Source: Streptomyces sp. E2N166
GTDB lineage: Bacteria > Actinomycetota > Actinomycetes > Streptomycetales > Streptomycetaceae
Length of the DNA: 64,000 nt
Assembly (NCBI RefSeq): GCF_003671715.1
Contig: NZ_RAIF01000006.1
Coordinates: forward strand, 242,285-306,284
Direction of reading: 5' to 3'
Positions within the stretch are counted from its first letter, which is position 1. Every line of letters begins with the position of its first letter. The position numbers and the translations under genes were made by a program. Below the pieces are notes generated by a model. The model was not told the origin of the DNA and ran no database searches. It was given only the letters and a program-made list of their open reading frames with translations. This document shows positions 1-64,000 of the stretch, piece after piece.

Positions 1-1606
1 GGAACGTACGGGCCAGGGCCAGGCGTTGGCGCTCACCACCGGACAGCAGCACTCCCGCCTCACCGACGGCGGCGTCCAGGCCGAGCGAGCCGCGCTCTAC
101 CACGTCGGTGAGGTTGACGCCCGCGAGGACCTTGAGCATGTCTTCTTCGGTGGCGTGCGGCGCCGCCAGCGAAAGGTTGTCGCGCAGCGTGCCGGCGAGC
201 ACGGGGGCTTCCTGCTCCACGTAGCCGAGCCTGCGGCGCAGTTCGGAGCGGGGAATGTCGCGCACGTCGTCGCCGTACACCCGCAGGCTTCCGCCGGTGA
301 CGTCGTAGAAACGCTCCACGAGGGACAGCAGGGTCGTCTTGCCCGCGCCGGAGGGCCCGACGAGCGCGCTTCTGGTGCCGCGGGGGACAGTGAAGCTGAC
401 CTCGCTGAGCACCGGTTCGCCGCCCGGATAGCCGAAGCTGACCCCGGAGAACTCGATGGCCGGTGGCTCCTCCTCGGCCGTGGCCGGTTCGGCGCGTTCG
501 CGCACGTTGAGCGTGGCGACCGGGTCCGTCCGGTCCGTGCCGCTCTCCAGCGGCAGGACCAGGACCTCCTCGATCCGGTGCAGCGCGGCCAGGCCGCTCT
601 GCAGCCGGGTGTAGGCGCCCAGCGCCCGGCCGAGCGGAAACCAGAGGGTGAACAGGAACAGGATGAAGGCGACCAAGTCGCCGATGGTCATCGCACCGCT
701 CGCGACCCGCGCGCCGCCCAGGCCGAGTACGATCAGGAAGGCGGCCTGGATCGTGGTGGACGTGAGCGGGGTGATCATCGCCTGGAGTCTGGCGATGCGC
801 AGGCCCGCCGCGTAGGCGGACTTGGCGGTGCCGTCGATCGTCTGGGCCTCGCGCTCCTCGGCCCGGCTGGCACGGATCGTACGCACCGCCGACACGGAGC
901 GTTCCACTGCAGAGGTCATCTCCCCCACCCGGGTCTGCACCACGGCGGAGGCGCCACGGACGCGCCGGGCCAGCCCCACGACCGCGGCGACGCCGGCGGC
1001 GATGCCCAGGGCGGTGGCGCCGAACAGCACCGGATCCAGCAGCAGCATGGCCACGGCGGAGCCGACCACCAGGACCACGCTGGTCGCGGCCTCGAAGACG
1101 CCGGAGGTGACGACGGCACGGAGCAGCGTGGTGTCCGCGCCCACCCGGGAGAGCAGATCACCGGTGCGGCGCCGGTCGAACTCGGCGATCGGCAGTCGTA
1201 GCAGCCGCCCAACGAGCCTGCGCCGGGCGGTGAGCACCATGCCCTCCGCCGTACGCTGCAGAAGGTAGTCCCGGCATCCGCCGACGACGGCCGCACCCAG
1301 CAGGATGACCAGCAGGCCGATGATCAAGCGGTTGACGCCGGCGCCATGCTCCATCCTCTCCAGCAGCTCCCGGGTGAGCAGCGGCTGTGCGAGTGTGCCC
1401 AGCGTCTCCAGGAGCGAGAGCAACGCCACGACCACCAGGGTTCCCCAGTAGGCCCGCAGGTAGGGCCCGAGCGACCGCAGTCCGACCGGGGCCGGCTCCT
1501 TGGCCGGTGGACCACCGGGCTCGCCACCGTCGCCCGGATCCGCTCCTGGCGGCGGGCTCGACACGGGCCGGCGGCCGGCGGACCGAGCGGACATCGACAC
1601 TGTCAC
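1..1606 (-). CDS. ABC exporter, fused permease-ATPase (3' end outside window)
   Basis: Half-transporter of the ABC exporter type (permease fused to ATPase), expected to work as a dimer in the plasma membrane and to pump out a hydrophobic compound or peptide. About 535 codons are visible. The N-terminal part holds the transmembrane bundle (roughly residues 45-330); the ATPase domain then shows a Walker A motif (GPSGAGKTT), a Q-loop region (GYVEQEAP) and the signature LLSGGERQR, after which the window ends before Walker B. I chose GTG at 1606 because GGAGG lies 9 nt upstream; GTG 1600 and ATG 1594 are alternatives. It lies 77 nt behind the AfsR-like regulator on the same strand, so the regulator may control it. 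The substrate cannot be told from the sequence. Confidence 0.9.
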   Translation of the reverse strand, partial: MTVSMSARSAGRRPVSSPPPGADPGDGGEPGGPPAKEPAPVGLRSLGPYLRAYWGTLVVVALLSLLETLGTLAQPLLTRELLERMEHGAGVNRLIIGLLVILLGAAVVGGCRDYLLQRTAEGMVLTARRRLVGRLLRLPIAEFDRRRTGDLLSRVGADTTLLRAVVTSGVFEAATSVVLVVGSAVAMLLLDPVLFGATALGIAAGVAAVVGLARRVRGASAVVQTRVGEMTSAVERSVSAVRTIRASRAEEREAQTIDGTAKSAYAAGLRIARLQAMITPLTSTTIQAAFLIVLGLGGARVASGAMTIGDLVAFILFLFTLWFPLGRALGAYTRLQSGLAALHRIEEVLVLPLESGTDRTDPVATLNVRERAEPATAEEEPPAIEFSGVSFGYPGGEPVLSEVSFTVPRGTRSALVGPSGAGKTTLLSLVERFYDVTGGSLRVYGDDVRDIPRSELRRRLGYVEQEAPVLAGTLRDNLSLAAPHATEEDMLKVLAGVNLTDVVERGSLGLDAAVGEAGVLLSGGERQRLALARTF

Positions 1607-1683
1607 CTTGGTGTTCCTCCGTCGCTCAGACCTGGGTGTGCGTCACGGACGCTAGGCGGCATGGCTATCGGGGCGCTATCGGT

Positions 1684-3609
1684 TCAGCATCCCGAGGACA
1701 CAGGGAGCGTGGAGGCCGCGGTCTCCCGTGCGTGCAGGCGCAGCAGTTCCTGGAGTCGGTAGCGGCGGCCGGAGACACCGCCGCCGTCCGCGGCGACCTC
1801 CAGCAGGTGGGTGTCCAGGAGCCGTTCGATGGTGTCCTCCGCCTCGGCGAGCGGCAGCCCCAGCGCGTCGGCGGCCTCCCGTACGTCGAAGTCCACGCTC
1901 TGCCCAGCGCCGAGCACCCGGTAGGCGCGCGCCGCCGCGGCGTCCAGGCTGCCGTAGCCGCACTCCAGCCGGGCGCGTACGGAGTACTCGCCGTGGCTGA
2001 GTTCGGCCAGCCGCCTGCGCGGGTTCTCCAGTCGGGCCAAGAGGTCGGCGACCCTCCAGTGCGGCTTGTTCACCAGACGGGCGCCGGCCGCACGGAGGGC
2101 GAGCGGATGGTGGTCGCACAGTTCGGCGAGCCTGACGGTCGCCGGGTCGCGGTCGATCCGGCGATCCCGTACGACGCCGCTCAGAAGTCTCACCGAGTCC
2201 ATCTGCCGCAACTGGCCAAGGCACAGCCGCAGTGGGCTGCCGCTGTGGATGAGCCCTTGGAGTTCGGTACGGCCGGTGACCAGGGCACAGGACCTGCCGT
2301 TGCCCGGGAGCAGGGGGCGCAGTTGGCGGAAGGAGTGCACGTCGTTGAGGATCACCAGGGTCCGCCTGCCCCGCAGCACGGTGCGGTAGAGGGCGGCGCA
2401 CTCCTCAAGGCTGCCCGGTATGCGCTCGGGCTCCACGCCCAGACCGCGCAGGAAGCGCTGCAGCACAACCTGGGGGGACAGCGGCTGACCGGCCTCCTGC
2501 AGGTCGGCGTAGAGCGTGCCGTCGGGGAAGTGTGCGGCTGCCCGGTGTGCCCAGTGGATCGCCAAGGCCGTCTTGCCGACCCCCGGGGCCCCGGTGACGA
2601 AGCCGATCCCCACGGCGTCGTTGTCGGAGCGTTCCGCGAGCAGGTCGTCCAGTTCGCTCAGCTCGTCCTCGCGGCCGACGAACGCCCCGATGTTCGACGG
2701 CAGCTGGGCCGGGCTGGGCCAGTTCCCGGACGGCTCGGCCGAGGTGGGTGCGGCGCTCGCCGGTCCGGCTGCCGGGCCCAGCGCGGCGGAGTCGTCGCGC
2801 AGGACGGCGTGGTGCAGTTCCTGCAGCTCCGTGCCCGGTTCCAGACCGAGCTCCGCCACGAACTCCCGGCGCCCCTCGCGGAACGTACGCAGTGCTTCGA
2901 CGCGCTGCCCCGAGCGGTACTGGGCCAGCATCAGCTGTGTCAGGAAGCGCTCCCTGAAGGGGTTCTCCCGTACCAGAGTGCTGAGTTCGCTCAGCAACGT
3001 CTGGTGCTCGCCAGCTTTCAGGCGCAGCGCCATGTACTGCTCGATGGCGAGCAGGCGCTGCTCTTCCAGGCGCATCGCCTCCGTCTCGGCAGCCCGTGAG
3101 GAGACGCCGTCCAGCGCCGGACCTCGCCACAGACCCAGTGCATCCCGTAGCAGGGCGATGGCCTGCCCCCGTCCTCCCTGCTCCGTGGCGCGCTGTGCGG
3201 ACTCCACCCCGCGCATGAACTCAACTGTTTCCATGCTGAGTTCACCCGTGACCAGCTTGTATCCGGGCGCGGCTGTCACGATGACCTGATGGGGAACGCC
3301 AACGGTACGGAAGACTTTGCGAAGCGCTGCCACACAGATCGCGATCTGCGCCCGTCCGGTGCTCGGGGGGTCGCCGTTCCAGACCTCCTCTATCAGGTAG
3401 TCGACGGAGATGACTCGCTCCGGGGACAACATGAGGGTGGCCAGCACGGCGCGCTGGCGAGGGCCGCCGACAGATACGGCGTGGCCGTTGAACCTGACTT
3501 CGAGTGGCCCCAGAAGCCCTAACTCAAGCCTTCCTTTCCGGGTGGGCAGCGCACCCTGGAGGGAATTGGCACTACGTTCAGCAAGGAGAGAAGAGTGCAC
3601 AGTGGACAA
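1684..3609 (-). CDS. AfsR/SARP-type transcriptional regulator with NB-ARC ATPase
   Basis: Large SARP-like activator of 641 residues. An OmpR-type winged helix (about residues 27-105, beginning near LELGLLGPLEVRFNG) is followed by a bacterial transcriptional activation domain (about 110-260) and an NB-ARC-like ATPase with P-loop GAPGVGKTA near residue 340. The TPR tail of full-length AfsR (about 990 residues) is absent, so this is a medium-size SARP. The TTG at 3609 is favoured because AGGAG lies 8 nt upstream; GTG at 3600 is possible. Such proteins usually activate secondary-metabolite or export genes. Here the downstream ABC exporter is the obvious partner, while the region upstream is filled with relics rather than biosynthetic genes. 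Confidence 0.88.
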   Translation of the reverse strand: MSTVHSSLLAERSANSLQGALPTRKGRLELGLLGPLEVRFNGHAVSVGGPRQRAVLATLMLSPERVISVDYLIEEVWNGDPPSTGRAQIAICVAALRKVFRTVGVPHQVIVTAAPGYKLVTGELSMETVEFMRGVESAQRATEQGGRGQAIALLRDALGLWRGPALDGVSSRAAETEAMRLEEQRLLAIEQYMALRLKAGEHQTLLSELSTLVRENPFRERFLTQLMLAQYRSGQRVEALRTFREGRREFVAELGLEPGTELQELHHAVLRDDSAALGPAAGPASAAPTSAEPSGNWPSPAQLPSNIGAFVGREDELSELDDLLAERSDNDAVGIGFVTGAPGVGKTALAIHWAHRAAAHFPDGTLYADLQEAGQPLSPQVVLQRFLRGLGVEPERIPGSLEECAALYRTVLRGRRTLVILNDVHSFRQLRPLLPGNGRSCALVTGRTELQGLIHSGSPLRLCLGQLRQMDSVRLLSGVVRDRRIDRDPATVRLAELCDHHPLALRAAGARLVNKPHWRVADLLARLENPRRRLAELSHGEYSVRARLECGYGSLDAAAARAYRVLGAGQSVDFDVREAADALGLPLAEAEDTIERLLDTHLLEVAADGGGVSGRRYRLQELLRLHARETAASTLPVSSGC

Positions 3610-3700
3610 CTACCCGACTCCTTTTGCCATATAAGGGGATTCGACCACGAGCAGTGGAAACACATCGACTGCCGGGCTGGCGGACACGCGAGCATCGAAC

Positions 3701-3961
3701 TCACCCACCGGGCCTCCTCGCAGCACTTCCCCCTCTCCCCTTCCGAACGAATGCGTTGTCTGCCGTGGTATCGGTCGGGGTGTTCTGGGCGGACATCACG
3801 ATGCTCACAGGATGGAAAGGTGAATTCCTCCTGCCGATCACCGTTCGAGGGCCCGCTGGAGAAAACGTCGGCAAGTAGCTCTTCTTGACGAAGATCTCCT
3901 CATACAAGTAATCGATCTCATGTCGATTGACCTCTTGTGCGCGCGCACCGTCGATCCCCAT
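3701..3961 (-). pseudogene. Relic of an FkbM-type methyltransferase N-terminus
   Basis: A short minus-strand reading frame from ATG 3961 contains EIDYLYEEIFVKKSYLP, which resembles the segment just before the SAM-binding DVGANIG motif in FkbM-family methyltransferases. After RTVI the frame continues as GRRNSPFHP instead of the expected glycine motif, so the catalytic domain is missing. Codons after that point look non-coding. I read it as a decayed fragment rather than a working gene. The match is by eye on one segment only and could be chance. Confidence 0.33.
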
Positions 3962-4074
3962 ACCCACTCCCCCCGACACGACCGTCTGCGGCGGTCTTCC
4001 CCCTGAACGTCCGTGACCCGATGTCATGCCAGTGATCTGCTGCGGGCAGGCGACGACACGTGGAAGGTACCCGG

Positions 4075-4505
4075 GGTACCGCGCATGTTGTGACGGTCGT
4101 TCGACCGACAGTTCAAGGACGAACCGCTTGCCATGGAGTTGCGGGTCAGCGTTCGGTCGGTACGGCGGTGGCGCCGATCGCGGCAGAGCGGCGAACGGCG
4201 AGCCGTGCGGTGGAACGGGGCCGCGAGCCGACCGAAGCCGAGCGAGGTCCTGTTCGCGGTGCTGGAGCAGAAGTCGGTCACGGGACCTGCCCCGCACGGC
4301 GGACCGGACCAGAACATAACCTGAAGCGGATCAAGACGCTCATCGGCGTCGGTTCCACCGGAACATCGCCCTGTCCAGTATCGCCCAGATGCCGCGGCGG
4401 CACGGCCGGAACCACCGGATACCGGCGCGCAGCGCGGTAGAACGCAACAAGCAGGCGGTGGCCGGCAGGGCGAAGACAACCTGGCCGACCGTGGAAGGCC
4501 GGTGC
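4075..4505 (+). mobile_element. Relic of an IS630-family transposase, frameshifted
   Basis: Three plus-strand reading frames, joined across two frameshifts, spell the N-terminal helix-turn-helix region of an IS630-type transposase. The first piece, from about 4133, has LRVSVRSVRRWRR and later HGGPDQ; it ends at a stop at 4324. The second frame gives LKRIKTLIG (about 4320-4345). The third gives RRFHRNIALSSIAQM, IPARSAVERNKQAVAG and KTTWPTVE (about 4345-4500). The order and spacing match IS630 proteins (SVRSVxRWRR, HGxxDQ, LARIKTLIG, VPARRAVERD, WVKETWP). The DDE catalytic half and terminal repeats are absent, so the element is dead. Confidence 0.68.
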
Positions 4506-4609
4506 GAGTCATACGGAAGTTCATGCGGATACCCCGGAGGCATGGTGGTGTTGGGGACAGGCTCGGCGGGTCGGGTCTCCGGGGCAACCTGAAGAGTTCC
4601 AGGGTGGCG

Positions 4610-4740
4610 GTCCAGTTCCCACCAGCTGAACGGTCTTGCCGGCAGGCGTCAGCCACACACCCCAGCACCCTGCGACAGTGTTGAGCAGCGGCAGGCCGCT
4701 GCCGGGAACTTCCCCCGAAGCGTGGACACCGTCTGCTGTG
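4610..4740 (-). pseudogene. Relic of a HATPase-type (RsbW-like) regulator C-terminus
   Basis: On the minus strand the frame reads ...GEVPGSGLPLLNTVAGCWG... and ...LTPAGKTV..., the usual ending of Streptomyces anti-sigma/ATP-binding regulators (G-x-GL-x-LL, WG, GKTVW-x-E). The N-box and the rest of the domain are not present and the sequence past GKTV no longer fits the family. It is therefore a fragment. It lies between the IS630 relic and a PP2C phosphatase gene; HATPase proteins are common partners of such phosphatases, so it may once have been part of that locus. Confidence 0.4.
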
Positions 4741-5101
4741 CGGCAGGCCAGCGTTCTTTCCTTCCGGTCGGTGCTGTCGTCTCGGTGACGGCCCCGCCCA
4801 TAGACTTTAGGGTCATCGTGGGCTTCGGACTTTGTCATCCGTGCCGGGGAATTGGTCAGTAGTGCACGGGGTCAGACCCTTGGACGCGCGGGCCGGGCCA
4901 GGCCGAGCAGACCATTGGCATGGCGCCACCGCAGGCAGGCGTGGACAGCGCCGTTCGGGCTGGGGAATGCTGCAGGGTTGGGTGACACCCGACCCGGCTC
5001 ACCAAGACGCGGGCCGAGCCGTGCAGGGAAGACGAGATTGCGGTGCATGCCATCCTCCAGTTGGGGTACTCGCTCCAATTCGGCTTGAACAGAGGAGGGG
5101 C

Positions 5102-6832
5102 ATGGACGACGTCGCCGCTCCAGGTAGGGAAGGTGCAGCCCTGTCCGGTAACCAGGCGTGTTCGGACGACGCGCTCGACGGACCGCTGGAGAATCTCCGG
5201 GCGTCCGCCATCGCGGTCGATGACGACGGCCTCATCGTCGCAGTCAACAGCGCGACCCAGACCCTGCTGGGCAGGGAAGCCTCAGAACTCGTAGGTCAGG
5301 ACTTCCACGACCTGCTGCGCCGGGACAGGTACGGGCACTCGGTGCCGCGCACGCGCTGCCCGATCAGAAAGGCGCTCCTCATGGGCGTCACCGGGCATGG
5401 TGACGCCGAGTGGTTCGCCCGAGGGGACGGCACTCTGGTCCGGTTGTCCTGGCTGATCACGCCCTACACACCCGATCCGAGCAGGACAGGTGCGCTGGCG
5501 CTGCTGTACGAGGCCAAGGAGCCGGACCTGCACCACAGCGATGGCGAGCACTCCGCGCCGCTGACGGATCTGGACCGCCTGGCGCTGCTGGCGGAGACGA
5601 CCACGCAGCTCACATCCACCCTGGACGTGGAAGAGGCACTGCACCGCCTGGCGGCCCTGACCGTTCCTCGGCTCGCGGACTGGGCCGTGTTCGACTTGCT
5701 CACCGAACGTGACGAAGTACGACGTGTTCTCGTGATGGAGCACAAGGACGGCATTCTCGTCGAGCGGGAAGACCTGCAAGGCCCGATGCCTCCCGTGCCG
5801 GCAGAGTCGCCGATGCCCCTGTCGCGGGCCCTGCGCGGCGCCGCCTCCTCCCTCGCCGGCCCCGCCACATACCAAGGTCCGCCCGACTCCGGCATCGCGG
5901 TCGAGCAGCAGCGCCTGTTCACCGCGACAGGAATGCACTCAGCCGTCATCGCACCGATTCGCGGACTGCGCGACGTACTCGGGGCCCTGACCCTGGGCCG
6001 CGCCCAGCGCCATGACGCCTTCACCCCGGCCGACCTGCCGCTGCTGGAGGACCTCACCCGCCGGGCGGGCCTGGCACTGGACAACGCGCGCCTGTACCAG
6101 CGCCAGCGCAAAGTCGCCGAAACCATGCAGCGCCACCTGCTGCCCCAGCTGCCCGTCCTGCCCGGGCTGGAGATGACCGCGCGCTACGTACCCGCTCCGG
6201 ACGCCTCATCCGTGGGCGGTGACTGGTACGACGCCTTCGCACTGGCCACCCACGCCCACGCCTTGGTCATCGGCGACGTCGTCGGACACGATCTCGACGC
6301 CGCATCCGGCATGGCGCAGGTCCGCAACATGCTGCGCGCCTTCGCCTGGTCCCACCCCGAGGCCGCCCCCAGCGCCGTCGTCACACGGCTCGACGAGGCT
6401 GTGATGCACATAGCCGAGGTACCCATGGCCACCATGATCCTGGCCAGGCTCACACTCGGCGACGACACACTGTGGCGTCTGCGCTGGACGAACGCCGGCC
6501 ACCCGCCGCCCCTGCTGATCACCCACGACGGTCGGGCCCGCTACCTCAACGAGGCTCACGGCATACTCCTCGGAACCGGAGTCACCAGACCTCGCCCCGA
6601 CGCCGTCACCGTCCTGCCACCCCAGGCCACGCTCCTGCTCTACACCGACGGACTGGTCGAATCCCCGCACCGCTCCATCGATCACGGGCTTGACCGGTTG
6701 CGCCGACACGCGGCCTCACTCGCCCACCGCCCCCTCGACTCCTTCTGCGACCTGCTGCTGGACCAGGTCCGCCCCAGTGACAACGATGACGACGTCGCCC
6801 TGATCGCGCTGCGCACACCCCCGACCCCATGA
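5102..6832 (+). CDS. PAS-GAF-PP2C (SpoIIE-type) protein phosphatase
   Basis: Predicted cytosolic serine/threonine phosphatase of 576 residues with sensory domains, a common Streptomyces architecture for partner-switching control of sigma factors. A PAS domain covers about residues 23-130, a GAF domain about 160-333, and the SpoIIE-like PP2C domain about 343-576. Metal-binding motifs are intact: VGGDWYD, IGDVVGHD, YTDGLVE and DNDDDVALIAL. I placed the start at ATG 5102 because AGGAGGGG precedes it directly; a frame extending up to 4832 is open but arginine-rich and has no matching domain. It converges on the larger phosphatase gene ending at 7081. The dephosphorylated anti-anti-sigma partner is not in this window. 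Confidence 0.9.
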   Translation: MDDVAAPGREGAALSGNQACSDDALDGPLENLRASAIAVDDDGLIVAVNSATQTLLGREASELVGQDFHDLLRRDRYGHSVPRTRCPIRKALLMGVTGHGDAEWFARGDGTLVRLSWLITPYTPDPSRTGALALLYEAKEPDLHHSDGEHSAPLTDLDRLALLAETTTQLTSTLDVEEALHRLAALTVPRLADWAVFDLLTERDEVRRVLVMEHKDGILVEREDLQGPMPPVPAESPMPLSRALRGAASSLAGPATYQGPPDSGIAVEQQRLFTATGMHSAVIAPIRGLRDVLGALTLGRAQRHDAFTPADLPLLEDLTRRAGLALDNARLYQRQRKVAETMQRHLLPQLPVLPGLEMTARYVPAPDASSVGGDWYDAFALATHAHALVIGDVVGHDLDAASGMAQVRNMLRAFAWSHPEAAPSAVVTRLDEAVMHIAEVPMATMILARLTLGDDTLWRLRWTNAGHPPPLLITHDGRARYLNEAHGILLGTGVTRPRPDAVTVLPPQATLLLYTDGLVESPHRSIDHGLDRLRRHAASLAHRPLDSFCDLLLDQVRPSDNDDDVALIALRTPPTP

Positions 6833-7080
6833 CGGCGCGAGCCCTGCACTGCCCCGCCAGCCGGGCGTACCTCGTAGCCGAGTTACCGGGGCGCAGCCCG
6901 CTTGGCACAACGCCGTACGAGCTGACGCGCGTCGACGCACGGTGCCCCGGGCCGACGCCGTCTGCCCCGGACGCGGAATTTGATCGACCCGGCCCACAAC
7001 TCCTGCCTGCCGGCTCCCAGCGGACGTCCCGTGCGCCGAGCTGAGCGGTGGTAGAGGCGACGTACCGCACCCGTGCCGCC

Positions 7081-9765
7081 TCAGCCGGGGGCGGCGGGCG
7101 GCGCGGGGCGGACGGCGAGGACGGCGATGTCGTCGTCGTTGTCGGCGCCGAGTCCGATGAGCAGCTCGTCGCAGAACACGTCGAGGGGTTCACGTGCCAG
7201 GTCGGAGGCGCGCCGGCGGAGACGCTCCATCCCGGCGTCCAGGGATTCGCCGCGCCGTTCGATGAGTCCGTCGGTGTACAGCAGCAGGGTCGAGTGAGGC
7301 GGGATCATGTCCGTCGCGCTGGGACGCTGCGCGTCGGGGTCCATGCCGAGCAGCAATCCCGAGCCGGCGTCCAGGTAGCGGGTCCGGCCGTCAGGGGCGG
7401 TCAGCAGTGGCGGCAGGTGCCCGGCGGAGGAGTGCACCAGCTCCCAGGGGCCGTCCGTGCCGCCGCGGACGAGACCGTAGATGCACGTGGCGGTGGCCTC
7501 CCGGTCGAGAGTGTGGTTGGCCATGTCCAGGCGGCGCAGGACTACTTCCGGGGGCTCCTGGCGGTCGACCGCGATACCGCGCAGCATGCTGCGCAGCTGG
7601 CTCATGACGACGGCTGCCTCGAGGTCGTGCCCGGTGACGTCGCCGATGACCAGCGCCGTCTCCCCGTTGGGGACGACGAAGCAGTCGTACCAGTCCCCAC
7701 CGACCTGGGCGGTCGTGGAGGATGCGGCGTAACGGGCGGCCAGCTGGAGGTGCCCGACGTTGGGCAGTACGGGCAGCAGTGAGCGCTGGAGTCGTTCGGC
7801 GATGTTGCGGGTTTCCTGGTACAGACGGGCGTTGTCCACGCCCAGGGCGAGGCCGCGGCACAGTTCGTCGACCAGGGACAGGTCCTCTTCCGTGAAGGGC
7901 TGCCGCCCGTCGCCACGGGCCACGGTAAGGGCTCCGATGACCTGACGCCGCGCCCGCAGCGGGGCGACGATGGCACTGTGGGCGCGCAGATGTCCCAACA
8001 GATCGAGGTAGTGCGTGTCCAGAGGCCCCGCCGACTGGCTCGGTGGCGGAGCTCCGGTGAGCAGCAAGGGCCCGGCTCCGCGCAGGACACGGGCCAACGG
8101 GCCGCGGGCGGCATCGGTCACGGGCGGGATCAGGCCCTCGTGTCGCTCGGGGCGGAGACCATGAGGGGTGCGGTGGACGACGCAGATCCGTTGCACCTGG
8201 GCGTCGTCCGCGAACAGGTCCACGGCACACCAGTCGGCCAGCCGTTCGGTCATGAGCCTGCCCGCGCCCCGCAGCCCCTCCTCCGTGTCGGGGGTGTGGC
8301 TCATGACGGTACTCGTGGTGACCAGCAGGGAGAGGCGTTCCAGGGCCGATAGGCCGACGTGGTCCAGGTCGTTCCTCGGGGCGCCTGCCGCCGCACCGTC
8401 GCGGCCGCCGTCAAGGACAGCCTCGCCTCCCGGCAGCTCCGAGGACGTGCCGCGCGGGTCCTGCGCCGCAGCCGGGCGGCTGCGGCCGGGAGGCGCCTTG
8501 GCCGTAGCAGGGGGTGCGGAGGCCCTGGGGGTGAGCTGGGCGACGAAGACGGTGTGGCCGTCGGTCGTCTCCTGGGTCTGGATGAACAGCCGGACGGGGA
8601 CCAGACCGCCGTCGCGGTGCAGTGCCGGGAGCGGGATCGAGCGGCCCAGGATACGGGGCTGCCCGCTGAGCAACAGGGAGGTGAACGCCGTGAGATGGCG
8701 TTCGCGCAGATGTTCCGGGATCAGCGCGGTGAGTGGCCGTCCCATGAGGTCGTCCGCCTGCCAGCCGAGCATGTCCGCCGCCGGTCCGTTCGCCGCGATG
8801 ATGCGGTTGCGCTCGTCGGCGGCGATGGTCGGGACCCTGCTGGACCGCACCTGCGCGGCGTCCCACGGCACCAGCTCCACGGGGCTGGCGCCGGGCTCGC
8901 GCGGCACCACGGTCCACGCGGTGGCGGGGCCGCCGGCGAGCTGGCCGATGATCTGGTCGAACAGCCACTGCTGGAAGACATCGCTGCGGGGAAGTCTCGG
9001 CAGGGTGAGGAAACGCTCGTCGCGGGCCGCTTTCTCGGCGAGTTCGAGCACGCGGCGCAGGGTCTCCACGGCCGGCCCGGCGTCCGCCGGCAGCCGCACG
9101 CAAAGGGACGGGGCCTCCTTCTCGGCGGACCCCCGGCGCAGGGCAGCCGTCACCCGCGCGCTGATCAGGCTGCTCACGTCCTGGGCGGTGGTGAGGTCCT
9201 CCGGCGGCACGCCGAGATCGAAGCCCGCCGCCGCGGCGAGCATCGTCTCGCGCAGCAACGTGTGACGCTGCTGCTGGGACGCGACGTACAGCGCGCCCGG
9301 CATGTCGATGAGCGTCACACGCTCACCGGAGTCGGGCGGCTCGGCGGGCCCCCAGTCAGCCACCCGCGGTGGCGTTCCGTCGGGTCCCAGTTCGAACCAG
9401 ACGGTCTTGCTCGCCTCGTCCGCCTCGACGCCGTACCGGGACGCCAGTCGGCCGACGACGGCGAGTCCCTGTCCCGTCCCGGTGTACGCGGAACATTCCT
9501 GCGGCAGCAGCTTCCGGTCCGGCCGCTGATCCCGCACGCGCACATGGACCGTGCCGTCCTCGACGCGGGCCGACACGTCGATGTCCGTCCGGGCATGCAA
9601 CAAGGCGTTCGTCACCAGCTCGCTCACCAGGAGCTCGACGGTGTCCACCAGGACCGGCGCGACGCCGTCGACAGCGGCCCGCACGAAGCGCCGCGCCTCC
9701 GCCACGCTCTGTGGCCGCCGCGGCAACCGTCGCGACGACGCCCCCGCGCCCTTGAGGTCGCCCAT
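7081..9765 (-). CDS. HATPase-PAS-GAF-PP2C multidomain regulator
   Basis: A regulator that joins both sides of a partner-switching module in one chain of about 894 residues. The N-terminus is an RsbW-like ATPase fold (about 15-135) with N-box ELVTNALLHA and the G-box/end motif GQGLAVVGRLASRYG...KTVWFEL. A long linker region follows, then a PAS domain (about 311-415), a GAF domain (about 473-650) and a SpoIIE PP2C domain (about 655-890) with VGGDWYD, IGDVTGHD, YTDGLIE and DDDIAVL. So it could both phosphorylate and dephosphorylate an anti-anti-sigma protein. The start is uncertain: ATG 9765 begins the part that looks like protein; an open frame reaches ATG 9879 but those 38 residues are arginine-rich and unlike the family. 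Confidence 0.87.
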   Translation of the reverse strand: MGDLKGAGASSRRLPRRPQSVAEARRFVRAAVDGVAPVLVDTVELLVSELVTNALLHARTDIDVSARVEDGTVHVRVRDQRPDRKLLPQECSAYTGTGQGLAVVGRLASRYGVEADEASKTVWFELGPDGTPPRVADWGPAEPPDSGERVTLIDMPGALYVASQQQRHTLLRETMLAAAAGFDLGVPPEDLTTAQDVSSLISARVTAALRRGSAEKEAPSLCVRLPADAGPAVETLRRVLELAEKAARDERFLTLPRLPRSDVFQQWLFDQIIGQLAGGPATAWTVVPREPGASPVELVPWDAAQVRSSRVPTIAADERNRIIAANGPAADMLGWQADDLMGRPLTALIPEHLRERHLTAFTSLLLSGQPRILGRSIPLPALHRDGGLVPVRLFIQTQETTDGHTVFVAQLTPRASAPPATAKAPPGRSRPAAAQDPRGTSSELPGGEAVLDGGRDGAAAGAPRNDLDHVGLSALERLSLLVTTSTVMSHTPDTEEGLRGAGRLMTERLADWCAVDLFADDAQVQRICVVHRTPHGLRPERHEGLIPPVTDAARGPLARVLRGAGPLLLTGAPPPSQSAGPLDTHYLDLLGHLRAHSAIVAPLRARRQVIGALTVARGDGRQPFTEEDLSLVDELCRGLALGVDNARLYQETRNIAERLQRSLLPVLPNVGHLQLAARYAASSTTAQVGGDWYDCFVVPNGETALVIGDVTGHDLEAAVVMSQLRSMLRGIAVDRQEPPEVVLRRLDMANHTLDREATATCIYGLVRGGTDGPWELVHSSAGHLPPLLTAPDGRTRYLDAGSGLLLGMDPDAQRPSATDMIPPHSTLLLYTDGLIERRGESLDAGMERLRRRASDLAREPLDVFCDELLIGLGADNDDDIAVLAVRPAPPAAPG

Positions 9766-9904
9766 GCCCTCAGTCTGCCGCAGGCACCTGGACCTCGCGG
9801 CCGTGCCCGGCAGACGGGTGAGCCCTGCGGCACGGGCGCAGGGGCCGGTGGGGCGCCCTCGACGCACGCCATGGTCCACGGCCCGGCGACCCCAGTGGCC
9901 TTGG

Positions 9905-10195
9905 CGCCGCGCTCACGGGGTACCGGCGGGCGCTGTCCGGGCTCAGTGCGGCCCGGGCCGGCAGTTCCTCGGCAAGGAGCCGGCCGTTCTCGGCGAACGG
10001 CGTCGGGTTCGACGTCCGTACGAAGACCGCAACGCCAAGGAGGACGCCTCGGGTGTGGATCGGGAGGATCAGCAGCGAGTGCACGCCGTACTCGCGGATC
10101 TTCGCGGCCCGCGCCGGGTCCTTGGCCGGCCAGGTGTCATGCGAGGTGGCGAGCTGGGGATCCAGCAGGGGACGGCCCGTGTACGTCCCCGCCGG
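9905..10195 (-). pseudogene. Relic of a GAF-domain (SpoIIE phosphatase-like) gene
   Basis: The minus-strand frame reads YTGRPLLDPQLATSHDTW, then HSLLILPIHTRGVLLGVAV, then LLAEELPARAALSPDSARRY. This is the second half of the GAF domain found in Streptomyces PP2C phosphatases, where the phosphatase domain normally follows directly after the ARRY sequence. Here it runs into non-coding sequence (PVSAAPRPLG...). Both the N-terminus and the phosphatase part are gone. It lies directly upstream of the HATPase-PAS-GAF-PP2C gene, and could be a broken neighbour or a partial duplicate of such a gene. Confidence 0.55.
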
Positions 10196-10204
10196 CGCTG
10201 GAGG

Positions 10205-10369
10205 ATGTCCCTGGTGACGATCATCGCCGTGTACCCCTGTGCCCTGGTCTACGACGGGCTTTTCGCCGAGTACTTCCGTACGTGGCCGCCGGCGGCGCGC
10301 ACGATGGTCTTCTCCCTCGTGCCGGCACCGTTGCTCACCTATGCCCCGGGGACGCTCTCCAGCCGGTAG
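10205..10369 (+). pseudogene. Relic of a membrane-anchored antibiotic-biosynthesis-monooxygenase-type protein
   Basis: The short plus-strand frame from ATG 10205 encodes two hydrophobic stretches separated by a short polar turn (MSLVTIIAVYPCALVYDG, then AARTMVFSLVPAPLLTYA). This resembles the C-terminal membrane hairpin of ABM-superfamily membrane proteins, which usually reads RWKM-x-x-x-T-W-x-x-IYP ... LPLPLRTLV ... PLMTY. The catalytic ABM domain that should come first is absent: the sequence just upstream is the GAF relic on the other strand. The two relics therefore meet at a junction near 10195-10205. Confidence 0.38.
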
Positions 10370-11235
10370 GCGTCCTCGTGGGCGACCACGCGGCCGGCGG
10401 TGGGCGGTGCGAAGTGGGTGCCGAGGAGAAGGGTGTCCGTGCCGACGAGGGAGCCGAGCAGCTTGCGGCGGGTGGCCTCGGACTGCCGTGGGTCGATGTC
10501 GACGCAGGCGCCGATGGCGGGGTGGGCGAGCTGGACGGGGTGGTGCACGCAGTCGCCGGAGATCAGCGCCGTCTCCCCCTGACTGGTCAGTTCCACGGCG
10601 ACGTGGCCGGGAGTGTGGCCGGGTGTCGGGATCAACCGCAGGCCGGGGGCGATCTCGGCTCCCTCGTGCGGGACGTCGACCGTGCTCAGCAGACCCGCCT
10701 GTTCGACCGGGATGACGGAGTCGCGGAACATCTGTTCGCGTGCCTCGTCCATGTCGTACGTGGCCCAGAACTCCCGCTCGGCGCTGGAGGTGAGGTAGCG
10801 GGCGTTGGGGAAGGTGGGGATCCATTCGCCGTTCACCTGCCGGGTGTTCCAGCCGACGTGATCGGCGTGCAGGTGAGTGAGGATCACCAGGTCGACGGAG
10901 TCCGGGGGGAAACCGGCGGCGGTGAGGCGCTCCAGGAAGTCGGTCCGCAGGTTGTGCCAGGCCGGGTTGGCCCGCTCCTTGCCGTTGCCGACGCCGGTGT
11001 CGACGAGAACGCGAAGCCCGTTCACGACGAACGCGAAGCTGTGGCTGTCGATGTGCAGAATTCCGTCCTGGCCGGCGAAGTGGGGGTGCAGCCAGTCCTG
11101 GGCGGCCACCACGTCAGGGGTGGCGTCGGGCAGCAGCCAGGGCCCGGTCGTGGACGGCAGGGCGACTTCGTCGATCCGGTGGACGGTGACGCCGCCCACG
11201 GTCCAGGAGGGGGTGACGGCGGGGGAAGCGTGCAT
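10339..11235 (-). CDS. Metallo-beta-lactamase-fold hydrolase
   Basis: A 298-residue MBL-fold enzyme. The signature HLHADHVGW (HxHxDH) is near residue 120, a later histidine sits in PGHTPGHVAVEL, an aspartate in ISGDCVHHP and a final histidine in GTHFAPP, so the dinuclear metal site looks complete. The family includes lactonases and other ester or amide hydrolases; the substrate is unknown. The start ATG 11235 has AAGGAAA upstream. It follows the MFS exporter gene by 49 nt on the same strand, so the two are probably co-transcribed and share the TetR-type operator region at 12599-12665. A detoxification or degradation role together with the neighbouring amidase is plausible but inferred. Confidence 0.85.
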   Translation of the reverse strand: MHASPAVTPSWTVGGVTVHRIDEVALPSTTGPWLLPDATPDVVAAQDWLHPHFAGQDGILHIDSHSFAFVVNGLRVLVDTGVGNGKERANPAWHNLRTDFLERLTAAGFPPDSVDLVILTHLHADHVGWNTRQVNGEWIPTFPNARYLTSSAEREFWATYDMDEAREQMFRDSVIPVEQAGLLSTVDVPHEGAEIAPGLRLIPTPGHTPGHVAVELTSQGETALISGDCVHHPVQLAHPAIGACVDIDPRQSEATRRKLLGSLVGTDTLLLGTHFAPPTAGRVVAHEDAYRLESVPGA

Positions 11236-11284
11236 GGTGTTTCGTTTCCTTCGTTCTCGTCAGCGGAAGCGGTCGGGTTCTGTC

Positions 11285-12583
11285 TCAGTGGGAACGGTCG
11301 GCTTGGGGGCGGGCCGCCCCGCGTCGTGACGCGGTGAGCGCCGCCAGGGCCGCCAGGGCGAGGAGAGCTGCGGTGATGACGTAGGCGTGTGCGGTGGTCC
11401 CCAGCCCGTAGTGCTGGGTGGCGGCGCCCGCGGCGACGGCGGGCAGGCTCATGGAGAGATAGCTGAGGATGTAGTAGGCGGCCAGTGTCGCGGCGCGGTC
11501 CCGCTCGTCGAGCGAGGCGAGGAGCATGCGCAGCGCCCCCTGGGAAACGGCGCCGAAGGCGATGCCTGCCAGCACCGCGCCGCCGTAGACGGCGGGCAGC
11601 CCTGCGCCGTGCAGACCGCTCAGGGTCAGGGCCGCGGCGGGGAGGACGGACAGGCAGCCGCCGATCGCCGTGGCACGGGGCGGCCTGCGCCGCAGCGCCC
11701 ATACGGTGAGCGCGGCGGTGGCGGTGAGGGTGAAGAAGACCATGCCGCGGGCTGCTTGCGGGGCGCCGGGGGCCACCAGGCGTACGAGAGCCGGGCCGAG
11801 GGAGGAGTAGAAGCCGCCCAGCGCCCAGACGGTGCCGACAGCGGTGCCCGCGGCCAGCAGGGTGCGCCGGGCCGGGGGCGGGACGCTGACCCGCGGGCGC
11901 AGCGACCGCAGCGCTCCCGCGTGAGGGTCGGCGGTCTCCGTGCTGAAGGTGACCGCGATCGCCTGGGCGAGGAACAACGCCGCCGGCAGAACGTAGACGG
12001 TGACGGTGGGGGCGGGGGCGAAACGGACGAGCAGGATGGAGACGAGCACGCCGGTGGCCATGCCGGCAACCGGGGTGACGCTGTTGGCCAGGGCGGACCG
12101 GCCTGGGCGCCGGGGGTTTTCCAGGTCGAGGAGCGCCGCGCCCGCGGCACTGGTGGCCGCGCCGGTGGCCGCTCCTTGCAGGACCCGGGCGATGGTCAGA
12201 GAGCCCGCACCGTCCGCTGAGGCCAGGAGGGCCATGGAGGCGGCCGCCATGAGCAGGGCGCCTGCCAGGACGGGGCGTCGCCCCAGGTGGTCGGAGAGCG
12301 CTCCGGTGGTGAGCAGGGCCAGCAACAGGGCCAGGGCGTACGCGCTGAAGACCACGGTGACGGCGAGCGCGGAGAGGCCCCACTGGTCCTGGTAGAGAGG
12401 GTAGAGCGGGGTCGGCGCACTGGACGCGGCCAGGAGGGCCGCGAGTATCGACACGTCGAGGGCGAAAGAGGCCGTGCGCCTCTTCCTCCGGGTGCGGGCG
12501 TCCTGGTCAGCGACGTGCGCGAGTGCGTCGGAGCTCGCGGGTGCGTCGGCCACCGCTTGAACGTCGGAGATGACGCCGGACAT
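11285..12583 (-). CDS. MFS drug/metabolite exporter
   Basis: Twelve-helix major facilitator of 432 residues, inner membrane. The loop 2-3 motif appears as GALSDHLGRRPVLAG, and the region RVLQGAATGAATSAAGAALL corresponds to helix 5 of exporters. The N-terminal cytoplasmic tail is rich in charged residues (RTRRKRRTAS). ATG 12583 is chosen because GGAAGGAG lies just upstream; a further ATG at 12610 would leave an unlikely tail that overlaps the operator. The promoter region is shared with the divergent AtzG-amidase pair and contains two copies of a 19-bp palindrome and one long inverted repeat, so control by the TetR protein at 14468 is likely. Confidence 0.86.
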   Translation of the reverse strand: MSGVISDVQAVADAPASSDALAHVADQDARTRRKRRTASFALDVSILAALLAASSAPTPLYPLYQDQWGLSALAVTVVFSAYALALLLALLTTGALSDHLGRRPVLAGALLMAAASMALLASADGAGSLTIARVLQGAATGAATSAAGAALLDLENPRRPGRSALANSVTPVAGMATGVLVSILLVRFAPAPTVTVYVLPAALFLAQAIAVTFSTETADPHAGALRSLRPRVSVPPPARRTLLAAGTAVGTVWALGGFYSSLGPALVRLVAPGAPQAARGMVFFTLTATAALTVWALRRRPPRATAIGGCLSVLPAAALTLSGLHGAGLPAVYGGAVLAGIAFGAVSQGALRMLLASLDERDRAATLAAYYILSYLSMSLPAVAAGAATQHYGLGTTAHAYVITAALLALAALAALTASRRGAARPQADRSH

Positions 12584-12598
12584 GGAACTCCTTCCGTA

Positions 12599-12617
12599 AA
12601 AGCAACGCATTTGCTTT
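12599..12617. promoter_or_regulatory. TetR operator copy 1 (AAAGCAA-N5-TTGCTTT)
   Basis: A perfect 7-5-7 palindrome AAAGCAA-cgcat-TTGCTTT just upstream of the MFS start. The same pattern recurs at 12647-12665 and, with one mismatch in each arm, at 14438-14456 in front of the TetR gene. Sharing of the motif between the exporter/amidase divergon and the regulator's own promoter is the main evidence for its function. Confidence 0.7.
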
Positions 12618-12654
12618 AACTCGACCGTAGGCCCTACGGTCGAGTTAAAGCAAA
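12610..12654. repeat. Perfect 22-bp inverted repeat, 1-nt spacer
   Basis: The arms at 12610-12631 and 12633-12654 are exact reverse complements around a single C. The outer ends of the arms are the TTGCTTT and AAAGCAA half-sites of the two flanking operators, so the whole segment 12599-12665 is a nested symmetrical array. It may form a hairpin in RNA or simply be a high-order operator for cooperative binding of TetR dimers. Confidence 0.75.
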
Positions 12655-12665
12655 CTGTTAGCTTT
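12647..12665. promoter_or_regulatory. TetR operator copy 2 (AAAGCAA-N5-TAGCTTT)
   Basis: AAAGCAA-actgt-TAGCTTT, one mismatch from a perfect palindrome, with the same 5-nt spacer as copy 1. It is on the side of the AtzG-amidase genes, about 47 nt before the GTG start at 12712. Confidence 0.65.
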
Positions 12666-12711
12666 TGCCGTGGGGTGCTCGGCTGCCGTGCCCCCTGATC
12701 AGGAGAAACCT

Positions 12712-12921
12712 GTGACCTCCGTCGACCTCACGCCGCCCGAGGCCGCCCGCTGGGCCGCCCGTGCCGGACTTCCGCTGCCCGATGACCGCCACGCCGCTGT
12801 CGCCGCCACCGCCAACCACATCCACTCCGTCGTCGCGGTCCTGCGTGAGCTGGACTTCGGGGACGCCCCGCCCGCCGGCGCCTACCGCGCCGGAAAGGAG
12901 AAGCACGATGCAGCCGTATGA
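12712..12921 (+). CDS. AtzG/DUF4089-like small amidase-associated subunit
   Basis: Small protein of 69 residues that precedes an amidase and overlaps it by 14 nt. It resembles the AtzG-like/DUF4089 family, small GatC-like helical proteins that wrap around an amidase-signature partner; the PDDRHAAVAATANHIHSVVAVL region is the typical pair of helices. The start GTG 12712 is supported by AGGAG 6 nt upstream. Overlap with the next gene suggests translational coupling and a stable complex. It has no catalytic residues of its own. Confidence 0.7.
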   Translation: MTSVDLTPPEAARWAARAGLPLPDDRHAAVAATANHIHSVVAVLRELDFGDAPPAGAYRAGKEKHDAAV

Positions 12922-14299
12922 GCTGACCCTCGCCGACGCCGCGCAGCAGATCCGAGCCCGCCGGCTCTCCCCCGTCGAGCTGGTGGACTCGGTCCTCGAC
13001 CGCATCGACCAGGTGGACCCGCACGTCGAGGCGTACGTCGCGGTCACCGCCGAACAGGCCCGCGGCGCGGCGCGGGAGGCCGAGCAGGAAGCGGCCCGCG
13101 GCGTGTTCCGGGGACCGCTGCACGGTGTCCCGGCCGGGCTCAAGGACCTCATCGACGTCGCCGGTTCGCCCACCAGCGCCAGTTCCCGGGTCCGGGCCGG
13201 CCACCGCGCCGCCGCCGACAGCACGGTCGCCGCCCGGCTGCGGGCCGCAGGCTCCGTCCTGGTCGGCAAGACCCACACCCACGAGTTCGCCTACGGCCTG
13301 ACCACCCCGCAGACCGGCAACGCCTGGGACCGCGGCCGGGTCGCGGGAGGCTCCAGCGGCGGATCCGCCGTCGCGGTGGCGGCCGGGGCGGCGACCTTCG
13401 CCCTCGGCACCGACACCGGCGGGTCGATCCGGGTTCCCGCCGCGCTGAACGGAGTCGTCGGCTTCAAGCCGACCTACGGGCTGGTGCCGCGCCACGGCGT
13501 CACGTCGCTGTCCTGGTCGCTGGACCACGTCGGCCCGGTCACCCGCACCGTCGAGGACGCGGCCCTGGTCCTGACCGTCCTCGCCGGGCACGACCCGCGT
13601 GACCCCGCGTCGCTGGACGCCCCCGCCGTCGATCACCGGCCGGAACGGGAGCCCGACCTGACGGGCGTGCGCGTCGGGGTACCGCGCAATTACTACTTCG
13701 ACCACGTCGACGCCGAGGTGGAGAGCGCCGTCCGCCGGGGCATCGCACAGCTGGAGACGCTCGGCGCCCGTCTCATCGAGATCGACATCCCGATGACCCG
13801 GTACATCCAGGCCACCCAGTGGGGACTGATGGTGCCGGAGGCCACCGCCTATCACCAGGGCACGTTGCGTACGGTCCCCGAGCTGTACCAGACGGACGTC
13901 CGCATCCTTTTGGAGGCCGGTGAGCTGATGGGCGCGGGCGACTATCTGCGTGCCCAGCGCTCTCGGACGCTCATGCGGGAGGAATGGGCCCGCGTTCTGG
14001 AGAAGGTCGACGTGATCGCCGCCCCGGCGGTCCCGATGACCGCGGTGAAGGCCGGTCAGGAGAGCGTCACCTGGTCCGACGGCTCGACCGAGGCGGTCTC
14101 CGACGCCTACGTGCGTCTGTCCTCCCCGGCCAACATCACCGGAGTGCCCGCTCTGTCCGTCCCGGTGGGCAACGACACGGCGGGCATGCCGATCGGCATG
14201 CAGCTGCTCGGACGGCCCTTCGGCGAGCGGCAGTTGCTGCGGGTGGGCCACGCCTACGAGCGGACGCAGTCCGCCCGATCGCTCGCGCCGGCCGGCTGA
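12908..14299 (+). CDS. Amidase-signature family hydrolase
   Basis: Amidase of 463 residues. The Ser-cisSer-Lys triad is visible: lysine in GLKDLID (about residue 79), the glycine/serine-rich loop GGSSGGSAVAVAAG (about 147-160) and the nucleophile region GTDTGGSIRVPAALNG (about 167-182). Such enzymes split amides to acids and ammonia; with an AtzG-type partner the closest known systems act on small amides such as those formed in s-triazine or oxamate-type breakdown, but the substrate here is not known. ATG 12908 has AAAGGAG upstream and overlaps the stop of the small subunit. The gene is presumably controlled by the palindromic array at 12599-12665. Confidence 0.87.
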   Translation: MQPYELTLADAAQQIRARRLSPVELVDSVLDRIDQVDPHVEAYVAVTAEQARGAAREAEQEAARGVFRGPLHGVPAGLKDLIDVAGSPTSASSRVRAGHRAAADSTVAARLRAAGSVLVGKTHTHEFAYGLTTPQTGNAWDRGRVAGGSSGGSAVAVAAGAATFALGTDTGGSIRVPAALNGVVGFKPTYGLVPRHGVTSLSWSLDHVGPVTRTVEDAALVLTVLAGHDPRDPASLDAPAVDHRPEREPDLTGVRVGVPRNYYFDHVDAEVESAVRRGIAQLETLGARLIEIDIPMTRYIQATQWGLMVPEATAYHQGTLRTVPELYQTDVRILLEAGELMGAGDYLRAQRSRTLMREEWARVLEKVDVIAAPAVPMTAVKAGQESVTWSDGSTEAVSDAYVRLSSPANITGVPALSVPVGNDTAGMPIGMQLLGRPFGERQLLRVGHAYERTQSARSLAPAG

Positions 14300-14308
14300 G
14301 ACGGCGTG

Positions 14309-14370
14309 CGGGCCGGACGGCTTCGGCCCGGCCCATATGCCGTTCGGCTCCGGTCCGGGTCAGGACCGGA
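14309..14370 (+). terminator. Two stem-loops after the amidase gene
   Basis: Two GC-rich perfect hairpins lie in tandem: CGGGCCG at 14309-14315 with CGGCCCG at 14324-14330, and TCCGGTCC at 14349-14356 with GGACCGGA at 14363-14370. There is no T-run, as is usual for Streptomyces terminators. Confidence 0.5.
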
Positions 14371-14437
14371 TGCCGGCGGCGAGGAGGGCGGCGAGAGGGC
14401 ACCCTGACGCGGCCGTCGAGCCAGCACGCTCCCCCTA

Positions 14438-14456
14438 AACGCAATAGCTGTGCTTT
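14438..14456. promoter_or_regulatory. TetR operator copy 3 (AACGCAA-N5-GTGCTTT)
   Basis: AACGCAA-tagct-GTGCTTT ends 12 nt before the tetR start codon. Each arm has one change from AAAGCAA/TTGCTTT and the spacer is again 5 nt. Its place between promoter and ribosome binding site fits autorepression. Confidence 0.65.
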
Positions 14457-14467
14457 AAGGTGGAGGC

Positions 14468-15046
14468 ATGAGTCGTAAGCCGATGGTGCGCCCCGGCGGG
14501 CGCAGTGCACGGGTCCAGGCTTCGGTGCACACCGCTGTCCGCGAGATCCTTTCGGAGCGGGGCCGCGACGGGGTGACCGTGCCGCTGGTCGCCCAGCGCG
14601 CCGGAGTCACTCCCTCGACGATCTACCGCCGCTGGGGCGACCTCCAGGAACTGCTGTCGGACGTCGCGGTGGAGCGCCTGCGGCCCGACACCGCGCCGGA
14701 GGACCACGGCGACCTGCTGTCCGACCTGACGGCCTGGGCCGAACAGTTCCTCGACGAGATGTCATCCCCCTCCGGCCGCGCCTACGTCCGTGACGCTCTG
14801 CTCGGCGACCCGGACGGCACCAACGCCGGTCAGTGCTCGGCCTACGCGGCCGAACAGGTCGACGTCATACGCGCCCGCGCGATCGGTCGCGAGGAGAACG
14901 CTCCCGACGTCGAGACGACGATGGACCGCGTGGTCGCTCCCATGATGTACCGCATCCTCTTCCGCCCGGACGGACTCGACGCCGCGTACGCCCGTCGGCT
15001 CGTGACCGAGCTCCTCGACGCGGGTGAGGAACACCCCCTCCCGTGA
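14468..15046 (+). CDS. TetR-family transcriptional repressor
   Basis: TetR regulator of 192 residues. The helix-turn-helix lies in the first 60 residues (TVPLVAQRAGVTPSTIYRRW) and the rest is the ligand-binding domain with a TetR_C-like segment (LTAWAEQFLDEM...). GTGGAGG lies just before ATG 14468. A 19-bp palindrome directly upstream is shared with the divergent MFS/MBL and AtzG-amidase promoters, so it most likely represses all three transcription units and itself until an inducer, perhaps the amide substrate, is bound. Confidence 0.87.
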   Translation: MSRKPMVRPGGRSARVQASVHTAVREILSERGRDGVTVPLVAQRAGVTPSTIYRRWGDLQELLSDVAVERLRPDTAPEDHGDLLSDLTAWAEQFLDEMSSPSGRAYVRDALLGDPDGTNAGQCSAYAAEQVDVIRARAIGREENAPDVETTMDRVVAPMMYRILFRPDGLDAAYARRLVTELLDAGEEHPLP

Positions 15047-15179
15047 TCCGGACCTCGCGGCCCGCGCAGGGGGATCGCCCGGATTCACCGTTTGCCCATG
15101 CCCGCGGGCTGTCGCGGCTCGGGCGAGGCGAGGACCTTCGGCTTGTGGCGTGGTCCGGGGGGATTACCACCGGCCCGGT

Positions 15180-15440
15180 CTGTACACGGCGTCGCGGCGG
15201 CCACGACCTTCTTGCCGAGACTGGTGAGCCGCATGGGGTGTTTGTCTCCGCCGGGGGCCGGGCCAGGAACTCGCCGCCCAGGTCCTGTTCCAGCTTGCGG
15301 ATCTCCAGGGTCACCGCGGCGTCAGCCGTGCCCGCCGACGGGGCCCACCGCGCGGGGTGTGTCCGGCGACCGACGAGGAGGCCCCACGCCGGGTCTGCCG
15401 ACGAGATGAACTCGGCGCTGGAGGACGCCCTGAAGGCCTC
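15180..15440 (-). pseudogene. Relic of a LysR-like/winged-helix regulator
   Basis: Minus-strand peptide pieces read WGLLVGRRTHPARWAPS, AAVTLEIRKLEQDLGGEFLA and, in a second frame, HPMRLTSLGKKVVAA. Together these match the helix-turn-helix and following segment of LysR-like regulators (xAVTLQIRRLEHDLGGELLxRA ... MRLTxxGKxV). A frameshift near 15245 separates the two pieces and no effector domain follows. Confidence 0.5.
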
Positions 15441-15522
15441 TCCGCTGCCAGACGGTATGCCCTGGAGGCCGTGGTCACCGAGGCCACCTCGTCCCCCGAT
15501 GTCCACGCAACCCTTCACTCCT

Positions 15523-15658
15523 GGAGACGGCATCCTCGGCGCTGTCCCCTATCCCACCGAGGCGGAGGTGGGCCCCGACTTGATCGACGCGGGCAAGGAG
15601 CCCTTCACCGTCCTCTGCGCCATGCGGGTGTCCGCCACTGGCGACCTCGCCAACTGGG
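15523..15658 (+). pseudogene. Relic of a 3-oxoacid CoA-transferase beta subunit
   Basis: The plus-strand frame reads DGILGAVPYPTEAEVGPDLI, AGKEPFTVL, then AMRVSATGDLANW. In PcaJ/ScoB-type subunits these segments occur in this order (ENGILGxGPYP...DLINAGKExVTxLPGASxF ... GAMQVSxxGDLANW), but about 30 residues between TVL and AMRV are missing here. The fragment is therefore internally deleted, and also lacks both ends. Confidence 0.6.
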
Positions 15659-15659
15659 T

Positions 15660-15941
15660 ATTTCGGCCAAGGTGGTTGCCCTGGCCACCGCCGCCGTAGA
15701 AGAAGATCGATTCGCCGCCGTAGGTGTCCCGCACGGTCTTCAGCCGGGCGGCGATCTCGCCGATCGCGGTGTCCCAGTCGATCTGGGTGAAGGTGCCGTC
15801 CGCCTCCCGGCGCAGCGGAGTCGTCAGCCGGGTGCCGCCGTTTTGGTAGTGGTCCAGACGCAGGGCCTTGTTGCAGGTGTAGCCGGCGGTGGCGACATGC
15901 TCCTTGTCACCGCGGATCTTGGCGAAGCGGAGGCCGTCGGT
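15660..15941 (-). pseudogene. Relic of a molybdopterin oxidoreductase N-terminal region
   Basis: Minus-strand frame with RFAKIRGDKEHVATAGYTC, LRLDHYQNGGTRLTTPLRR, FTQIDWDTAIGEIAARL and YGGESIFFYGGGGQGNHLG. This is the start of a formate dehydrogenase-like molybdopterin oxidoreductase just after its iron-sulfur motif. A stop codon at 15942-15944 cuts the frame before the cysteine motif, and beyond NHLG the sequence switches to the CoA-transferase relic. Roughly 90 of about 700 residues remain. Confidence 0.68.
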
Positions 15942-15945
15942 TCAT

Positions 15946-16335
15946 GCAATAGGGCTGCGAGCAGCCGCTGAACCGCAGCGAGGGCACGGCTTGGCCGAGA
16001 TACGCGCCCGCTTCGACGGTGCTCCTGAGCGCGCTGGCTCAGCTCAACACGCTGAACTGACGGGGAACCCGCCAGGTGTGGCTACCAGAAGCAGCTGGAC
16101 ATGACGCTGGTGGGGCCGTAGCTGATAGCCGGATTCGACGTCGACGTCACCCGTGATACCTCCAGGCGGCCGCGCCATCCCGCGCCCCGGCATCGCGCCC
16201 ACCCCAGCCTCTCCCCCACCGGCGCCGCCCGCCTGCCGGCGCCGCCACACCGACACACGGATGCGGCGGCCCGGTCGACGCGCAGCCGACTGAGCGCACC
16301 GCAGCCTGCCGGCAGCCATTCATTGTCCAGGGACG
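15946..16335. other. Stretch without a recognisable gene
   Basis: About 390 bases follow the molybdopterin relic. Open frames here have no family resemblance and poor codon bias. I see nothing I can name. Confidence 0.5.
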
Positions 16336-16737
16336 CTAGCTGTACAACCAGCTGTCGTAAGGCGCAGTGTCCACAAGTTGGTACAGACCGAGAGCGGCAG
16401 CTACGAGGACAACGAGAAACAGCCCGGAACGCAGGAACACCGGACCCACGATGGTGGCTGAGGCGGCCTGCCCCGTGAGGGTGCGCCAGTCCCGCACACG
16501 TCGGATGTCCCCCGCGCTGGCCCACCAGAAGCCAGCCCCGATCACAAGGAAGATCGCACCGAAGAGGACCAAAGCGCCGACGACGGCCAGGAAATCTCGT
16601 CGGTCGCTGTGGCCGCTGACGCTCAAAGTCGCCACCACGAGCGGCACCACGCCCAGCAGGCCGAAGACCACCCCTCGCCGCGCAACGTCGGCCGGCCGCA
16701 GTCGCGGCAGCATCACGCCGTCTTGGTCCAATGCCAT
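16336..16737 (-). CDS. Small membrane protein, unknown function
   Basis: Predicted 133-residue integral membrane protein with three hydrophobic segments: about residues 17-38 (GVVFGLLGVVPLVVATLSV), 46-70 (FLAVVGALVLFGAIFLVIGAG) and 90-118 (FLRSGLFLVVLVAAALGLYQLV). I do not recognise the family. ATG 16737 begins the part with normal composition; the open frame extends to 16878 but that part is atypical, and no clear ribosome binding site decides. It is alone on its strand between relics and the cold-shock group. Confidence 0.6.
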   Translation of the reverse strand: MALDQDGVMLPRLRPADVARRGVVFGLLGVVPLVVATLSVSGHSDRRDFLAVVGALVLFGAIFLVIGAGFWWASAGDIRRVRDWRTLTGQAASATIVGPVFLRSGLFLVVLVAAALGLYQLVDTAPYDSWLYS

Positions 16738-17265
16738 GGCCAACAGCCTAGCCCGCCCGGCTCGGGCAGCCGCAACGTCCCCCGGCACGGTCCATACCGT
16801 GAAGCGGCGATGCACGGTGGCGGTCGACGTGCCGAACGTCGGCGGCGGATGCCGCCGACCATCGCCCACGACCGGCATCCTGCCGCACGACCATCAAGTC
16901 ACGCGATTCAAGCCTTGATCGGTACGGTCGGCATGGCGGCCTGTTCGATGCCCGCTGGCCGTGGTCAGCGGTATCCCGCCCTGGGCACCATTTTATCTGC
17001 ACCCGCGGATTGAGAATTCCAGGAAACAGACACAAGGTTTCTTACAGTAACGAGCGGAGCGGATTTGTTCCACACGCCCAGAGCGCCACAACGTGCTACT
17101 GTCATAGCCAGTTGCAGTTATGGCTCCCGAATTCCAGTACTTCCTGTCGAAATTTGTGCGAATGGAAGTACTTTTGGCACCGGTTTTTCCGGACGGGGTG
17201 ATCATCGCGGCGACGCGGCATCCGTACAGTACGGGCGCCGACGCACTGCCCCGAAGGAGAAAAAC
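16738..17265. other. Long intergenic region; probable cold-shock 5' leader
   Basis: No coding gene is visible. The part from about 17000 to 17265 is distinctly less GC-rich than its surroundings and precedes the cold-shock gene, which suits a long untranslated leader of the kind known for cold-shock genes. I cannot fix a promoter. Confidence 0.4.
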
Positions 17266-17469
17266 ATGGCCAGTGGCACCGTGAAGTGGTTCAACGCGGA
17301 AAAGGGCTTCGGCTTCATCGAGCAGGACGGCGGCGGCGCCGATGTGTTCGCCCACTACTCGAACATCGCAGCCCAGGGCTTCCGCGAGCTGCTCGAAGGC
17401 CAGAAGGTGAACTTCGACATCGCGCAGGGCCAGAAGGGCCCGACGGCCGAGAACATCGTCCTCGCCTGA
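17266..17469 (+). CDS. Cold-shock domain protein
   Basis: A 67-residue CspA-like RNA chaperone. The RNP1-type motif KGFGFI and RNP2-type motif DVFAHY are both intact within a single cold-shock domain that fills the protein. ATG 17266 has AAGGAGA upstream. A strong terminator follows at 17500-17548. The next gene is a DEAD-box helicase, the usual functional partner for unwinding cold-stabilised RNA; the cluster order continues with a CBS protein and an SCO5918-like gene. Confidence 0.95.
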
Positions 17470-17499
17470 CGCCGGCGCGCCCGTCGGCGCGCACTTCGT

Positions 17500-17548
17500 A
17501 GCTGGGGCCCGCATCCTTCGGGGTGCGGGCCCCAGCTGCATGCTTTTT
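17500..17548 (+). terminator. Rho-independent terminator after the cold-shock gene
   Basis: Inverted repeat AGCTGGGGCCCGCA (17500-17513) and TGCGGGCCCCAGCT (17524-17537) with a TTCGGG-containing loop, followed by five Ts at 17544-17548. Confidence 0.85.
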
Positions 17549-17696
17549 CGTAGCCCCTTTTCACCTGTTGCATGACCGCGGGGAATCCGCGAGCCAAACG
17601 CGCGGGTTCCCGTTCACTGGGCCCATTCTTGCAATTCTCGATGCGTTCGCTGCTGCGGGAATTCCTTGATATGTGCCGCATCGAGGAAGGTTCCGC

Positions 17697-19178
17697 ATGA
17701 ACCGCACACGCACGAACGACCGCTTCCCCCGCACTCGCAGCGGCAGCGCCGCCCCCACGATGAACGGCAGCCGATACGGTTCCCCGGCCCGCGTCGGCGG
17801 GCCGTTCCGTTCCAACGGCGGCGGCCGCGGCCGTCGTCCAGCCGCGGTGCAGGGCGAGTTCGCCCTCCCGGAGACGGTCACCCCGGCGCTCCCCGCCTCG
17901 GAAAGCTTCGCCGATCTCGACATGCCCGCGCAGCTGTTGGCCGCCCTCGGCGCGCAGGGCGTGACGGTTCCGTTCCCGATCCAGGGCGCGACCCTGCCGA
18001 ACTCCCTCGCCGGCCGCGACATCCTCGGCCGGGGACGCACCGGTTCCGGCAAGACCCTGGCCTTCGGGTTGGCCCTGCTGGCTCGTACGGCCGGGGAGCG
18101 TGCCGAGCCGCGGCAGCCGCTAGCACTGGTCCTCGTACCGACGCGTGAACTGGCGCAGCAGGTCACCGACGCGCTCACGCCGTACGCCCGGTCGGTGAGG
18201 CTGCGACTGACCACCGTCGTGGGCGGGGTGCCGATCGGCAGGCAGGCCAGCGCGCTCCGCGGCGGCGTCGAGGTCGTTGTCGCCACCCCCGGGCGCCTCA
18301 AGGACCTCATCGAGCGCGGCGACTGCCGGCTGGACCGGGTCCGCGTCACCGTTCTCGACGAGGCGGACCAGATGGCCGACATGGGTTTCATGCCGCAGGT
18401 CACCGAGCTGCTCGACAAGGTGCGTCCCGGCGGCCAGCGCATGCTGTTCTCCGCCACTCTCGACCGCAACGTCGACCTGCTGGTGCGCCGCTACCTGAGC
18501 GACCCCGTCGTGCACTCCGTCGATCCGTCAGCCGGCGCGGTGACGACGATGGAGCACCATGTGCTGCACGTGCACGGCGCCGACAAGCACGCGGCCACCA
18601 CCGAGATCGCCGCACGCGAGGGCCGGGTGTTGATGTTCCTGGACACCAAGCACGCCGTCGACCGTCTCACCGAGCAACTCCTCAGCAGCGGGGTCCGGGC
18701 CGCCGCCCTGCACGGAGGCAAGTCGCAGCCGCAGCGGACCCGTACGCTGACGCAGTTCAAGAACGGGCATGTGAGCGTGCTGGTGGCGACCAACGTCGCG
18801 GCGCGCGGCATCCATGTCGACAACCTCGACCTTGTCGTCAACGTCGACCCCCCGACCGACCACAAGGACTACCTCCACCGCGGCGGCCGTACGGCCCGTG
18901 CCGGCGAGTCCGGCAGCGTCGTCACCTTGGTCACGCCGTCCCAGCGCCGCGCCGTAACCCGCCTCATGGCGACGGCCGGCATCGTCCCGCAGACCACGCA
19001 GGTCCGGGCCGGGGCGGAGGCCCTGCACCGCATCACCGGCGCCCAGGCTCCCTCCGGTGTCCCGGTCGTCATCACCGCACCGGTGGCTGAGCGCCCCAAG
19101 AAGCGTGGCGCCACCTCGCGGGGCCGACGCCGCCCGGCTTCGGCGGCCCGACGGCCTGTCACGGAGGCGGCAGCCTAG
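17697..19178 (+). CDS. DEAD-box ATP-dependent RNA helicase
   Basis: RNA helicase of 493 residues. A basic, glycine-rich N-terminal tail of about 60 residues precedes the Q motif (SFADLDMPAQLLAAL...PFPIQ). Motif I is GRTGSGKT (about residue 116), Ia PTREL, GG, TPGRL, motif II DEAD (about 220), III SAT, then V ARGIHV and VI HRGGRTARAG. The C-terminus is arginine-rich (RGRRRP). GAGGAAGG precedes ATG 17697. An imperfect stem (17581-17611) in the leader may act in cold regulation. Acts on structured RNA, probably with the neighbouring cold-shock protein. Confidence 0.94.
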   Translation: MNRTRTNDRFPRTRSGSAAPTMNGSRYGSPARVGGPFRSNGGGRGRRPAAVQGEFALPETVTPALPASESFADLDMPAQLLAALGAQGVTVPFPIQGATLPNSLAGRDILGRGRTGSGKTLAFGLALLARTAGERAEPRQPLALVLVPTRELAQQVTDALTPYARSVRLRLTTVVGGVPIGRQASALRGGVEVVVATPGRLKDLIERGDCRLDRVRVTVLDEADQMADMGFMPQVTELLDKVRPGGQRMLFSATLDRNVDLLVRRYLSDPVVHSVDPSAGAVTTMEHHVLHVHGADKHAATTEIAAREGRVLMFLDTKHAVDRLTEQLLSSGVRAAALHGGKSQPQRTRTLTQFKNGHVSVLVATNVAARGIHVDNLDLVVNVDPPTDHKDYLHRGGRTARAGESGSVVTLVTPSQRRAVTRLMATAGIVPQTTQVRAGAEALHRITGAQAPSGVPVVITAPVAERPKKRGATSRGRRRPASAARRPVTEAAA

Positions 19179-19236
19179 AACCGTCCTGATCAGAAGGCTG
19201 GCCCATCAGTTGACCGAACACCGCAGGAGGCACTTC

Positions 19237-19641
19237 TTGACGCTGGCCCAGACGCAAACGCGCCCGATGAGCACCGACGCCGCATACCCGACGGCCGCCG
19301 ACGCCATGGACGCGGCCGGGCTTCATGTCTGGGAGGACATGACCGTCGAGGTGGCACTGTCCGTCATGGCTGCCGCCCACACGGGTCACCTCGTCGTCCG
19401 CGACGAAGACGGGCAGTACACCGGCCTGGTCACCCGGGACCGGCTCAATACCGTGCGGGACGGTTCCGGATATTCGGACCGGGTCCGTCTACGCGACATC
19501 ACCGGGAGCGACGGGCCGGTCGCTCCCCCGCTGACCACACTGGCCGATGCCGAGCGCGCAATCCGTCACCGGCGGCTGGGGGCCCTGCCCGTGGTCTACG
19601 GACACGGCAACGCCCTGGGCGTTCTCGCCCACTCCCGCTGA
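19237..19641 (+). CDS. CBS-domain protein
   Basis: A 134-residue protein that is almost entirely one pair of CBS motifs: AADAMDAAGLHVWEDMTVEV...GHLVVRDEDGQYTGLVTRDRL and a second one ending RRLGALPVVYGHGNALGVL. Such modules bind adenine nucleotides and sense energy state. TTG 19237 is chosen because AGGAGG lies 6 nt upstream; ATG 19267 is an alternative. It follows the DEAD-box helicase in the conserved cold-shock gene group. Confidence 0.82.
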   Translation: MTLAQTQTRPMSTDAAYPTAADAMDAAGLHVWEDMTVEVALSVMAAAHTGHLVVRDEDGQYTGLVTRDRLNTVRDGSGYSDRVRLRDITGSDGPVAPPLTTLADAERAIRHRRLGALPVVYGHGNALGVLAHSR

Positions 19642-19690
19642 CCAGCCTCGCCATGGTCGGTCCCTGCCCCTCTACTCGCTGTGAGGCATC

Positions 19691-20005
19691 ATGCGCTGTG
19701 TCATCGCCCGCTTTCCGTTCGAGCTCACCAAGGGCGGCGTGCTCGAAACGATGAAGGGCGTCAAGCCCGAGCCGGTCACCGGCGACTCAGTGATCATCGG
19801 ACGCCGCCACTATCCCGCCAAGCAGGTCGGCCAGGTCATCACCCACCAGGACCGCCGTGACTTCAGCGGCGGCGAGGTCCTCCGGGCCATGGCCCGGCTC
19901 GGCTTCACCTGCCGTACCGCTCCCGAGGCTGCGACCGTGACCGCGAGGATCGTCGACCCGCTCCAGCGGGCGTCCGCGATGCTCGGCGCCCCCTTGTCCG
20001 TCTGA
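19691..20005 (+). CDS. SCO5918-family conserved protein
   Basis: Conserved actinobacterial protein of 104 residues that starts MRCVIARFPFELTKGGV and contains KPEPVTGDSVIIGRRHYPAKQVGQVIT. I recognise it as the SCO5918 family, named for the S. coelicolor gene next to the cold-shock/DEAD helicase genes. No catalytic motif is visible and no function is known. The synteny here (cold-shock protein, helicase, CBS protein, this gene) suggests a role in the cold or RNA-structure response. A perfect terminator follows at 20035. Confidence 0.8.
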   Translation: MRCVIARFPFELTKGGVLETMKGVKPEPVTGDSVIIGRRHYPAKQVGQVITHQDRRDFSGGEVLRAMARLGFTCRTAPEAATVTARIVDPLQRASAMLGAPLSV

Positions 20006-20034
20006 CCCGGCGGAAGAGGCACGGACAAACAGTG

Positions 20035-20074
20035 GTCGGGGCCCCCACCGGCGTACACGGGTGGGGGCCCCGAC
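20035..20074 (+). terminator. Terminator closing the cold-shock group
   Basis: Perfect 15-bp stem GTCGGGGCCCCCACC ... GGTGGGGGCCCCGAC with a 10-nt loop. It may serve both strands, since a minus-strand gene ends at 20127. Confidence 0.85.
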
Positions 20075-20126
20075 CGCGTGCGCGGCGTGCCCGGCCGGCG
20101 ACGGCCTGCGGACGGGAGCCAGGTGC

Positions 20127-20486
20127 TCAGTACTCGGAGTAGCTGAAGTCACCCACGGTCCAGGCGCTGACGTCCTCGATCGCCACGCGGTACATCCCGC
20201 CTGTTTCCGGGATCCCCATCGTGCCCTGCAGAATGCGCGCGACATGGAAGTGCAGGTGCGTGGGCGGTCCGTCTCTCTCTACAGGAGCGTCGAAGACGGC
20301 AGAGAACTCGCCGAGGTCGGCGGAGCCCGCCAGTACCTCCGACACTCTCTGTCGCCACACGGCTTCGGGAGCCAGGCGACCCGTTAGGACAGCGCCACCG
20401 GTGACCACGGTCAGGGACATCCGACTGCTTTGCCCGGACTCCACGAGGGCGACAATGTCAACGATCAGCCCGTCAGACTTCGGCAT
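20127..20486 (-). CDS. Conserved hypothetical protein, possibly leaderless
   Basis: A 119-residue protein with no transmembrane segment and no motif I recognise (MPKSDGLIVDIVALVESG ... THLHFHVARILQGTMGI ... WTVGDFSYSEY). Composition and codon bias look like a real gene. ATG 20486 begins the plausible part; there is no ribosome binding site, but TATAGAAT lies at 20495-20502 on the coding strand, so the transcript may start within a few bases of the ATG. It is monocistronic as far as can be seen. Confidence 0.65.
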   Translation of the reverse strand: MPKSDGLIVDIVALVESGQSSRMSLTVVTGGAVLTGRLAPEAVWRQRVSEVLAGSADLGEFSAVFDAPVERDGPPTHLHFHVARILQGTMGIPETGGMYRVAIEDVSAWTVGDFSYSEY

Positions 20487-20698
20487 GAGACGGGATTCTA
20501 TACGCCAAGCGGCCTGGGCAGTGACACTATTCGTCGGGTGGGGCTCACGGGCCCTGCTGCCCAAGGCCCGGGCATCACCGTTCCCGATCGTCATTCCCCT
20601 CTGGCGTCGCTCGTGCCGCAGGTCCTGATCGGTCTCCTGGGACGGCCCGGAAGCCCGGCCCTGTACGGCGATGCCCCCTGTTCCGTTCCGCCGGAGGG

Positions 20699-21139
20699 TC
20701 AGGCTGCCTGGGTGAGTTCTGCGCGGCCGAAGAGGATCGCGTAGCCGGAGGGGAGCTGGGCGAGGACGCGGTCGAGCAGGTCGGGCCCGGCGATGCGGGC
20801 GACGACGCCCAGGACGGATCCGACGTCCCAGCGGGTGGTGGCCAGGGTGCCGCCGGTACGAGTGGCGAGGTCCCTGACGAAGGCCCAGCCGGTCATCGAG
20901 TCGGTGGCGGGAATCTGGGCGGCGAAGACCTGTGCGGCTTCGCGGGGCAGGCGGGCTGCCAGCTCTACGCGTTCCTCGCCGGTGACGCGGCGGCCGAGGG
21001 CGGCCAGGACGGCAAGGACGACTTCCTCGGCCCGTTCACGCGTGGGGTAGGCGCCGTTGTAGCGGACCTGCTCCAGCATCTGGCCGTACGACATGGCCGG
21101 GATGGTGGTGAGCGTCGCCGGGGCCGTCTTGGTCTGCAT
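20699..21139 (-). CDS. DUF2267 protein
   Basis: A 146-residue protein of the DUF2267 family, which folds as two similar helical halves. The hallmarks are YGQMLEQVRYNGAYPTRERA at the start of the first half, LPREAAQVFAAQIP, and LPSGYAILFGRAE near the end. Function is unknown; in Streptomyces these genes often lie near stress genes, and here hsp18 and rheA are next door. A broken second copy lies directly upstream at 21212-21426. Confidence 0.8.
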   Translation of the reverse strand: MQTKTAPATLTTIPAMSYGQMLEQVRYNGAYPTRERAEEVVLAVLAALGRRVTGEERVELAARLPREAAQVFAAQIPATDSMTGWAFVRDLATRTGGTLATTRWDVGSVLGVVARIAGPDLLDRVLAQLPSGYAILFGRAELTQAA

Positions 21140-21211
21140 CGGTGATGGGTGCCTTTCTCGCTCGTGAGGTGGGGTGACGGTGTGGGCCGGTGACCGCGGA
21201 CACGGCATGTG

Positions 21212-21426
21212 TCAGTCACCGGACGTGGTGTCGAAGGTCGTGGTGTCCTGCGGCCGGCGGAAGAGCAGGTCATATCCGGGTGGGAGCTGCGGCAGGATGC
21301 GGCCCGCCCGTACCTCGCCGACCAGGTGGGGGGCGTGCCAATCAGTCCCAGCACGGCGTGCGCGGTACGGTCAGCCGCCCCGCGGGTCTCGTACTCGCCG
21401 CGTTCCTGTATCTGGTCGAGGAACAC
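21212..21426 (-). pseudogene. Truncated, frameshifted DUF2267 gene
   Basis: Two minus-strand pieces in different frames carry the two ends of a DUF2267 protein: FLDQIQERGEYETRGAADRT...AVLGLIGTP at the 5' side (from 21426) and LVGEVRAGRILPQLPPGYDL...FRR at the 3' side, ending at a stop at 21212. The core, about 60 residues, is deleted. The intact copy at 20699-21139 lies immediately downstream, so deletion may have followed a tandem duplication. Confidence 0.62.
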
Positions 21427-21568
21427 GTCCCGGCATGGCCGTCGGGCTCCCCCTTGCCCCGGCGGTCCGACGGTCCGGCGGTCCGACGGTCCGGCGGTCC
21501 GTGCAGGCGGGCGGAGGGCGGGCGCTGCGGGAGCCTTGCCCGCCCTCCGCCGCCGTGGTGGCTCCGCG

Positions 21569-22006
21569 TCAGCCGGAGAGCTCCTTGCGGTCCGCGCCGC
21601 CGCTGACGGAGATCTTGCGAGGCTTGGCCCGCTCGGCGATCGGGACGCGCAGGGTCAGCACGCCCGACTCGTAGTCGGCGCTGATGTGTTCGGTGTCCAG
21701 GGAGTCGGCCAGTACCACCTGGCGGGAGAAGACACCCAGGGGGCGCTCCGAGAGCTCCATCTGGACGTCGTCGCTCTTGGTGACGGGACGGCGTTCGGCC
21801 TTGACGGTCAGCATGTTCCGCTCGACGTCGATGTCGATCGCGGCCGGATCGACACCTGGCAGGTCGAGGGCGATCACGTAGGCGTCGCCCTCCCGGTAGG
21901 CGTCCATGGGCATCGCCGACGGACGCGACCAGGTGCCGGACGTGCTGCCGAAGAGCTGCTGGGTGAGTCGGTCGAACTCACGGAAAGGGTCGGTGCGCAT
22001 CAGCAT
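21569..22006 (-). CDS. hsp18: Hsp20/alpha-crystallin small heat-shock protein (Hsp18-type)
   Basis: Small heat-shock chaperone of 145 residues. It begins MLMRTDPFREFDRLTQQLFG as in Streptomyces Hsp18, has the alpha-crystallin domain in the middle (about 35-130, with GVFSRQVVLADSLD and SGVLTLRVPI) and a C-terminal tail with basic residues. ATG 22006 follows GGAGGTG by 7 nt. The promoter region holds a perfect TGTCATC-N5-GATGACA repeat at 22069-22087, the RheA operator pattern, and the divergent gene is the RheA-like regulator. Heat-inducible expression by loss of RheA binding is therefore expected. Confidence 0.9.
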   Translation of the reverse strand: MLMRTDPFREFDRLTQQLFGSTSGTWSRPSAMPMDAYREGDAYVIALDLPGVDPAAIDIDVERNMLTVKAERRPVTKSDDVQMELSERPLGVFSRQVVLADSLDTEHISADYESGVLTLRVPIAERAKPRKISVSGGADRKELSG

Positions 22007-22068
22007 CGTGAAACACCTCCAGTACGAGCAGAACCGCTCATGCGCTGCTTCCTGTAATTCTTGTAGCA

Positions 22069-22087
22069 TGTCATCGAATGGATGACA
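22069..22087. promoter_or_regulatory. RheA-type operator (TGTCATC-N5-GATGACA)
   Basis: A perfect inverted repeat, arms 22069-22075 and 22081-22087 around gaatg, in the hsp18/rheA intergenic region. From memory this is exactly the element bound by the thermosensor repressor RheA in S. albus. Confidence 0.85.
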
Positions 22088-22093
22088 AGCTAA

Positions 22094-22116
22094 GGCGTCA
22101 CCCGACGGGTGACGCC
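22094..22116. repeat. Perfect 10-bp inverted repeat before the rheA start
   Basis: GGCGTCACCC at 22094-22103 and GGGTGACGCC at 22107-22116 with loop gac, ending 18 nt before the rheA ATG. It would form a stable hairpin in the rheA leader, next to the ribosome binding site (GTGGAGGTG), or it may be a second protein site. Confidence 0.7.
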
Positions 22117-22134
22117 CTCGAGTGGAGGTGAATC

Positions 22135-22791
22135 ATGACCGCGGACGCCCAGAAAGCCGGTACGCAGCCCGCGTCGTTCCTCGCCGCCAAGGCTGCACTG
22201 GCAGCGATTGACGAAGCCGTCCACACCGCCCAGGGACCGCAGACCGCGGAGCGGCCCGGCACCGAGGTCAGTCCCGACCAGGCCCTGGCCGCGCTGCTGC
22301 TCCTGCGCCAGGTCCGCGCCCGCCTCGCGGGATGGGAAACGGGGCTGATCGAAACCGCACGTGACGCGGGGGCCAGCTGGGCCGACCTCGCCCACCCCCT
22401 TGGTGTCGCCAGTCGGCAGGCCGCCGAACGCCGCTATCTGCGCCTGCGCCCCGGAGCCCCCGGCTCCACCGGCGAACAGCGCGTACAAGCCACCCGGGAC
22501 CGCCGCGCCGCCGACCGCACCGTCACCGCCTGGGCCCGCGGCAACGCTGCCGACCTGCGCCAGCTCGCCGGCCAGGTCATCGCCCTCACCGACCTCCCGG
22601 CCAAGGCCCGCAACCCCCTCCTGCAGGCACTCGGCCACGACGACGCCGCCGGTCTCATCGATCCTCTGACCCGCGCCCGCGACCACCTCGCGGCCGACCA
22701 CTCAGACCTCGTCGTCCGTATCGACAACCTCACCCGCCGCACAGACCAGCTCCGCACCCCGGGGCACGGGAAACGCCAGTCCCCCGGGTGA
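22135..22791 (+). CDS. rheA: RheA-like HSP18 repressor
   Basis: Protein of 218 residues divergent from hsp18. It matches what Streptomyces annotations call the HSP18 transcriptional regulator: a mostly helical protein with a helix-turn-helix-like part (ARDAGASWADLAHPLGVASRQAAERRYLRL, about residues 78-107). RheA in S. albus is a temperature-sensing repressor that leaves its operator on heating. Evidence for this call is the divergent position, the perfect RheA operator between the genes, and the size (RheA is about 230 residues). GGAGGTG lies just ahead of ATG 22135. Confidence 0.78.
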   Translation: MTADAQKAGTQPASFLAAKAALAAIDEAVHTAQGPQTAERPGTEVSPDQALAALLLLRQVRARLAGWETGLIETARDAGASWADLAHPLGVASRQAAERRYLRLRPGAPGSTGEQRVQATRDRRAADRTVTAWARGNAADLRQLAGQVIALTDLPAKARNPLLQALGHDDAAGLIDPLTRARDHLAADHSDLVVRIDNLTRRTDQLRTPGHGKRQSPG

Positions 22792-22924
22792 CAGGCGGCT
22801 CCCTCCATCCCCACGTAGTGGTCGGACAGCTGTGTCAGCTCGTGCGGGGCACAGTTCCTGCTGCAGGGGCGGCCGACGGACAGCTTCAGATCCGTGCCGC
22901 CTGGCCGTCTTCTTGGGCAAGCAC

Positions 22925-22954
22925 AGTGGCCCTACGCCTGCTTGTAGGGCCACT
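22925..22954. terminator. Bidirectional terminator between rheA and the MerR gene
   Basis: Perfect 11-bp stem AGTGGCCCTAC ... GTAGGGCCACT (22925-22935 and 22944-22954) with an 8-nt loop, in the gap between two convergent genes. Confidence 0.75.
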
Positions 22955-23027
22955 CACCGTCCTGACCCTGCCGAACGCCTGCGGAGAGGCGACCGTCCCC
23001 GACCGCCATCCTCTCGAGCAGGCCAGG

Positions 23028-23372
23028 TCAGGCGTCGGTCTTGTCAGAGTGGTCAGCGGGACGTTGTCGCAGCTGCTCGTTGATGCGCTGGGCCTCCTCG
23101 AGCTGATCTTCGAGGACGATGATCCGGCAGGCGGCCTCGACGGCGGTGCCGGCGTCGACGAGTTCGCGGGCGCGGGCAGCGATGCGCAGTTGGTAGCGGG
23201 AGTAGCGGCGATGGCCGCCTTCGGAACGCAGGGGGGTGATCAGGCGGTGTTCGCCCAGGGACCGGAGGAAGGCGGGGGTGGTGCCGAGCATGTCGGCGGC
23301 CCGGCCCATGGTGTAGGCGGGATAGTCGTCGTCATCGAGCGGGACGGCGGGGCGGGTACTGCCAGGGGGCAT
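23028..23372 (-). CDS. MerR-family transcriptional regulator (short)
   Basis: A 114-residue protein with the MerR winged helix ([20 protein letters not shown]...[20 protein letters not shown], about 20-65) and a coiled-coil tail ([21 protein letters not shown]). There is no C-terminal effector domain, so it may bind a peptide or no ligand. It resembles the HspR-like/short MerR regulators frequent in Streptomyces, but lacks clear HspR features. AGAAGAGG precedes ATG 23372. The target is unknown. Confidence 0.82.
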
Positions 23373-24455
23373 AGACCTCTTCTTTCGTGGGACGCGTCGA
23401 GGGGCCCGCGCGCCGACTGGCGCCCGGGCCCCGAGCTTTCAACACCATCTGCCGGCTGACGTACGCCGGCCTTCTTTTTCCGCTGCGGTCCGCCTGGGAG
23501 GGCGGGGCTGCGGGGATCGCGGATGCGTGACCGGGGACCACCTTCCAATCCGGGGCCTGCGGTACCCGGGCGGTCTTCCTCAGCCCGGGCGATCCTGATG
23601 GCGTTCTGCTCCTTACCTGTTGCGTGTTGATCCGTCTGTACTGCCGGGTTGCGCGGTACTGCTGTGCGGCCCCTGGGGCCGCTCGGCCCGGCAGCCAGTG
23701 GAGGAACCCGTCACTTCCGGCTCCACCACTCCGCTGCCGTGCCACCTTCTTCGACCTGCTGCACGGCAGTTCGTCTCTGCCGTGCCCATCGACTTCTGGG
23801 CTACGACGAGAACGTTACCCTCCGACGGCGGCAATGTCTACAGCAGACAGAACAGATTTACTCCATCCGTGGCTCCGAGGAACCTGTCGCTTTTACACCC
23901 GTAAGGGCTACCTGCCTGATTGAAGACCAACCGCGAGTGCCCGAGCCCGACGCAGCGGTGCAACCGATCAGGCGAGGAACTCTGCGCATGAACGGCGCCA
24001 CGGATGCCCGCCCGCCGACAGGGGCGAGGACGGGCGCTCGGCGGCAGTGCTCGCTGCGCATGTTCGGTGGCCGAGACCCGGCCGTCAGTCACCACCTGAT
24101 GGCAGGGCCCACCACACACGCGCGGCGCGCACGCCGTTGCCGGGGATCAGGGTCCGCTGTGGGGTCCGCCATGACCTGGCCACACAGGTACAGCGGGCGT
24201 GAAGATGCGGTCCACTCTTCCCTGCCCTTACTGCTGATCGAGTCCGACGAGTCCGGGCCCTGTTGGACCCGTACACCGGTCGCCTCCGGCTCCCAGAATT
24301 CGCTGCATCTGCCAGTCGACTCGCTTGCGGCCGGGGCCCGGCCCAGCTCCCTGTACCGGCGTGGCCTCCGCCGATGTCCCCAGCCATGGCGACCGGCTGT
24401 GCCGGTGGTGCGGGTGGTCACATGGGCCAGGTCGGCCAGGCCCCAAAGGCCGCGA
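23373..24455. other. About 1.1 kb with no recognisable gene
   Basis: A long plus-strand frame is open through this stretch but it is the antisense of the antiporter gene beyond 24456 and has no protein-like character here. Other frames are short with mixed codon use. GC-rich inverted repeats occur (for example around 23400-23435). Parts near 23810-23920 are unusually AT-rich for the window. I see no identifiable relic, tRNA or repeat of a mobile element. Confidence 0.5.
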
Positions 24456-25670
24456 TCAGACGGTGATGCGCGAGGGCTCGGTCTGCTCCGTGTCGGTGGC
24501 GGCCGGTGCCGGCTTCGCCCGACGGTGGCTGACACGGCGGGCCAGGGAGTCGGTGTAGCGGGCGGTGAGGGGACCGACGATGACGAGGATCAGGACGTAG
24601 GCGGTGGCCAGGGGGCCGATGCGGGGCTCGACGCCCACGGCGAGGCCGGCGATGACGATGGAGAACTCGCCGCGGGCGACCAGGGTGCCGCCCGCCCGCC
24701 AGCGGCCTCCGCCCTGGATTCCGGCGCGGCGTGCGGCATACCAGCCGGTGGCGACCTTCGTGAGGGCGGTGACGACGGCGAGGAGGAGGGCGGGGGCGAG
24801 GACGGGCGGGATGTCGGCGGGGTCGGTGGAAAGACCGAAGAAGACGAAGAAGACGGCGGCGAACAGGTCGCGCAGGGGCGTGAGGAGGTTGCTGGCGCCT
24901 TCGGCGACTTCCCCGGATACGGCGATGCCTACGAGGAAGGCGCCGACGGCGGCGGAGACCTGCAGTTCCTGGGCGAGGCCGGCGACGAGAAGGGTGAGCC
25001 CGAGGATGACCAGCAGGAGCATTTCCGCGTTGTCGGAGGAGACCGCCCGGCTGATCAGCCGTCCGTGACGGAGTGCGACGTAGAGGACGGCGCCGACAGT
25101 GCCCAGGGAGATCAGGAGTGTGACGGTGCCGCCAGCCAGGCTGACCCCGGCCAGGAGTGCGGTGAGGATCGGCAGGTAGAGGGCCATGGCAAGGTCCTCG
25201 ATGACGAGGACGCCGAGGACTACGGGCGTTTCACGGTTGCCGAGCCGCCGCAGGTCACCGAGAACCTTGGCGATCACGCCGGAGGACGAGATCCAGGTGA
25301 CACCGGCCAGCGCGACGGCGCCGACGGGCCCCCAGCCGAGGATCAGCGCGGCGATGGCGCCGGGCGTCGCGTTGAGAACGAAGTCCACTGCTCCCGAGGG
25401 GTATTGGGTCTTGAGGTTGGTGACCAGTTCCGAGGCGCTGTACTCCAGGCCGAGCAGGAGCAGCAGCAGGATGACGCCGATCTCGGCGCCGGTGGCGACG
25501 AACTCCTCGCTCGCCTGGAGGGGCAGGAGGCCGCCGTGGCCGAAGGCGAGCCCGGCCAGCAGGTACAGGGGGATGGGCGAGAAGCCCACCCGGCCGGCGA
25601 GGCGGCCCAGCAGGCCCAGGGCGAGGATGATGGCTCCGAGTTCGATGAGCAGGGCAGTGGTGTTGTGCAC
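24456..25670 (-). CDS. Kef-type (CPA2) cation:proton antiporter
   Basis: Integral membrane antiporter of 404 residues with about 12 hydrophobic segments. CPA2 features include LLLLLLGLEYSASEL (helix 3), ALAGVTWISSSGVIAKVLGD (helix 4 region), LVIEDLAMALYLPIL (the ED residues of helix 5/6) and a later GTLVARGEFSIVIAGLAV. It exchanges K+ or Na+ for protons. It has no fused TrkA-N domain. The start is GTG 25670 with GGAGG 10 nt upstream. In related genomes a TrkA-C-type regulatory subunit is usually encoded just upstream; here only a broken remnant (26290-26530) is seen. Confidence 0.88.
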   Translation of the reverse strand: MHNTTALLIELGAIILALGLLGRLAGRVGFSPIPLYLLAGLAFGHGGLLPLQASEEFVATGAEIGVILLLLLLGLEYSASELVTNLKTQYPSGAVDFVLNATPGAIAALILGWGPVGAVALAGVTWISSSGVIAKVLGDLRRLGNRETPVVLGVLVIEDLAMALYLPILTALLAGVSLAGGTVTLLISLGTVGAVLYVALRHGRLISRAVSSDNAEMLLLVILGLTLLVAGLAQELQVSAAVGAFLVGIAVSGEVAEGASNLLTPLRDLFAAVFFVFFGLSTDPADIPPVLAPALLLAVVTALTKVATGWYAARRAGIQGGGRWRAGGTLVARGEFSIVIAGLAVGVEPRIGPLATAYVLILVIVGPLTARYTDSLARRVSHRRAKPAPAATDTEQTEPSRITV

Positions 25671-25933
25671 GGGCGTCGGTCCTCCGGTTCGGCGACGGGC
25701 GTCTGTGCCTTCATGGCGACGGCAGTCGAGTGGGTGCTGCCGGTGAGGCGGGCGATGCGGCCAGGCATACGGGTTTGCTCGGTCGGACCGAGTGAGGCAT
25801 GCCGGGACCGGTCTCGGGTCATCGGATGATCACGACCGGCGGGGAGAGGCACCGTTCGGTCAGGCAGGGCCGGGGCAGCGGTGTCCAGGGGCGGCTTCGG
25901 CTCCCCCGCCCGCGTGTGCGTCGGACCGGGCGG

Positions 25934-26077
25934 TCAGATACCGGAAGCAGTACTGCCCGAGTCGGGGACGCTGTCCCGGGCCGTGTTGTCGATGCGTACC
26001 GTCCTGGCGACCACGCCGGGCGCACGGCAGGAAGGCCCGGCAGTGGGCAGGTCAACGGCCCGGATGATCCGATCCAT
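25934..26077 (-). CDS. Possible small protein, unknown
   Basis: A 47-residue frame MDRIIRAVDLPTAGPSCR... ending SDSGSTASGI-like residues. Support is limited to a good ribosome binding site (GGGGGGAAG, 5 nt before ATG 26077) and position upstream of the antiporter on the same strand. No family is recognised. Confidence 0.28.
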   Translation of the reverse strand: MDRIIRAVDLPTAGPSCRAPGVVARTVRIDNTARDSVPDSGSTASGI

Positions 26078-26289
26078 GGCACTTCCCCCCATCACACCGA
26101 GAGCCGGACCCGCCGCAAGACAAGCCCCACACAATGAGCAATCGACCGCTCAATGGAGCGATGCGGCTCGAGGCGAATTTTACCGCATGCCGAATACCGC
26201 CTGAGCCGCAAGTAATCGCATACAGCAACAAGTAGGCCGGGGAGAGCGGCAACTCGCTGGACACTTGTCTACTTTCGCCAGTCGGCCGA

Positions 26290-26530
26290 CGAGACGGCGG
26301 TGACCTCCGATTCGCACCACGCTCGCCGAGCCGGCGGGCGAGTCTGCCGCGCCGGCCGATGGCACGCAGGCGGCGTTCCGCGACCTCCCGGGGCTGCCGG
26401 GGGGATGAGCAGGAGTGAACCGCCGGCACGCAGCACGGTGTCGTGGTCGGGGACCACGGTGACGCCGTCGCGCACGATCAGGGTGAGGACGGTCGGAACG
26501 AACGGACAGCGCACGGCCCAAACGCCGGCG
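26290..26530 (-). pseudogene. Relic of a TrkA-C-bearing antiporter/regulatory subunit
   Basis: One minus-strand frame gives VLTLIVRDGVTVVPDHDTVL and RAGGSLLLIPP, and a second gives VAERRLRAIGRRGRLARRLG. In potassium/proton antiporters with a C-terminal TrkA-C domain these segments follow each other (LIVRDGxxxVPxxDTVLRAGDxLLxV ... ERRLRAVxRxGRLARW). A frameshift near 26390 splits them, and the membrane part is absent. It sits upstream of the intact Kef-type antiporter. Confidence 0.55.
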
Positions 26531-26672
26531 CCCCTGCGCCCGATTCGTGCGGAACGCAACAGGCGGCGGGCGCGCGCGCTAACCGGCGAGAGCACCCCAG
26601 CCATCAGGCGCCCCTCGAGGCTCATGTGCCATACTCAGCGCCGCTCATAGCAATATCGGACCGGGGGGCCGC

Positions 26673-27188
26673 GTGCACGCTCTATCTCTGCTCTCTCTGC
26701 GAGCCCCCTACCTGGACACGGCCGCGGATCAGCTCTGTTTCTCACTGGACCTGACCGAACGGCCAGCACTCGCCGAACGAGAGGTGCTGGTGGGGGGAGT
26801 GAGCGTACGCATGAGGCTCCTCGGCGCCTCGCACCAGGTCTTCGTCGGGCCCGTGCGGGAGACGGTGGCGTGCCTGCCGGGTGCCACCCGGGGCCTGCCG
26901 GCCAGGCTCACTCGGCAACAAGACGCCTGGGACTACGACTTCAGCGCCACCACGGCGCGCCTGGACCCTCTCGGGTTCAGCGCCCAGGTGGTGGACATCC
27001 TCGGCCGGGCGGCCGACGCGGAGCACAGTCTGTGCGGAGTCTTTCCCGGTTCGCCGGAGGCTGTGACGGCAGTGGTCGTCGAGGCGTCCGACGAGGCGTG
27101 CCGCACCCGACTGTCCTGGCGGACCTGGCACACCTACCCGCAGGACGGGCAGATCGTATCGACGCACACCACGCTGGAGGCCCGATGA
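26673..27188 (+). CDS. DUF2617 protein
   Basis: A 171-residue protein of the DUF2617 family, recognisable by RLLGASHQVFVGP, RETVACLPGA, LCGVFPGSPEAVTAVV and the end SWRTWHTYPQDGQIVSTHT. The function is not known. GTG 26673 is the first start after a G-rich leader. It is the first gene of a four-gene operon: its stop overlaps the start of the DUF4247 lipoprotein gene (ATGA), then DUF350 and a membrane spermidine synthase follow. The same association is common in actinobacteria, suggesting a joint role at the membrane. Confidence 0.85.
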   Translation: MHALSLLSLRAPYLDTAADQLCFSLDLTERPALAEREVLVGGVSVRMRLLGASHQVFVGPVRETVACLPGATRGLPARLTRQQDAWDYDFSATTARLDPLGFSAQVVDILGRAADAEHSLCGVFPGSPEAVTAVVVEASDEACRTRLSWRTWHTYPQDGQIVSTHTTLEAR

Positions 27189-27589
27189 ACAGTGTCCGAT
27201 TCGTCCGCGGAGCGGTGGCCGCCGCGCTGGTCACGGTCCTGCTCTCGGCCTGCTCCAGCGACGGGGACGACGGCGTCCCGCGCTCCTGGATCCGCGATGA
27301 GTACACCGCTTCGGGCGGGTCCCGGTGGCTCGACAAGGACAGTTCCCCGGCCCGGGTCGCCGACGCCATCCACGACCACCGCAAGGCCCTCGACCGGTCT
27401 ACCGGCGGCGGCATGCGCTTCCTGCGCTACGGCGACGACATGGTGACCGTCTCGCCGTACAAGGGCGGCAGTCTGATCGAGATCGAGGACTACCGCAACG
27501 GGTACCGGCGGCACCAGCAGCACCTCGTGAACTGGCCCAACCCGAACAGCCAGAGCTATCGCGGTGGCGGCCCCGGCGAAGGCAAGTGA
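27185..27589 (+). CDS. DUF4247 lipoprotein
   Basis: A 134-residue secreted lipoprotein. The signal peptide MNSVRFVRGAVAAALVTVLL ends in the lipobox LSAC, so the mature protein is anchored by Cys near residue 23. The body has DUF4247 features (IRDEYT, VADAIHDHRKALDR, FLRYGDDMVTVSP, GGSLIEIEDYRNGYRRH). The C-terminus is Ser/Gly-rich. Start and stop codons of this and the preceding gene overlap (ATGA), so translation is coupled. Confidence 0.85.
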   Translation: MNSVRFVRGAVAAALVTVLLSACSSDGDDGVPRSWIRDEYTASGGSRWLDKDSSPARVADAIHDHRKALDRSTGGGMRFLRYGDDMVTVSPYKGGSLIEIEDYRNGYRRHQQHLVNWPNPNSQSYRGGGPGEGK

Positions 27590-27653
27590 CTCCGGCGCTC
27601 GAATCCTGGCACCACCTCCCCACCCTGCAGACGCTCTCCAGAAAGGCACCCCA

Positions 27654-28091
27654 GTGACCGAGATCTTCGAGTCGGCCGGCCAGGCACTGCTCTACGGAGT
27701 CGTGGGCCTCGCCGTGATGGCCGTCGGCTTCGTCGCCCTCGACCTCGTCACACCCGGCAAGCTCTTCCACGTGGTGTGGCGGGACCGCAATCGCGGGGCG
27801 GCCGTGCTGCTGGGCAGCCAGTCCGTCGCGGTGGGTCTGGTCATCATGGAGGCCATCCGGGCGAGCGAGTCGGAACGGGGACTGGGCCAGGGCCTGCTGA
27901 GCACGCTCCTCTACGGCCTGGCCGGCGTGCTGGTGATGACGCTGGTCGGCATCGTGATCGGCATGCTCACACCGGGTCAGATGGGCGCGATCGCGCTGGA
28001 GGACGAGGACAACCGCCCGCACCCCGCCGCCTGGGTCCAGGCCGGCATGTACCTGGGCACCGCCTTCATGGTCGGCGCGGCCCTCTCCTAG
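27654..28091 (+). CDS. DUF350 membrane protein
   Basis: A 145-residue protein with four hydrophobic segments in two similar halves (ALLYGVVGLAVMAVGFVAL ... GSQSVAVGLVIMEAI; LLYGLAGVLVMTLVGIVIGM ... YLGTAFMVGAAL), the DUF350 arrangement. GTG 27654 has GAAAGG upstream. Function unknown; it lies between the DUF4247 lipoprotein and the membrane spermidine synthase and ends 10 nt before the latter. Confidence 0.85.
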   Translation: MTEIFESAGQALLYGVVGLAVMAVGFVALDLVTPGKLFHVVWRDRNRGAAVLLGSQSVAVGLVIMEAIRASESERGLGQGLLSTLLYGLAGVLVMTLVGIVIGMLTPGQMGAIALEDEDNRPHPAAWVQAGMYLGTAFMVGAALS

Positions 28092-28101
28092 GACACCACC
28101 C

Positions 28102-29703
28102 ATGAGCTCCACCACTGTGGACGACCGCGACACCGCGGCCGCTCCCTCCCGCCCCCCGGAAACCCAACCTCCCCGGGGGGCGCGGTTCCTTCTGCTGCTC
28201 TCCGTCTTCCTCTGTGCCGCCTGCGGCCTCGTCTACGAACTGGCCCTGACCGCGCTGGGCAGCTACCTCATCGGCAACTCGGTACTGCAGACCTCCGTGG
28301 TCATCTCCGTGATGGTGTTCGCCATGGGCGTGGGCTCACTGGCCGCGAAGCCGCTGCGCCGCCGCGCGGTCGTCGCGTTCGCGGTACTGGAAGGGGTACT
28401 GGCACTGATCGGCGGCCTGTCCGTCCTGGTGCTGTACGCCGCCTTCGCCTGGCTGCAGCTCTACATGCCCGCGATGATCGTGGTGTCCCTGGTGGTCGGC
28501 CTGCTGATCGGCGCCGAGATCCCGCTGCTGATGACCCTTCTGCAGCGGATTCGCCGGCAGGAGGCCAGCAGCGCCGTCGCCGACATGTTCGCCGTCGACT
28601 ACATCGGTGCACTGGTCGGCGGTCTGTGCTTCCCGCTGTTGCTGCTGCCGACCTTCGGACAGCTGAAGGGCGCGCTGGTGGTCGGCGTGGTCAACGCGGT
28701 CGCCGGCGTCATCGTCGTGGTCCTCATCTTCCGCCGCGAGCTCCGCCGCACGGTACGGGCCGGTCTGCTGGCCGGTGTCGTCGCCGTACTCGCCGTGCTC
28801 GGCACGACGTACGTGCTAGCCGAAGACCTGGAGGTCACGGCGCGTCAGCACATGTACGCCGATCCCATCGTGCACGCCGAGACCACGCCGTACCAGGACA
28901 TCGTGATCACCCGGTCCACCGCCTTCACCGGGAGCCCCGACATCCGGCTGTTCCTCAACGGCGATCTCCAGTTCAGCTCCGTCGACGAGTACCGCTACCA
29001 CGAGTCGCTCGTCCACCCCGCCCTGTCGGGCCGTCGCGCCAACGTGCTGATCATGGGGGGCGGCGACGGGCTCGCGCTGCGCGAGGTGCTCCGGTACGAA
29101 GACGTCGAGCACGTCACCCTGGTCGAACTGGACCCGGCCATGACCCGCTTGGCGCGGTCCTACGCACCACTGCGCACGCTCAACGGGGGCGCGCTGGACG
29201 ACCCCCGGGTGGAGGTGGTGAACGCCGACGCCTTCAGCTGGCTGCGCGGTGCCCGGCAGCAGTACGACGCGGTGATCATCGATTTCCCGGATCCGGATTC
29301 GGCGTCCTTGGCCAAGCTCTACTCGGTGGAGTTCTACCACCTGCTCGGCCGGGTCCTGGGGCCGGAGGGCCGGGTGATGGTACAGAGCGGATCACCCTTC
29401 TTCGCCCCGAAGACGTACTGGTCGATCGCCAAGACGATCGAGACGGCGGGCTACGCCACGACGAAGTTCCAGGTCGACGTTCCGAGTTTCGGCAACTGGG
29501 GATTCGTCCTCGCCGGCCGGGGCACCGAACCCCCGCCACTGCGACTCGCGTCGGACGTTCCGAAGTTGCGGTACCTGGACGACGCGGTGCTCAGGGCGGC
29601 GACCGTGTTCCCCGTCGACCGCCGCCGCACCGACGTACGGGCCAGCACTCTGATGGACCCCGCCGTGCTCGACTACGTCCTGGACGAGTGGCGCAACTAC
29701 TGA
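28102..29703 (+). CDS. Membrane-fused spermidine synthase (polyamine aminopropyltransferase-like)
   Basis: A 533-residue protein whose first 235 residues form about seven transmembrane segments and whose remainder is a spermidine-synthase domain (about 245-500). SAM/decarboxy-SAM-binding region NVLIMGGGDGLALREVL, acidic VTLVELDPAM, and catalytic-site region DAVIIDFPDPD are visible; the family's usual gatekeeper sequence YQDIVI is present. Such membrane versions may make an unusual polyamine or modify a membrane or cell-wall compound. Last gene of the DUF2617-DUF4247-DUF350 operon. Confidence 0.88.
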   Translation: MSSTTVDDRDTAAAPSRPPETQPPRGARFLLLLSVFLCAACGLVYELALTALGSYLIGNSVLQTSVVISVMVFAMGVGSLAAKPLRRRAVVAFAVLEGVLALIGGLSVLVLYAAFAWLQLYMPAMIVVSLVVGLLIGAEIPLLMTLLQRIRRQEASSAVADMFAVDYIGALVGGLCFPLLLLPTFGQLKGALVVGVVNAVAGVIVVVLIFRRELRRTVRAGLLAGVVAVLAVLGTTYVLAEDLEVTARQHMYADPIVHAETTPYQDIVITRSTAFTGSPDIRLFLNGDLQFSSVDEYRYHESLVHPALSGRRANVLIMGGGDGLALREVLRYEDVEHVTLVELDPAMTRLARSYAPLRTLNGGALDDPRVEVVNADAFSWLRGARQQYDAVIIDFPDPDSASLAKLYSVEFYHLLGRVLGPEGRVMVQSGSPFFAPKTYWSIAKTIETAGYATTKFQVDVPSFGNWGFVLAGRGTEPPPLRLASDVPKLRYLDDAVLRAATVFPVDRRRTDVRASTLMDPAVLDYVLDEWRNY

Positions 29704-30239
29704 GTCCCGCTTCACCCGTGAGGGGGCCGCTGAGGCTGGTCGGCGTACCGCATGTGCGATGGTCACGTCGACCGGCTCGATGGCACTGCCCGGCCTGGTC
29801 GACGCGGCCGCGCTTCGGGGACGCGCCGCCCACGGAGTCGGCCTGGGCGTCCACGCCGAGGTACCGACGGCGAGCACGGTCACCCCGAGCGCCCCGACCA
29901 CCCTGCCCTACCAGGCCCGTCCGTCACCGTGCCGCGCCATGTCCGCCCCGCCTTCGCGTGGTTCCCTGCCGGTCCTGGGTTCCGTGGGAACCGCATGGCA
30001 GGACGGGAGACGGCAGCCGCGGAGGCGTCCGTGGTCACGAAGTATCCGGGGACGTTCACTCACAACTCGACGACCGGCCCGGACCACCGCAGGTCGTGCG
30101 GTCAGCGCGGGCCCGCTGCCGGGTCGGCAGCGGGCCCGCCCGCGCGACGAGCGCAGGTGTGCGCCGGGGCCGGCCCCGCGACGGGAAGCGTCCTGGCCTC
30201 ACGCGACCTGCCGTCTGCCGGTGGCCCGACGCCACGGCC
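29704..30239. other. Gene-free stretch with a terminator
   Basis: No convincing coding frame. The only clear element is the perfect stem-loop at 30107-30139, listed separately. Confidence 0.5.
30107..30139. terminator. Perfect 14-bp hairpin
   Basis: GCGGGCCCGCTGCC (30107-30120) and its complement (30126-30139) with loop gggtc. It lies about 100 nt past the end of the hydrolase gene on the minus strand and 400 nt past the spermidine synthase operon, so it can stop transcription from either side. Confidence 0.75.
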
Positions 30240-30983
30240 TCACTTCATCAGGTGCCGGGTGAGGAACCGGGCCGCGGCGTCCCCCGCGTACCGCGGGACG
30301 CCGGTGTGCCCGCCCATGTTGGCGTGCAGCGTCTTCTCCTTGGAGCCGAAAGCGTCGAACAGGTCCAGGACCGACTGCCGGTCGTTCGCTTCGTCGTCCC
30401 ATTGCAGGAGGACATGCAGCGGAATGGTGACCTGGCGGGCCTCCTCGAGTATGGCGCGAGGCACGTAACTCCCCGCGAACAGAACGGCGGCCGAGATGCG
30501 CGGCTCGACCAGCGCGAGGCGGACGCCGATGGAGATGATTCCGCCTGAGTATCCGACCGGGCCGCCGATCTCCGGCAGCGTCAGAAGGGCGTCCAGGGCG
30601 GCCCGCCATTCCGGGACCGACCTCTCGACCAGGGGCAGAACGAGGGCATCGACGATATCGTCGCCGACCGGCTCGCCGGCCTCCAGCGTACGGTGCAGGT
30701 CTGCGCGGGCTTGCTCGTCGGCGGCCCAACGGGGCCGGTCACCGCTACCGGGGAGTTCGATGGTGGCCGTCGCGAAACCGTCCGCAGCGGCGTGCCGGGC
30801 GCGGGCCGCCAGTCGGGGGTACATCCGGGCGAGTCCGAGCGGGGGGTGGCCGAGCAGGATCAGCGGCATCGCTGCGTTGGCGGAGGCGGACGCGGGCGTC
30901 CACAGGACGCCGGGGATGCCGTCGAGGGTGAACGCGCGCTCGAGAACGTCGCCGTCGAGACGTCGTTCGGAAGTGAAATGCAT
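30240..30983 (-). CDS. Alpha/beta hydrolase (dienelactone hydrolase-like)
   Basis: A 247-residue cytosolic hydrolase. The oxyanion region LILLGHPPLGLARMYPRL, nucleophile elbow GYSGG (about residue 150), acid residue in LLQWDDEAND and a late histidine in NMGGHTGVPR form a plausible Ser-Asp-His set. Substrate unknown, possibly a carboxylester. ATG 30983 has AGCTCTCCCGAAAGG-like sequence upstream (GAAAGG). Monocistronic. Confidence 0.8.
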   Translation of the reverse strand: MHFTSERRLDGDVLERAFTLDGIPGVLWTPASASANAAMPLILLGHPPLGLARMYPRLAARARHAAADGFATATIELPGSGDRPRWAADEQARADLHRTLEAGEPVGDDIVDALVLPLVERSVPEWRAALDALLTLPEIGGPVGYSGGIISIGVRLALVEPRISAAVLFAGSYVPRAILEEARQVTIPLHVLLQWDDEANDRQSVLDLFDAFGSKEKTLHANMGGHTGVPRYAGDAAARFLTRHLMK

Positions 30984-31299
30984 GGTCGAGCCTTTCGGGA
31001 GAGCTGTTGTACGGCGCTCCCGAGCGGCCTATCGCCCGACCGTGAACCCAGAGGAGAGCACCCGAGTGAATTCGTTCACGGGTACCACCTCCTCGTTCTC
31101 TCGCACGGCCTACGGCAGCGTAGCGCGGGTCGCGATGGCCCGCCATGCGATTCTTCTGCCCGGGCTCCGCGACCGGGTTCCGCACAGCCGTGGGCCCCAG
31201 ACACCTCGCATGCGGTATTCGCCGACCCGCAGACAACGCGTCCTGCCTCCTCGAGCCGGCCAGCTTGTCGGCCGACGCCGACCGGCGCGGGCTCCGCCT

Positions 31300-31600
31300 G
31301 CGCGGTGAACCGCCATGAGCGGTGCGGCGCCGTGGCCGACATGGACGTGAACGACGCGAGGTGCGCGAGGGGCGCGAGGAGTTGACCGCCCACCCCCCGG
31401 CGCTCGTCAGGAGCTTGGCCACAGCCTGCGCGCCGCCGTGGACAGCCGCCGTGGGTGTCACCCACAGCACCTCCCGCCGGGCGCGCTCCTGACACACGCC
31501 CAGGACCGCGAGGTCGGCCCGCTGCCAGGGGGTGGTCTCACACCGAGGACGTACCCTCCGCTCGATCACACGCACCGCCGCGGTGCAGAAGCCGCAGTCT
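31300..31600 (-). pseudogene. Relic of a DCC-type (DUF393) thiol-disulfide protein
   Basis: Minus-strand frame with DCGFCTAAVRVIERRV, PWQRADLAVLGV, and GGAQAVAKLLTSAGGW, which follow the DUF393/DCC family pattern (FDGDCGFC ... PWQxxDLxxLGL ... GxxAVAxLLxxAGGxW). The DGD at the start is lost (GTRDCGFC), there is no start codon, and after GGW the frame is wrong. It follows the RibD-like gene directly. Confidence 0.5.
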
Positions 31601-31636
31601 CGAGTGCCGCGACGCCGGGCGAGCGCGGGAGCGTTG

Positions 31637-32209
31637 TCAGCGGACGACGTCGAAGACGTCCTTCTGCAGCCCGTTGGCGTAGGCCTCGTGCTCAACGAGC
31701 TTCAGCTTCTGTGTGTCCTTGTCGGTCGCGCTGAAGAGTCGCTTGCCCGCCCCGAGCAGCAGCGGGAAGACGAGCAGGTGGTAACGGTCGATCAGGCCGG
31801 CGTCCGAAAGGGCCCGGTTCAGCGAGGCACTGCCGTGGACGATGATGGGGCCGCCCTCGGTCTCCTTCAGCGCGGCGACCTCGTCGAGGCTGCGCAGGAT
31901 CGTCGTCTCGCCCCAGTTCGTTACCAGGTCGCCCTCGGTGAGGGTGGTGGAGACGACGTACTTCGGCATCAGCTTGTAGTCGGCGAAGTCCTCCATGTCG
32001 GGCCACACCGGGCTGAAGGCCTCGTAGCTGGTCCGGCCCATCAGGACCGCGGCAGCTTCCTTCTGCTCCCGGCCCTTGATCTCGAAGGCCTCGGGGAGGA
32101 ACTCGACGTCCTTGAAGGTCCACCCGGAGTTCCGGTAACCGGGCTCGCCTCCCGGGCCCTCCACGACGCCGTCGAGCGATATGAAGGCGGTGCTGATCAG
32201 GATACGCAT
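31637..32209 (-). CDS. Dihydrofolate reductase/RibD-C-like reductase
   Basis: A 190-residue protein of the RibD C-terminal/DHFR-like fold, common in Streptomyces as stand-alone genes (MRILISTAFISLDGVVEGPGG, LMGRTSYEAFSPVWP, VVSTTLTEGD, GGPIIVHGSASLNRALSDAGLID, FPLLLGAGKRLF). It should bind NADPH; the physiological substrate is unknown. GAGGAACCGAG precedes ATG 32209. No partner gene; the next one upstream is DUF4246. Confidence 0.87.
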   Translation of the reverse strand: MRILISTAFISLDGVVEGPGGEPGYRNSGWTFKDVEFLPEAFEIKGREQKEAAAVLMGRTSYEAFSPVWPDMEDFADYKLMPKYVVSTTLTEGDLVTNWGETTILRSLDEVAALKETEGGPIIVHGSASLNRALSDAGLIDRYHLLVFPLLLGAGKRLFSATDKDTQKLKLVEHEAYANGLQKDVFDVVR

Positions 32210-32367
32210 CTCGGTTCCTCGATGTCTCGTGTCTGGATCTCAGCGGGTGCGGCCGGTGCACGTTTCGACCACCCTCGCGGCTGCGGTGCACCAGTCACGA
32301 TCTACGACTGTGCATCACGGAGAAACTCATCGGTCCTCGCCGGCCTTTTACGCAACAGGTCGAGGGT

Positions 32368-33981
32368 TCAGTGCTCGCAGAGGGAGAACTCTCGCTCGAA
32401 GAGCTGCTCGTTGTGTTCGTCGACGAAGAACTTGCGTTCCCGCATGAGTTGTTCACGGTAACTCTTGGCCTGCTGAAGCGTCATGGTCGAGGTGCCGGAC
32501 CATGGTTGCTGCGGTGGCACGTCGGAGGTCGAGACGATCGGTGTCGACGGATCCACCAGGAAGAACGCGAGGATCTTACGATGTCCCGGGCGGGTCGGGT
32601 CCGTGAGGCGGAACGAGTCGACGCGGTGTTGCAGGATGTTCGGAAACGCCAGGCATCGGCCCGCTGGAGTCGATGCCGATCCCAGTACCTGGTTCAACGC
32701 GTCCTGGTCCTCCAGCCCGTAGACCTCACGCAGACCGTTGTCGTCGTTCTGTTCGTAGCGCGGGTCGTCGAGTGCCGCCCGGAAGCCGAGCCGGCTTTCG
32801 GTGACGTTCTCGCTGTCCCAGTAGTAGATGCCGGTCGAGACGATCCGCTCGTTCATCATCCCCTCGACATGCCAGGAACCGCCGGAGTACTCGGGCTTGT
32901 CCGGACTGAGACGAATGGTGGCGAGCTTGACGATGACCTGGAGGCGGCGGCCGCGCAGATCGACTCTGGCGGAGTCGTCGGGGAGCTCCGGCGGTGTGAA
33001 GGCCGGCGCGTCCGGAATGACCGGACGGCGGTTCTCCCACCAGTCGTCCTGGGCCTCTTCCCATGCACGAAGGGCTTCCGCGTAACCCTCGCCATCATTG
33101 TAGGAGGACTTGTCCGGGTACTCGGGCTCCGAGTCGTACCACCCGTAGGGGTCGGCCTCGATCCGCAAGGGCCGCGGATGGCGCAGATCGGTGAGGACGT
33201 TTTCCAGCAGCGGGCGGAAGCGCGCGAACAAGTCCGGGAGCACGGAGGCCAGTTCGCGGTGCTTCTCGGGGTGGACATTGTTGACGTACGAACGGAAGAC
33301 GACGTCGCCGTCGGTGCTCACGTCGACGTCTGTGGGCAGCCATTGGAACTTCTCCGAGAACTCGTACTTCGAGTAGCGGTCGGTCGGGTTGCTCCATGCC
33401 CTCTCGGGTGCCGCGCTTACGTCTCTCACCAGGCAGAACAGTGAGGGATGAACCAGATCCAGTACCTGGCGGTCGGATCCGGGATGCCAGTCCTGCTGTG
33501 CTTCCGGCACCTGCTCAAGGACCCGAACCGCCTCGCGCAGCCGCGACCTGAGCTTGTCGTCGACCAGCGTGTCCGACTGCCACACCCCGTCGACGGCGGA
33601 CACCTCGGCGCCGGTTCTTTCGTCCCGGAGTGCTGCGTAGTGCCGAAGTTCGGCAAGAACATAGGCAGCTTGGGCTTCGGTGAGGCCCTGGGCAACAGCT
33701 TCCTGCGTCCACCGGGCGACGATGTCGGCATCGTTCATCTTGTCGAACCACCCCGGCTTCGCCCGAATGAGCGCGCTGCACCGCATCATCTCAAGCTCCC
33801 GCCGCGTTCGCGGGCTTGCGAACGATATGGAACGGGAAGCGTGAAACGGCAGTGGAAAAGCAGACAGACCCGTCAACTTGCTCGGTCCTCCCAGTTGGTA
33901 CGCGGTGGCCGGAAGGATACTCGAGCCGTAGGTACCGAGCGGGGCGTCGCGCTCATCACCGCTGGGCCCCAGCGTGAACAC
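32368..33981 (-). CDS. DUF4246 protein, probable 2-oxoglutarate/Fe(II)-oxygenase fold
   Basis: A 537-residue protein that matches DUF4246 over most of its length: LPFHASRSISFASPRTRREL near the start, WQSDTLVDDKLRSRL, and the C-terminal core GGSWHVEGMMNERIVSTGIYY followed about 100 residues later by NILQHRVDSFRL and GHRKILAFFLVDP. An H-x-E pair, a distal His and an Arg in this order are the pattern of Fe(II)/2-oxoglutarate oxygenases, but I infer this from the motif. The family is best known from fungi, so its presence here is unusual. GTG 33981 has GGGAG upstream. No neighbour explains its role. Confidence 0.8.
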   Translation of the reverse strand: MFTLGPSGDERDAPLGTYGSSILPATAYQLGGPSKLTGLSAFPLPFHASRSISFASPRTRRELEMMRCSALIRAKPGWFDKMNDADIVARWTQEAVAQGLTEAQAAYVLAELRHYAALRDERTGAEVSAVDGVWQSDTLVDDKLRSRLREAVRVLEQVPEAQQDWHPGSDRQVLDLVHPSLFCLVRDVSAAPERAWSNPTDRYSKYEFSEKFQWLPTDVDVSTDGDVVFRSYVNNVHPEKHRELASVLPDLFARFRPLLENVLTDLRHPRPLRIEADPYGWYDSEPEYPDKSSYNDGEGYAEALRAWEEAQDDWWENRRPVIPDAPAFTPPELPDDSARVDLRGRRLQVIVKLATIRLSPDKPEYSGGSWHVEGMMNERIVSTGIYYWDSENVTESRLGFRAALDDPRYEQNDDNGLREVYGLEDQDALNQVLGSASTPAGRCLAFPNILQHRVDSFRLTDPTRPGHRKILAFFLVDPSTPIVSTSDVPPQQPWSGTSTMTLQQAKSYREQLMRERKFFVDEHNEQLFEREFSLCEH

Positions 33982-34070
33982 TGTCGCTCCCTGTCTCCCT
34001 CGTTGTGCTGTGCGCTTTTCCTCCGAGCACGTGCTGGGAGGCGATGCCTCGTCTCATGGGGGACCTCGGC

Positions 34071-34961
34071 TCACGTCGCCAGAACCTGACGGTTCGAAGA
34101 TGTCGACGGTGTCAGATCCGTGAACGAGGTCGGCCACGCGACGTCATCGATGGCGAGCCACGGCGCGGCGGCCAGGGCGGTGGGTGTCGTTCCGGTGAAC
34201 GCTGCGACCTCGCGGTGGAGGTGGGCCTGATCGGCGTAGCCGCTTGCGGCCGCCACCCGGGCGGCGGCGTTGCCCGCCGCGAGGAGATGGGCGGCGTGGT
34301 CGAAGCGCACCAGCCGGGCGGCGCGCTTGGGGGTGAGGCCGATCTGGGACCGGAAGCGGGACCACAGGCGCTTGCGGCTCCATCCCAGCTCGTTCGCCAG
34401 ACTGTCGACGCGCACCCGTCCCCGGCTGGTGAGCATCAGCCGCCAGGCAGCGGCCACCTCTGGATCAAGCGGCGGGCGGGTGCTCAGCCGTCGGTCAAGG
34501 GCATCCACCGCGATCACGAACCGCTCGTCCCACGACGCGGCGGCCCGCAGCCTGTCCTCGGCTCGCCCGGCGTCGCGGCCCCACACATCCTCCAGGGAGA
34601 CCACCCTCCCGCTGAGGTCGGTCGATGCGCCGAGCACCGCAGCCGCCAGGACCGGCGACAACCGGATCTGGAGGCACTCGATCCCCCCGGCCGCCCGTCC
34701 TCCGAGCCGGAGATCGCCCGGTACCAGGCCAACGACCGTGCTGCCGATGTCGCGCCGGCCGGGGGTGTTGTGGACCAGGCTGCCTCCGTCGCTCAGGTCC
34801 ACGAACAGGGTGACCGAGGGGTGCGCGACCATGGCGATTTCCACGCGTTCCGGCGCACGTTGGCGGAACCCAGCCATGCTGACGCCCGGCAGCCGGCCCG
34901 GCTGCCGGGGCACGGCGACTTCCACCGACGCCCAGTCAGGTGGTGCTTCGACGGGTTCCAC
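34071..34961 (-). CDS. AraC-family transcriptional regulator
   Basis: A 296-residue regulator with a C-terminal AraC double helix-turn-helix (about 185-270; RVRVDSLANELGWSRKRLWSRF, QIGLTPKRAARLVRFDHAAHLL, ASGYADQAHLHREVAAFTG). The N-terminal half is a cupin-like sensor domain. GTG 34961 is the likely start. The neighbours are unrelated singletons, so the target is not evident. Confidence 0.85.
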   Translation of the reverse strand: MEPVEAPPDWASVEVAVPRQPGRLPGVSMAGFRQRAPERVEIAMVAHPSVTLFVDLSDGGSLVHNTPGRRDIGSTVVGLVPGDLRLGGRAAGGIECLQIRLSPVLAAAVLGASTDLSGRVVSLEDVWGRDAGRAEDRLRAAASWDERFVIAVDALDRRLSTRPPLDPEVAAAWRLMLTSRGRVRVDSLANELGWSRKRLWSRFRSQIGLTPKRAARLVRFDHAAHLLAAGNAAARVAAASGYADQAHLHREVAAFTGTTPTALAAAPWLAIDDVAWPTSFTDLTPSTSSNRQVLAT

Positions 34962-35077
34962 GACACCAGGCTAGCCGGTGGATGTCAGTGGCTCGTCGCT
35001 GCGAAGTCCAGCAGCAACGACCCGGCTGATCAAGACGGCCGTTCGATCACCAAGTCCCGAGAGCGGTACGACAGCGG

Positions 35078-35584
35078 CTACTTGCGCGACGGGTGCTCCG
35101 GCAGGGCGAGCCAGTCCGACCAGGAAACCTCGCGGCCGAGAAAGCGCGGTCGCTCGAACGGCCAGTCAGCGACGATCCACTGCGGCACCAGCGCATCAAG
35201 GGCCTGCTCGACCGTGCTGCCCACCAGATCGTCCACCACCCACCAGGAGACCTCGCCGTCCGCGCCGGCCCTCTCCGGCGGGTCGATGTAGACGCAGCCG
35301 AGCAGAGCCGTCTCCGCCGCGTCGAACAGCGCGTAGTTGAAGGACTGGTGTGCGGCGATCTCCTTCTCGTGCCGCAACAGATCGGCCTGGTCGGCCTCGT
35401 AGGTCATGGTGGCCGCGGGCCATCCCCAAGCCGGGCCGAAGATGCTCCACAACCGCTCGCGCGAGCCCATCACAGCCGGATAGTCAAGCGGAGTGTCCGC
35501 CTCTCGGATCGGCCGCAGGTGATGACCACCGCCCGGCAGTGGTACCAGGGCAGGGTGGACGAAGTCATCGGGAAGCCAGCTCAT
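35078..35584 (-). CDS. GNAT-family N-acetyltransferase
   Basis: A 168-residue acetyltransferase-like protein (LRPIREADTPLDYPAVMGS, MTYEADQADLLRHEKEI, YALFDAAETALLGCVYIDPP, EVSWWVVDDLVGSTVEQALDAL). The acetyl-CoA loop is weakly conserved (VDDLVGSTVE instead of R/QxxGxG/A), so activity is not assured. Start ATG 35584. Substrate unknown. Confidence 0.72.
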   Translation of the reverse strand: MSWLPDDFVHPALVPLPGGGHHLRPIREADTPLDYPAVMGSRERLWSIFGPAWGWPAATMTYEADQADLLRHEKEIAAHQSFNYALFDAAETALLGCVYIDPPERAGADGEVSWWVVDDLVGSTVEQALDALVPQWIVADWPFERPRFLGREVSWSDWLALPEHPSRK

Positions 35585-35668
35585 GGCGCCCGACGGTAGC
35601 AGTGCGCGGCCGTCCGCTCCCCTGGATTTCGCCCGTACCGGGCCTCCACGGCGAACGCACCGGCGAAA

Positions 35669-36013
35669 TCACCGACAGCCAGTGAGCCTCGCGGCGCCCG
35701 ACCCGAACCGGGTCTCATGCGGCGCTTCGAGGGCCTGGCCGCCGGCGTCGACCACCCGCTGATGTACCGCGTCCACGTCGCCGCTCACCACGTAGACCGC
35801 ACGGGCGCCTGTCCGCATGCGCCCGTGCACGCTGTCGGTGTGCCGGGTCGAACCGAACGCCAGCGCGCCGCCGCCGGGCCGGCGCAGCTCGGCATGCCCG
35901 ATCGCGCCGTGCTCGTCAGGCGCGGCGGCGGATGTCGAGAACGAGCTACCGGCTACGTCCCAGAGGTGCCGGCAGCCGCACCCGGCGGCAGCGGGAGAAG
36001 GAGAAGCCAGCAT
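35669..36013 (-). pseudogene. Truncated VOC (glyoxalase-like) gene
   Basis: The frame carries the middle of a vicinal-oxygen-chelate module: IGHAELRRPGGGALAFGS, YVVSGDVDAVHQRVVDAGGQ, and ETRFGSG. The first beta-alpha segment is missing and the C-terminal strands that follow the FGSG position are replaced by non-matching residues (AARLTGCR, stop). The divergent neighbour at 36012 is an intact VOC gene, and the two overlap by 2 nt. Confidence 0.6.
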
Positions 36014-36452
36014 GGCGATTCAGCGGATGGACAACGTCGGCATCGTGGTCGAGGACATGGACGCAGCCATCGCGTTCTTCGTGGAACTCGGCATGGAGTT
36101 GGAGGGCCGGGCGGAGGTCGAGGGTCCCGTCGCCGACCAGTGCACCGGGCTCAAGGGCGTTCGCTGTGACCTCGCGATGGTCAGAACCCCTGACGGCCAC
36201 AGTCGGCTCGAGCCGGCGAAGTACCGCAGCCCCGCGGCGATCAGTGCCGGGCCACGCAACCAGCCGCACAACATCCTGGGCACGCACCGCGTCATGTTCA
36301 CCGTCGACGACATCGAGGGCACAGTCGCCCGCCTGCGCACTCACGGCGCCGAACTTGTCGGCGAGCTGGCGCGGTACGAGGACGGCTACCGGCTCTGCTA
36401 CGTCCGCGGCCCCGAGGGCATCATCGTCGGACTGGCCGAGCAGCTCGGCTGA
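36012..36452 (+). CDS. VOC-family (glyoxalase/bleomycin-resistance-like) protein
   Basis: A 146-residue protein with two beta-alpha-beta-beta-beta modules (MDNVGIVVEDMDAAIAFFVE and HRVMFTVDDIEGTVARLRTHGAEL). A His/Glu metal set is not clearly complete; Glu appears in DGHSRLELA-like and PEGIIVGLAEQLG positions. GGAGAAG precedes ATG 36012. Substrate unknown. Confidence 0.82.
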   Translation: MAIQRMDNVGIVVEDMDAAIAFFVELGMELEGRAEVEGPVADQCTGLKGVRCDLAMVRTPDGHSRLEPAKYRSPAAISAGPRNQPHNILGTHRVMFTVDDIEGTVARLRTHGAELVGELARYEDGYRLCYVRGPEGIIVGLAEQLG

Positions 36453-36547
36453 AGGCGGGCCAGGGGAGAAACGGCTGCGTCCGACCGATCACGTATGTCT
36501 TTCCCGCGCACAGCCGTCCCGCTGTCCGCGACGCCGGCCCGGCTCCC

Positions 36548-37069
36548 TTACTGGTCACCTGAGTCGGCGGCGGGTGTGAGGGAGAAGACGCGGATGTGGC
36601 GGCGACTGTGTCTGACGAAGTCGTCGAAGACGGGCATGACCTTGAGGATGCGGTGTCGGGCCTCGTCCTGCTGGCGAGGTGTGAGCAGGTGGGCGTGGAC
36701 GGGAATGGATGTGCCCTTCCAGTCGATCACGGCACGGGGGTCGCGCAGGAGGTGGCAGGACCAGGCCGGGTGGTGGCGCCGGCCGAAGTTCGTCGCCATG
36801 ACCAGGAAGCTGCCGGAGGTGTCCTGGTCGGTGATCAGGGGGGTGAGGTGGGGTGTGCCGTCGCGGCGGGTCGTCCGCAGGACGGCGGTGGGAGACAGGA
36901 TGCGGCTGGGCATCCACCGGTTCTTGGTGAGGCGGTGGGTCAGCAGGTCCAGCGGTGGGAGCAGGCGCGGCCCCCAGCGCCGCAGGAGCGGGCTGTTGCC
37001 CACGCCCGTCAGGAGGCTTCGGTGAAGGCGCGCTGCGGCTCGGGCGGCCGGGCCGCGGTGTTCGGTCAT
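36548..37069 (-). CDS. F420/FMN-dependent nitroreductase-like (DDN family) protein
   Basis: A 173-residue protein of the deazaflavin-dependent nitroreductase family: LRTTRRDGTPHLTPLITDQ, FLVMATNFGRRHHPAWSCHL, and RAVIDWKGTSIPVHAHLL. It would bind F420H2 and reduce an organic substrate. Its start overlaps the stop of the SDR gene upstream (ATGA), so the two form an operon and may act on the same compound. Confidence 0.85.
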   Translation of the reverse strand: MTEHRGPAARAAARLHRSLLTGVGNSPLLRRWGPRLLPPLDLLTHRLTKNRWMPSRILSPTAVLRTTRRDGTPHLTPLITDQDTSGSFLVMATNFGRRHHPAWSCHLLRDPRAVIDWKGTSIPVHAHLLTPRQQDEARHRILKVMPVFDDFVRHSRRHIRVFSLTPAADSGDQ

Positions 37070-38130
37070 AGGTTCTCTCCATGGTCACGGGTCGGCTTGC
37101 GGCCGTCGGTGGGGAAGGGGTGGCCGGTCAGGTGTTGCGACAGTCGCCACAGGCGTTCGGCGGCGCGTGGGTCGGTGGCGCGTCGCGCCGCTCGGACGGG
37201 AACGGGTGGCCCGGAGCACTCCCATCGACCACCGGGGCCGAGGAGGTCCCCGCCGTCGATGTGCGGGTCGGTGGCGGCTCTCAGCAGTGACAGCGCTCCC
37301 TGTGCGGGAGATTGCCGGCGCGCTTGCACCCACTCCAGGGCACGCGCCTCCAGGTGGCGTGCGTCTGCGCGCAGGTCACGGGAGCCCAGGGTGGTGTTGA
37401 CCAGGCCGGGGTGGGCGGCGATGGATCGCAGCGGCAGGCCGCGGGCGTCGGCGAAGGCGTGGAGGCCGTGGGTGAACAGCAGGTTCGCCAGCTTGGAGTC
37501 GAAGTACGCCGTCCATCGGTGGTAGCGGCGGGGCGCCGCCGCCTGATCGGGGCGGAAGCGGCCGAGCCAGTGGAGCACCGAGGTCACGTTCACCACCCGT
37601 GGCTGGGGCGCGTTCAGCAGCCCCGGCAGCAGATGACCGGTCAGGGCGAAGTGGCCGAGGTGGTTGACGGCGAAGTGGGCTTCGTGGCCGTCCGCGCTGC
37701 GGGTGGGAGGCAGAGCGGCGACGCCGGCGTTGTTGACCAGGACGTCCACCCGCCCGCCGGCCAGGCCAAGGATGTCCCTGGCAGCTCGGCGCACCTGCTC
37801 CAGCTGGGCCAAGTCGCACGGGACGTTGTCCATTCGGTTGCCCCACGCTCGCCGGCGCGACATTGTCGCCGCCGTGTGCCCTCGCTCCCCTGCGGCGGTG
37901 CAGAGCGTGAGGACGTGAGCCCCGTGCCGGGCCAGATACTCAGCGGCCGCCAGTCCGATACCCCGGTCGGCGCCGGTGACCACCGCGGTCCGCCCGGACA
38001 GGTCGGGAATCTCGGACAGCGACCACCCGCCCCGTGGGCGGGCCCAGCGTCGCCACGGTGGAGGAGGCACGGCAGGACCGCATCCGGACGGGGCACCAGC
38101 CCCGGGCCGGGTTCGCTGATCTTCAGTCAT
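37066..38130 (-). CDS. Short-chain dehydrogenase/reductase
   Basis: A 354-residue SDR. The cofactor motif is VVTGADRGIGLAAAEYLA (about 48-65), then VNNAGVAALP, catalytic Ser in NVTSVLHWL and YFDSKLANLL (YxxxK). The size and the LGSR...AHPGLVNTTLG segment resemble the light-dependent protochlorophyllide reductase/retinol dehydrogenase-like group. ATG 38130 begins at TEDQRTRPG; a GTG upstream is possible and no strong ribosome binding site decides. Coupled by overlap to the nitroreductase-like gene. Confidence 0.85.
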   Translation of the reverse strand: MTEDQRTRPGAGAPSGCGPAVPPPPWRRWARPRGGWSLSEIPDLSGRTAVVTGADRGIGLAAAEYLARHGAHVLTLCTAAGERGHTAATMSRRRAWGNRMDNVPCDLAQLEQVRRAARDILGLAGGRVDVLVNNAGVAALPPTRSADGHEAHFAVNHLGHFALTGHLLPGLLNAPQPRVVNVTSVLHWLGRFRPDQAAAPRRYHRWTAYFDSKLANLLFTHGLHAFADARGLPLRSIAAHPGLVNTTLGSRDLRADARHLEARALEWVQARRQSPAQGALSLLRAATDPHIDGGDLLGPGGRWECSGPPVPVRAARRATDPRAAERLWRLSQHLTGHPFPTDGRKPTRDHGENL

Positions 38131-38242
38131 GCCAGGCTCAACGACGGTCGGCACCGGGAGTGGTGCCGCGATTCCGGTCGGGTGGGGAGGCGCCGGCGAT
38201 GGCTGAGAGTGCGGCAGCCGGCTGTGCATGGAAGGGACCGTG

Positions 38243-38839
38243 TCACAGGCGCAGGTACACGGTGGCCGTGCATACCGCGGTCCCCAGACCGGCTCCCAGG
38301 AGAACCTGTGCCGGTGTGTGGACGCGCAGATGCAGGCGGGACCAGGCGATCGCCGCGACGAGCAGATACAGCACAGACCCCCGCACGTCCACCAGAAGTG
38401 TCACGAGGGTGGTGCTGGCAGCGGCGGAGCTGGTGTGCAGGGAGACGTTGCCGGTCCAGGTGCAAGCCAGCACCAGAGCGGTCAGAAGCAAGGCGGTACG
38501 CCCGAGTGCCAGCAGAGCCGGGGGCGCGCCCAGGTGTCCGCAGACCAGCCACACGGCAGCCGCAACGATGACACTCGCCCCCAGCAGCGCCAGCCGTGGC
38601 CCGCGCTGGGAGGGCACGGGACTCGGCCACCAGCCCAGGCGGGCGCCCGCGACAGCGAGAGCGGCACACAGCAGTGCCCAGCTTCCACTTCCCCCCAGCC
38701 CCCACAGCAGCCCGTAGTGACTCGGCCGGACGAGGTGCCAGCCGACTGCGGCGCCGGCGACCACCGGCAGCAGTGGCGGGGTGAAGCACGTGCTCAGCAG
38801 CCGCGCCCACCACGTCCGGTCGTATTCCACAGTGATCAT
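38243..38839 (-). CDS. PAP2-family membrane phosphatase-like protein
   Basis: A 198-residue membrane protein with about five hydrophobic segments and a C-terminal PAP2-like signature: VSLHTSSAAA (position of the PSGH motif) and SRLHLRVHTPAQVLLGAGLG (SRxxxxxHxxxD-like, with Gln for Asp). The key histidine is present, so it may act on lipid pyrophosphates. ATG 38839 is chosen as start of the hydrophobic protein; the frame is open further upstream. Confidence 0.72.
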   Translation of the reverse strand: MITVEYDRTWWARLLSTCFTPPLLPVVAGAAVGWHLVRPSHYGLLWGLGGSGSWALLCAALAVAGARLGWWPSPVPSQRGPRLALLGASVIVAAAVWLVCGHLGAPPALLALGRTALLLTALVLACTWTGNVSLHTSSAAASTTLVTLLVDVRGSVLYLLVAAIAWSRLHLRVHTPAQVLLGAGLGTAVCTATVYLRL

Positions 38840-38952
38840 CAGCACGATCGGTGAACGAGCGGTTCGCAGCGAAGTTGCACAGCCGGGCACATCCCCGCGC
38901 GGCCTTCCGCCGTTGTGCCGTACACAAGTTGGCCTTCTGGGAGGAGAGCGGC

Positions 38953-39573
38953 GTGGGACCAGCCACCCGACTGCACATCGACGCCGTCCACAAGGCGTAC
39001 GGCCGGCGCTCCGTGCTCCGCGGCACCGACTTCACCGTGTCGGCAGGCATGCTCGCCGGAGTGGTGGGAGAGAACGGATCGGGGAAGAGCACACTGCTCC
39101 GCATCGCCGTCGGAATGCTTTCGCCCGACCGCGGAACGGTCCGGCGCTCCGGCACGCTCGGCTACTGCCCGCAGAAGTCGGTCATCAACGACACGCTGAC
39201 CGTCGCCCAGCATCTGCGGCTGTTCCAGGTCGCCTACCGGCTGCCGGACCTGCACTACGCATGGGAACTGGTGGACCTGCTCGGCTTCCACGCCGAACGA
39301 CGCACTCGAGCGGGTGAACTCAGCGGCGGGACCCGCCAGAAACTGAACCTGGCCCTGGCGCTCATGCACGACCCGCCGCTGCTGGTACTAGACGAGCCCT
39401 ACCAGGGCTTCGACTGGGACACCCACCAGCGCTTCTGGCACCTGGCCGGACGGCTCCGCAGCCGGGGCCAGGCCGTGGTCGTGGTCTCGCATCTCCTGCA
39501 CGACTTCCAGCATTTCGACAGCATCCACCACCTGCGCGAGGGCCGGCTGCATGCGGAGGCCGTGACGCGATGA
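38953..39573 (+). CDS. ABC transporter ATP-binding protein
   Basis: A 206-residue ATPase with Walker A GENGSGKST (about residue 37), signature LSGGTRQKL, Walker B LLVLDEP and the H-loop VVVVSHLLHD. GTG 38953 is preferred because GGAGGAG is just upstream. The ATG of the permease overlaps its stop (ATGA), so the pair is a complete small ABC-2 type exporter. Cargo unknown. Confidence 0.88.
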   Translation: MGPATRLHIDAVHKAYGRRSVLRGTDFTVSAGMLAGVVGENGSGKSTLLRIAVGMLSPDRGTVRRSGTLGYCPQKSVINDTLTVAQHLRLFQVAYRLPDLHYAWELVDLLGFHAERRTRAGELSGGTRQKLNLALALMHDPPLLVLDEPYQGFDWDTHQRFWHLAGRLRSRGQAVVVVSHLLHDFQHFDSIHHLREGRLHAEAVTR

Positions 39574-40406
39574 AACACCACTGGACCGCTTTCACCGTCG
39601 CTCTCGGCTTCACCCTGACGGGCCACCTGCGCAACCGCCTGGCCATGAGCATGACCGCGTTCTTCATCCCCACCTGGATCTACGTGGTCCGCGCGACCGC
39701 CCTGGACAAGAGCATCACCTTCCACACCAGCGCACTCGGCACCGAGGTGACCGCCTCGATGAACCGCACGATCCAGATCTCCAGCGCGCTGCACGCCGTC
39801 ACCGTCATCGCCGGCTTCATGATGTTCATGGCCACCTTCAGCGCCCGGGACATGGACCAGCGCCTTGTCCTCGCCGGCTACCCCCGCGCCCACCTGCTCG
39901 CCGCCAAGATCGTCGCCCTGCTCCTGATCACAGCGGCACTGACCTGCTACTCCACCGGCCTGCTGCTCCTGTCCTGGCCGCTGGCCCAGCCGTGGGCGGT
40001 CGCCGCAGCCCTGGCGGCGGCGATCCTGGCGTACGGCGGGCTGGGCCTCGTGGCCGGCTTCCTGCTGCGGGGCGAACTGGAAGGCTTCTTCGTCGTGGTC
40101 ATGGCTACGCTGATCGACGTCGGCATGCAGAGCCCCGTCTCCAACCCCGCGGGAGACCAGACCGGGCTGAACGCCCTGCCGCTGTACGGCCCCGCCCAAG
40201 CAGCTCTTGCCTCCGCGTTCACCCCCACGCATTCCCTCACCTGCTCAGCCCGTGCCCTCGCCTGGTTCGCCGCCACCAGCGCCCTGGCCGCGCTCGTCTT
40301 CCATTTGCGCACCCGGCGCCATCAGCGCCCCATGCCCTGCGTCGGACTGGCCAGTGCCCCCACGCAGAATGAGTGCCGAGAAGGAGATCGCTCCGCTGTC
40401 TCATGA
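39570..40406 (+). CDS. ABC-2-type permease
   Basis: A 278-residue membrane protein with about six hydrophobic helices, positioned as partner of the ATPase at 38953. The start overlaps the ATPase stop. Residues 115-150 (LLAAKIVALLLITAALTCYSTGLLLL) and 165-180 (AAILAYGGLGLVAGFLL) are typical of ABC-2 permeases. A small coding-like frame overlaps its end. Confidence 0.82.
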   Translation: MKHHWTAFTVALGFTLTGHLRNRLAMSMTAFFIPTWIYVVRATALDKSITFHTSALGTEVTASMNRTIQISSALHAVTVIAGFMMFMATFSARDMDQRLVLAGYPRAHLLAAKIVALLLITAALTCYSTGLLLLSWPLAQPWAVAAALAAAILAYGGLGLVAGFLLRGELEGFFVVVMATLIDVGMQSPVSNPAGDQTGLNALPLYGPAQAALASAFTPTHSLTCSARALAWFAATSALAALVFHLRTRRHQRPMPCVGLASAPTQNECREGDRSAVS

Positions 40407-40533
40407 GACACAGCGAAGTCTGGTGAAGGACGGCTTCCGGATGGGACTCGCCGTCCGGGCCGGCCGGGTGGTGTCGCGGCCGCACGTGCGCTCCCTCTCC
40501 GAGCTGCGCCGGGCCGGGATGCCGCCGTGGTGA
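40369..40533 (+). CDS. Small protein or gene remnant, 54 residues
   Basis: Frame MSAEKEIAPLSHETQRSLV ... SELRRAGMPPW overlaps the 3' end of the permease gene by 38 nt and has good third-position GC bias, so it may be real. No ribosome binding site is evident and I do not recognise the family; it could equally be the tail of a lost gene. Confidence 0.35.
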   Translation: MSAEKEIAPLSHETQRSLVKDGFRMGLAVRAGRVVSRPHVRSLSELRRAGMPPW

Positions 40534-41074
40534 ACGGTGTGCCGCCCTATAGGCTGGAGTTGCCTGTCCCACCGGTGGGCCTTCGCCCACCTACGGACCC
40601 ACGCGCACCGCGTCCCAGGCCGGCATCCTGCCGACGGTGAGCGCCCCGGCCGCACGCGCGGCGGACGAGGACCGCGCCGGTTGCGACCGCGACCTGTTCC
40701 GCCAGTGGGCCGAGCCCACCGCGACGGCTGCGACGCCCGCCGGGAGATTTTCGCCGAACGGGACTCCGACGTCTCCGACCGACACGACCCAGGCCCTCCC
40801 TCATCTGTGAGATCGCAGGCCGGGCTCCGCACGAGGCACGACCGTGCCCGCGACAAGAATTGCGACGATGCCCGTGCCCACGAGGACGCATACCGTCTCG
40901 CCGGTCTCCTGGCGCTGCTCATCACCGGCAAACGCAAGGGATCCGGCTGTTGGACCGAATGAGCGAGCCGTCGAAGTGCCATTGCGTGACGCCCGGGAGC
41001 GCGGTGCGGCCTGGTCGGCATTGTGGTTGCACGTGACCTCCAGGGAGCCTCCCCTGAAGCGAATGGAGACGCTC
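40534..41074. other. Stretch without a recognisable gene
   Basis: About 540 bases with only short, poorly biased frames. A minus-strand segment near 40860-40800 has a hydrophobic run (VGTGIVAILVAGTVV) that could be the tail of a lost membrane protein; I cannot assign it. Confidence 0.45.
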
Positions 41075-41815
41075 GTGAACGATCAATCACCGAGCCCGGC
41101 CCTTCCGCCTGTGGTGGACAGAGAGACCTACCAGGAAGCGCGGGAAGCTCTGCTCGCACGGGAGAAGGCGCACACCCGTGAAGGAGACGCGATCGCGGCG
41201 GCGCGGCGGCGGCTGCCGATGGTGGAGGTCGATGCCACCATCGAGGTCATTGGCCCTGACGGACCGATCACGATCCTCGACGTGTTCGAGGGCCGCAAGC
41301 AGCTCATCGCGTACTTCCACGCCTGGTGGCCCGGACGACCCGCCGCCGGGCAGTGCGAGGGTTGCACGTTCTTCAACAGTCAGGTCCGCGAGCTGTCCTA
41401 CATCCACTCCCGCGACGCCACGTACGCCACGCTCTGCAAGGGCCCATACCGAGAGAGCGTCCGCTACCGAGACTTCCTGGGCTTGGACATGCCGTGGTAC
41501 TCGGTCGAGAAGACGGCGCCGCGGCTCTTGGAGGGCCGTGACTGGCAGCGTCACCACCTCGTCTGCTATGTCCGCGACGGGAAGCGGGTGTTCGAGACGT
41601 ACTACACAGGCGGTCGCGGCGTCGAGGTCATGACGCCCACCCACGGGCTGCTGGACATGACCGTCTACGGACGCCAGGAGGCTTGGGAGGACTCCCCCAG
41701 CGGCTGGCCCCAGCCCTGGTACTCCGCCGAGAACCCCGAGGAGTGGCGTACGAACGGGCGCCCCATCGCCCAGTGGTCCCGCATCGAAGCCGGCCGCTCC
41801 GACGAACTGACCTAG
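41075..41815 (+). CDS. DUF899 thioredoxin-like protein
   Basis: A 246-residue protein of DUF899 (thioredoxin-like fold): LPPVVDRETYQEAREALL, RRRLPMVEVDATIEV, the segment WPGRPAAGQCEGCTFFNSQV with the CxxC pair, and later YGRQEAWEDSPSGWPQPWYS. Function unknown. I placed the start at GTG 41075, where GGAG lies 6 nt upstream; ATG 41063 is an equally open start. Confidence 0.85.
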   Translation: MNDQSPSPALPPVVDRETYQEAREALLAREKAHTREGDAIAAARRRLPMVEVDATIEVIGPDGPITILDVFEGRKQLIAYFHAWWPGRPAAGQCEGCTFFNSQVRELSYIHSRDATYATLCKGPYRESVRYRDFLGLDMPWYSVEKTAPRLLEGRDWQRHHLVCYVRDGKRVFETYYTGGRGVEVMTPTHGLLDMTVYGRQEAWEDSPSGWPQPWYSAENPEEWRTNGRPIAQWSRIEAGRSDELT

Positions 41816-42096
41816 AGGTTGTCGTTCGGCGAGATCCGAACGACACCCCTGGTCCTGCGCGTCTCGGGCGCCTCCAGCCAAGGGAAGGCTGCCCTGCTGT
41901 TGCGGTGAGTTGCGACGGCGTCGGACACCGCGGTTATGCGCGTGCGGCTGTGCCGGCTCGGTAACAGAGCGGTTCGCGGCTGCCCCACCGACGGTCGGCG
42001 ACCGTGCGTGTTCGGCACGGGGATCGGGGCGGTGAGGTGGCGATCAAATGTGGACGGCGTCGGCGTCGATCGCATCACCGGCACGGCGCCGACCAC

Positions 42097-42678
42097 TCAG
42101 TGAGCCGGGATCGGCACGGTCGACGGCCGCCACTCTCGCCTGATCAACCCGAACACCCATGAGTCGGATACCTCGCCGTTCACGACGCAGTCTTCCCGCA
42201 ACGTCCCTTCACGCACGAATCCGATCTTCTCCAAAACCCGGGCAGAGGCCACGTTGCGCGTGTCGGTCTCGGCCTGAACCCGATTCAGGTCCAGCGTGTC
42301 GAACGCCCACTGCAGCAAGGCGTGCGCGGCCTCCGTCGCGTATCCGTTGCCCCACATCGCATCGTCGAGGCAGTAGCCCAACGACGCGCTGCGGTGGCCC
42401 GGGTCCCATTCGGTCAGACCGCACCAGCCGACGAAGGCACCGTCGGACGCACGGTCGATGGCCACTCGCGCCCCGGTGCCCTCGTCCGCCATCTTCCCGC
42501 AAATCGCGAGGAAGCGTTCAGCGCGAGCCTGGTCGTTCCACGGCGCGGAGTCCCAGAAGCGCATCACGTGGGTGCTGCTGTGCAGCGCGAAAAGGCGGTC
42601 CGCGTCGGCGTCGGTGAAGGGCCGCAGTCGCAGGCGAGCGGTGTGCAGTGTGGGAGTCGCCAAAGTCATGGGCGCCAT
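42097..42678 (-). CDS. RimJ/RimL-type GNAT N-acetyltransferase
   Basis: A 193-residue acetyltransferase with the RimJ pattern TARLRLRPFTDADADRLFAL, DGAFVGWCGLTEWDPG, GYATEAAHALLQWAF and NVASARVLEKIGFVREGTLR. The acetyl-CoA pyrophosphate loop is GYCLDDAMWGNGYA. It probably acetylates an amino group on a protein N-terminus or small molecule. No operon partner. Confidence 0.87.
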   Translation of the reverse strand: MAPMTLATPTLHTARLRLRPFTDADADRLFALHSSTHVMRFWDSAPWNDQARAERFLAICGKMADEGTGARVAIDRASDGAFVGWCGLTEWDPGHRSASLGYCLDDAMWGNGYATEAAHALLQWAFDTLDLNRVQAETDTRNVASARVLEKIGFVREGTLREDCVVNGEVSDSWVFGLIRREWRPSTVPIPAH

Positions 42679-42695
42679 ACTGCATCCTCACGGGC

Positions 42696-42881
42696 GGGCA
42701 CAGCATCGAATATCCGGCCGACCACCGGATCTTGGACGCCGACTGGGGCTCAGGGCCCCTGACCGCCGCACTGCGCGACCCCGGTGCAGTCGTCACCGGG
42801 TTCGGCGCCGGCGCCGGGATGCCGGCGCTCGCCAGGCGGAGGCTCGGTGACGACGTAGCCCTGCACCGTTGCACGCCATGA
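42696..42881 (+). pseudogene. Relic of a SAM-dependent methyltransferase
   Basis: Plus-strand frame with HRILDADWGSGPLTAALRDP and VVTGFGAGAGMPALARRRLG. Compare the class I methyltransferase motif I and II of this subfamily: RILDAGCGSGPLxAALRDRG, VVTGFDxSxxMLxLARRRLG. The glycine and acidic residues that bind SAM are changed (DADWGSG; FGAG for FDxS) and the frame ends soon after, so it is a dead fragment. Confidence 0.6.
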
Positions 42882-43160
42882 TCGATGCTTCCACCAACGC
42901 CGGATTTCGTCTGTCCGTCATCAGTGAACCGCAACCTGGCCCAGCAGCCCGTAAGTTGGCTCCTCCCCCGTCCCCGCCACAAGGCTCCGCGGCGGCGGTC
43001 TCGTCACGAGTCGGCGAAGGTGGCCGCCCCCACGGCTCCTCCGACATCGCCCGCAGCACGTCGACCGCCCCACGGCCGATGCGCCGGGCCGGCTCGGACA
43101 CCGTGGCGTCCTGGTCACAGCCGACAGCCTTTCTTCAGAGCTTGATTTCGGCAGCCTCTA

Positions 43161-43179
43161 ATGTCAGGCTGCCTGACAT
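43161..43179. promoter_or_regulatory. Palindromic operator upstream of the cupin gene
   Basis: Perfect inverted repeat ATGTCAGG-ctg-CCTGACAT (43161-43168 and 43172-43179), 31 nt before the start of the quercetinase-like gene. The form suits a TetR- or MarR-type repressor; no such gene lies directly next to it. Confidence 0.6.
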
Positions 43180-43209
43180 AAGCATCAATGGTCGATCCGA
43201 GGAGACGGC

Positions 43210-43767
43210 ATGACCATCGAATACGCCACCCGCTACCGACAGGCGTCGCGCATTCCCCCGGAGCCCGGCAAGCCGTACTTCATCGAGAAGGGCGAGGGGG
43301 ACCGCGCCCACCTGTTCGGCGATCTGATCACCATCTACGCGGGCGGCGAGCAGACCGAGAACACCTTCAACTTCTTCACCGTCGAAGGCCCGAAGGGCGA
43401 CATCATCCCGGCCCACCTGCACACCGACACGCACGAGGTCTTCTACATCACCCAGGGCGCCGTACGGCTGTTCGTTGAGGACACCGAGGGCAATCAGCAG
43501 GAGAAGCTGCTCACCCCCGGCGACTTCGGCTTCGTACCCAAGAACTGCCGGCACGCCTACCGCATGGAGCGCCACCACAGCCAGGTCGTCGGCGTCGCCG
43601 CCGGCCCGGGGGGCACGTTCGAGCGGTTCTTCGAAAACCTGGGCGCGCCCGCTGAGCAACTCGGTCTGCCGCACCAGCCCGTCATACCGGCGTCCCACAA
43701 GTTCGCCAGCGTTCCCGAGCAGTACGACGTGCGATTTCTGCCGGACCACCAGTGGCGGAACCGGTGA
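43210..43767 (+). CDS. Quercetin 2,3-dioxygenase-like cupin
   Basis: A 185-residue cupin resembling bacterial quercetinases (QueD/FlaQ type). The metal site HLHTDTHEVFYITQG (HxHx5E) is intact at about residues 75-89, followed by the second cupin motif with GDFGFVPKNCRHAYRM. It would bind Mn/Fe/Ni and cleave the flavonol ring with O2. ATG 43210 follows GGAGACGGC. The next gene, an alpha/beta hydrolase, overlaps it by 16 nt, suggesting that ring cleavage and ester hydrolysis of the depside product work together. Confidence 0.82.
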   Translation: MTIEYATRYRQASRIPPEPGKPYFIEKGEGDRAHLFGDLITIYAGGEQTENTFNFFTVEGPKGDIIPAHLHTDTHEVFYITQGAVRLFVEDTEGNQQEKLLTPGDFGFVPKNCRHAYRMERHHSQVVGVAAGPGGTFERFFENLGAPAEQLGLPHQPVIPASHKFASVPEQYDVRFLPDHQWRNR

Positions 43768-44651
43768 CGGCAACCGGGCCCTCCCTGCGGGAACTGATCG
43801 CCGCACCTCACCCCGACCATGCTCCGTTGCCGCCCGCCGCCCCGAGCGAGCCCGGCGTACACGAACTGCGCGGCGTGCCCTACGCCGAAGTCGAAGGCGG
43901 CCGTCCCCTGGAACTCGATCTCTGGTTGCCCGGGGCCTCCCTGACAGGGCCCTTCCCGCTGGTGCTGTTCGTACACGGCGGCGCTTGGCGACGAGGCCGG
44001 CGCGACGACATGGGAATGCGCACGCGCCACTGGGCCCCCCGGCCCTTCGGACGCATCGCGGCGGAGGGCTTCGCCGTCGCCTGCGCCGACTACCGGCTCA
44101 GCGGCGAGGCCACCTTCCCCGCCCCCCTCGACGATCTGCGCGCCGCCCTGCGCTGGCTCGCCCTGCGCTCCGCCGAACTCGGCATCGACACCAGCAGAAC
44201 GATCGTGTGGGGCGAGTCCGCCGGCGGGCATCTCGCCTCGCTCCTCGCCCTGACCCACTCCGACCCGCCGCTGGTCGGCGCCGTGATCTGGTACGGACCG
44301 AGCGACCTCACCACCGCACGGGGCCGCTTCACTCCCGAGGACGCCGCCACCCCCGAGGCACTCATGCTCGGTACGGCCCCGGCCACCGCCCCGGAACGTG
44401 CCCGTGCGGCCAGCCCGCTCACCCACGTGCACGCCGACGCGCCACCGTTCCTCCTCGTCCACGGCGAGCAGGACACCATGGTGCACTGCTCACACAGCCG
44501 ATCCCTCGCCTCGGCACTGGAGAAGGCGGGCTCGCCGGCCGAGCTGAGGACGGTACCGCGCGCCGACCATGGCTGGCATGGGCTGCCCGATGACCAGGTG
44601 GAGGGACTCTTCACCCACTCCCTGGCGTTCGCCCGCAGCCTCGTGGTCTGA
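43752..44651 (+). CDS. Alpha/beta hydrolase (esterase)
   Basis: A 299-residue esterase of the hormone-sensitive-lipase-like type: HGGAW, nucleophile elbow GESAGG (about residue 155), VHGEQDTMV with Asp and a late His in RADHGWHGLP. Its start overlaps the end of the quercetinase-like gene. In that context it could hydrolyse the depside formed from flavonols. GTG 43752 or GTG 43764 could start it. Confidence 0.83.
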   Translation: MAEPVTATGPSLRELIAAPHPDHAPLPPAAPSEPGVHELRGVPYAEVEGGRPLELDLWLPGASLTGPFPLVLFVHGGAWRRGRRDDMGMRTRHWAPRPFGRIAAEGFAVACADYRLSGEATFPAPLDDLRAALRWLALRSAELGIDTSRTIVWGESAGGHLASLLALTHSDPPLVGAVIWYGPSDLTTARGRFTPEDAATPEALMLGTAPATAPERARAASPLTHVHADAPPFLLVHGEQDTMVHCSHSRSLASALEKAGSPAELRTVPRADHGWHGLPDDQVEGLFTHSLAFARSLVV

Positions 44652-44923
44652 CGGGCGCCTGCCGTCCCGGGTGCCGCGTACCCGGGCCCGTGGCTTCAGC
44701 AGACCGGTGATCTACACCGTGCGAACCTTCGGCCTGCCCGGGTCGGACGTGACGCTCTTCGGCGCCCTGCTGCCGGACAGCGAGCGCCGCTTCAAGGTCG
44801 CCGGCCCCGCCGCGGCATGGAGTGCGGTGTGTGCGGCAGCCGGCGCCGCGACCATCTGCCGGTAGCCGGGCCGTGGCCATGGCCGCCAGCACGGTGACCG
44901 CGTTCATGGGTCGGTGATGTGTC
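44652..44923. other. Intergenic stretch, possible remnant
   Basis: A plus-strand frame from about 44707 to 44865 reads VIYTVRTFGLPGSDVTLFGALLPD with good codon bias but ends in unlike sequence. I do not recognise it. Nothing else is visible. Confidence 0.3.
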
Positions 44924-45526
44924 TCACCGCATCCCGGTTGTGGACGAACGTCGCTTCGGTGCTCGCCGTTCGACAGCACCGTCGGCACTCTGTGTGGCAG
45001 GCAGCGGACGCTTTTCCCACCCCGGGTCCGGCAGGGCGGGGGCGGGCATGCGCTCTCGCGCCGCTTCCTCGGGATGCCGGCGCTGCCAGTAGGGGTTCTC
45101 GTGTGACAGCTTGCTGGAGACCCTGCCGTACATACCGAAGGTGGCGATGACCAGTCCCATGACGAAGCTGAAGATCACGTTGGTCATGCCGAAGCCGAGG
45201 ATGTTGGCAGGGCGATCCAGTACGAAGATGTGAGCGAAGCCGCTCAGGACGAAGATCGCACCGACCGTCATGTTGAGGACAGACGCGAAGTTACCGCCGA
45301 TCACCGCTCCGGCGAGCAGCGCCAGACCGACGATGGTGGAGATGGTGCTGAGCGCGACGTTGGTGGTCATGCCGGCGATCGTGTCGCCCGCCGTGTTGAA
45401 CGGGCTCAGCGCGTCGGCGAAGCCCAGACCTGCGAAAACCAGTAGGACGACGCCGCAGAAGCCGGCACCATAGCGGTAGACGGTGGCCAGATGGTGATCG
45501 ACGGGAAGTTCGTCACTTAGCTTCAT
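44924..45526 (-). CDS. DUF4383 membrane protein
   Basis: A 200-residue protein with four hydrophobic segments (GAGFCGVVLLVFAGLGFA, NVALSTISTIVGLALLAGAVIG, ASVLNMTVGAIFVLSGFAHIF, TNVIFSFVMGLVIATFGMYG) and a long basic C-terminal tail. DUF4383 is recognised by the repeated GLGFAD... and NxxLGFGMTNV patterns. ATG 45526 has GGGGGC upstream. Function unknown. Confidence 0.82.
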   Translation of the reverse strand: MKLSDELPVDHHLATVYRYGAGFCGVVLLVFAGLGFADALSPFNTAGDTIAGMTTNVALSTISTIVGLALLAGAVIGGNFASVLNMTVGAIFVLSGFAHIFVLDRPANILGFGMTNVIFSFVMGLVIATFGMYGRVSSKLSHENPYWQRRHPEEAARERMPAPALPDPGWEKRPLPATQSADGAVERRAPKRRSSTTGMR

Positions 45527-45949
45527 GCCCCCATTTCGGCGCATGTGCCCGGAATGGATGCGTGCCGGGTCCCCGCCGCCCACTGCCGGAACGCGGCAGC
45601 CCGCCCGGCAGCGGCCGGCATGTCCTGCCGACGGGTCGGCCACGCTCTGTTCACGCGCGTGCCCACACGGCGGGTTACCGGGCGGCCCTCGACCGGCGCC
45701 GCGAACGGCCGGCAGGCAACCACCGCGTCGCCCAGCCCGCATGCCGGCTCGACCGGTCGGCCGGCCCGGCGGACGCACGCGACCAGGAAGAGGCGCTGAG
45801 TGACACTCCGCCATGAGTTCCGCGCGATGGGCTGCCGAGGTGAGTTCGCCCGCACCGGCGCCGTGCCGGGCAGGAATCAGCGCATCCACGACGGGGCACC
45901 CGGCGGAAGCACTGACTGGCAGACAGCCGAGAGCGGGAAGGGATTGCGC
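45527..45949. other. Leader region of the polyprenyl synthetase
   Basis: No gene is visible. The frame of the polyprenyl synthetase is open upstream but the extra residues are unlike the family. The region must hold promoters for the divergent DUF4383 and synthetase genes; I see no clear element. Confidence 0.4.
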
Positions 45950-47092
45950 ATGCTTGAAATGCCGCCGACGGCGGCCGCACCGGCCGAACTCGTCGACGCC
46001 CCGCTCACCGCGCCCGACGCCACGAACGCCGTCGGCACCGTCCTCAAGCAGGTCATCGACGTACGCCTACGTCACTCGCGTGCCGTCGACCCCGTGTTCG
46101 CCGAGGAGCTGGCCGATCGCCTGGCCCGGCTGACCGAGCGGGGCGGCAAACGGCTGCGCACGGCGTTCGCCTGCTGCGGCTGGCGCGCCGGGGGCGGCTC
46201 GGGTGACACCACCGCGGTACTGCACACCGGAGCCGCCCTCGAACTGCTCCAGGCGTGCGCCCTCGTACACGACGACGTGATGGACGGGTCCTTGCAGCGC
46301 AGGGGCGCACCGGCCATGCACGTCGAACTCGCCCGCGCGCACTGGGCCGCGGGCATGCACGGCTCCGCGGAGTCGTTCGGTACATCCGCCGCCGTGCTCG
46401 CCGGCGACCTCGCACTGGCCTGGGCGGACGACCTGTTGACGGAGACGGCACTCGGCACGCCGCACGGACGGCGCCTGCACGAGGAGTGGCAGGCGATGCG
46501 TACCGAGATGGTCGCCGGACAGTACCGCGACCTGCGCGCTCAAGCCGCTCGTTCGTCCGGTGTCGACGAGGCGCTCTCCATCGCCGCCCTGAAGAGTGCC
46601 CTGTACACCGTCGCCCGGCCCCTCGCCCTGGGCGCGTCCCTGGCCGGCGCCGACGACCACGCGCTGGACGCGCTGCGGGCGGCCGGCCGATGCGCGGGAC
46701 TGGCCTTCCAGCTCCGTGACGATCTCCTCGGCGCCTTCGGCGACCCGGCACTGACCGGAAAGCCGGCCGACGACGACCTGCGGTCACGCAAGCTCACCTA
46801 TCTCCTGGCCGTCGCGCTGCGACTCGCCGACGCCACCGGGGACCATCACGCCGCGGCAACGCTGGCACCGGACGCGGATCCCAGGTCCGAGCACGCCGTC
46901 GAGCGGATGCGGGCGGCACTGAAGCGCACCGGTGCCCGGGACCTGGTGGAGGCGAAGATCACGGAGCTGACGGACATGAGTCTCGGGCACTTCGAGCGCA
47001 CCGGCGCACCCCCGGCCGTCCGGCAGGAGTTCACCAGGCTGGTCCAGCGCGCGACGTGCGTGCCCCGGCGCCGTGCGGAGGAAGCGGCGTGA
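45950..47092 (+). CDS. Polyprenyl diphosphate synthase (GGPP-type)
   Basis: A 380-residue trans-prenyltransferase. First aspartate-rich motif is HDDVMDG (DDxxD), second is FQLRDDLLGAFGD (DDxxG/D); the GGKR segment RLTERGGKRLR is present. The residues at positions -5 and -4 before the first motif are small (C, A), as in enzymes making C20 or longer chains. It fits CrtE-like GGPP synthases of Streptomyces. ATG 45950 follows GGGAAGGG. It converges on the LitR-like regulator gene; in S. coelicolor light-regulated carotenoid genes are controlled by LitR, but no crtI or crtB is in this window. Confidence 0.86.
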   Translation: MLEMPPTAAAPAELVDAPLTAPDATNAVGTVLKQVIDVRLRHSRAVDPVFAEELADRLARLTERGGKRLRTAFACCGWRAGGGSGDTTAVLHTGAALELLQACALVHDDVMDGSLQRRGAPAMHVELARAHWAAGMHGSAESFGTSAAVLAGDLALAWADDLLTETALGTPHGRRLHEEWQAMRTEMVAGQYRDLRAQAARSSGVDEALSIAALKSALYTVARPLALGASLAGADDHALDALRAAGRCAGLAFQLRDDLLGAFGDPALTGKPADDDLRSRKLTYLLAVALRLADATGDHHAAATLAPDADPRSEHAVERMRAALKRTGARDLVEAKITELTDMSLGHFERTGAPPAVRQEFTRLVQRATCVPRRRAEEAA

Positions 47093-47318
47093 GGAGGGTA
47101 CCGGGACCGACCGACCTTGTCGTCCGGGCGCCGCAGGTACGGGGACTCTCGGTCCATGATCCGCCAGACCAGGCGGAGCAAGTGCGCGGAGGTCACCGGT
47201 CGGTCCTCCCCTAACTCGCCCGACGGTTAGCGGACGCTGGGCTTCGGACACCTGTGCCCGAACCCGGCGCCCGCCGGGCGTTGCCGGGCGTCACGACCGG
47301 TCGCCGCTGGCGGTGAGG

Positions 47319-48326
47319 TCACGAGGACACCGACGACTCCAGGGTGGCGACGGCCTCGGCAAGCCCCGAAGGGCGCGCCAAGCCGGCCGCTGTCTGTCCG
47401 GCCCAGCCGGGACCGAGGGTCAGGACAACCGGCCCGCGACGGGCGCCACGCACTCCCCACCGCATTGCGGCCACGTGCTGGGCCAGCGGCCGGCTGGCGG
47501 TGCCGCGGGACTGCGCCCACAGCCCCACCGCGGCCGGCCCGGTCCTGCGCACCGCCGCTACGAGCGACTCGACGGGCAGGGCACCACCGAACATTCGCAC
47601 GGGAACACCTCGCTCGGTCAGTGCCGCGGACAGTACCTCCAAGGGCAGCGTGTGGTTCTCCCCCGGCACGCAGGCGAGCACCGTGGTGGCGCCGGGACGG
47701 TCCGCGACCGTGTTGGGCGTGGTTCTCCGTAGCGCGCCGGAGACGTGCCAGGACAGGAAGTGCTCGACCTCGACGTACTTCTCGCCCGATGTCTCCCACT
47801 TGCGGCCGACGGCTTGGAGCGTCGGTACGATCACCTCGGTCCAGGCGGCGACCAGTCCGTGCTCGGAGATCGCCGCGAGCAGTAGTTCGTCCAGGGTTGC
47901 GGCGTCGAGGCGCAGGGCGGCACGGGCGATCCCCCTGCATTCCTGACGTGCGTCACCCAGGTGCAGCCCGCTCCCCGCCCGGCTGCGGTCCCGGGCCGTA
48001 CTACGCCCTGGCTCGACAGCCGTCCGCCGGGGTGGGGCCGTGATCGGTGGCTCGTCGCTGCGCGCCATGCGTGCGGCCTCCGCCGGCGCCATCCCCGTCG
48101 CCGTCAACGCACACATCCGCTCCAGCCGGGCCACGTCCCCGGGAGCCCAGCGCCGGTGCCGGCCACCTGTGCGCGCGTCGGGGCCGAGCCCGTACCGGCG
48201 GTCCCACGTACGGACCGTGGTGGGGGCGACCCCCAGACGCCTGGCTACCTCGCCCGTCGTCAGCCCGCCGCCCGGCGGACCGTCCTCGCCGCTCAGGTCC
48301 TCACCGTTTCCCGCAAGCGCGCTCAT
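47319..48326 (-). CDS. litR: MerR regulator with B12-binding domain (LitR/CarH-like)
   Basis: A 335-residue regulator. The N-terminal MerR helix-turn-helix (LTTGEVARRLGVAPTTVRTWDRRYGLGP, about 20-50) is followed by a B12-binding-domain-like helical cap and Rossmann region. The cap has W and EH: KWETSGEKYVEVEHFLSWH, with 10 residues between W and EH instead of the 9 of CarH. The Rossmann part starts VPGENHTLPLEVLSAAL, giving an ExH cobalt-binding histidine. So adenosylcobalamin-dependent light sensing is plausible. The start is ATG 48326 or 48335. A 17-bp inverted repeat lies just upstream, shared with the divergent ECF gene. Confidence 0.78.
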   Translation of the reverse strand: MSALAGNGEDLSGEDGPPGGGLTTGEVARRLGVAPTTVRTWDRRYGLGPDARTGGRHRRWAPGDVARLERMCALTATGMAPAEAARMARSDEPPITAPPRRTAVEPGRSTARDRSRAGSGLHLGDARQECRGIARAALRLDAATLDELLLAAISEHGLVAAWTEVIVPTLQAVGRKWETSGEKYVEVEHFLSWHVSGALRRTTPNTVADRPGATTVLACVPGENHTLPLEVLSAALTERGVPVRMFGGALPVESLVAAVRRTGPAAVGLWAQSRGTASRPLAQHVAAMRWGVRGARRGPVVLTLGPGWAGQTAAGLARPSGLAEAVATLESSVSS

Positions 48327-48340
48327 GGACCCCATCGTAC

Positions 48341-48381
48341 GACGCATAAACGACGCACGTTGCCTGCGTCGTTTATGCGTC
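48341..48381. promoter_or_regulatory. 17-bp perfect inverted repeat between litR and the ECF sigma gene
   Basis: Arms at 48341-48357 and 48365-48381 are exact reverse complements with a 7-nt spacer. Inside and around them ACGACGC occurs at 48339-48345 and 48350-48356, and GCGTCGT at 48366-48372, with 11-bp spacing on each side. 11-bp spacing is what tetrameric CarH uses. It begins 15 nt upstream of the LitR start, so autoregulation is likely. Confidence 0.7.
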
Positions 48382-48496
48382 CAAGACTGAAGGCACGCGC
48401 ACGGCGGCCGGCGGCCAGGCACGACGAACCGGCGGACTCGCCGCTCGGTGGACGGCCTTCCGTCCCGTACGACGCACGGCAGGAAGGAACCAGGCC

Positions 48497-49189
48497 ATGA
48501 AGACGAACACGCGACCGGCCACCGCCCTCGTCCCGCCCGTGGAGGAGACGCTGAACGAGGAGGACCTGGCCCGTGGCCTGGCCGCCGCCGACGAGGAAGC
48601 GTTCGCGATCATCTACCGGCGCTGGGGCTCGCTCGTCCACACCATGGCCACCCGGTCCCTCGGCGACGCCTGCGAGGCCGAGGACGTGACGCAGCAGGTC
48701 TTCATCGGCGCCTGGCGCGGACGGCACGGTTTCCGGCCCGAACGGGGCGCGCTCGGCGCCTGGCTGATCGGCATCACGCGCCGCAAGATCGTCGATGCGT
48801 TGGCAGCCAGAACGAGGCGTCTGGCCCTCGTCGACTCGGCCATGCACGACGCCACGCCCGCCCGGTTCGTCCAGTCGGCGCCTGACGAAGTACTGGACCG
48901 CGTGCTCCTCGTCGATGCCCTGTCCCGGCTGCCTCACGCTCAGCGAGAGGTGCTGTGCATGGCCTTCTACGAAGACCTGACACAGGTGCAGATAGCGGAA
49001 CGCACCGGTGTGCCCCTGGGCACGGTCAAGAGTCACACCCGCCGCGGCCTGCACCGGCTGCGTCTGGTGATCGACCAGGCCCGCGCGCACGGCACGAACG
49101 ACTGGCCGAATCGAGGGACCCATGCCGCGGGCGCATCCGTGACACCGCGGAACAGCGAAACACAACCGAGACTCCGCTCGAAGGGATGA
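48497..49189 (+). CDS. ECF RNA polymerase sigma factor
   Basis: A 230-residue sigma factor with region 2 (AFAIIYRRWGSLVHTMATRSL, CEAEDVTQQVFIGAWRG) and region 4 (LPHAQREVLCMAFYEDLTQVQIAERTGVPLGTVKSHTRRGLHRL), typical of ECF group sigma factors. GAAGGAACCAGGCC precedes ATG 48497. It is the first gene of an operon with a DUF4397 surface protein, a class F sortase and a zinc-binding anti-sigma-like protein, and is divergent from LitR across the 17-bp repeat. In S. coelicolor LitR drives the ECF gene litS; by position this sigma factor could have that role. Confidence 0.88.
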   Translation: MKTNTRPATALVPPVEETLNEEDLARGLAAADEEAFAIIYRRWGSLVHTMATRSLGDACEAEDVTQQVFIGAWRGRHGFRPERGALGAWLIGITRRKIVDALAARTRRLALVDSAMHDATPARFVQSAPDEVLDRVLLVDALSRLPHAQREVLCMAFYEDLTQVQIAERTGVPLGTVKSHTRRGLHRLRLVIDQARAHGTNDWPNRGTHAAGASVTPRNSETQPRLRSKG

Positions 49190-49194
49190 TCCCC

Positions 49195-50034
49195 ATGATT
49201 TCCCGGACCCACATCGCCGTCGCCGCCTCGGCCGGTGCCTGCGCCCTGGCCCTCGGCGTGACCGCACCCGCCATGGCGGCTCCCGCCCAGGCACAGGACA
49301 AGGCCATGGTCTCCGTCTTCCACGGTATTCCGGGAATGACGGTCGACGTCTACGCCAACGGTGACGAGCTGCTCAGCGACTTCAAGCCCGGCACGGTCAC
49401 CGATCCGCAGTCCCTCGACGCCGGGACCTACGACATCCGGATATTCGAAGCGGGCCAAGGCCCCGACGGCACACCGGCACTCGAGAAGCAGGTGAAGGTG
49501 CCTGAAGGCGGCAACGCCACGGTCGCCGCACACCTCTCCGCCGACGGCGACCCCCAGCTGACGGCGTTCACCAACGACGTCTCGAAGGTGGACGCCGGCA
49601 AGGCACGCCTGACCGTCCGCCATGTGGCGGCCGCTCCCGCCGTGGACGTACGGGCCGGCGGGCAGCCCGTCTTCACCGACCTGACCAACCCCAACGAGGA
49701 CACCGCGGCAGTCGACGCGGGCACCGTGAACACCGACGTCGTCCTAGCCGGCACGGACACCGTGGCCATCGGACCGGCCGCCCTCGACCTGAAGGAAGGG
49801 ACGAGCAACGTCGTCTACGCCTGGGGCAGCGCCGAGGACAAGAACCTGGCCCTGGCCACCCAGACGTTCAGCGGCATGGAATCGATGCCCAGCGGAGTGC
49901 ACGCGGGTGGCGGCGGCGCCGCCGCCGCCACGCCGAACTCCTCCGACCAGTGGCTGGCCTGGGCCGCCGCGGCCGGAGCGATCACCGTGGCGGGCGTCCT
50001 GGTGGCTCGCCAGGTCGCGGGCCGACGTGGCTGA
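49195..50034 (+). CDS. DUF4397 secreted, membrane-anchored protein
   Basis: A 279-residue exported protein. Signal peptide about residues 1-35 (AVAASAGACALALGVTAPAMA), then two DUF4397 modules (MVSVFHGIPGMTVDVYANGD and LTVRHVAAAPAVDVRAGGQP), a Gly/Ala-rich linker, and a C-terminal hydrophobic segment (WLAWAAAAGAITVAGVLVA) with a basic tail. No LPxTG is visible. ATG 49195 has AAGGG 9 nt upstream; ATG 49186 overlaps the sigma stop (ATGA) and is an alternative. Possibly a surface or adhesion protein handled by the sortase next to it. Confidence 0.85.
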   Translation: MISRTHIAVAASAGACALALGVTAPAMAAPAQAQDKAMVSVFHGIPGMTVDVYANGDELLSDFKPGTVTDPQSLDAGTYDIRIFEAGQGPDGTPALEKQVKVPEGGNATVAAHLSADGDPQLTAFTNDVSKVDAGKARLTVRHVAAAPAVDVRAGGQPVFTDLTNPNEDTAAVDAGTVNTDVVLAGTDTVAIGPAALDLKEGTSNVVYAWGSAEDKNLALATQTFSGMESMPSGVHAGGGGAAAATPNSSDQWLAWAAAAGAITVAGVLVARQVAGRRG

Positions 50035-50668
50035 CGCCGCGCGACGGCTGGCCGGACTGACGATGGCGGCTGCCGCACTGGCAGCCGTCCTCGGCGTTTC
50101 GGGGCGGACCTCGAATCCGGGACCCGCCCCGCCCGACTTCGGGTCCACGCCTTCGGGCCAGAGGGCGGCCACAGCTCCCTCGCCCGACCGCACGGAGTCA
50201 CAGGCCGACACGCCCCTGGAGGCGACGCCCGAGCGCGTGCGGATCCCCGACGTCGGCCTTGACGCCCGGGTGCGGCCGGTCGGCGTTACCGAACAGGGCG
50301 CCATGACCGTACCCGAGGATCCTTCCGTGTCCGGCTGGTACCGCTACGGTCCGGTCCCGGGAAGCCCTCATGGGTCAGCCGTCCTCGTCGGGCACGTGGA
50401 CAGCGACACGGGCGCCCTCGGCGAGTTCGCCGCACTCTACGAGGTACAGCGCGGCGACCGTGTCGAAGTACGGCGAGCGAAGGCAGCGCCGGCCGTCTAC
50501 CGCGTCGTCTCGCGTGCCACCGTACCGAAGGACGAACTGCCGCCCTCCGTGTTCCGCCGGACGGGCGCACCGGTCCTCACACTGATCACTTGTGCGCCGC
50601 CGTTCGTACCCGAGCGAGGAGGTTACCGGGCGAACCTCGTCGTCACGGCGGAACCTCTGCAGGGTTGA
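50027..50668 (+). CDS. Class F sortase
   Basis: A 213-residue sortase-like transpeptidase. N-terminal hydrophobic segment (LAGLTMAAAALAAVLGVSG) anchors it; the catalytic domain has His in VLVGHVDS (about residue 120), Cys in TLITCAPP (about 188) and Arg in GGYRANLVV. The spacing and length fit class F sortases, which often sit next to a substrate gene. GTG 50027 overlaps the stop of the DUF4397 gene by 8 nt. It may attach the DUF4397 protein or a pilin-like partner, although no sorting motif is visible in the neighbour. Confidence 0.86.
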   Translation: MADAARRLAGLTMAAAALAAVLGVSGRTSNPGPAPPDFGSTPSGQRAATAPSPDRTESQADTPLEATPERVRIPDVGLDARVRPVGVTEQGAMTVPEDPSVSGWYRYGPVPGSPHGSAVLVGHVDSDTGALGEFAALYEVQRGDRVEVRRAKAAPAVYRVVSRATVPKDELPPSVFRRTGAPVLTLITCAPPFVPERGGYRANLVVTAEPLQG

Positions 50669-50737
50669 CAGCATTCGGTCGGATGCAGTCGGTGCGTGCA
50701 CGCCGAACAGCGAAGTCCGGAAGACAGGAGGGGCACG

Positions 50738-51043
50738 GTGGGCCACGTGGAGCCGTCGCACCTGGCGGAGCTGGCACTCGGTCACGCGAGCAGCGACGCG
50801 GACGCCGTCGCCCTGCGGCACGTCGCGTCGTGCCGTCCCTGCCGCGAGGAACTGAAGCTGATGACCCGCGTGGTGACTGCCGCGCGTGACGCGGAGGCGT
50901 CGGACCTGCCGACCGCCCCACCCGAGCGCGTCTGGCAACGCATCGCCCGGGAGCTGTCCCATGGGGCCCACAGGCTGCCGCACTCCATTGAACAACGCCC
51001 CGGTCGGCGGCACCGGTCTCCGTGGTGGCACCGCGTGCGCTGA
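50738..51043 (+). CDS. Zinc-binding anti-sigma factor-like protein
   Basis: A 101-residue protein with the ZAS signature HVASCRPCREE (HxxxCxxC) near residue 30. It ends RHRSPWWHRVR with no transmembrane helix, while most ZAS proteins of ECF factors continue with a membrane segment and extracytoplasmic domain. So it may be a soluble, redox-type anti-sigma factor or a truncated one. GTG 50738 has AGGAGGGG upstream. By position it should bind the ECF sigma factor at 48497. Confidence 0.75.
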   Translation: MGHVEPSHLAELALGHASSDADAVALRHVASCRPCREELKLMTRVVTAARDAEASDLPTAPPERVWQRIARELSHGAHRLPHSIEQRPGRRHRSPWWHRVR

Positions 51044-51420
51044 GCCTTCCGCCGCTGGTGTCGATGCCTAAGCCCTGCCCGCTTCCGACCCCTCCCCCGC
51101 CTGGGACACCTACGCATTCGACGAGAACTGCGCGCACGAGCACGGCCCGCTCACCGCGGTGAGCGGGCACTGAAACTCCGGGCCGGGCGCCCATGACCTC
51201 GGCGACGTTCTCCACCCGGCGTTCGGCCGCCCCGGCCTTCGTCCGCGGCGCGGGGCACCGGAGGCCGACGCACCCCACGGCGAGCTGGGCTCGGCAGCGG
51301 TCCGGCCCCCGGCGCCGGACGCCACGACGGTCCGTGCGATCGCCGAGCCGTCCTGGACCCACGAGGAACGCTGAGGCTGGGACGCTGCCCCGCCGTCACG
51401 GGGCCCGCTCCTGTGGCGAC
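51044..51420. other. Stretch without an intact gene
   Basis: Two short plus-strand pieces look protein-like: AWDTYAFDENCAHEHGPLT (ending at a stop near 51172) and AVRPPAPDATTVRAIAEPS (ending near 51374). They could be tails of lost genes, perhaps of the anti-sigma gene, but I cannot identify them. Confidence 0.35.
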
Positions 51421-52434
51421 CTATCCGAGGACCGCTCCCACGGGCGCCGGTGACCCGTCCCAGCTCATACGTGACCAGGGGAGGGTCAGTTCGTCCGTGC
51501 CGCGTACCGGCCGGGGGGCCAGGTCCTCGATACGCGCGGCCTCCCGGTGCCGGGCGAACACGGTGTCGGCGTAACGGTGGCCGGTGTCGGCGGCGATGAA
51601 CAAGGCGGTACGGCCGGGCTCCCCGCGGCGTTCCCACTGGGCAGCGAGGTAGGCGGCTCCGGTGGACAGGCCCGCGAACACGGCGTGCCGGCGCAGCAGG
51701 TCGACGCTGCCGGCGAGGGCGGCGTCGAAGGCGAGCCAGTGCAGGGTGTCGTAGAGGTCGTGGCGGACGTTGCCGAAGGGGATGGAGCTGCCGATGCCGG
51801 CGATGATGATCTCCGGATCGGCGACGTGCTCGCTGCCGAAGGTGACACTCCCGTACGGCTGGACGCCCACGAGTCGTACGTCGACGGAGCGTTTACTCAG
51901 GTAGTGGGCGAGGGCGCCGGTGGAGGCCCCGGAGCCCACGCCGCCGACGAGGGTGAGGGAGTCGCCTCCGGTCCGGTCGTGGATCCGTTCGGCGACGGCT
52001 TCGTAGCCGAGGTAGTGGATGTCGTCGTGGTACTGGCGCATCCAGTGGTAGTCCGGGTTCTCCCGCAGGATTTCGCGGACGCGGGCGACGCGGCGGTTCT
52101 GGTCGAGCTTGAGACTGCTGCTGGGCGGCATCTGCTCCAGGTGGGCGCCGAGTATGTCCAGTTGGATACGCAGGGTGTTGTCGACGGTGGTGGAGCCGAC
52201 GATGTGGCATCGCATGCCGTAGCGGTGGCAGGCCAGGGCGAGTGCGTAGGCGTAGATGCCGCTGGAGCTGTCGACGAGGGTGTCACCGCGCCGTACGGAT
52301 CCGCTGTCGAGCAGGTGGCGTACGGCGGCCAGGGCGGAGACGACCTTCATGGTCTCGAAGCGAAGGCAGAGGAGGCCGTCGTCGAGGCGTATCAGGTCCG
52401 GGCGGCCGATGGCTTCCGAGATGTGTTCGTCCAC
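51421..52434 (-). CDS. PLP-dependent beta-replacement enzyme (CysK/SbnA-like)
   Basis: A 337-residue fold-type II PLP enzyme. The Schiff-base lysine is in RFETMKVVSALAAV (about residue 30), the phosphate loop is GGVGSGASTGALAHY (about residue 165), and VGVQPYGSVTFGSE and IAADTGHRYADTV complete the active-site scaffold. It is divergent from normal cysteine synthases and closer in style to enzymes that use O-phospho-L-serine (SbnA). GAGGAG precedes GTG 52434. It is last in a seven-gene operon with a kinase that could supply such a phosphorylated amino acid. Confidence 0.8.
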   Translation of the reverse strand: MDEHISEAIGRPDLIRLDDGLLCLRFETMKVVSALAAVRHLLDSGSVRRGDTLVDSSSGIYAYALALACHRYGMRCHIVGSTTVDNTLRIQLDILGAHLEQMPPSSSLKLDQNRRVARVREILRENPDYHWMRQYHDDIHYLGYEAVAERIHDRTGGDSLTLVGGVGSGASTGALAHYLSKRSVDVRLVGVQPYGSVTFGSEHVADPEIIIAGIGSSIPFGNVRHDLYDTLHWLAFDAALAGSVDLLRRHAVFAGLSTGAAYLAAQWERRGEPGRTALFIAADTGHRYADTVFARHREAARIEDLAPRPVRGTDELTLPWSRMSWDGSPAPVGAVLG

Positions 52435-53396
52435 GGGAGCTCCTCACTGGTGTGGGACGCGAAGGTGGTGAAGGTCCGGGTCGGTGTGATGCCCTCGCGG
52501 TCCAGGGCACGGGTGCAGCGGCGCAGCCTGTGGTGCAGTCCGGGAGTGCGGGGGTCGTAGAGGACCCCGGCGACGTTGCCGCTGTGAGCGATCTGCACGC
52601 CGACGGCACCCGTGCTGTCCGCGATGCCGGTGAGGGCCGGGAACTCCTGGTGGCGCAGGACACGTTGGCGCAGGCGGGCGCTGGCGGTGCCGACCCGGCC
52701 GAGCAGGGCGGTGTCGACGTCTGCCACCGCCCTGCGGAGCATACGGCGCAGGTGTCCGTAGGCGGCGAGATCGTCGTCGTGGTGAAGGGCGGGGAGGGAG
52801 AGGGTGTCGATCGGTGCGCCTCCGGCGAGCGCGCACCCGACCACCACGGCGGGCGGTAGCGCGGAGCCCAGAACTTCCAGGACACGGCCCTCGCGCTGCG
52901 CGAAGAGCAGTGGGCGTGCACCGTGCATCAGGGGGTCGCTGGCGCCTTCGGCACGCACCGCGATCCGGGCGATCGTGCCCGCCGGCAGCAGCACGCCCCA
53001 GGAGTCGGCGACCGCCCGCACAGTGGCGATGACGTCACTGGTGGAGGAGCCCATGCCGAGACCGACGGGGAGGTCCCCGGTGAGGGTCAGCTCCCCGCCG
53101 CAGGGCTCCGTGTCGCGGCGTGCGGCGCACTCCCGTACCGCGAGTACGGCCGCCGCCTGCGCCTTGGTCCGGCCGGCGGGCGCCACCGTCACCTCGTCCG
53201 GCGGGCTGCCGGGCCGGTGCACGAACCGGGCGGTGCTGCCCGGTCCGTTCATGGGCAGTGTGACCAGTGCGTGGACGGCGCGACGCCGCTCGTCGAGGAA
53301 GACGCCTTGCAAGATCTCGCCGTGATGGCAGGCGGCGCGTCCGGTGCCCTCCGTGCCACGGGCTGCGGCCTCCGGCGGGCGGATGGCGGCCGTCAT
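52392..53396 (-). CDS. GHMP kinase, PduX-like
   Basis: A 334-residue small-molecule kinase. The GHMP phosphate-binding motif is LPVGLGMGSSTSDV (about residue 105) and the N-terminal CHHGEILQGVF matches the GELVQG segment of PduX, an L-threonine kinase. Hence a phosphorylated amino acid such as O-phosphoserine or O-phosphothreonine is a reasonable product. The start ATG 53396 overlaps the stop of the DUF364 gene (ATGA), and its end overlaps the PLP gene by 43 nt. It would feed the PLP enzyme in the same operon. Confidence 0.8.
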   Translation of the reverse strand: MTAAIRPPEAAARGTEGTGRAACHHGEILQGVFLDERRRAVHALVTLPMNGPGSTARFVHRPGSPPDEVTVAPAGRTKAQAAAVLAVRECAARRDTEPCGGELTLTGDLPVGLGMGSSTSDVIATVRAVADSWGVLLPAGTIARIAVRAEGASDPLMHGARPLLFAQREGRVLEVLGSALPPAVVVGCALAGGAPIDTLSLPALHHDDDLAAYGHLRRMLRRAVADVDTALLGRVGTASARLRQRVLRHQEFPALTGIADSTGAVGVQIAHSGNVAGVLYDPRTPGLHHRLRRCTRALDREGITPTRTFTTFASHTSEELPWTNTSRKPSAART

Positions 53397-54202
53397 GCGT
53401 CGGCCGCCACCCGGTAGCGGTACAGGGTCGTGGGTTCGGCGCTGAACTGGGAGAAGGGGAAGGGCTCCGCGGACAGGGCGGTCACGCCCTGTCCGAGAAA
53501 GGCCCTTGCCACGGCGCTGCCGGTCTGGGCGTAGACCACCAGGGGCACGCCGCGTTCGCGGCAGCGGGCCAGGACGGTGTCGAAGCTGCCGTTGCTGAGG
53601 GTCATGCCGGTGGCCACGACGGCGTCGGCGGTGTCGAGGACCTCGTGCATGTCGTCGGTGACCGGGTCGCCCCATTGGGTGGTGCGCAGGTTGAAGTCGC
53701 AGAGCAGGGGATCACCGCCGCGCTCGCGGATGGCAGCGACGAGCGGGTTGACCACCCCGATCAGACCCACCCTGGCCCCGGCCTCGATGTCCAAGAGCCC
53801 GGCGATGGCTGCGTCCCGGGCCAGCGCCCGGGTCTCGGGGGTCCCGGCGGGCAGGGTGACCGGCTCCGCCTCGGTCGCCTCCCGGTGCGGTCGGGCGGCA
53901 CTGAGGTAGGCGTCGAGCGCGGCGACCCGCAGCGGCCTCGGCGACTCGCGCAGCAGCGTGTCGAGCGTGGCACCGGAGGCGTCGCGGCATATGGAAGCGT
54001 CGACCTCGCCCGCCTCGAACGCGCACCCGCCGAAGGAACCACCCAGGCGGACGAGAACGTACTGGTTGAGGTAAGTGGTGTTCCCGCCGGCCAGCCGGGT
54101 GCCGTGGTGCGTCCAGAACACGCTGGTGGCGACGAGGTCGGCGGGGCGGGGGCCGTGCTCGCCGGCCAGGACGGCGGCCAGAAGTTCCTCGGTGTTCTTC
54201 AT
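53393..54202 (-). CDS. DUF364 (putative heavy-metal chelation) protein
   Basis: A 269-residue protein of the DUF364 group. The N-terminal part (about 35-110) resembles DUF4213 (NTTYLNQYVLVRLGG, GGCAFEAGEVDASICRD) and the C-terminal Rossmann-like half has VGLIGVVNPLVAAI, DFNLRTTQWGDPV and ADAVVATGMTLSNGSFDTVL. Pfam describes this domain as putative heavy-metal chelation. Start and stop overlap with the genes on both sides, so the operon is tightly coupled. In this locus it may assemble or bind the metallophore. Confidence 0.84.
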   Translation of the reverse strand: MKNTEELLAAVLAGEHGPRPADLVATSVFWTHHGTRLAGGNTTYLNQYVLVRLGGSFGGCAFEAGEVDASICRDASGATLDTLLRESPRPLRVAALDAYLSAARPHREATEAEPVTLPAGTPETRALARDAAIAGLLDIEAGARVGLIGVVNPLVAAIRERGGDPLLCDFNLRTTQWGDPVTDDMHEVLDTADAVVATGMTLSNGSFDTVLARCRERGVPLVVYAQTGSAVARAFLGQGVTALSAEPFPFSQFSAEPTTLYRYRVAADA

Positions 54203-54951
54203 CGCTGTCCTCCGGAGCGGGGCGTGTCGTGGGTGACGCGGAAGAGGAAGGTCAGAACGCCGTCCTGCCAGTCGTGGAGATGGTCGATCCGAGGGCTGAG
54301 CCCGTTGTCCAAGGCGTGCTGGACCAGGGTCCGCAGATCCGCGGTGTTGGAGGCGATGACGTAGATCTCGCCGCCGGGGGCCAGCAGGTCCCTTTCCGCG
54401 ATCTGGGCGAAGAACCTCGCCAGCAGCGGGGCGCCCACGCAGACGTTGCGTACGACGTCCGGGTCGTCGCTGACGGTCTGGCTGACGGCGGGCGGGTTGA
54501 AGGTGACCACGTCCAGCCGGGCACCGTCCGGGAGAGCGTCGAAGACGTCACTCACCGCGGGGAGGAACGCGGTTTCGGGGCGCTCGCCGACCAGGCGCCG
54601 GTAGTGACCGGTGGCGGCGGCCACACTCTCCGCGTGGACGTCGAGCGCGTGGATCTCCCGAGCGCCACGGATGCCCGCCGCCACGGCCTCGACGCCCAGG
54701 CCGACGCCCATGGCGGCGTACCGGAGGCCGCGGGTCTCGATACGGCCGTCGAGCACCCGCTCGTGGATCAGGCGGCTGGTCCAGCCGGGTATGAAGACGC
54801 CGGGCGGAACGTCGAACGTCCAGCCGTTCCACTCGTAGGTACGAGTGGTGTGCAGGTCGGCCTTGGGCTGGTTGAGGGCGATGATCCGGTCGGCGGGCAG
54901 AGGTGGGGGCAGCTGCTCCAGAAGAGCTTGGCCGATCGAGTAGCGGTCCAT
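54199..54951 (-). CDS. Small SAM-dependent methyltransferase
   Basis: A 250-residue class I methyltransferase with motif I AAMGVGLGVEAVAAGI (about 82-97), acidic DVHAES and motif IV VVTFNPPAV (NPPA, related to the NPPY of N-methyltransferases such as HemK). The N-terminal FIPGWTSRLIHERVLDG is typical of the MTS group. AGGAGAAGG lies before ATG 54951. Its stop overlaps the DUF364 start. It would methylate or add a SAM-derived group to a small molecule. Confidence 0.82.
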   Translation of the reverse strand: MDRYSIGQALLEQLPPPLPADRIIALNQPKADLHTTRTYEWNGWTFDVPPGVFIPGWTSRLIHERVLDGRIETRGLRYAAMGVGLGVEAVAAGIRGAREIHALDVHAESVAAATGHYRRLVGERPETAFLPAVSDVFDALPDGARLDVVTFNPPAVSQTVSDDPDVVRNVCVGAPLLARFFAQIAERDLLAPGGEIYVIASNTADLRTLVQHALDNGLSPRIDHLHDWQDGVLTFLFRVTHDTPRSGGQR

Positions 54952-55003
54952 GGGGTCCTTCTCCTCTCGCATAACGGGGTGGTGTGCGCCCACGTCGAAG
55001 TGC

Positions 55004-55041
55004 GGCCTGTCCGGCGGGCGTTCACGTCCGCCGGACAGGCC
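55004..55041 (-). terminator. Hairpin between uptake and biosynthesis genes
   Basis: GGCCTGTCCGGCGG (55004-55017) and CCGCCGGACAGGCC (55028-55041) form a perfect 14-bp stem after the binding-protein gene and 53 nt before the methyltransferase start. It may act as an attenuator so that uptake genes are expressed more than the biosynthetic ones. Confidence 0.7.
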
Positions 55042-55056
55042 CTGGCACGCGGTGAC

Positions 55057-56067
55057 TCAACCCTTGAGTTCGCGCAGGTAGGTGGCGAACTTCTCCAGGC
55101 CGTCGATGTTGCGGGGGCCGCTGATGCCCTCGTTGTAGTCGAGGACGAAGAAGTTGTTCTTCTTCACGGCCGGGAGTCCTCTGGTGTGAGGGGACTTCTT
55201 CAGGAAGTCGATCTTCTTTTCGGCGGGCAGGTCGCCGTAGTCGAGGATGACGATGACTTCGGGCTCGGCCTCGGCGACGGATTCCCAGTTGACCTGGGTC
55301 CAGCGCTCGTCGAGGCCGTCGAAGACGTTCCGGCCGCCCGCCGACTTGATGATGTCGTTGGGGGGCACCTGGTTGCCCGCGGTGAACGGCTGGTCGGTGC
55401 CGGAGTCGTAGAGGAAGACGGGTACCGCATCGCCCTCCCGGGCCTTGGCCTTGACCTGCTCCACGCGCCTCTTCAACCCGCCGACGACTTCCGTGGCCTT
55501 CTCCTCGACCCGGAAGATCGTGCCCAGCCGTTCGAGGTCGGTGTAGAGAGCCTCGAAGGGGCTCATCCTCTCGGGGTGACCCGGGTAGTTGAAGCAGCTC
55601 TCGGTGTGCATGAAGCTCTGGATGCCGAGCTTGTCGAGGATCTCGGGCGTGATGCCCCGCTCGTCCTTGAAGCCGGAGTTCCAGCCGGCCACGACGAAGT
55701 CGGACTCCGCCTCGACCACCACCTCCTTGTTGAGGAGGTCGTCGCTGAGCATCTTCACCTTCGCGTATTCCGACGCCCAAGGGGACTCGGTCACCGGCGG
55801 GTTCGCGGGAGGCATCACATAGCCGTGCACGTGCTCGGTCAGACCGAGGGCGAACAGCTTGTCCGCGCTGCCGCCTTCGTAGGCGACGGCCCGCTCGGGG
55901 ACCGTGTACTCCACCGGTTCACCACAGCGTTTGACAGTGACCTTGCGGGCCTCCTTGGCGTCCGATTCGACCTCGGCACCACATCCGCTGAGCACCAGGG
56001 CCGCCGCCAGGGCGGAGCCGAGAGCGGCAGGCCGGCGGACCGTGGCGAGGGTTCGGGTTGTACGCAT
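55057..56067 (-). CDS. Metal-chelate ABC transporter binding lipoprotein
   Basis: A 336-residue FecB/BtuF-type binding protein. Signal peptide ends with lipobox LSGC near residue 29 (ALVLSGCGAEVES). The fold shows PERAVAYEGGSADKLFALGL, VVAGWNSGFKDERG and AEPEVIVILDYGDLPAEKK as in class III binding proteins. Its ligand should be a metal chelate, probably the product of the downstream genes. Start ATG 56067. Confidence 0.88.
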   Translation of the reverse strand: MRTTRTLATVRRPAALGSALAAALVLSGCGAEVESDAKEARKVTVKRCGEPVEYTVPERAVAYEGGSADKLFALGLTEHVHGYVMPPANPPVTESPWASEYAKVKMLSDDLLNKEVVVEAESDFVVAGWNSGFKDERGITPEILDKLGIQSFMHTESCFNYPGHPERMSPFEALYTDLERLGTIFRVEEKATEVVGGLKRRVEQVKAKAREGDAVPVFLYDSGTDQPFTAGNQVPPNDIIKSAGGRNVFDGLDERWTQVNWESVAEAEPEVIVILDYGDLPAEKKIDFLKKSPHTRGLPAVKKNNFFVLDYNEGISGPRNIDGLEKFATYLRELKG

Positions 56068-56081
56068 GCGTGAGCAGCCTT

Positions 56082-56855
56082 TCAGCGGGCGGAGTTGAGG
56101 GAGTACAGAAGTTGGGGGTCACCGGTCAGCGGGTGTGGGACGACGCTGGCCGTGACACCGAAGACGTCACCGACGAGCTGTGTCGTGAGCACGTCCACGG
56201 GCGCGCCGGAGGCGACCAGGCGACCCTGGGAGAGCACGCCGAGCCGGTCGCAGGCCGCCGCGGCGAGGTTGAGGTCGTGCAGGACGACGAGGACGGTGAG
56301 TCCCGCCCCGCGCAGGAGCGAGAGCAGGTCGACCTGGTGGCGGACGTCCAGGTGATTGGTCGGCTCGTCCAGGACGAGGATCTCCGGTTCCTGCACGAGC
56401 GCCCGGGCCAGCAGGACGCGCTGGCGTTCACCGCCCGACAGCGTCAGAACGCCCCGGTGTGCGAGGTGTCGGATGTCGAGCTGGTCCATCGCCCGCTCGC
56501 ACAGGTCGCGTTCTCGGCCACTGAGCGCCTGGTTCCCACGGAGGTGGGGCGCGCGTCCGAGCGCGACGACCTCCTCGACCGTGAAATCGAAGTCGATGCC
56601 GCCGTCCTGGGTCATGGCCGCGATGGTCTGTGCGCTGCGCCGCATCGGGAGTCGGGTCAGGTCCTGCTCGCCCACCCAGACGGTTCCGGAGCTGGGACGC
56701 AGCGCCCGGTACACGCACCGCAGCGCGGTGGACTTGCCGCTTCCATTGGGCCCCACGAGCCCCACGACCTGGCCGTCCGGCACCTCCAGGGACAGCCCGC
56801 GTACGAGACTCCTGCCGTCCATCACCACGGAGAGTTCATCGAGTTCAAGATCCAC
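56082..56855 (-). CDS. FecE/BtuD-type ABC transporter ATPase
   Basis: A 257-residue ATPase: Walker A GPNGSGKST (about 36-44), signature LSGGERQRV, Walker B ILVLDEPTNHLD and H-loop VLHDLNLA. It is separated by one base from the FecCD permease gene and by 14 nt from the binding-protein gene. GTG 56855 is the start. Confidence 0.92.
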   Translation of the reverse strand: MDLELDELSVVMDGRSLVRGLSLEVPDGQVVGLVGPNGSGKSTALRCVYRALRPSSGTVWVGEQDLTRLPMRRSAQTIAAMTQDGGIDFDFTVEEVVALGRAPHLRGNQALSGRERDLCERAMDQLDIRHLAHRGVLTLSGGERQRVLLARALVQEPEILVLDEPTNHLDVRHQVDLLSLLRGAGLTVLVVLHDLNLAAAACDRLGVLSQGRLVASGAPVDVLTTQLVGDVFGVTASVVPHPLTGDPQLLYSLNSAR

Positions 56856-56856
56856 G

Positions 56857-58011
56857 TCAGCGCCCTCCGAAGGTGTAGCCCCTGCGGCGCATCAGGGCGA
56901 TGAAGACGGGCACCCCCACGAGCGCCGTGATGACCCCGAGCGGCAGTTCGCGCGGGGCGACCAGGGTTCGCGCCGCCAGATCGACCCACACCATGAAGAT
57001 CGCTCCGACCAACGGGGCCACGGCGAGCACGCGAGCGTGCGTGGCGCCGACGACCATCCGCACCACATGCGGCATGACGAGTCCGACGAACGCGATGGCG
57101 CCGCTCACCGCGACCATGACACCCGTGACGAGCGAGACGAGGACCAGCAGCACCTTGCGGTGCCGGTCGGGATCGAAGCCGAGGCTCGCGGCGGTCTCGT
57201 CACCGAGGGAGAGGACGTCCAGTGCCCGCCCGTACCGGTACAGGACCGCGAGGCCGGCCAGCACCACGACGGAGACGACGGGCAGCGCGCCCCAAGTCGC
57301 GGCACCGAAACTGCCCATGGTCCAGTAGAGGACCATGCTCGTCGCCTCGCTGTCCGGCGCGAAGTAGATGATCAGGCTCATGACGGCCTGGAAGCCCAGC
57401 GACATGGCCACGCCCGTCAGTACGAGGCGCAGCGGTGACAGCGCACCCCGGCTGGAGGATGCGGCGTACACCAGGACCGAGGCGACGAGCGCACCGACGA
57501 AGGCGCCGACGGAGACGGCGTAGATGCCGAGTATCGCGAAACCTCCGGTGACCGTGACGCCGACGGCACCGACGGAGGCGCCCGACGAGACACCGAGGAC
57601 GAAGGGGTCGGCCAGCGCGTTGCGCACCATGGCCTGGATCGCCACTCCGACCGCACTCAGTCCGGCTCCCACCAGTGCCGCCAGCAGCACCCGAGGCGTA
57701 CGGATCTGCCAGATGATCTGATAGGTCGTCACCTCGTCGGGGCCGATGCGTCCTCCACTGAGAGCCGCCCACAGATGGCGGGCGGTCTCCCCCGGGGTGA
57801 CGACCGCGGGACCGAGTCCGATGGCGACGACGAGGGACACGAGCAGGACGGCGGCCAGCACCACGCAGCCGAGCAGGAGCGCCTTCCGAGACGCGAGCCG
57901 GCCCCGCGCAGGCGCCGCGGGCCGCGGCGCCTGCGTCTCGGCCGGTTCGGCCGTGTCCCCGTCGGCCGAGGCCACGGAGGTCGAGGACGGAGGCACGTGC
58001 GTTACCTTCAC
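56857..58011 (-). CDS. FecCD-type ABC permease
   Basis: A 384-residue permease with about nine hydrophobic segments, characteristic of siderophore/cobalamin uptake systems: TPRVLLAALVGAGLSAVGVAI, NALADPFVLGVSSGASVGAV, and FVGLVMPHVVRMVVGATHAR. First gene of the operon; GTG 58011 follows GAGGGAAA. A Zur-box-like palindrome lies 14 nt upstream of the start. Confidence 0.92.
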   Translation of the reverse strand: MKVTHVPPSSTSVASADGDTAEPAETQAPRPAAPARGRLASRKALLLGCVVLAAVLLVSLVVAIGLGPAVVTPGETARHLWAALSGGRIGPDEVTTYQIIWQIRTPRVLLAALVGAGLSAVGVAIQAMVRNALADPFVLGVSSGASVGAVGVTVTGGFAILGIYAVSVGAFVGALVASVLVYAASSSRGALSPLRLVLTGVAMSLGFQAVMSLIIYFAPDSEATSMVLYWTMGSFGAATWGALPVVSVVVLAGLAVLYRYGRALDVLSLGDETAASLGFDPDRHRKVLLVLVSLVTGVMVAVSGAIAFVGLVMPHVVRMVVGATHARVLAVAPLVGAIFMVWVDLAARTLVAPRELPLGVITALVGVPVFIALMRRRGYTFGGR

Positions 58012-58024
58012 TTTCCCTCGCTAA

Positions 58025-58039
58025 TGAAAACCATGTTCA
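58025..58039. promoter_or_regulatory. Zur-box-like site 1
   Basis: TGAAAACCATGTTCA, close to the Streptomyces Zur box TGaaAatgatTttCA (from memory). It lies in the leader of the FecCD operon. Extended arms ATGAAAAC and ATGTTCAT match at 6 of 8 positions. Confidence 0.6.
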
Positions 58040-58144
58040 TGTGCGAGAACTTAGCATGCGGACTCGACCCGGCGGACACCCCGGACCGGCAGACGCCACA
58101 GGACTACGACCCCCACCCCGAGGCGACGGCCGTGAGCACTCTAA

Positions 58145-58159
58145 TGGAAATGATTATCA
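58145..58159. promoter_or_regulatory. Zur-box-like site 2
   Basis: TGGAAATGATTATCA matches the same consensus (TGaaAatgatTttCA) at 13 of 15 positions, with the central AAATGATT intact. It lies between the two divergent units, upstream of the MFS gene. Confidence 0.68.
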
Positions 58160-58301
58160 CTGCGATAGTGTGTTGCCGACGCCGCGCTGCCCGCCGCCCG
58201 CCACGGCCGGTCCCGCCGCACAACCTCGCTCCCAGGCAAGGCCGTTGCAGCCGGTTCGCGCCCCGATCCGTCGCCCCTTCCACAGAACAGGAGTGCCTTC
58301 C

Positions 58302-59585
58302 GTGACCACCCCCTCCGCCCCTCCCACCTCCGCCGAGGCTCCGCCCTCCGAGCAGCGCTCGATCCTGCTCGACCTGGCCTTCCTCCGCCTCTGGACGGGC
58401 GCCACCGCATCGGGCCTGGCCACCTGGGCCCTGCCGTTCGTCCTCGGACTCGCCGTCTTCGAGCGAACCCTGACCGCCACCGACCTCGGCCTGCTGCTCG
58501 CCGCGCGCACCGTCGGGTTCCTCGCCGCGGTGCCCGTGGCCGGAGTACTGGCCGACCGGCACTCCCGCCGGGGCGTCGTCCTGTGGGCGGGACTCGCCGC
58601 CGGAGCCGCAGCGCCGGTGATCGCCGCCGGACTGGACCGCTCGGTGCTTCTGATGGCGGCGGCCGCCGCGGTGGCCGGAGCGGGCCAGGGCGCCTGCCGC
58701 CCCGCCTACCAGGCCCTGACCGCCGAGGTGGTCGACGCCGACCGCAGGCAGCAGGCCAACGCCGCCATGACCCTGGCGGTACGGGTCACCACGCTCGTTG
58801 GGCCCTCCCTGGCCGCGCTGCTCGCCGTCTTCCTGGACACCTGGGCACTGCTGGTGGGCATCGGGCTGCTCTGGCTCGTCGCGGCCTGCGTTCCCGGACG
58901 CGGCGCACGGCCGGGGGCCGCGGAAGACACGTCGGAACCCTCGGCCGCGACGGACAGGGCATCATTCCTGGCCGAGTTCACCGAGGGCATCCGCGAGGCT
59001 CGCAGGCACCCCTGGTTCCTCGCCGGTCTGGGCGCGCTGACCGCCGTCATAGCCACCGGCTACTCCGCGACCGGCGTCGCCCTGCCCATGGTCAGCCGCG
59101 ACGAATACGGCACCGAGGTCGTCCTCGCGGGCGCGATGACCGCCTACACCGCCGGAGCGCTGGGCGGTGCGCTGCTCATTGCCCGCTGGCGCCCCCGCTC
59201 CCCCGGCCGGGCCGCTCTGGCCGGCCTCGCCGCCTACGGATTCGCCCCGCTCAGCCTCATCTTCCCCGTGCACCCGGTCGTCGTGATGGCCGCCTACGCG
59301 GTCGCGGGCATCGGCATCGAGTTGTTCAACGTGCCGTGGTTCACCGCCGCCCAGCGCGAGGTCGCACCGGACAAACTGGCCCGGGTCTCCTCCCTGGACT
59401 TCCTGCTCTCCTACGGCCTCGCCCCGGTCGGACTCGCCGTCATCGCCCCCGCCATCGACGCCTTCGGTCCCGAGGCGGTCCTCGCGGGCTGCGCGCTCAT
59501 CTGCTTCGCGGCACCCGCCACCGCCGCCCTGGTGCCCAGCGCCCGCACCTTCTCCGCCGCACCTGGGCGCAGCGACGTCCACTGA
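58302..59585 (+). CDS. MFS exporter, EntS-like
   Basis: A 427-residue exporter of the MFS_3/EntS-like group with 10-12 hydrophobic helices; LRLWTGATASGLATWALPFV at the start and VAGVLADRHSRRGVVLWAGL (loop 2-3 signature) are typical. Members often export siderophores. GTG 58302 has AGGAG upstream. It is divergent from the Fec-type uptake operon across the two Zur-box-like sites, so it most likely exports the same small molecule that is later taken up as a metal complex. Confidence 0.86.
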   Translation: MTTPSAPPTSAEAPPSEQRSILLDLAFLRLWTGATASGLATWALPFVLGLAVFERTLTATDLGLLLAARTVGFLAAVPVAGVLADRHSRRGVVLWAGLAAGAAAPVIAAGLDRSVLLMAAAAAVAGAGQGACRPAYQALTAEVVDADRRQQANAAMTLAVRVTTLVGPSLAALLAVFLDTWALLVGIGLLWLVAACVPGRGARPGAAEDTSEPSAATDRASFLAEFTEGIREARRHPWFLAGLGALTAVIATGYSATGVALPMVSRDEYGTEVVLAGAMTAYTAGALGGALLIARWRPRSPGRAALAGLAAYGFAPLSLIFPVHPVVVMAAYAVAGIGIELFNVPWFTAAQREVAPDKLARVSSLDFLLSYGLAPVGLAVIAPAIDAFGPEAVLAGCALICFAAPATAALVPSARTFSAAPGRSDVH

Positions 59586-59634
59586 CGGCCGCGGGGGTCG
59601 CCGCGGCCCAGATCATCGGGACCGCCTCCGCGAG

Positions 59635-60075
59635 TTGTACCCGCACCGGGTCCGCAGCTCGCGCGAAGACACTCCTGTCCACCCGCACGCAGACAGCCTC
59701 GACATCGGCGGGGTGCCGCACCGGCGTCGACACCCCGACGAGGACCACGTCCTCGTCCAGTGCGCGCGACCGGCGCCCCACGAGGGCGTCTCCTTCGCAC
59801 TGGACGCCTATGCCTTCGTCGACGGTCTCGCCTCGACAGACCCTGTTCTCCACGCCTTTCTCACCGACTCGGACGTCGATCTGTACGGCGCGTGGGCCGA
59901 CCTGCGCGGGCTCCCGGCGAACCCCCCGGACCGGGCGGCACGTCGAGTACACACGGACCGGAAGTCGCGCGTAGCCTCTGGCCGGCTCAGGAGCGTATCG
60001 CAGCCTTTCCAGCGAGGCCGCCCGGAGCGCACTCCCGATCTGCCGAGACAACTCAACGCTTCTACTCGGTTGTAG
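59635..60075 (+). CDS. Hypothetical protein or remnant
   Basis: A frame of up to 146 residues following the MFS gene. The central part (about 59640-59950; VSFALDAYAFVDGLASTD, DVDLYGAWADLRGLPAN) has good codon bias; the last 40 residues do not. I do not recognise the family; there is no ribosome binding site for TTG 59635. It may be the eroded last gene of the exporter unit. Confidence 0.32.
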   Translation: MYPHRVRSSREDTPVHPHADSLDIGGVPHRRRHPDEDHVLVQCARPAPHEGVSFALDAYAFVDGLASTDPVLHAFLTDSDVDLYGAWADLRGLPANPPDRAARRVHTDRKSRVASGRLRSVSQPFQRGRPERTPDLPRQLNASTRL

Positions 60076-60078
60076 AAG
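60059..60078. terminator. Small hairpin between the hypothetical gene and the MFS gene
   Basis: CTTCTAC-tcggtt-GTAGAAG, a perfect 7-bp stem lying between convergent genes. Confidence 0.5.
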
Positions 60079-60089
60079 TCGATGCTGGT

Positions 60090-61280
60090 CTACGCGTCTA
60101 GCCGCGCGGGCGCGGCTGCGGCGGCTCGGGGCCCGGGGGCGGTGGGTTCGGGCAGGGTGCGGAAGAGGAGCCAGCTCAGGGCGGGCATGGCGATCAGGGG
60201 GGTGAGCGCTGTGCGGAGGGTTGTGGAGTCGGCCAGGTGTCCCAGCAGGGGGCTGATGAGGCCGCCGACGCTGACGGTGAGACCTAGGGTGACGCCGCCG
60301 GCGGTGCCGATGCGGGAGGGCAGGTAGTCCTGGCCGAGGGTGACTTGGAGGGAGAAGGGGACGTACAGGCCTGCGGAGGCGAGGACTACGAAGAGGAACA
60401 TGACCGGGCCTGGTGTGTAGATCACTCCGGTGACGGCGGCGATCGAGAGCAGGTAGGACCAGCGGGAGACGCGGACTCGGTCGTAGCGGTTGGCCAGGGA
60501 GCCGCCCAGGACCGAGCCGACGGCGCCGCCCAGGAACAGCAGGAACAGGGCGGTGGTTCCCGCGGTGGTGCTGCCCTGCGTGCGCTGCTGGGCGTAGAGG
60601 GAGATGAAGGTGCTCAGGCCGGTGAAGACGATGGAGCGGAAGACGACCGCCAGGGACAGTCTCAGGAACGAGGCCATGTCGTCCGCGCTCCGGGACACCT
60701 CCGTCCTGGACGTGCCGGCCTGGGGTCGGGCGAGCATTCGCAGGACGGGCACGCACAGGGCGGCGCCGGCGAGCGCGGGGAACACGAGTACGGGTGTCCA
60801 GTGCAGGGAGCCGTGCCCGATCGCGGCCGCCACCATGAGCGGGGCGAGCGCGAAGCCGACGTTGCCGCCGAGGGAGAACCATCCCATCGCGCTGTGGCTG
60901 CCTTCGCTGGCCAGCCGGGCTACGCGGGCGGCTTCCGGGTGGTAGGCGGCCACCCCGACTCCGGAGACCGCGACGAAGAGCAGAGTAAGCCCGTAGGAGC
61001 CGCTCAGGCCGCTCAACGCGATGCCCACACCGCCCAGCAGGGTGCTGACCGGCAGCAGCCACGGCATCGCCCACCGGTCGGTGAGCGCGCCGAACAGCGG
61101 CTGGGCCACCGACGACAGCAGGGACGCGGCCAGCACGATGCCGGAGGCCACCGCGTAGGTGTAGTCCCGTTCGGCCACGAAGAACGGGACCAGCGCCGCG
61201 ACGGCGCCCTGGTAGATGTCGACGCAGGCGTGCCCCACGGCCAGCAGGGAGATCGATGTATTCCTTCGCACGCCTCCCAT
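60090..61280 (-). CDS. MFS exporter, fosmidomycin-resistance-like
   Basis: A 396-residue MFS protein with 12 helices, of the FsmR type: NTSISLLAVGHACVDIYQG at the start, YHPEAARVARLASEGSHSAM in the middle, and GSVLGGSLANRYDRVRVS. In this group the conserved histidine of the first helix (GHACVD) is typical. Start ATG 61280 is only 43 bases from the divergent AraC gene; no strong ribosome binding site is seen. It probably removes a toxic compound sensed by the AraC regulator. Confidence 0.84.
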   Translation of the reverse strand: MGGVRRNTSISLLAVGHACVDIYQGAVAALVPFFVAERDYTYAVASGIVLAASLLSSVAQPLFGALTDRWAMPWLLPVSTLLGGVGIALSGLSGSYGLTLLFVAVSGVGVAAYHPEAARVARLASEGSHSAMGWFSLGGNVGFALAPLMVAAAIGHGSLHWTPVLVFPALAGAALCVPVLRMLARPQAGTSRTEVSRSADDMASFLRLSLAVVFRSIVFTGLSTFISLYAQQRTQGSTTAGTTALFLLFLGGAVGSVLGGSLANRYDRVRVSRWSYLLSIAAVTGVIYTPGPVMFLFVVLASAGLYVPFSLQVTLGQDYLPSRIGTAGGVTLGLTVSVGGLISPLLGHLADSTTLRTALTPLIAMPALSWLLFRTLPEPTAPGPRAAAAAPARLDA

Positions 61281-61322
61281 CCTGGGAGAAGCACCACTGT
61301 CGCGCTTTCGGTAGATTGACAG

Positions 61323-62069
61323 ATGATGCAGGAAACCCGCCACACCCCCGTCGCGCCGACCCGGACCCAACGTCTTGCGTCCGGCGGCGAGATCGACGCG
61401 CACCGCCACGACGACCACCAGATCGCCTACGCCAGCAAGGGCACCATCGCGGTGACCACCGACGCCGGCTCCTGGGTCGCCCCCGCCACCCGCGCCCTCT
61501 GGATCCCCGCAGGCACCGTCCACCAGCACCAGGCCCACGGCGAACTCGACCTCCACCTCGTCGGCCTGCCCACCACCGAGAACCCCCTCGGCCTCGACAA
61601 ACCGGCCGTCATCGCCGTCAGCCCCCTTCTGCGCGAACTCATCGTCGCCTATACCTGGGACCCCGACAACGACAGCCCACCCCGCCTGCGCCTGCGCGCC
61701 GTCATGCTCGACCAGCTCGCCCTCTCCCCCGAGCGGCCGCTGCACCTGCCGACCCCCACGGACCCGCTGCTCCGGGAACTGCACGACGCCCTGCGCGCCG
61801 ACCCTGCCGACAACCGCTCTCTCGACGACCTCGGACGCCAGGTCGGCGCCAGCGCCCGCACCCTTTCCCGCCGCCTCCGCGACGACCTCGGCCTCACCTA
61901 CCCCCAATGGCGCACCCAGCTCAGGCTCCACCACGCCCTGATCCTCCTGGCCGACGACACCCCCGTCACCACCGTCGCCCACCGATGCGGCTGGTCATCC
62001 GCCAGCACCTTCATCGACGTCTTCCGCCGGACCTTCGGCCACACTCCCGGCACACGCCCCATCACCTGA
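61323..62069 (+). CDS. AraC-family regulator with cupin sensor
   Basis: A 248-residue regulator. The N-terminal cupin has HRHDDHQIAYASKGTIAV and WIPAGTVHQHQAHGE; the C-terminal double helix-turn-helix (SLDDLGRQVGASARTLSRRL ... TPVTTVAHRCGWSSASTFIDVFRR) is intact. There is no Shine-Dalgarno sequence; TAGATT at 61312-61317 lies 5 nt before ATG 61323, so a leaderless transcript is possible. Divergent from the FsmR-like exporter, its likely target. Confidence 0.88.
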   Translation: MMQETRHTPVAPTRTQRLASGGEIDAHRHDDHQIAYASKGTIAVTTDAGSWVAPATRALWIPAGTVHQHQAHGELDLHLVGLPTTENPLGLDKPAVIAVSPLLRELIVAYTWDPDNDSPPRLRLRAVMLDQLALSPERPLHLPTPTDPLLRELHDALRADPADNRSLDDLGRQVGASARTLSRRLRDDLGLTYPQWRTQLRLHHALILLADDTPVTTVAHRCGWSSASTFIDVFRRTFGHTPGTRPIT

Positions 62070-62421
62070 CGCAGCACCCAGCACTGACATGGCGGCACCG
62101 GGTCACCGCGGTCCTCTCGGGACCTGGCACGGTCGAGCGGGCCGTACCCGGCCGCAACCCGACCCTCGCCTTCGGCGATCTCACCGGCGAGTCGGGCGCC
62201 ACCCAGACAGTCGTGCTCAGGACCGGACGGCGATGCCGCGACGAGGTTGCGACCAGCACCCGTCTCCCCCGTGAGTTCGACGGTCGTCTCCGGGCGGACG
62301 TCGCGAGGGGACGCCCCGACGCGCAGGGCAACTCGACCCTTTCCGGGGGCCATTGACGCGCGTAGCCCATTGCCGCACGCTGGGCATCGGATGTTGTCGG
62401 CTCAACGGTCGGGAGGCCGGG
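62070..62421. other. Stretch without an intact gene
   Basis: About 350 bases. One plus-strand frame reads GTVERAVPGRNPTLAFGD and later EFDGRLRADVARGRP with moderate codon bias, but it has no start of its own and I cannot assign it. Confidence 0.4.
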
Positions 62422-63156
62422 ATGTTCAGACGCATGTCACGTCTGCTTCTCTCTATTGTCATGCTCATGGCTGGAGCGCTGGTCGGGGTGGGCGCCACCG
62501 CCGGAGCCGCGCACGCCGACTCCTGCTACACCTGGAACCGCACCCTCTCCCAGGGGTCCTCCGGCAGCGACGTGACCCAGCTGCAGATCCGGGTCGCCGG
62601 CTGGGTGACCTCCGGCGAGCGACTCTCCTACGACGGCCGGTACGGCGCGCGGACCGCCGCCGCCGTCAAGAAGTTCCAGGCCGCGTACGGACTGAGCGCG
62701 GACGGTGTCGCCGGACCCGCTACCTTCAGCAAGATCTACGCCCTCCAGGACGCGGACTGCACGCCGGTCCACTTCACCTACGCCGAGCTCAACAAGTGCA
62801 ACTCGGACTGGTCCGGCGGCGCGGTATCCGCGGCCACCGCCAAGTCGAACGCGCTCAAGACCATGTGGAAACTGGAGGCGATGCGGCACGCCCTCGGTGA
62901 CGTCCCGATCAACATCTCCAGCGGCTTCCGCTCCCGCGCCTGCAACAACGCGGTCGGCGGCTCCGCCACCAGCCGCCATCTGTACGGCGACGCCGCCGAC
63001 CTCGTCGGCTCGCCGAGCCTGTGCCGGCTCGCCCAGCAGTCCAGGACCCACGGCTTCTCGGAGATCCTCGGCCCGGGCTACCCCGGCCACAACGACCACA
63101 CCCACGTGGCCTTCGACCCGTCACCGTACTGGTCGGCTCCCACCTGCGGCATCTGA
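62422..63156 (+). CDS. Secreted M15 peptidase with peptidoglycan-binding domain
   Basis: A 244-residue exported enzyme. Signal peptide about 1-33 (LLLSIVMLMAGALVGVGATAG, cleavage after AHA). A peptidoglycan-binding domain (about 40-110; QGSSGSDVTQLQIRVAGW, GLSADGVAGPATF) is followed by an M15-type D-Ala-D-Ala carboxypeptidase domain whose zinc ligands appear in ATSRHLYGDAADLVG (HxxxxxxD) and HTHVAF. Cysteines in pairs suggest disulfides. It should trim cell-wall peptides outside the cell. GGGAGG lies before ATG 62422. Confidence 0.87.
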   Translation: MFRRMSRLLLSIVMLMAGALVGVGATAGAAHADSCYTWNRTLSQGSSGSDVTQLQIRVAGWVTSGERLSYDGRYGARTAAAVKKFQAAYGLSADGVAGPATFSKIYALQDADCTPVHFTYAELNKCNSDWSGGAVSAATAKSNALKTMWKLEAMRHALGDVPINISSGFRSRACNNAVGGSATSRHLYGDAADLVGSPSLCRLAQQSRTHGFSEILGPGYPGHNDHTHVAFDPSPYWSAPTCGI

Positions 63157-63164
63157 GTCACCGT

Positions 63165-63184
63165 GGCCGCCGGAACCGGCGGCC
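63165..63184 (+). terminator. Hairpin after the M15 peptidase gene
   Basis: GGCCGCCGG-aa-CCGGCGGCC, a perfect 9-bp stem 8 nt after the stop. Confidence 0.65.
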
Positions 63185-63203
63185 CTCGGGAGCGTGGGAG
63201 AAC

Positions 63204-63249
63204 AGGTGGTGAGTGTTCCGGGCCCTTTCGGCAGGAACACTCACCACCT
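63204..63249. terminator. Strong bidirectional hairpin
   Basis: AGGTGGTGAGTGTTCC (63204-63219) and its exact complement (63234-63249) around a 14-nt loop, a perfect 16-bp stem between two convergent genes. It is longer than usual for a terminator and less GC-biased than neighbours. Confidence 0.75.
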
Positions 63250-63435
63250 CGGTCGTCGCCGCGCGGCAGCGAAGCCCTTTCGTGACGACGGCTCGTCAGG
63301 ATCGTGTCCACGGCCACCTGGCGCCCGGCCGCCGACCAGGCCGCGGGGGAAGCGGCCGGCGTCTCCGTGTGCGGTGTCGCGGTCAAGTCCTGACCTGCCC
63401 TGCCGCCTCGGAGGTGTCGCTGTCGGCTCGACCGC

Positions 63436-64000
63436 TCAGGCGGGACAGGCCGCCGCTGTGATCGGTACGTGCGCGCCGCCCCGCCCGTCGCGGTCCAGCA
63501 GCCGGCCCATGCGTTTGGCGGTGTGGAGTGTGATGCCGCGTTCACTGATGCGCAGTTCCGGGTGGCGGCGCAGTATCCGCTCCTCCAGGGCGGCGCAGTC
63601 GCGAGGGGAACGCAGCCACACCGACAGCAGCAGGTTTTCGCGGCCCGTGACGGACGCGCACAACCGGGTCTCGGGCAGCCCGGCCAGCGCCTTCGCGACG
63701 GCCTCCACGCCGGGGCCCGGCGCCGCGATCCGGAAGTTCGCGATGACGGGCCAGCCGGCCAGCCTCTGGGTCAGGTCGCACCGGAAGTAGACGTCGCCTC
63801 CGGTGATCATCCGCCGCAGCCGTCGGCGTACCGTGGTATCGCTGAGCCCGCATTCACGCGCCAGTTCGGCGTGGCCACGACGCGCGTCCGCGCCGAGGGC
63901 GACCAGGAGCCGGTGATCGCTCTCGTAGGGACCGGTGCCCGGCCTCGTACGGCCATGGCTCTCGCCGCCGCGCAGGTCCGCGCGCTGCCGCCCGTTGAGC
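63436..64000 (-). CDS. Lrp/AsnC-family regulator (5' end outside window)
   Basis: The visible 188 codons end the protein: a helix-turn-helix (HRLLVALGADARRGHAELA followed by CGLSDTTVRRRLRRM) and a RAM ligand-binding domain (NFRIAAPGPGVEAVAKALAG, CASVTGRENLLLSVWL, ERGITLHTAKRMGRLL). More N-terminal sequence continues beyond position 64000 in frame without a start, so this is probably a double-domain member of about 300 residues or more, as is common in Streptomyces. Confidence 0.83.
   Translation of the reverse strand, partial: LNGRQRADLRGGESHGRTRPGTGPYESDHRLLVALGADARRGHAELARECGLSDTTVRRRLRRMITGGDVYFRCDLTQRLAGWPVIANFRIAAPGPGVEAVAKALAGLPETRLCASVTGRENLLLSVWLRSPRDCAALEERILRRHPELRISERGITLHTAKRMGRLLDRDGRGGAHVPITAAACPA

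Follow-up and report, generated by a model that had tools for sequence, protein, structure and literature searches.

A conserved DUF364 gene cluster of Streptomyces is predicted to encode a Zur-repressed zincophore system

Streptomyces sp. E2N166 carries, in the stretch of 64,000 nucleotides that we analysed (the window), a single tight seven-gene operon on the minus strand (51421-58011) encoding a FecCD permease, a FecE ATPase, a binding lipoprotein, a methyltransferase, a DUF364 protein, a GHMP kinase and an SbnA/CysK-like PLP enzyme. An MFS gene (58302-59585, plus strand) diverges from it (Table 1). Pfam profile matches located all eight genes where an earlier note on this DNA had put them. 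Three starts were corrected: the kinase begins at 53396, in an ATGA overlap with the DUF364 stop; the methyltransferase begins at 54951; and the MFS gene begins at 58302 (GTG after AGGAG), the ORF starting at 58041 being over-extended. The methyltransferase and DUF364 genes overlap by 4 bp, as do the DUF364 and kinase genes, and the kinase and PLP genes overlap by 43 bp. The two Zur-box-like sites described between the divergent genes are both present as 7-1-7 boxes, at 58025 and 58145.

Table 1. Genes and sites of the DUF364 cluster, with positions in the window.
Feature	Position	Strand	Evidence
FecCD-type permease, first gene of the operon, 384 aa	56857..58011	-	PF01032 299 bits; nearest NCBIfam TIGR03869, 274/437 bits, below cut-off
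FecE-type ABC ATPase, 257 aa	56082..56855	-	PF00005 116 bits; TIGR03873 269/372 bits
Substrate-binding lipoprotein, 336 aa	55057..56067	-	PF01497 (Peripla_BP_2) 82 bits; LSGC lipobox in translation
MTS/HemK-like methyltransferase, 250 aa, NPPA motif	54199..54951	-	PF05175 22.7 bits; alignment; fold matches
DUF364 protein, 269 aa	53393..54202	-	PF04016 46 bits; model pLDDT 89.5; invariant residues
GHMP-family small-molecule kinase, 334 aa	52392..53396	-	PF00288 (GHMP_kinases_N) 46 bits; GLGMGSSTSD motif; invariant residues
SbnA/CysK-like fold-type II PLP enzyme, 337 aa	51421..52434	-	PF00291 (PALP) 120 bits; TIGR03945 130/350 bits
MFS transporter, putative exporter, divergent	58302..59585	+	PF07690 (MFS_1) 117 bits; start from RBS and relatives
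Zur-like box 1, 14 bp before FecCD start	58025..58039	.	TGAAAACCATGTTCA; single mismatch to S. coelicolor motif
Zur-like box 2, between the divergent genes	58145..58159	.	TGGAAATGATTATCA; single mismatch to motif; similar site recurs in relatives

The DUF364 protein belongs to PF04016, scoring 46 bits against a cut-off of 23 and having the two-domain fold of the family. Along its full length, the predicted model (pLDDT 89.5) best matches the PDB entries 3l5o and 3npg. These proteins, Dhaf4260 and PH1506, have the same fold and also neighbour metal ABC transporters; the paper describing the structure made a case for a role in making chelators, by condensation or hydrolysis (PMC2954201). That paper named no substrate, partner enzyme or regulator, whereas in the present cluster DUF364 comes with a PLP enzyme, a kinase and Zur-like sites.

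The kinase, previously called PduX-like, does have the GHMP fold, but no profile backs the PduX label (GHMP_kinases_N matches and no NCBIfam equivalog does); among PDB structures it resembles mevalonate and homoserine kinases, weakly. The PLP enzyme retains Lys30 and the SSG loop, and its closest solved chains are those of SbnA, from staphyloferrin B synthesis. The fold and a distant kinship implied by the name CysK/SbnA-like hold, but the SbnA equivalog TIGR03945 scores 130 bits against a cut-off of 350 and, unlike the staphyloferrin B system, the operon has no SbnB or NIS synthetase gene. Similarly, the exporter is an MFS protein, but its EntS-like label rests on a 27-bit match where the cut-off is 324. 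The highest-scoring models for the ABC components are those of F420-0 transport, all below their hypothetical-equivalog cut-offs (TIGR03868, 165/392 bits; TIGR03869, 274/437; TIGR03873, 269/372), and BtuCD models are also among the nearest. The methyltransferase matches PF05175 (MTS-type) at 22.7 bits, just under the 23-bit cut-off. By fold it lies nearest to N-methyltransferases, RNA methyltransferases and PrmC/HemK2, and on this ground its identification as a nicotianamine-synthase-like aminocarboxypropyl transferase was dropped.

Across 101 DUF364 loci from Streptomyces, Kitasatospora, several Pseudonocardiales and Actinopolymorpha, genes for the PLP enzyme, the kinase, the Fec ABC system and the MFS protein are found again and again. 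Conservation across genera, in about 100 genomes of several families, rules out chance co-location of these genes. Homologues without transport genes had been named as an outcome that would count against a metallophore; transport genes recur across the loci, which favours the original reading. DUF364 is a constant partner of the PLP enzyme. The importer type varies from cluster to cluster while the enzymes stay constant, and in most loci the MFS gene is coupled to the cluster. Some loci have no nearby kinase (for example L171, L172, L178, L182 and L184). The cluster is an accessory trait, present in 27 of 298 genomes of the family and in 5 of 296 in a phylum-wide sample. Neither an argininosuccinate-type lyase nor an ATP-grasp ligase occurs in any of the 101 loci, and DUF364 sets the system apart from its lyase- and ligase-containing relatives. 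Methyltransferase tailoring, part of the earlier scheme, has its gene here but is optional rather than a general requirement (43 of 100 loci). The gene tends to follow importer type, at 27 of 34 loci with one type and 16 of 66 with the other, which is only a tendency.

The published Zur motif of S. coelicolor is tGaNNatSatNNtCa (PMC5472717). In the whole 64 kb, the two boxes are the only sites matching the 15-mer used at 11 or more of 15 positions. In a set of 80 clusters the published motif has a density of 1.14 per kb at the MFS promoter and of 0.011 per kb elsewhere around the clusters, a roughly 100-fold enrichment; 33 of 80 regions contain it, against 0.06 in shuffles. Sites matching at least 12 of 15 positions were found in 17 of 20 DUF364 loci and in none of 20 related loci without DUF364. 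About one third of DUF364 loci have no site at the 12/15 threshold, partly since contigs end early. A first, looser genome-wide pattern was dropped as it matched coding DNA all over. The tight pattern gave 10 distinct sites, against one for a reversed-pattern control, and in the same genome it also matches znuACB-zur, a second zinc-type ABC pair and a CDF exporter. By sequence, then, the cluster has a 7-1-7 box at its promoter that is kept in relatives, as a member of the Zur regulon would, and the motifs predict that it is likely to be under Zur control.

These boxes could answer to another Fur-family regulator, the chelator serving iron, copper, nickel or cobalt. Chelates of many kinds enter through Fec-type importers, and beside one related cluster a small ORF (L178:12131-12469) reads by eye like a Fur-like protein, with no Pfam match. 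We consider another metal unlikely, as both boxes agree with the Zur motif of S. coelicolor, the tight pattern that matches them also picks out the genome's classic zinc genes, and no iron box was present in any of 41 sequences scanned. An iron box had been expected for a paralogous cluster in the same genome (L032); the scan found none there.

We propose that the locus is probably a zincophore (zinc metallophore) cluster under Zur repression, with an architecture that we have not found described. The suggestion of an NRPS-free metallophore-type system, probably zinc-regulated and with genes for biosynthesis, export and Fec-type import, is supported. In zinc scarcity, Zur would leave both boxes and both divergent transcripts would be made. 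The GHMP kinase would phosphorylate free L-threonine or L-serine to O-phospho-Thr/Ser, and the PLP enzyme, working like those of the SbnA and DabA types, would put the amine of another amino acid in place of the phosphate. The result would be an aminopolycarboxylate with a secondary amine, a product type suggested by the enzyme classes. The adduct would be retained, and no free diamino acid released, because there is no argininosuccinate-type lyase to release it. DUF364 may process the adduct, or condense it with a further unit, to yield the final chelator, N-methylated where the methyltransferase is present. The MFS protein would export the chelator and the Fec-type ABC system re-import what we expect to be its zinc complex. 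This scheme keeps the export, import and kinase-PLP steps of the first sketch, in which DUF364 had been given no step. Points against a zincophore are the kinases missing nearby in several loci, the preference of the ABC components for F420-0 models, the distance of the PLP enzyme from the SbnA cut-off and the third or so of loci without a site at 12/15.

Kinase-PLP pairs found elsewhere support the coupling of the two enzymes that the note had envisaged, among them pairs in DUF364 clusters whose kinases belong to two distinct lineages. In NRPS clusters, including one in the same genome, related pairs accompany a homologue of argininosuccinate lyase, an arrangement that follows 2,3-diaminobutyrate logic. 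In the DabABC systems of the friulimicin and laspartomycin NRPS clusters, such CysK-like enzymes act on a threonine-derived substrate and make 2,3-diaminobutyrate (PMC4052310). The related NRPS clusters seen here pair the CysK-like enzyme with a GHMP kinase, as DUF364 clusters do. However, DabABC clusters have the lyase homologue and NRPS genes, whereas the DUF364 clusters, without lyase or ligase, do not hold the full set of kinase, CysK-like enzyme and lyase. Opine zincophores (staphylopine, pseudopaline) combine a zinc metallophore, export and ABC import, as proposed for this cluster, and their actinobacterial members may use FecCD importers (PMC7438024). Their hallmark is the opine dehydrogenase, and Pfam and NCBIfam found none among the cluster proteins.

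The product might instead be an already known aminopolycarboxylate, of the EDDS or aspergillomarasmine type, made by an unrecognised route. The [S,S]-EDDS gene set includes an SbnA-like enzyme, the others being SbnB- and lyase-like, and is not known to contain DUF364 or a kinase. In favour of a known product, [S,S]-EDDS production in the actinobacterium Amycolatopsis japonicum is Zur-controlled (PMC9252823), metallophores include a recognised class of aminopolycarboxylic acids (PMC10320115), and the PLP enzyme bears a distant resemblance to SbnA. A known product nevertheless seems improbable, given the missing lyase and the literature. Looking under DUF364 with metallophore, zincophore pathways, EDDS genes and kinase with metallophore, we found in the searchable literature no description of the cluster and no paper joining DUF364 with a metallophore; the papers found that name DUF364 show no such cluster in title and abstract.

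Another reading takes the genes for a zinc-sparing pathway to a cofactor or amino acid, one that imports an F420- or corrinoid-like cofactor and makes no metallophore. It would account for ABC subunits whose closest models are those of F420-0 transport and BtuCD. Broadly similar GHMP kinases also make phospho-threonine for cobalamin. The coupled MFS gene, the accessory distribution, the unmet F420-0 cut-offs and the change of importer around constant enzymes all speak against such a pathway, which we regard as distinctly improbable.

At least two architectures contain the DUF364-PLP pair: kinase-PLP-DUF364 with Fec-type import, and ATP-grasp-DUF364-PLP-epimerase with a family 5 binding protein. 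More tentatively than for the zincophore itself, and with somewhat more doubt than confidence, we suggest that actinobacterial DUF364 proteins may constitute a new enzyme class in zincophore assembly, acting on what the partner PLP enzyme produces. The two architectures, both with Zur-like boxes, would then be an unrecognised non-NRPS, non-NIS, non-opine family of zinc metallophores in hundreds of species.

Only a small number of pathways to zinc metallophores have been described, and NRPS or opine signatures led to the discovery of many of these. The present cluster carries neither signature, yet is found in about 9% of the Streptomycetaceae genomes sampled. DUF364, with a solved structure and no assigned reaction since 2010, gains a place in a short pathway whose partner enzymes can be named and whose metal and regulator are likely ones, so that its reaction is open to direct test. 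A natural zinc chelator is a possible product, and compounds of this type are of interest as metallo-beta-lactamase inhibitors.

The paralogous cluster L032 comprises kinase, PLP, ATP-grasp, MFS, methyltransferase and Fec ABC genes together with a ferric-reductase-like gene.

Gene calls and Pfam/NCBIfam profiles bear out the operon and divergent MFS gene described in the earlier note (see table), although its PduX-like and EntS-like labels for the kinase and exporter proved weak. The lipoprotein has an LSGC lipobox, and the last four genes of the operon overlap by 4, 4 and 43 bp. A start at 58302, preceded by AGGAG, is preferred over 58041 for the MFS gene. Conserved catalytic positions of the PLP enzyme (lysine 30 and the SSG loop) are intact, as are the GLGMGSSTSD motif of the GHMP kinase and NPPA of the methyltransferase. 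The genome containing the window is 7.9 Mb. The nearest relative is locus L052, whose identities to the window proteins are the same as those of L110 (S. flaveolus JCM 4032).

Operon and related loci. Operon and boxes are in window positions; other rows are in locus positions, with C48 and C54 denoting sequences of the window's own genome.
Feature	Coordinates	Strand	Content
Operon	58011 down to 51421	minus	FecCD, FecE, lipoprotein, methyltransferase, DUF364, GHMP kinase, PLP enzyme, in this order
Zur-like boxes	58025-58039; 58145-58159		Between operon and MFS gene
Own-genome NRPS cluster (L189)	C48:225000-242500, ending at the window's left edge		DabA-like PLP enzyme, argininosuccinate-lyase homologue, LAL ATP-grasp ligase, GHMP kinase
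Own-genome paralogous kinase-PLP cluster	L032:4362-13538 (C54, about 505500)		ATP-grasp ligase, MFS, methyltransferase, Fec ABC, ferric-reductase-like gene
Second DUF364-PLP type (L195-L206), example	L205:7548-15606		Pfam set of the type: ATP-grasp/LAL, DUF364, PLP, MR_MLE (dipeptide-epimerase-like), MFS, methyltransferase, SBP_bac_5 transport protein
Own-genome transport locus	L188:2451-7244 (C54, about 831450)		Zur-like box TGGAAATGATTGTCA preceding SBP_bac_5 (family 5) binding protein and long transport ORF; GNAT gene adjoins
PhyH-family dioxygenase gene	L178:9149-9928		Between PLP and DUF364 genes, arrangement C
TauD-family dioxygenase genes	L066:7329-8414; L067:13038-13940		Beside kinase, arrangement C
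Genes adjoining a DUF364 cluster	L056:2577-10109		Isonitrile-synthase-like gene (DIT1_PvcA), P450, MFS gene, second Fec-type ABC set

The association of DUF364 with the PLP enzyme recurs widely. When 298 genomes of the family were searched for the PLP enzyme, 27 of them, the window's own counted, had DUF364 adjoining it. In 20 related loci, fetched with flanks for comparison of gene content, DUF364, the PLP enzyme and the Fec ABC genes are co-located, usually with the kinase and MFS genes, in at least three arrangements. Arrangement A is that of the window, with the methyltransferase; B is without it and has a Fec-type ABC system of another kind; in C the genes run methyltransferase-PLP-DUF364-MFS-ABC, and the kinase is diverged in sequence and transcribed divergently. 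Scanning one genome per species for 84,980 species returned at least 310 DUF364 relatives, a lower bound limited by the search patterns; the best 80 of these include Streptomyces, Kitasatospora, Amycolatopsis, Prauserella, Pseudonocardia, Thermocrispum, Actinophytocola, Umezawaea and Actinopolymorpha. Across 81 loci (window counted) the PLP enzyme is present in 78, the kinase and FecCD in 71 each and MFS in 66; these counts describe loci picked by DUF364 or PLP similarity, depend on profile thresholds and include several clusters cut by contig ends. Only 5 of 296 genomes in a phylum-wide sample match, and the trait is therefore accessory.

The fold of the PLP enzyme is of the SbnA/CysK type, with SbnA as the closest solved chains; by its NCBIfam score the enzyme is not an SbnA equivalog. 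Its relatives occupy three settings. In the NRPS setting (L043-L049 and L189) its companions are an argininosuccinate-lyase homologue, a LAL-type ATP-grasp ligase and, in most cases, a GHMP kinase, a combination that fits the DabABC logic, by which threonine is converted to 2,3-diaminobutyrate via a CysK-like enzyme and partners (PMC4052310). The own-genome example, whose PLP enzyme lies 8 kb left of the window, is likely a 2,3-diaminobutyrate set. In the second setting (L032 and others) the partner is an ATP-grasp ligase, accompanied often by an MFS gene and in some cases by an ABC system; DUF364, a Zur box and an iron box are all absent from the L032 cluster. In the DUF364 setting, neither an argininosuccinate-type lyase nor an ATP-grasp ligase was found in any of 101 loci.

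These settings suggest a chemistry. In the kinase tree, arrangement A and B kinases stand apart from those of C, each group with NRPS-cluster kinases; that two kinase lineages partner DUF364-type PLP enzymes supports the kinase product as the PLP enzyme's substrate. Without a lyase, the amine adduct formed by the PLP enzyme would be kept, and on chemical grounds would constitute a metal-binding aminopolycarboxylate scaffold. DUF364 would stand in for the lyase or ligase. Structure comparison confirmed its fold, and the alignment of relatives has no invariant lysine, so DUF364 is no PLP enzyme in its own right. In the structure paper, pocket and gene context were taken to argue for a condensing or hydrolytic step in making a chelator (PMC2954201). 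The methyltransferase fold resembles N-methyltransferases, and the enzyme would tailor the product; its presence in 43 of 100 loci makes this step optional, a correction to the earlier note. The outline of that note's metallophore scheme otherwise holds, with DUF364 moved to its centre.

Zur control of the cluster is likely. The evidence, all from predicted sites, can be summarised as (i) the S. coelicolor motif tGaNNatSatNNtCa, derived from ChIP data (PMC5472717), has, with at most one mismatch allowed, a density of 1.14 per kb in the 410-bp MFS 5'-end regions of 80 clusters, compared with 0.011 per kb in the other sequence around these clusters, and is present in 33 of the 80 regions, where dinucleotide-shuffled sequence gives a mean of 0.06, the clusters being related so that independent events are fewer than loci; (ii) sites matching our 15-mer consensus at 12 or more positions occur in 17 of 20 DUF364 loci (19 at 11 or more) but are absent from all 20 loci that have related PLP enzymes and lack DUF364; (iii) a tight pattern finds 10 distinct sites in the window's own genome, against one match for a reversed-pattern control; (iv) no iron box was found in the sequences scanned. 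Two of the 10 are the window's boxes. Further sites are associated with the genes znuA-znuC-znuB, which have a FUR-family gene after them, with a divergent zinc-type ABC pair and with the gene of a CDF exporter (FUR by Pfam, the rest by reading translations); the few inside coding regions probably reflect chance. Genes of the znuACB-zur, zinc ABC and CDF exporter types are classic Zur targets.

EDDS, coelibactin and the opine zincophores have regulation or logic in common with the DUF364 clusters. To our knowledge, the gene set is not that of any of them, though a subscription-journal description is possible.

A second cluster type is found in other Streptomycetaceae, in which a more distant DUF364 (E about 1e-65) directly adjoins a PLP enzyme. 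Sites matching the 15-mer at 11 or more positions precede the first gene in most of its 12 loci. Kinase, importer and exporter differ from those of the first type, but the DUF364-PLP pair is retained, which suggests that the pair forms the chemical core. The own-genome locus L188 shows none of the second-type biosynthetic set within the stretch read; it is possibly an importer without matching biosynthesis genes, and one might speculate that it takes up another strain's metallophore.

Further genes accompany individual DUF364 clusters. The cluster with the PhyH-family gene has no nearby kinase. The TauD-family dioxygenases may provide a further tailoring step, and at L056 the isonitrile-synthase-like gene and its neighbours adjoin the cluster directly.
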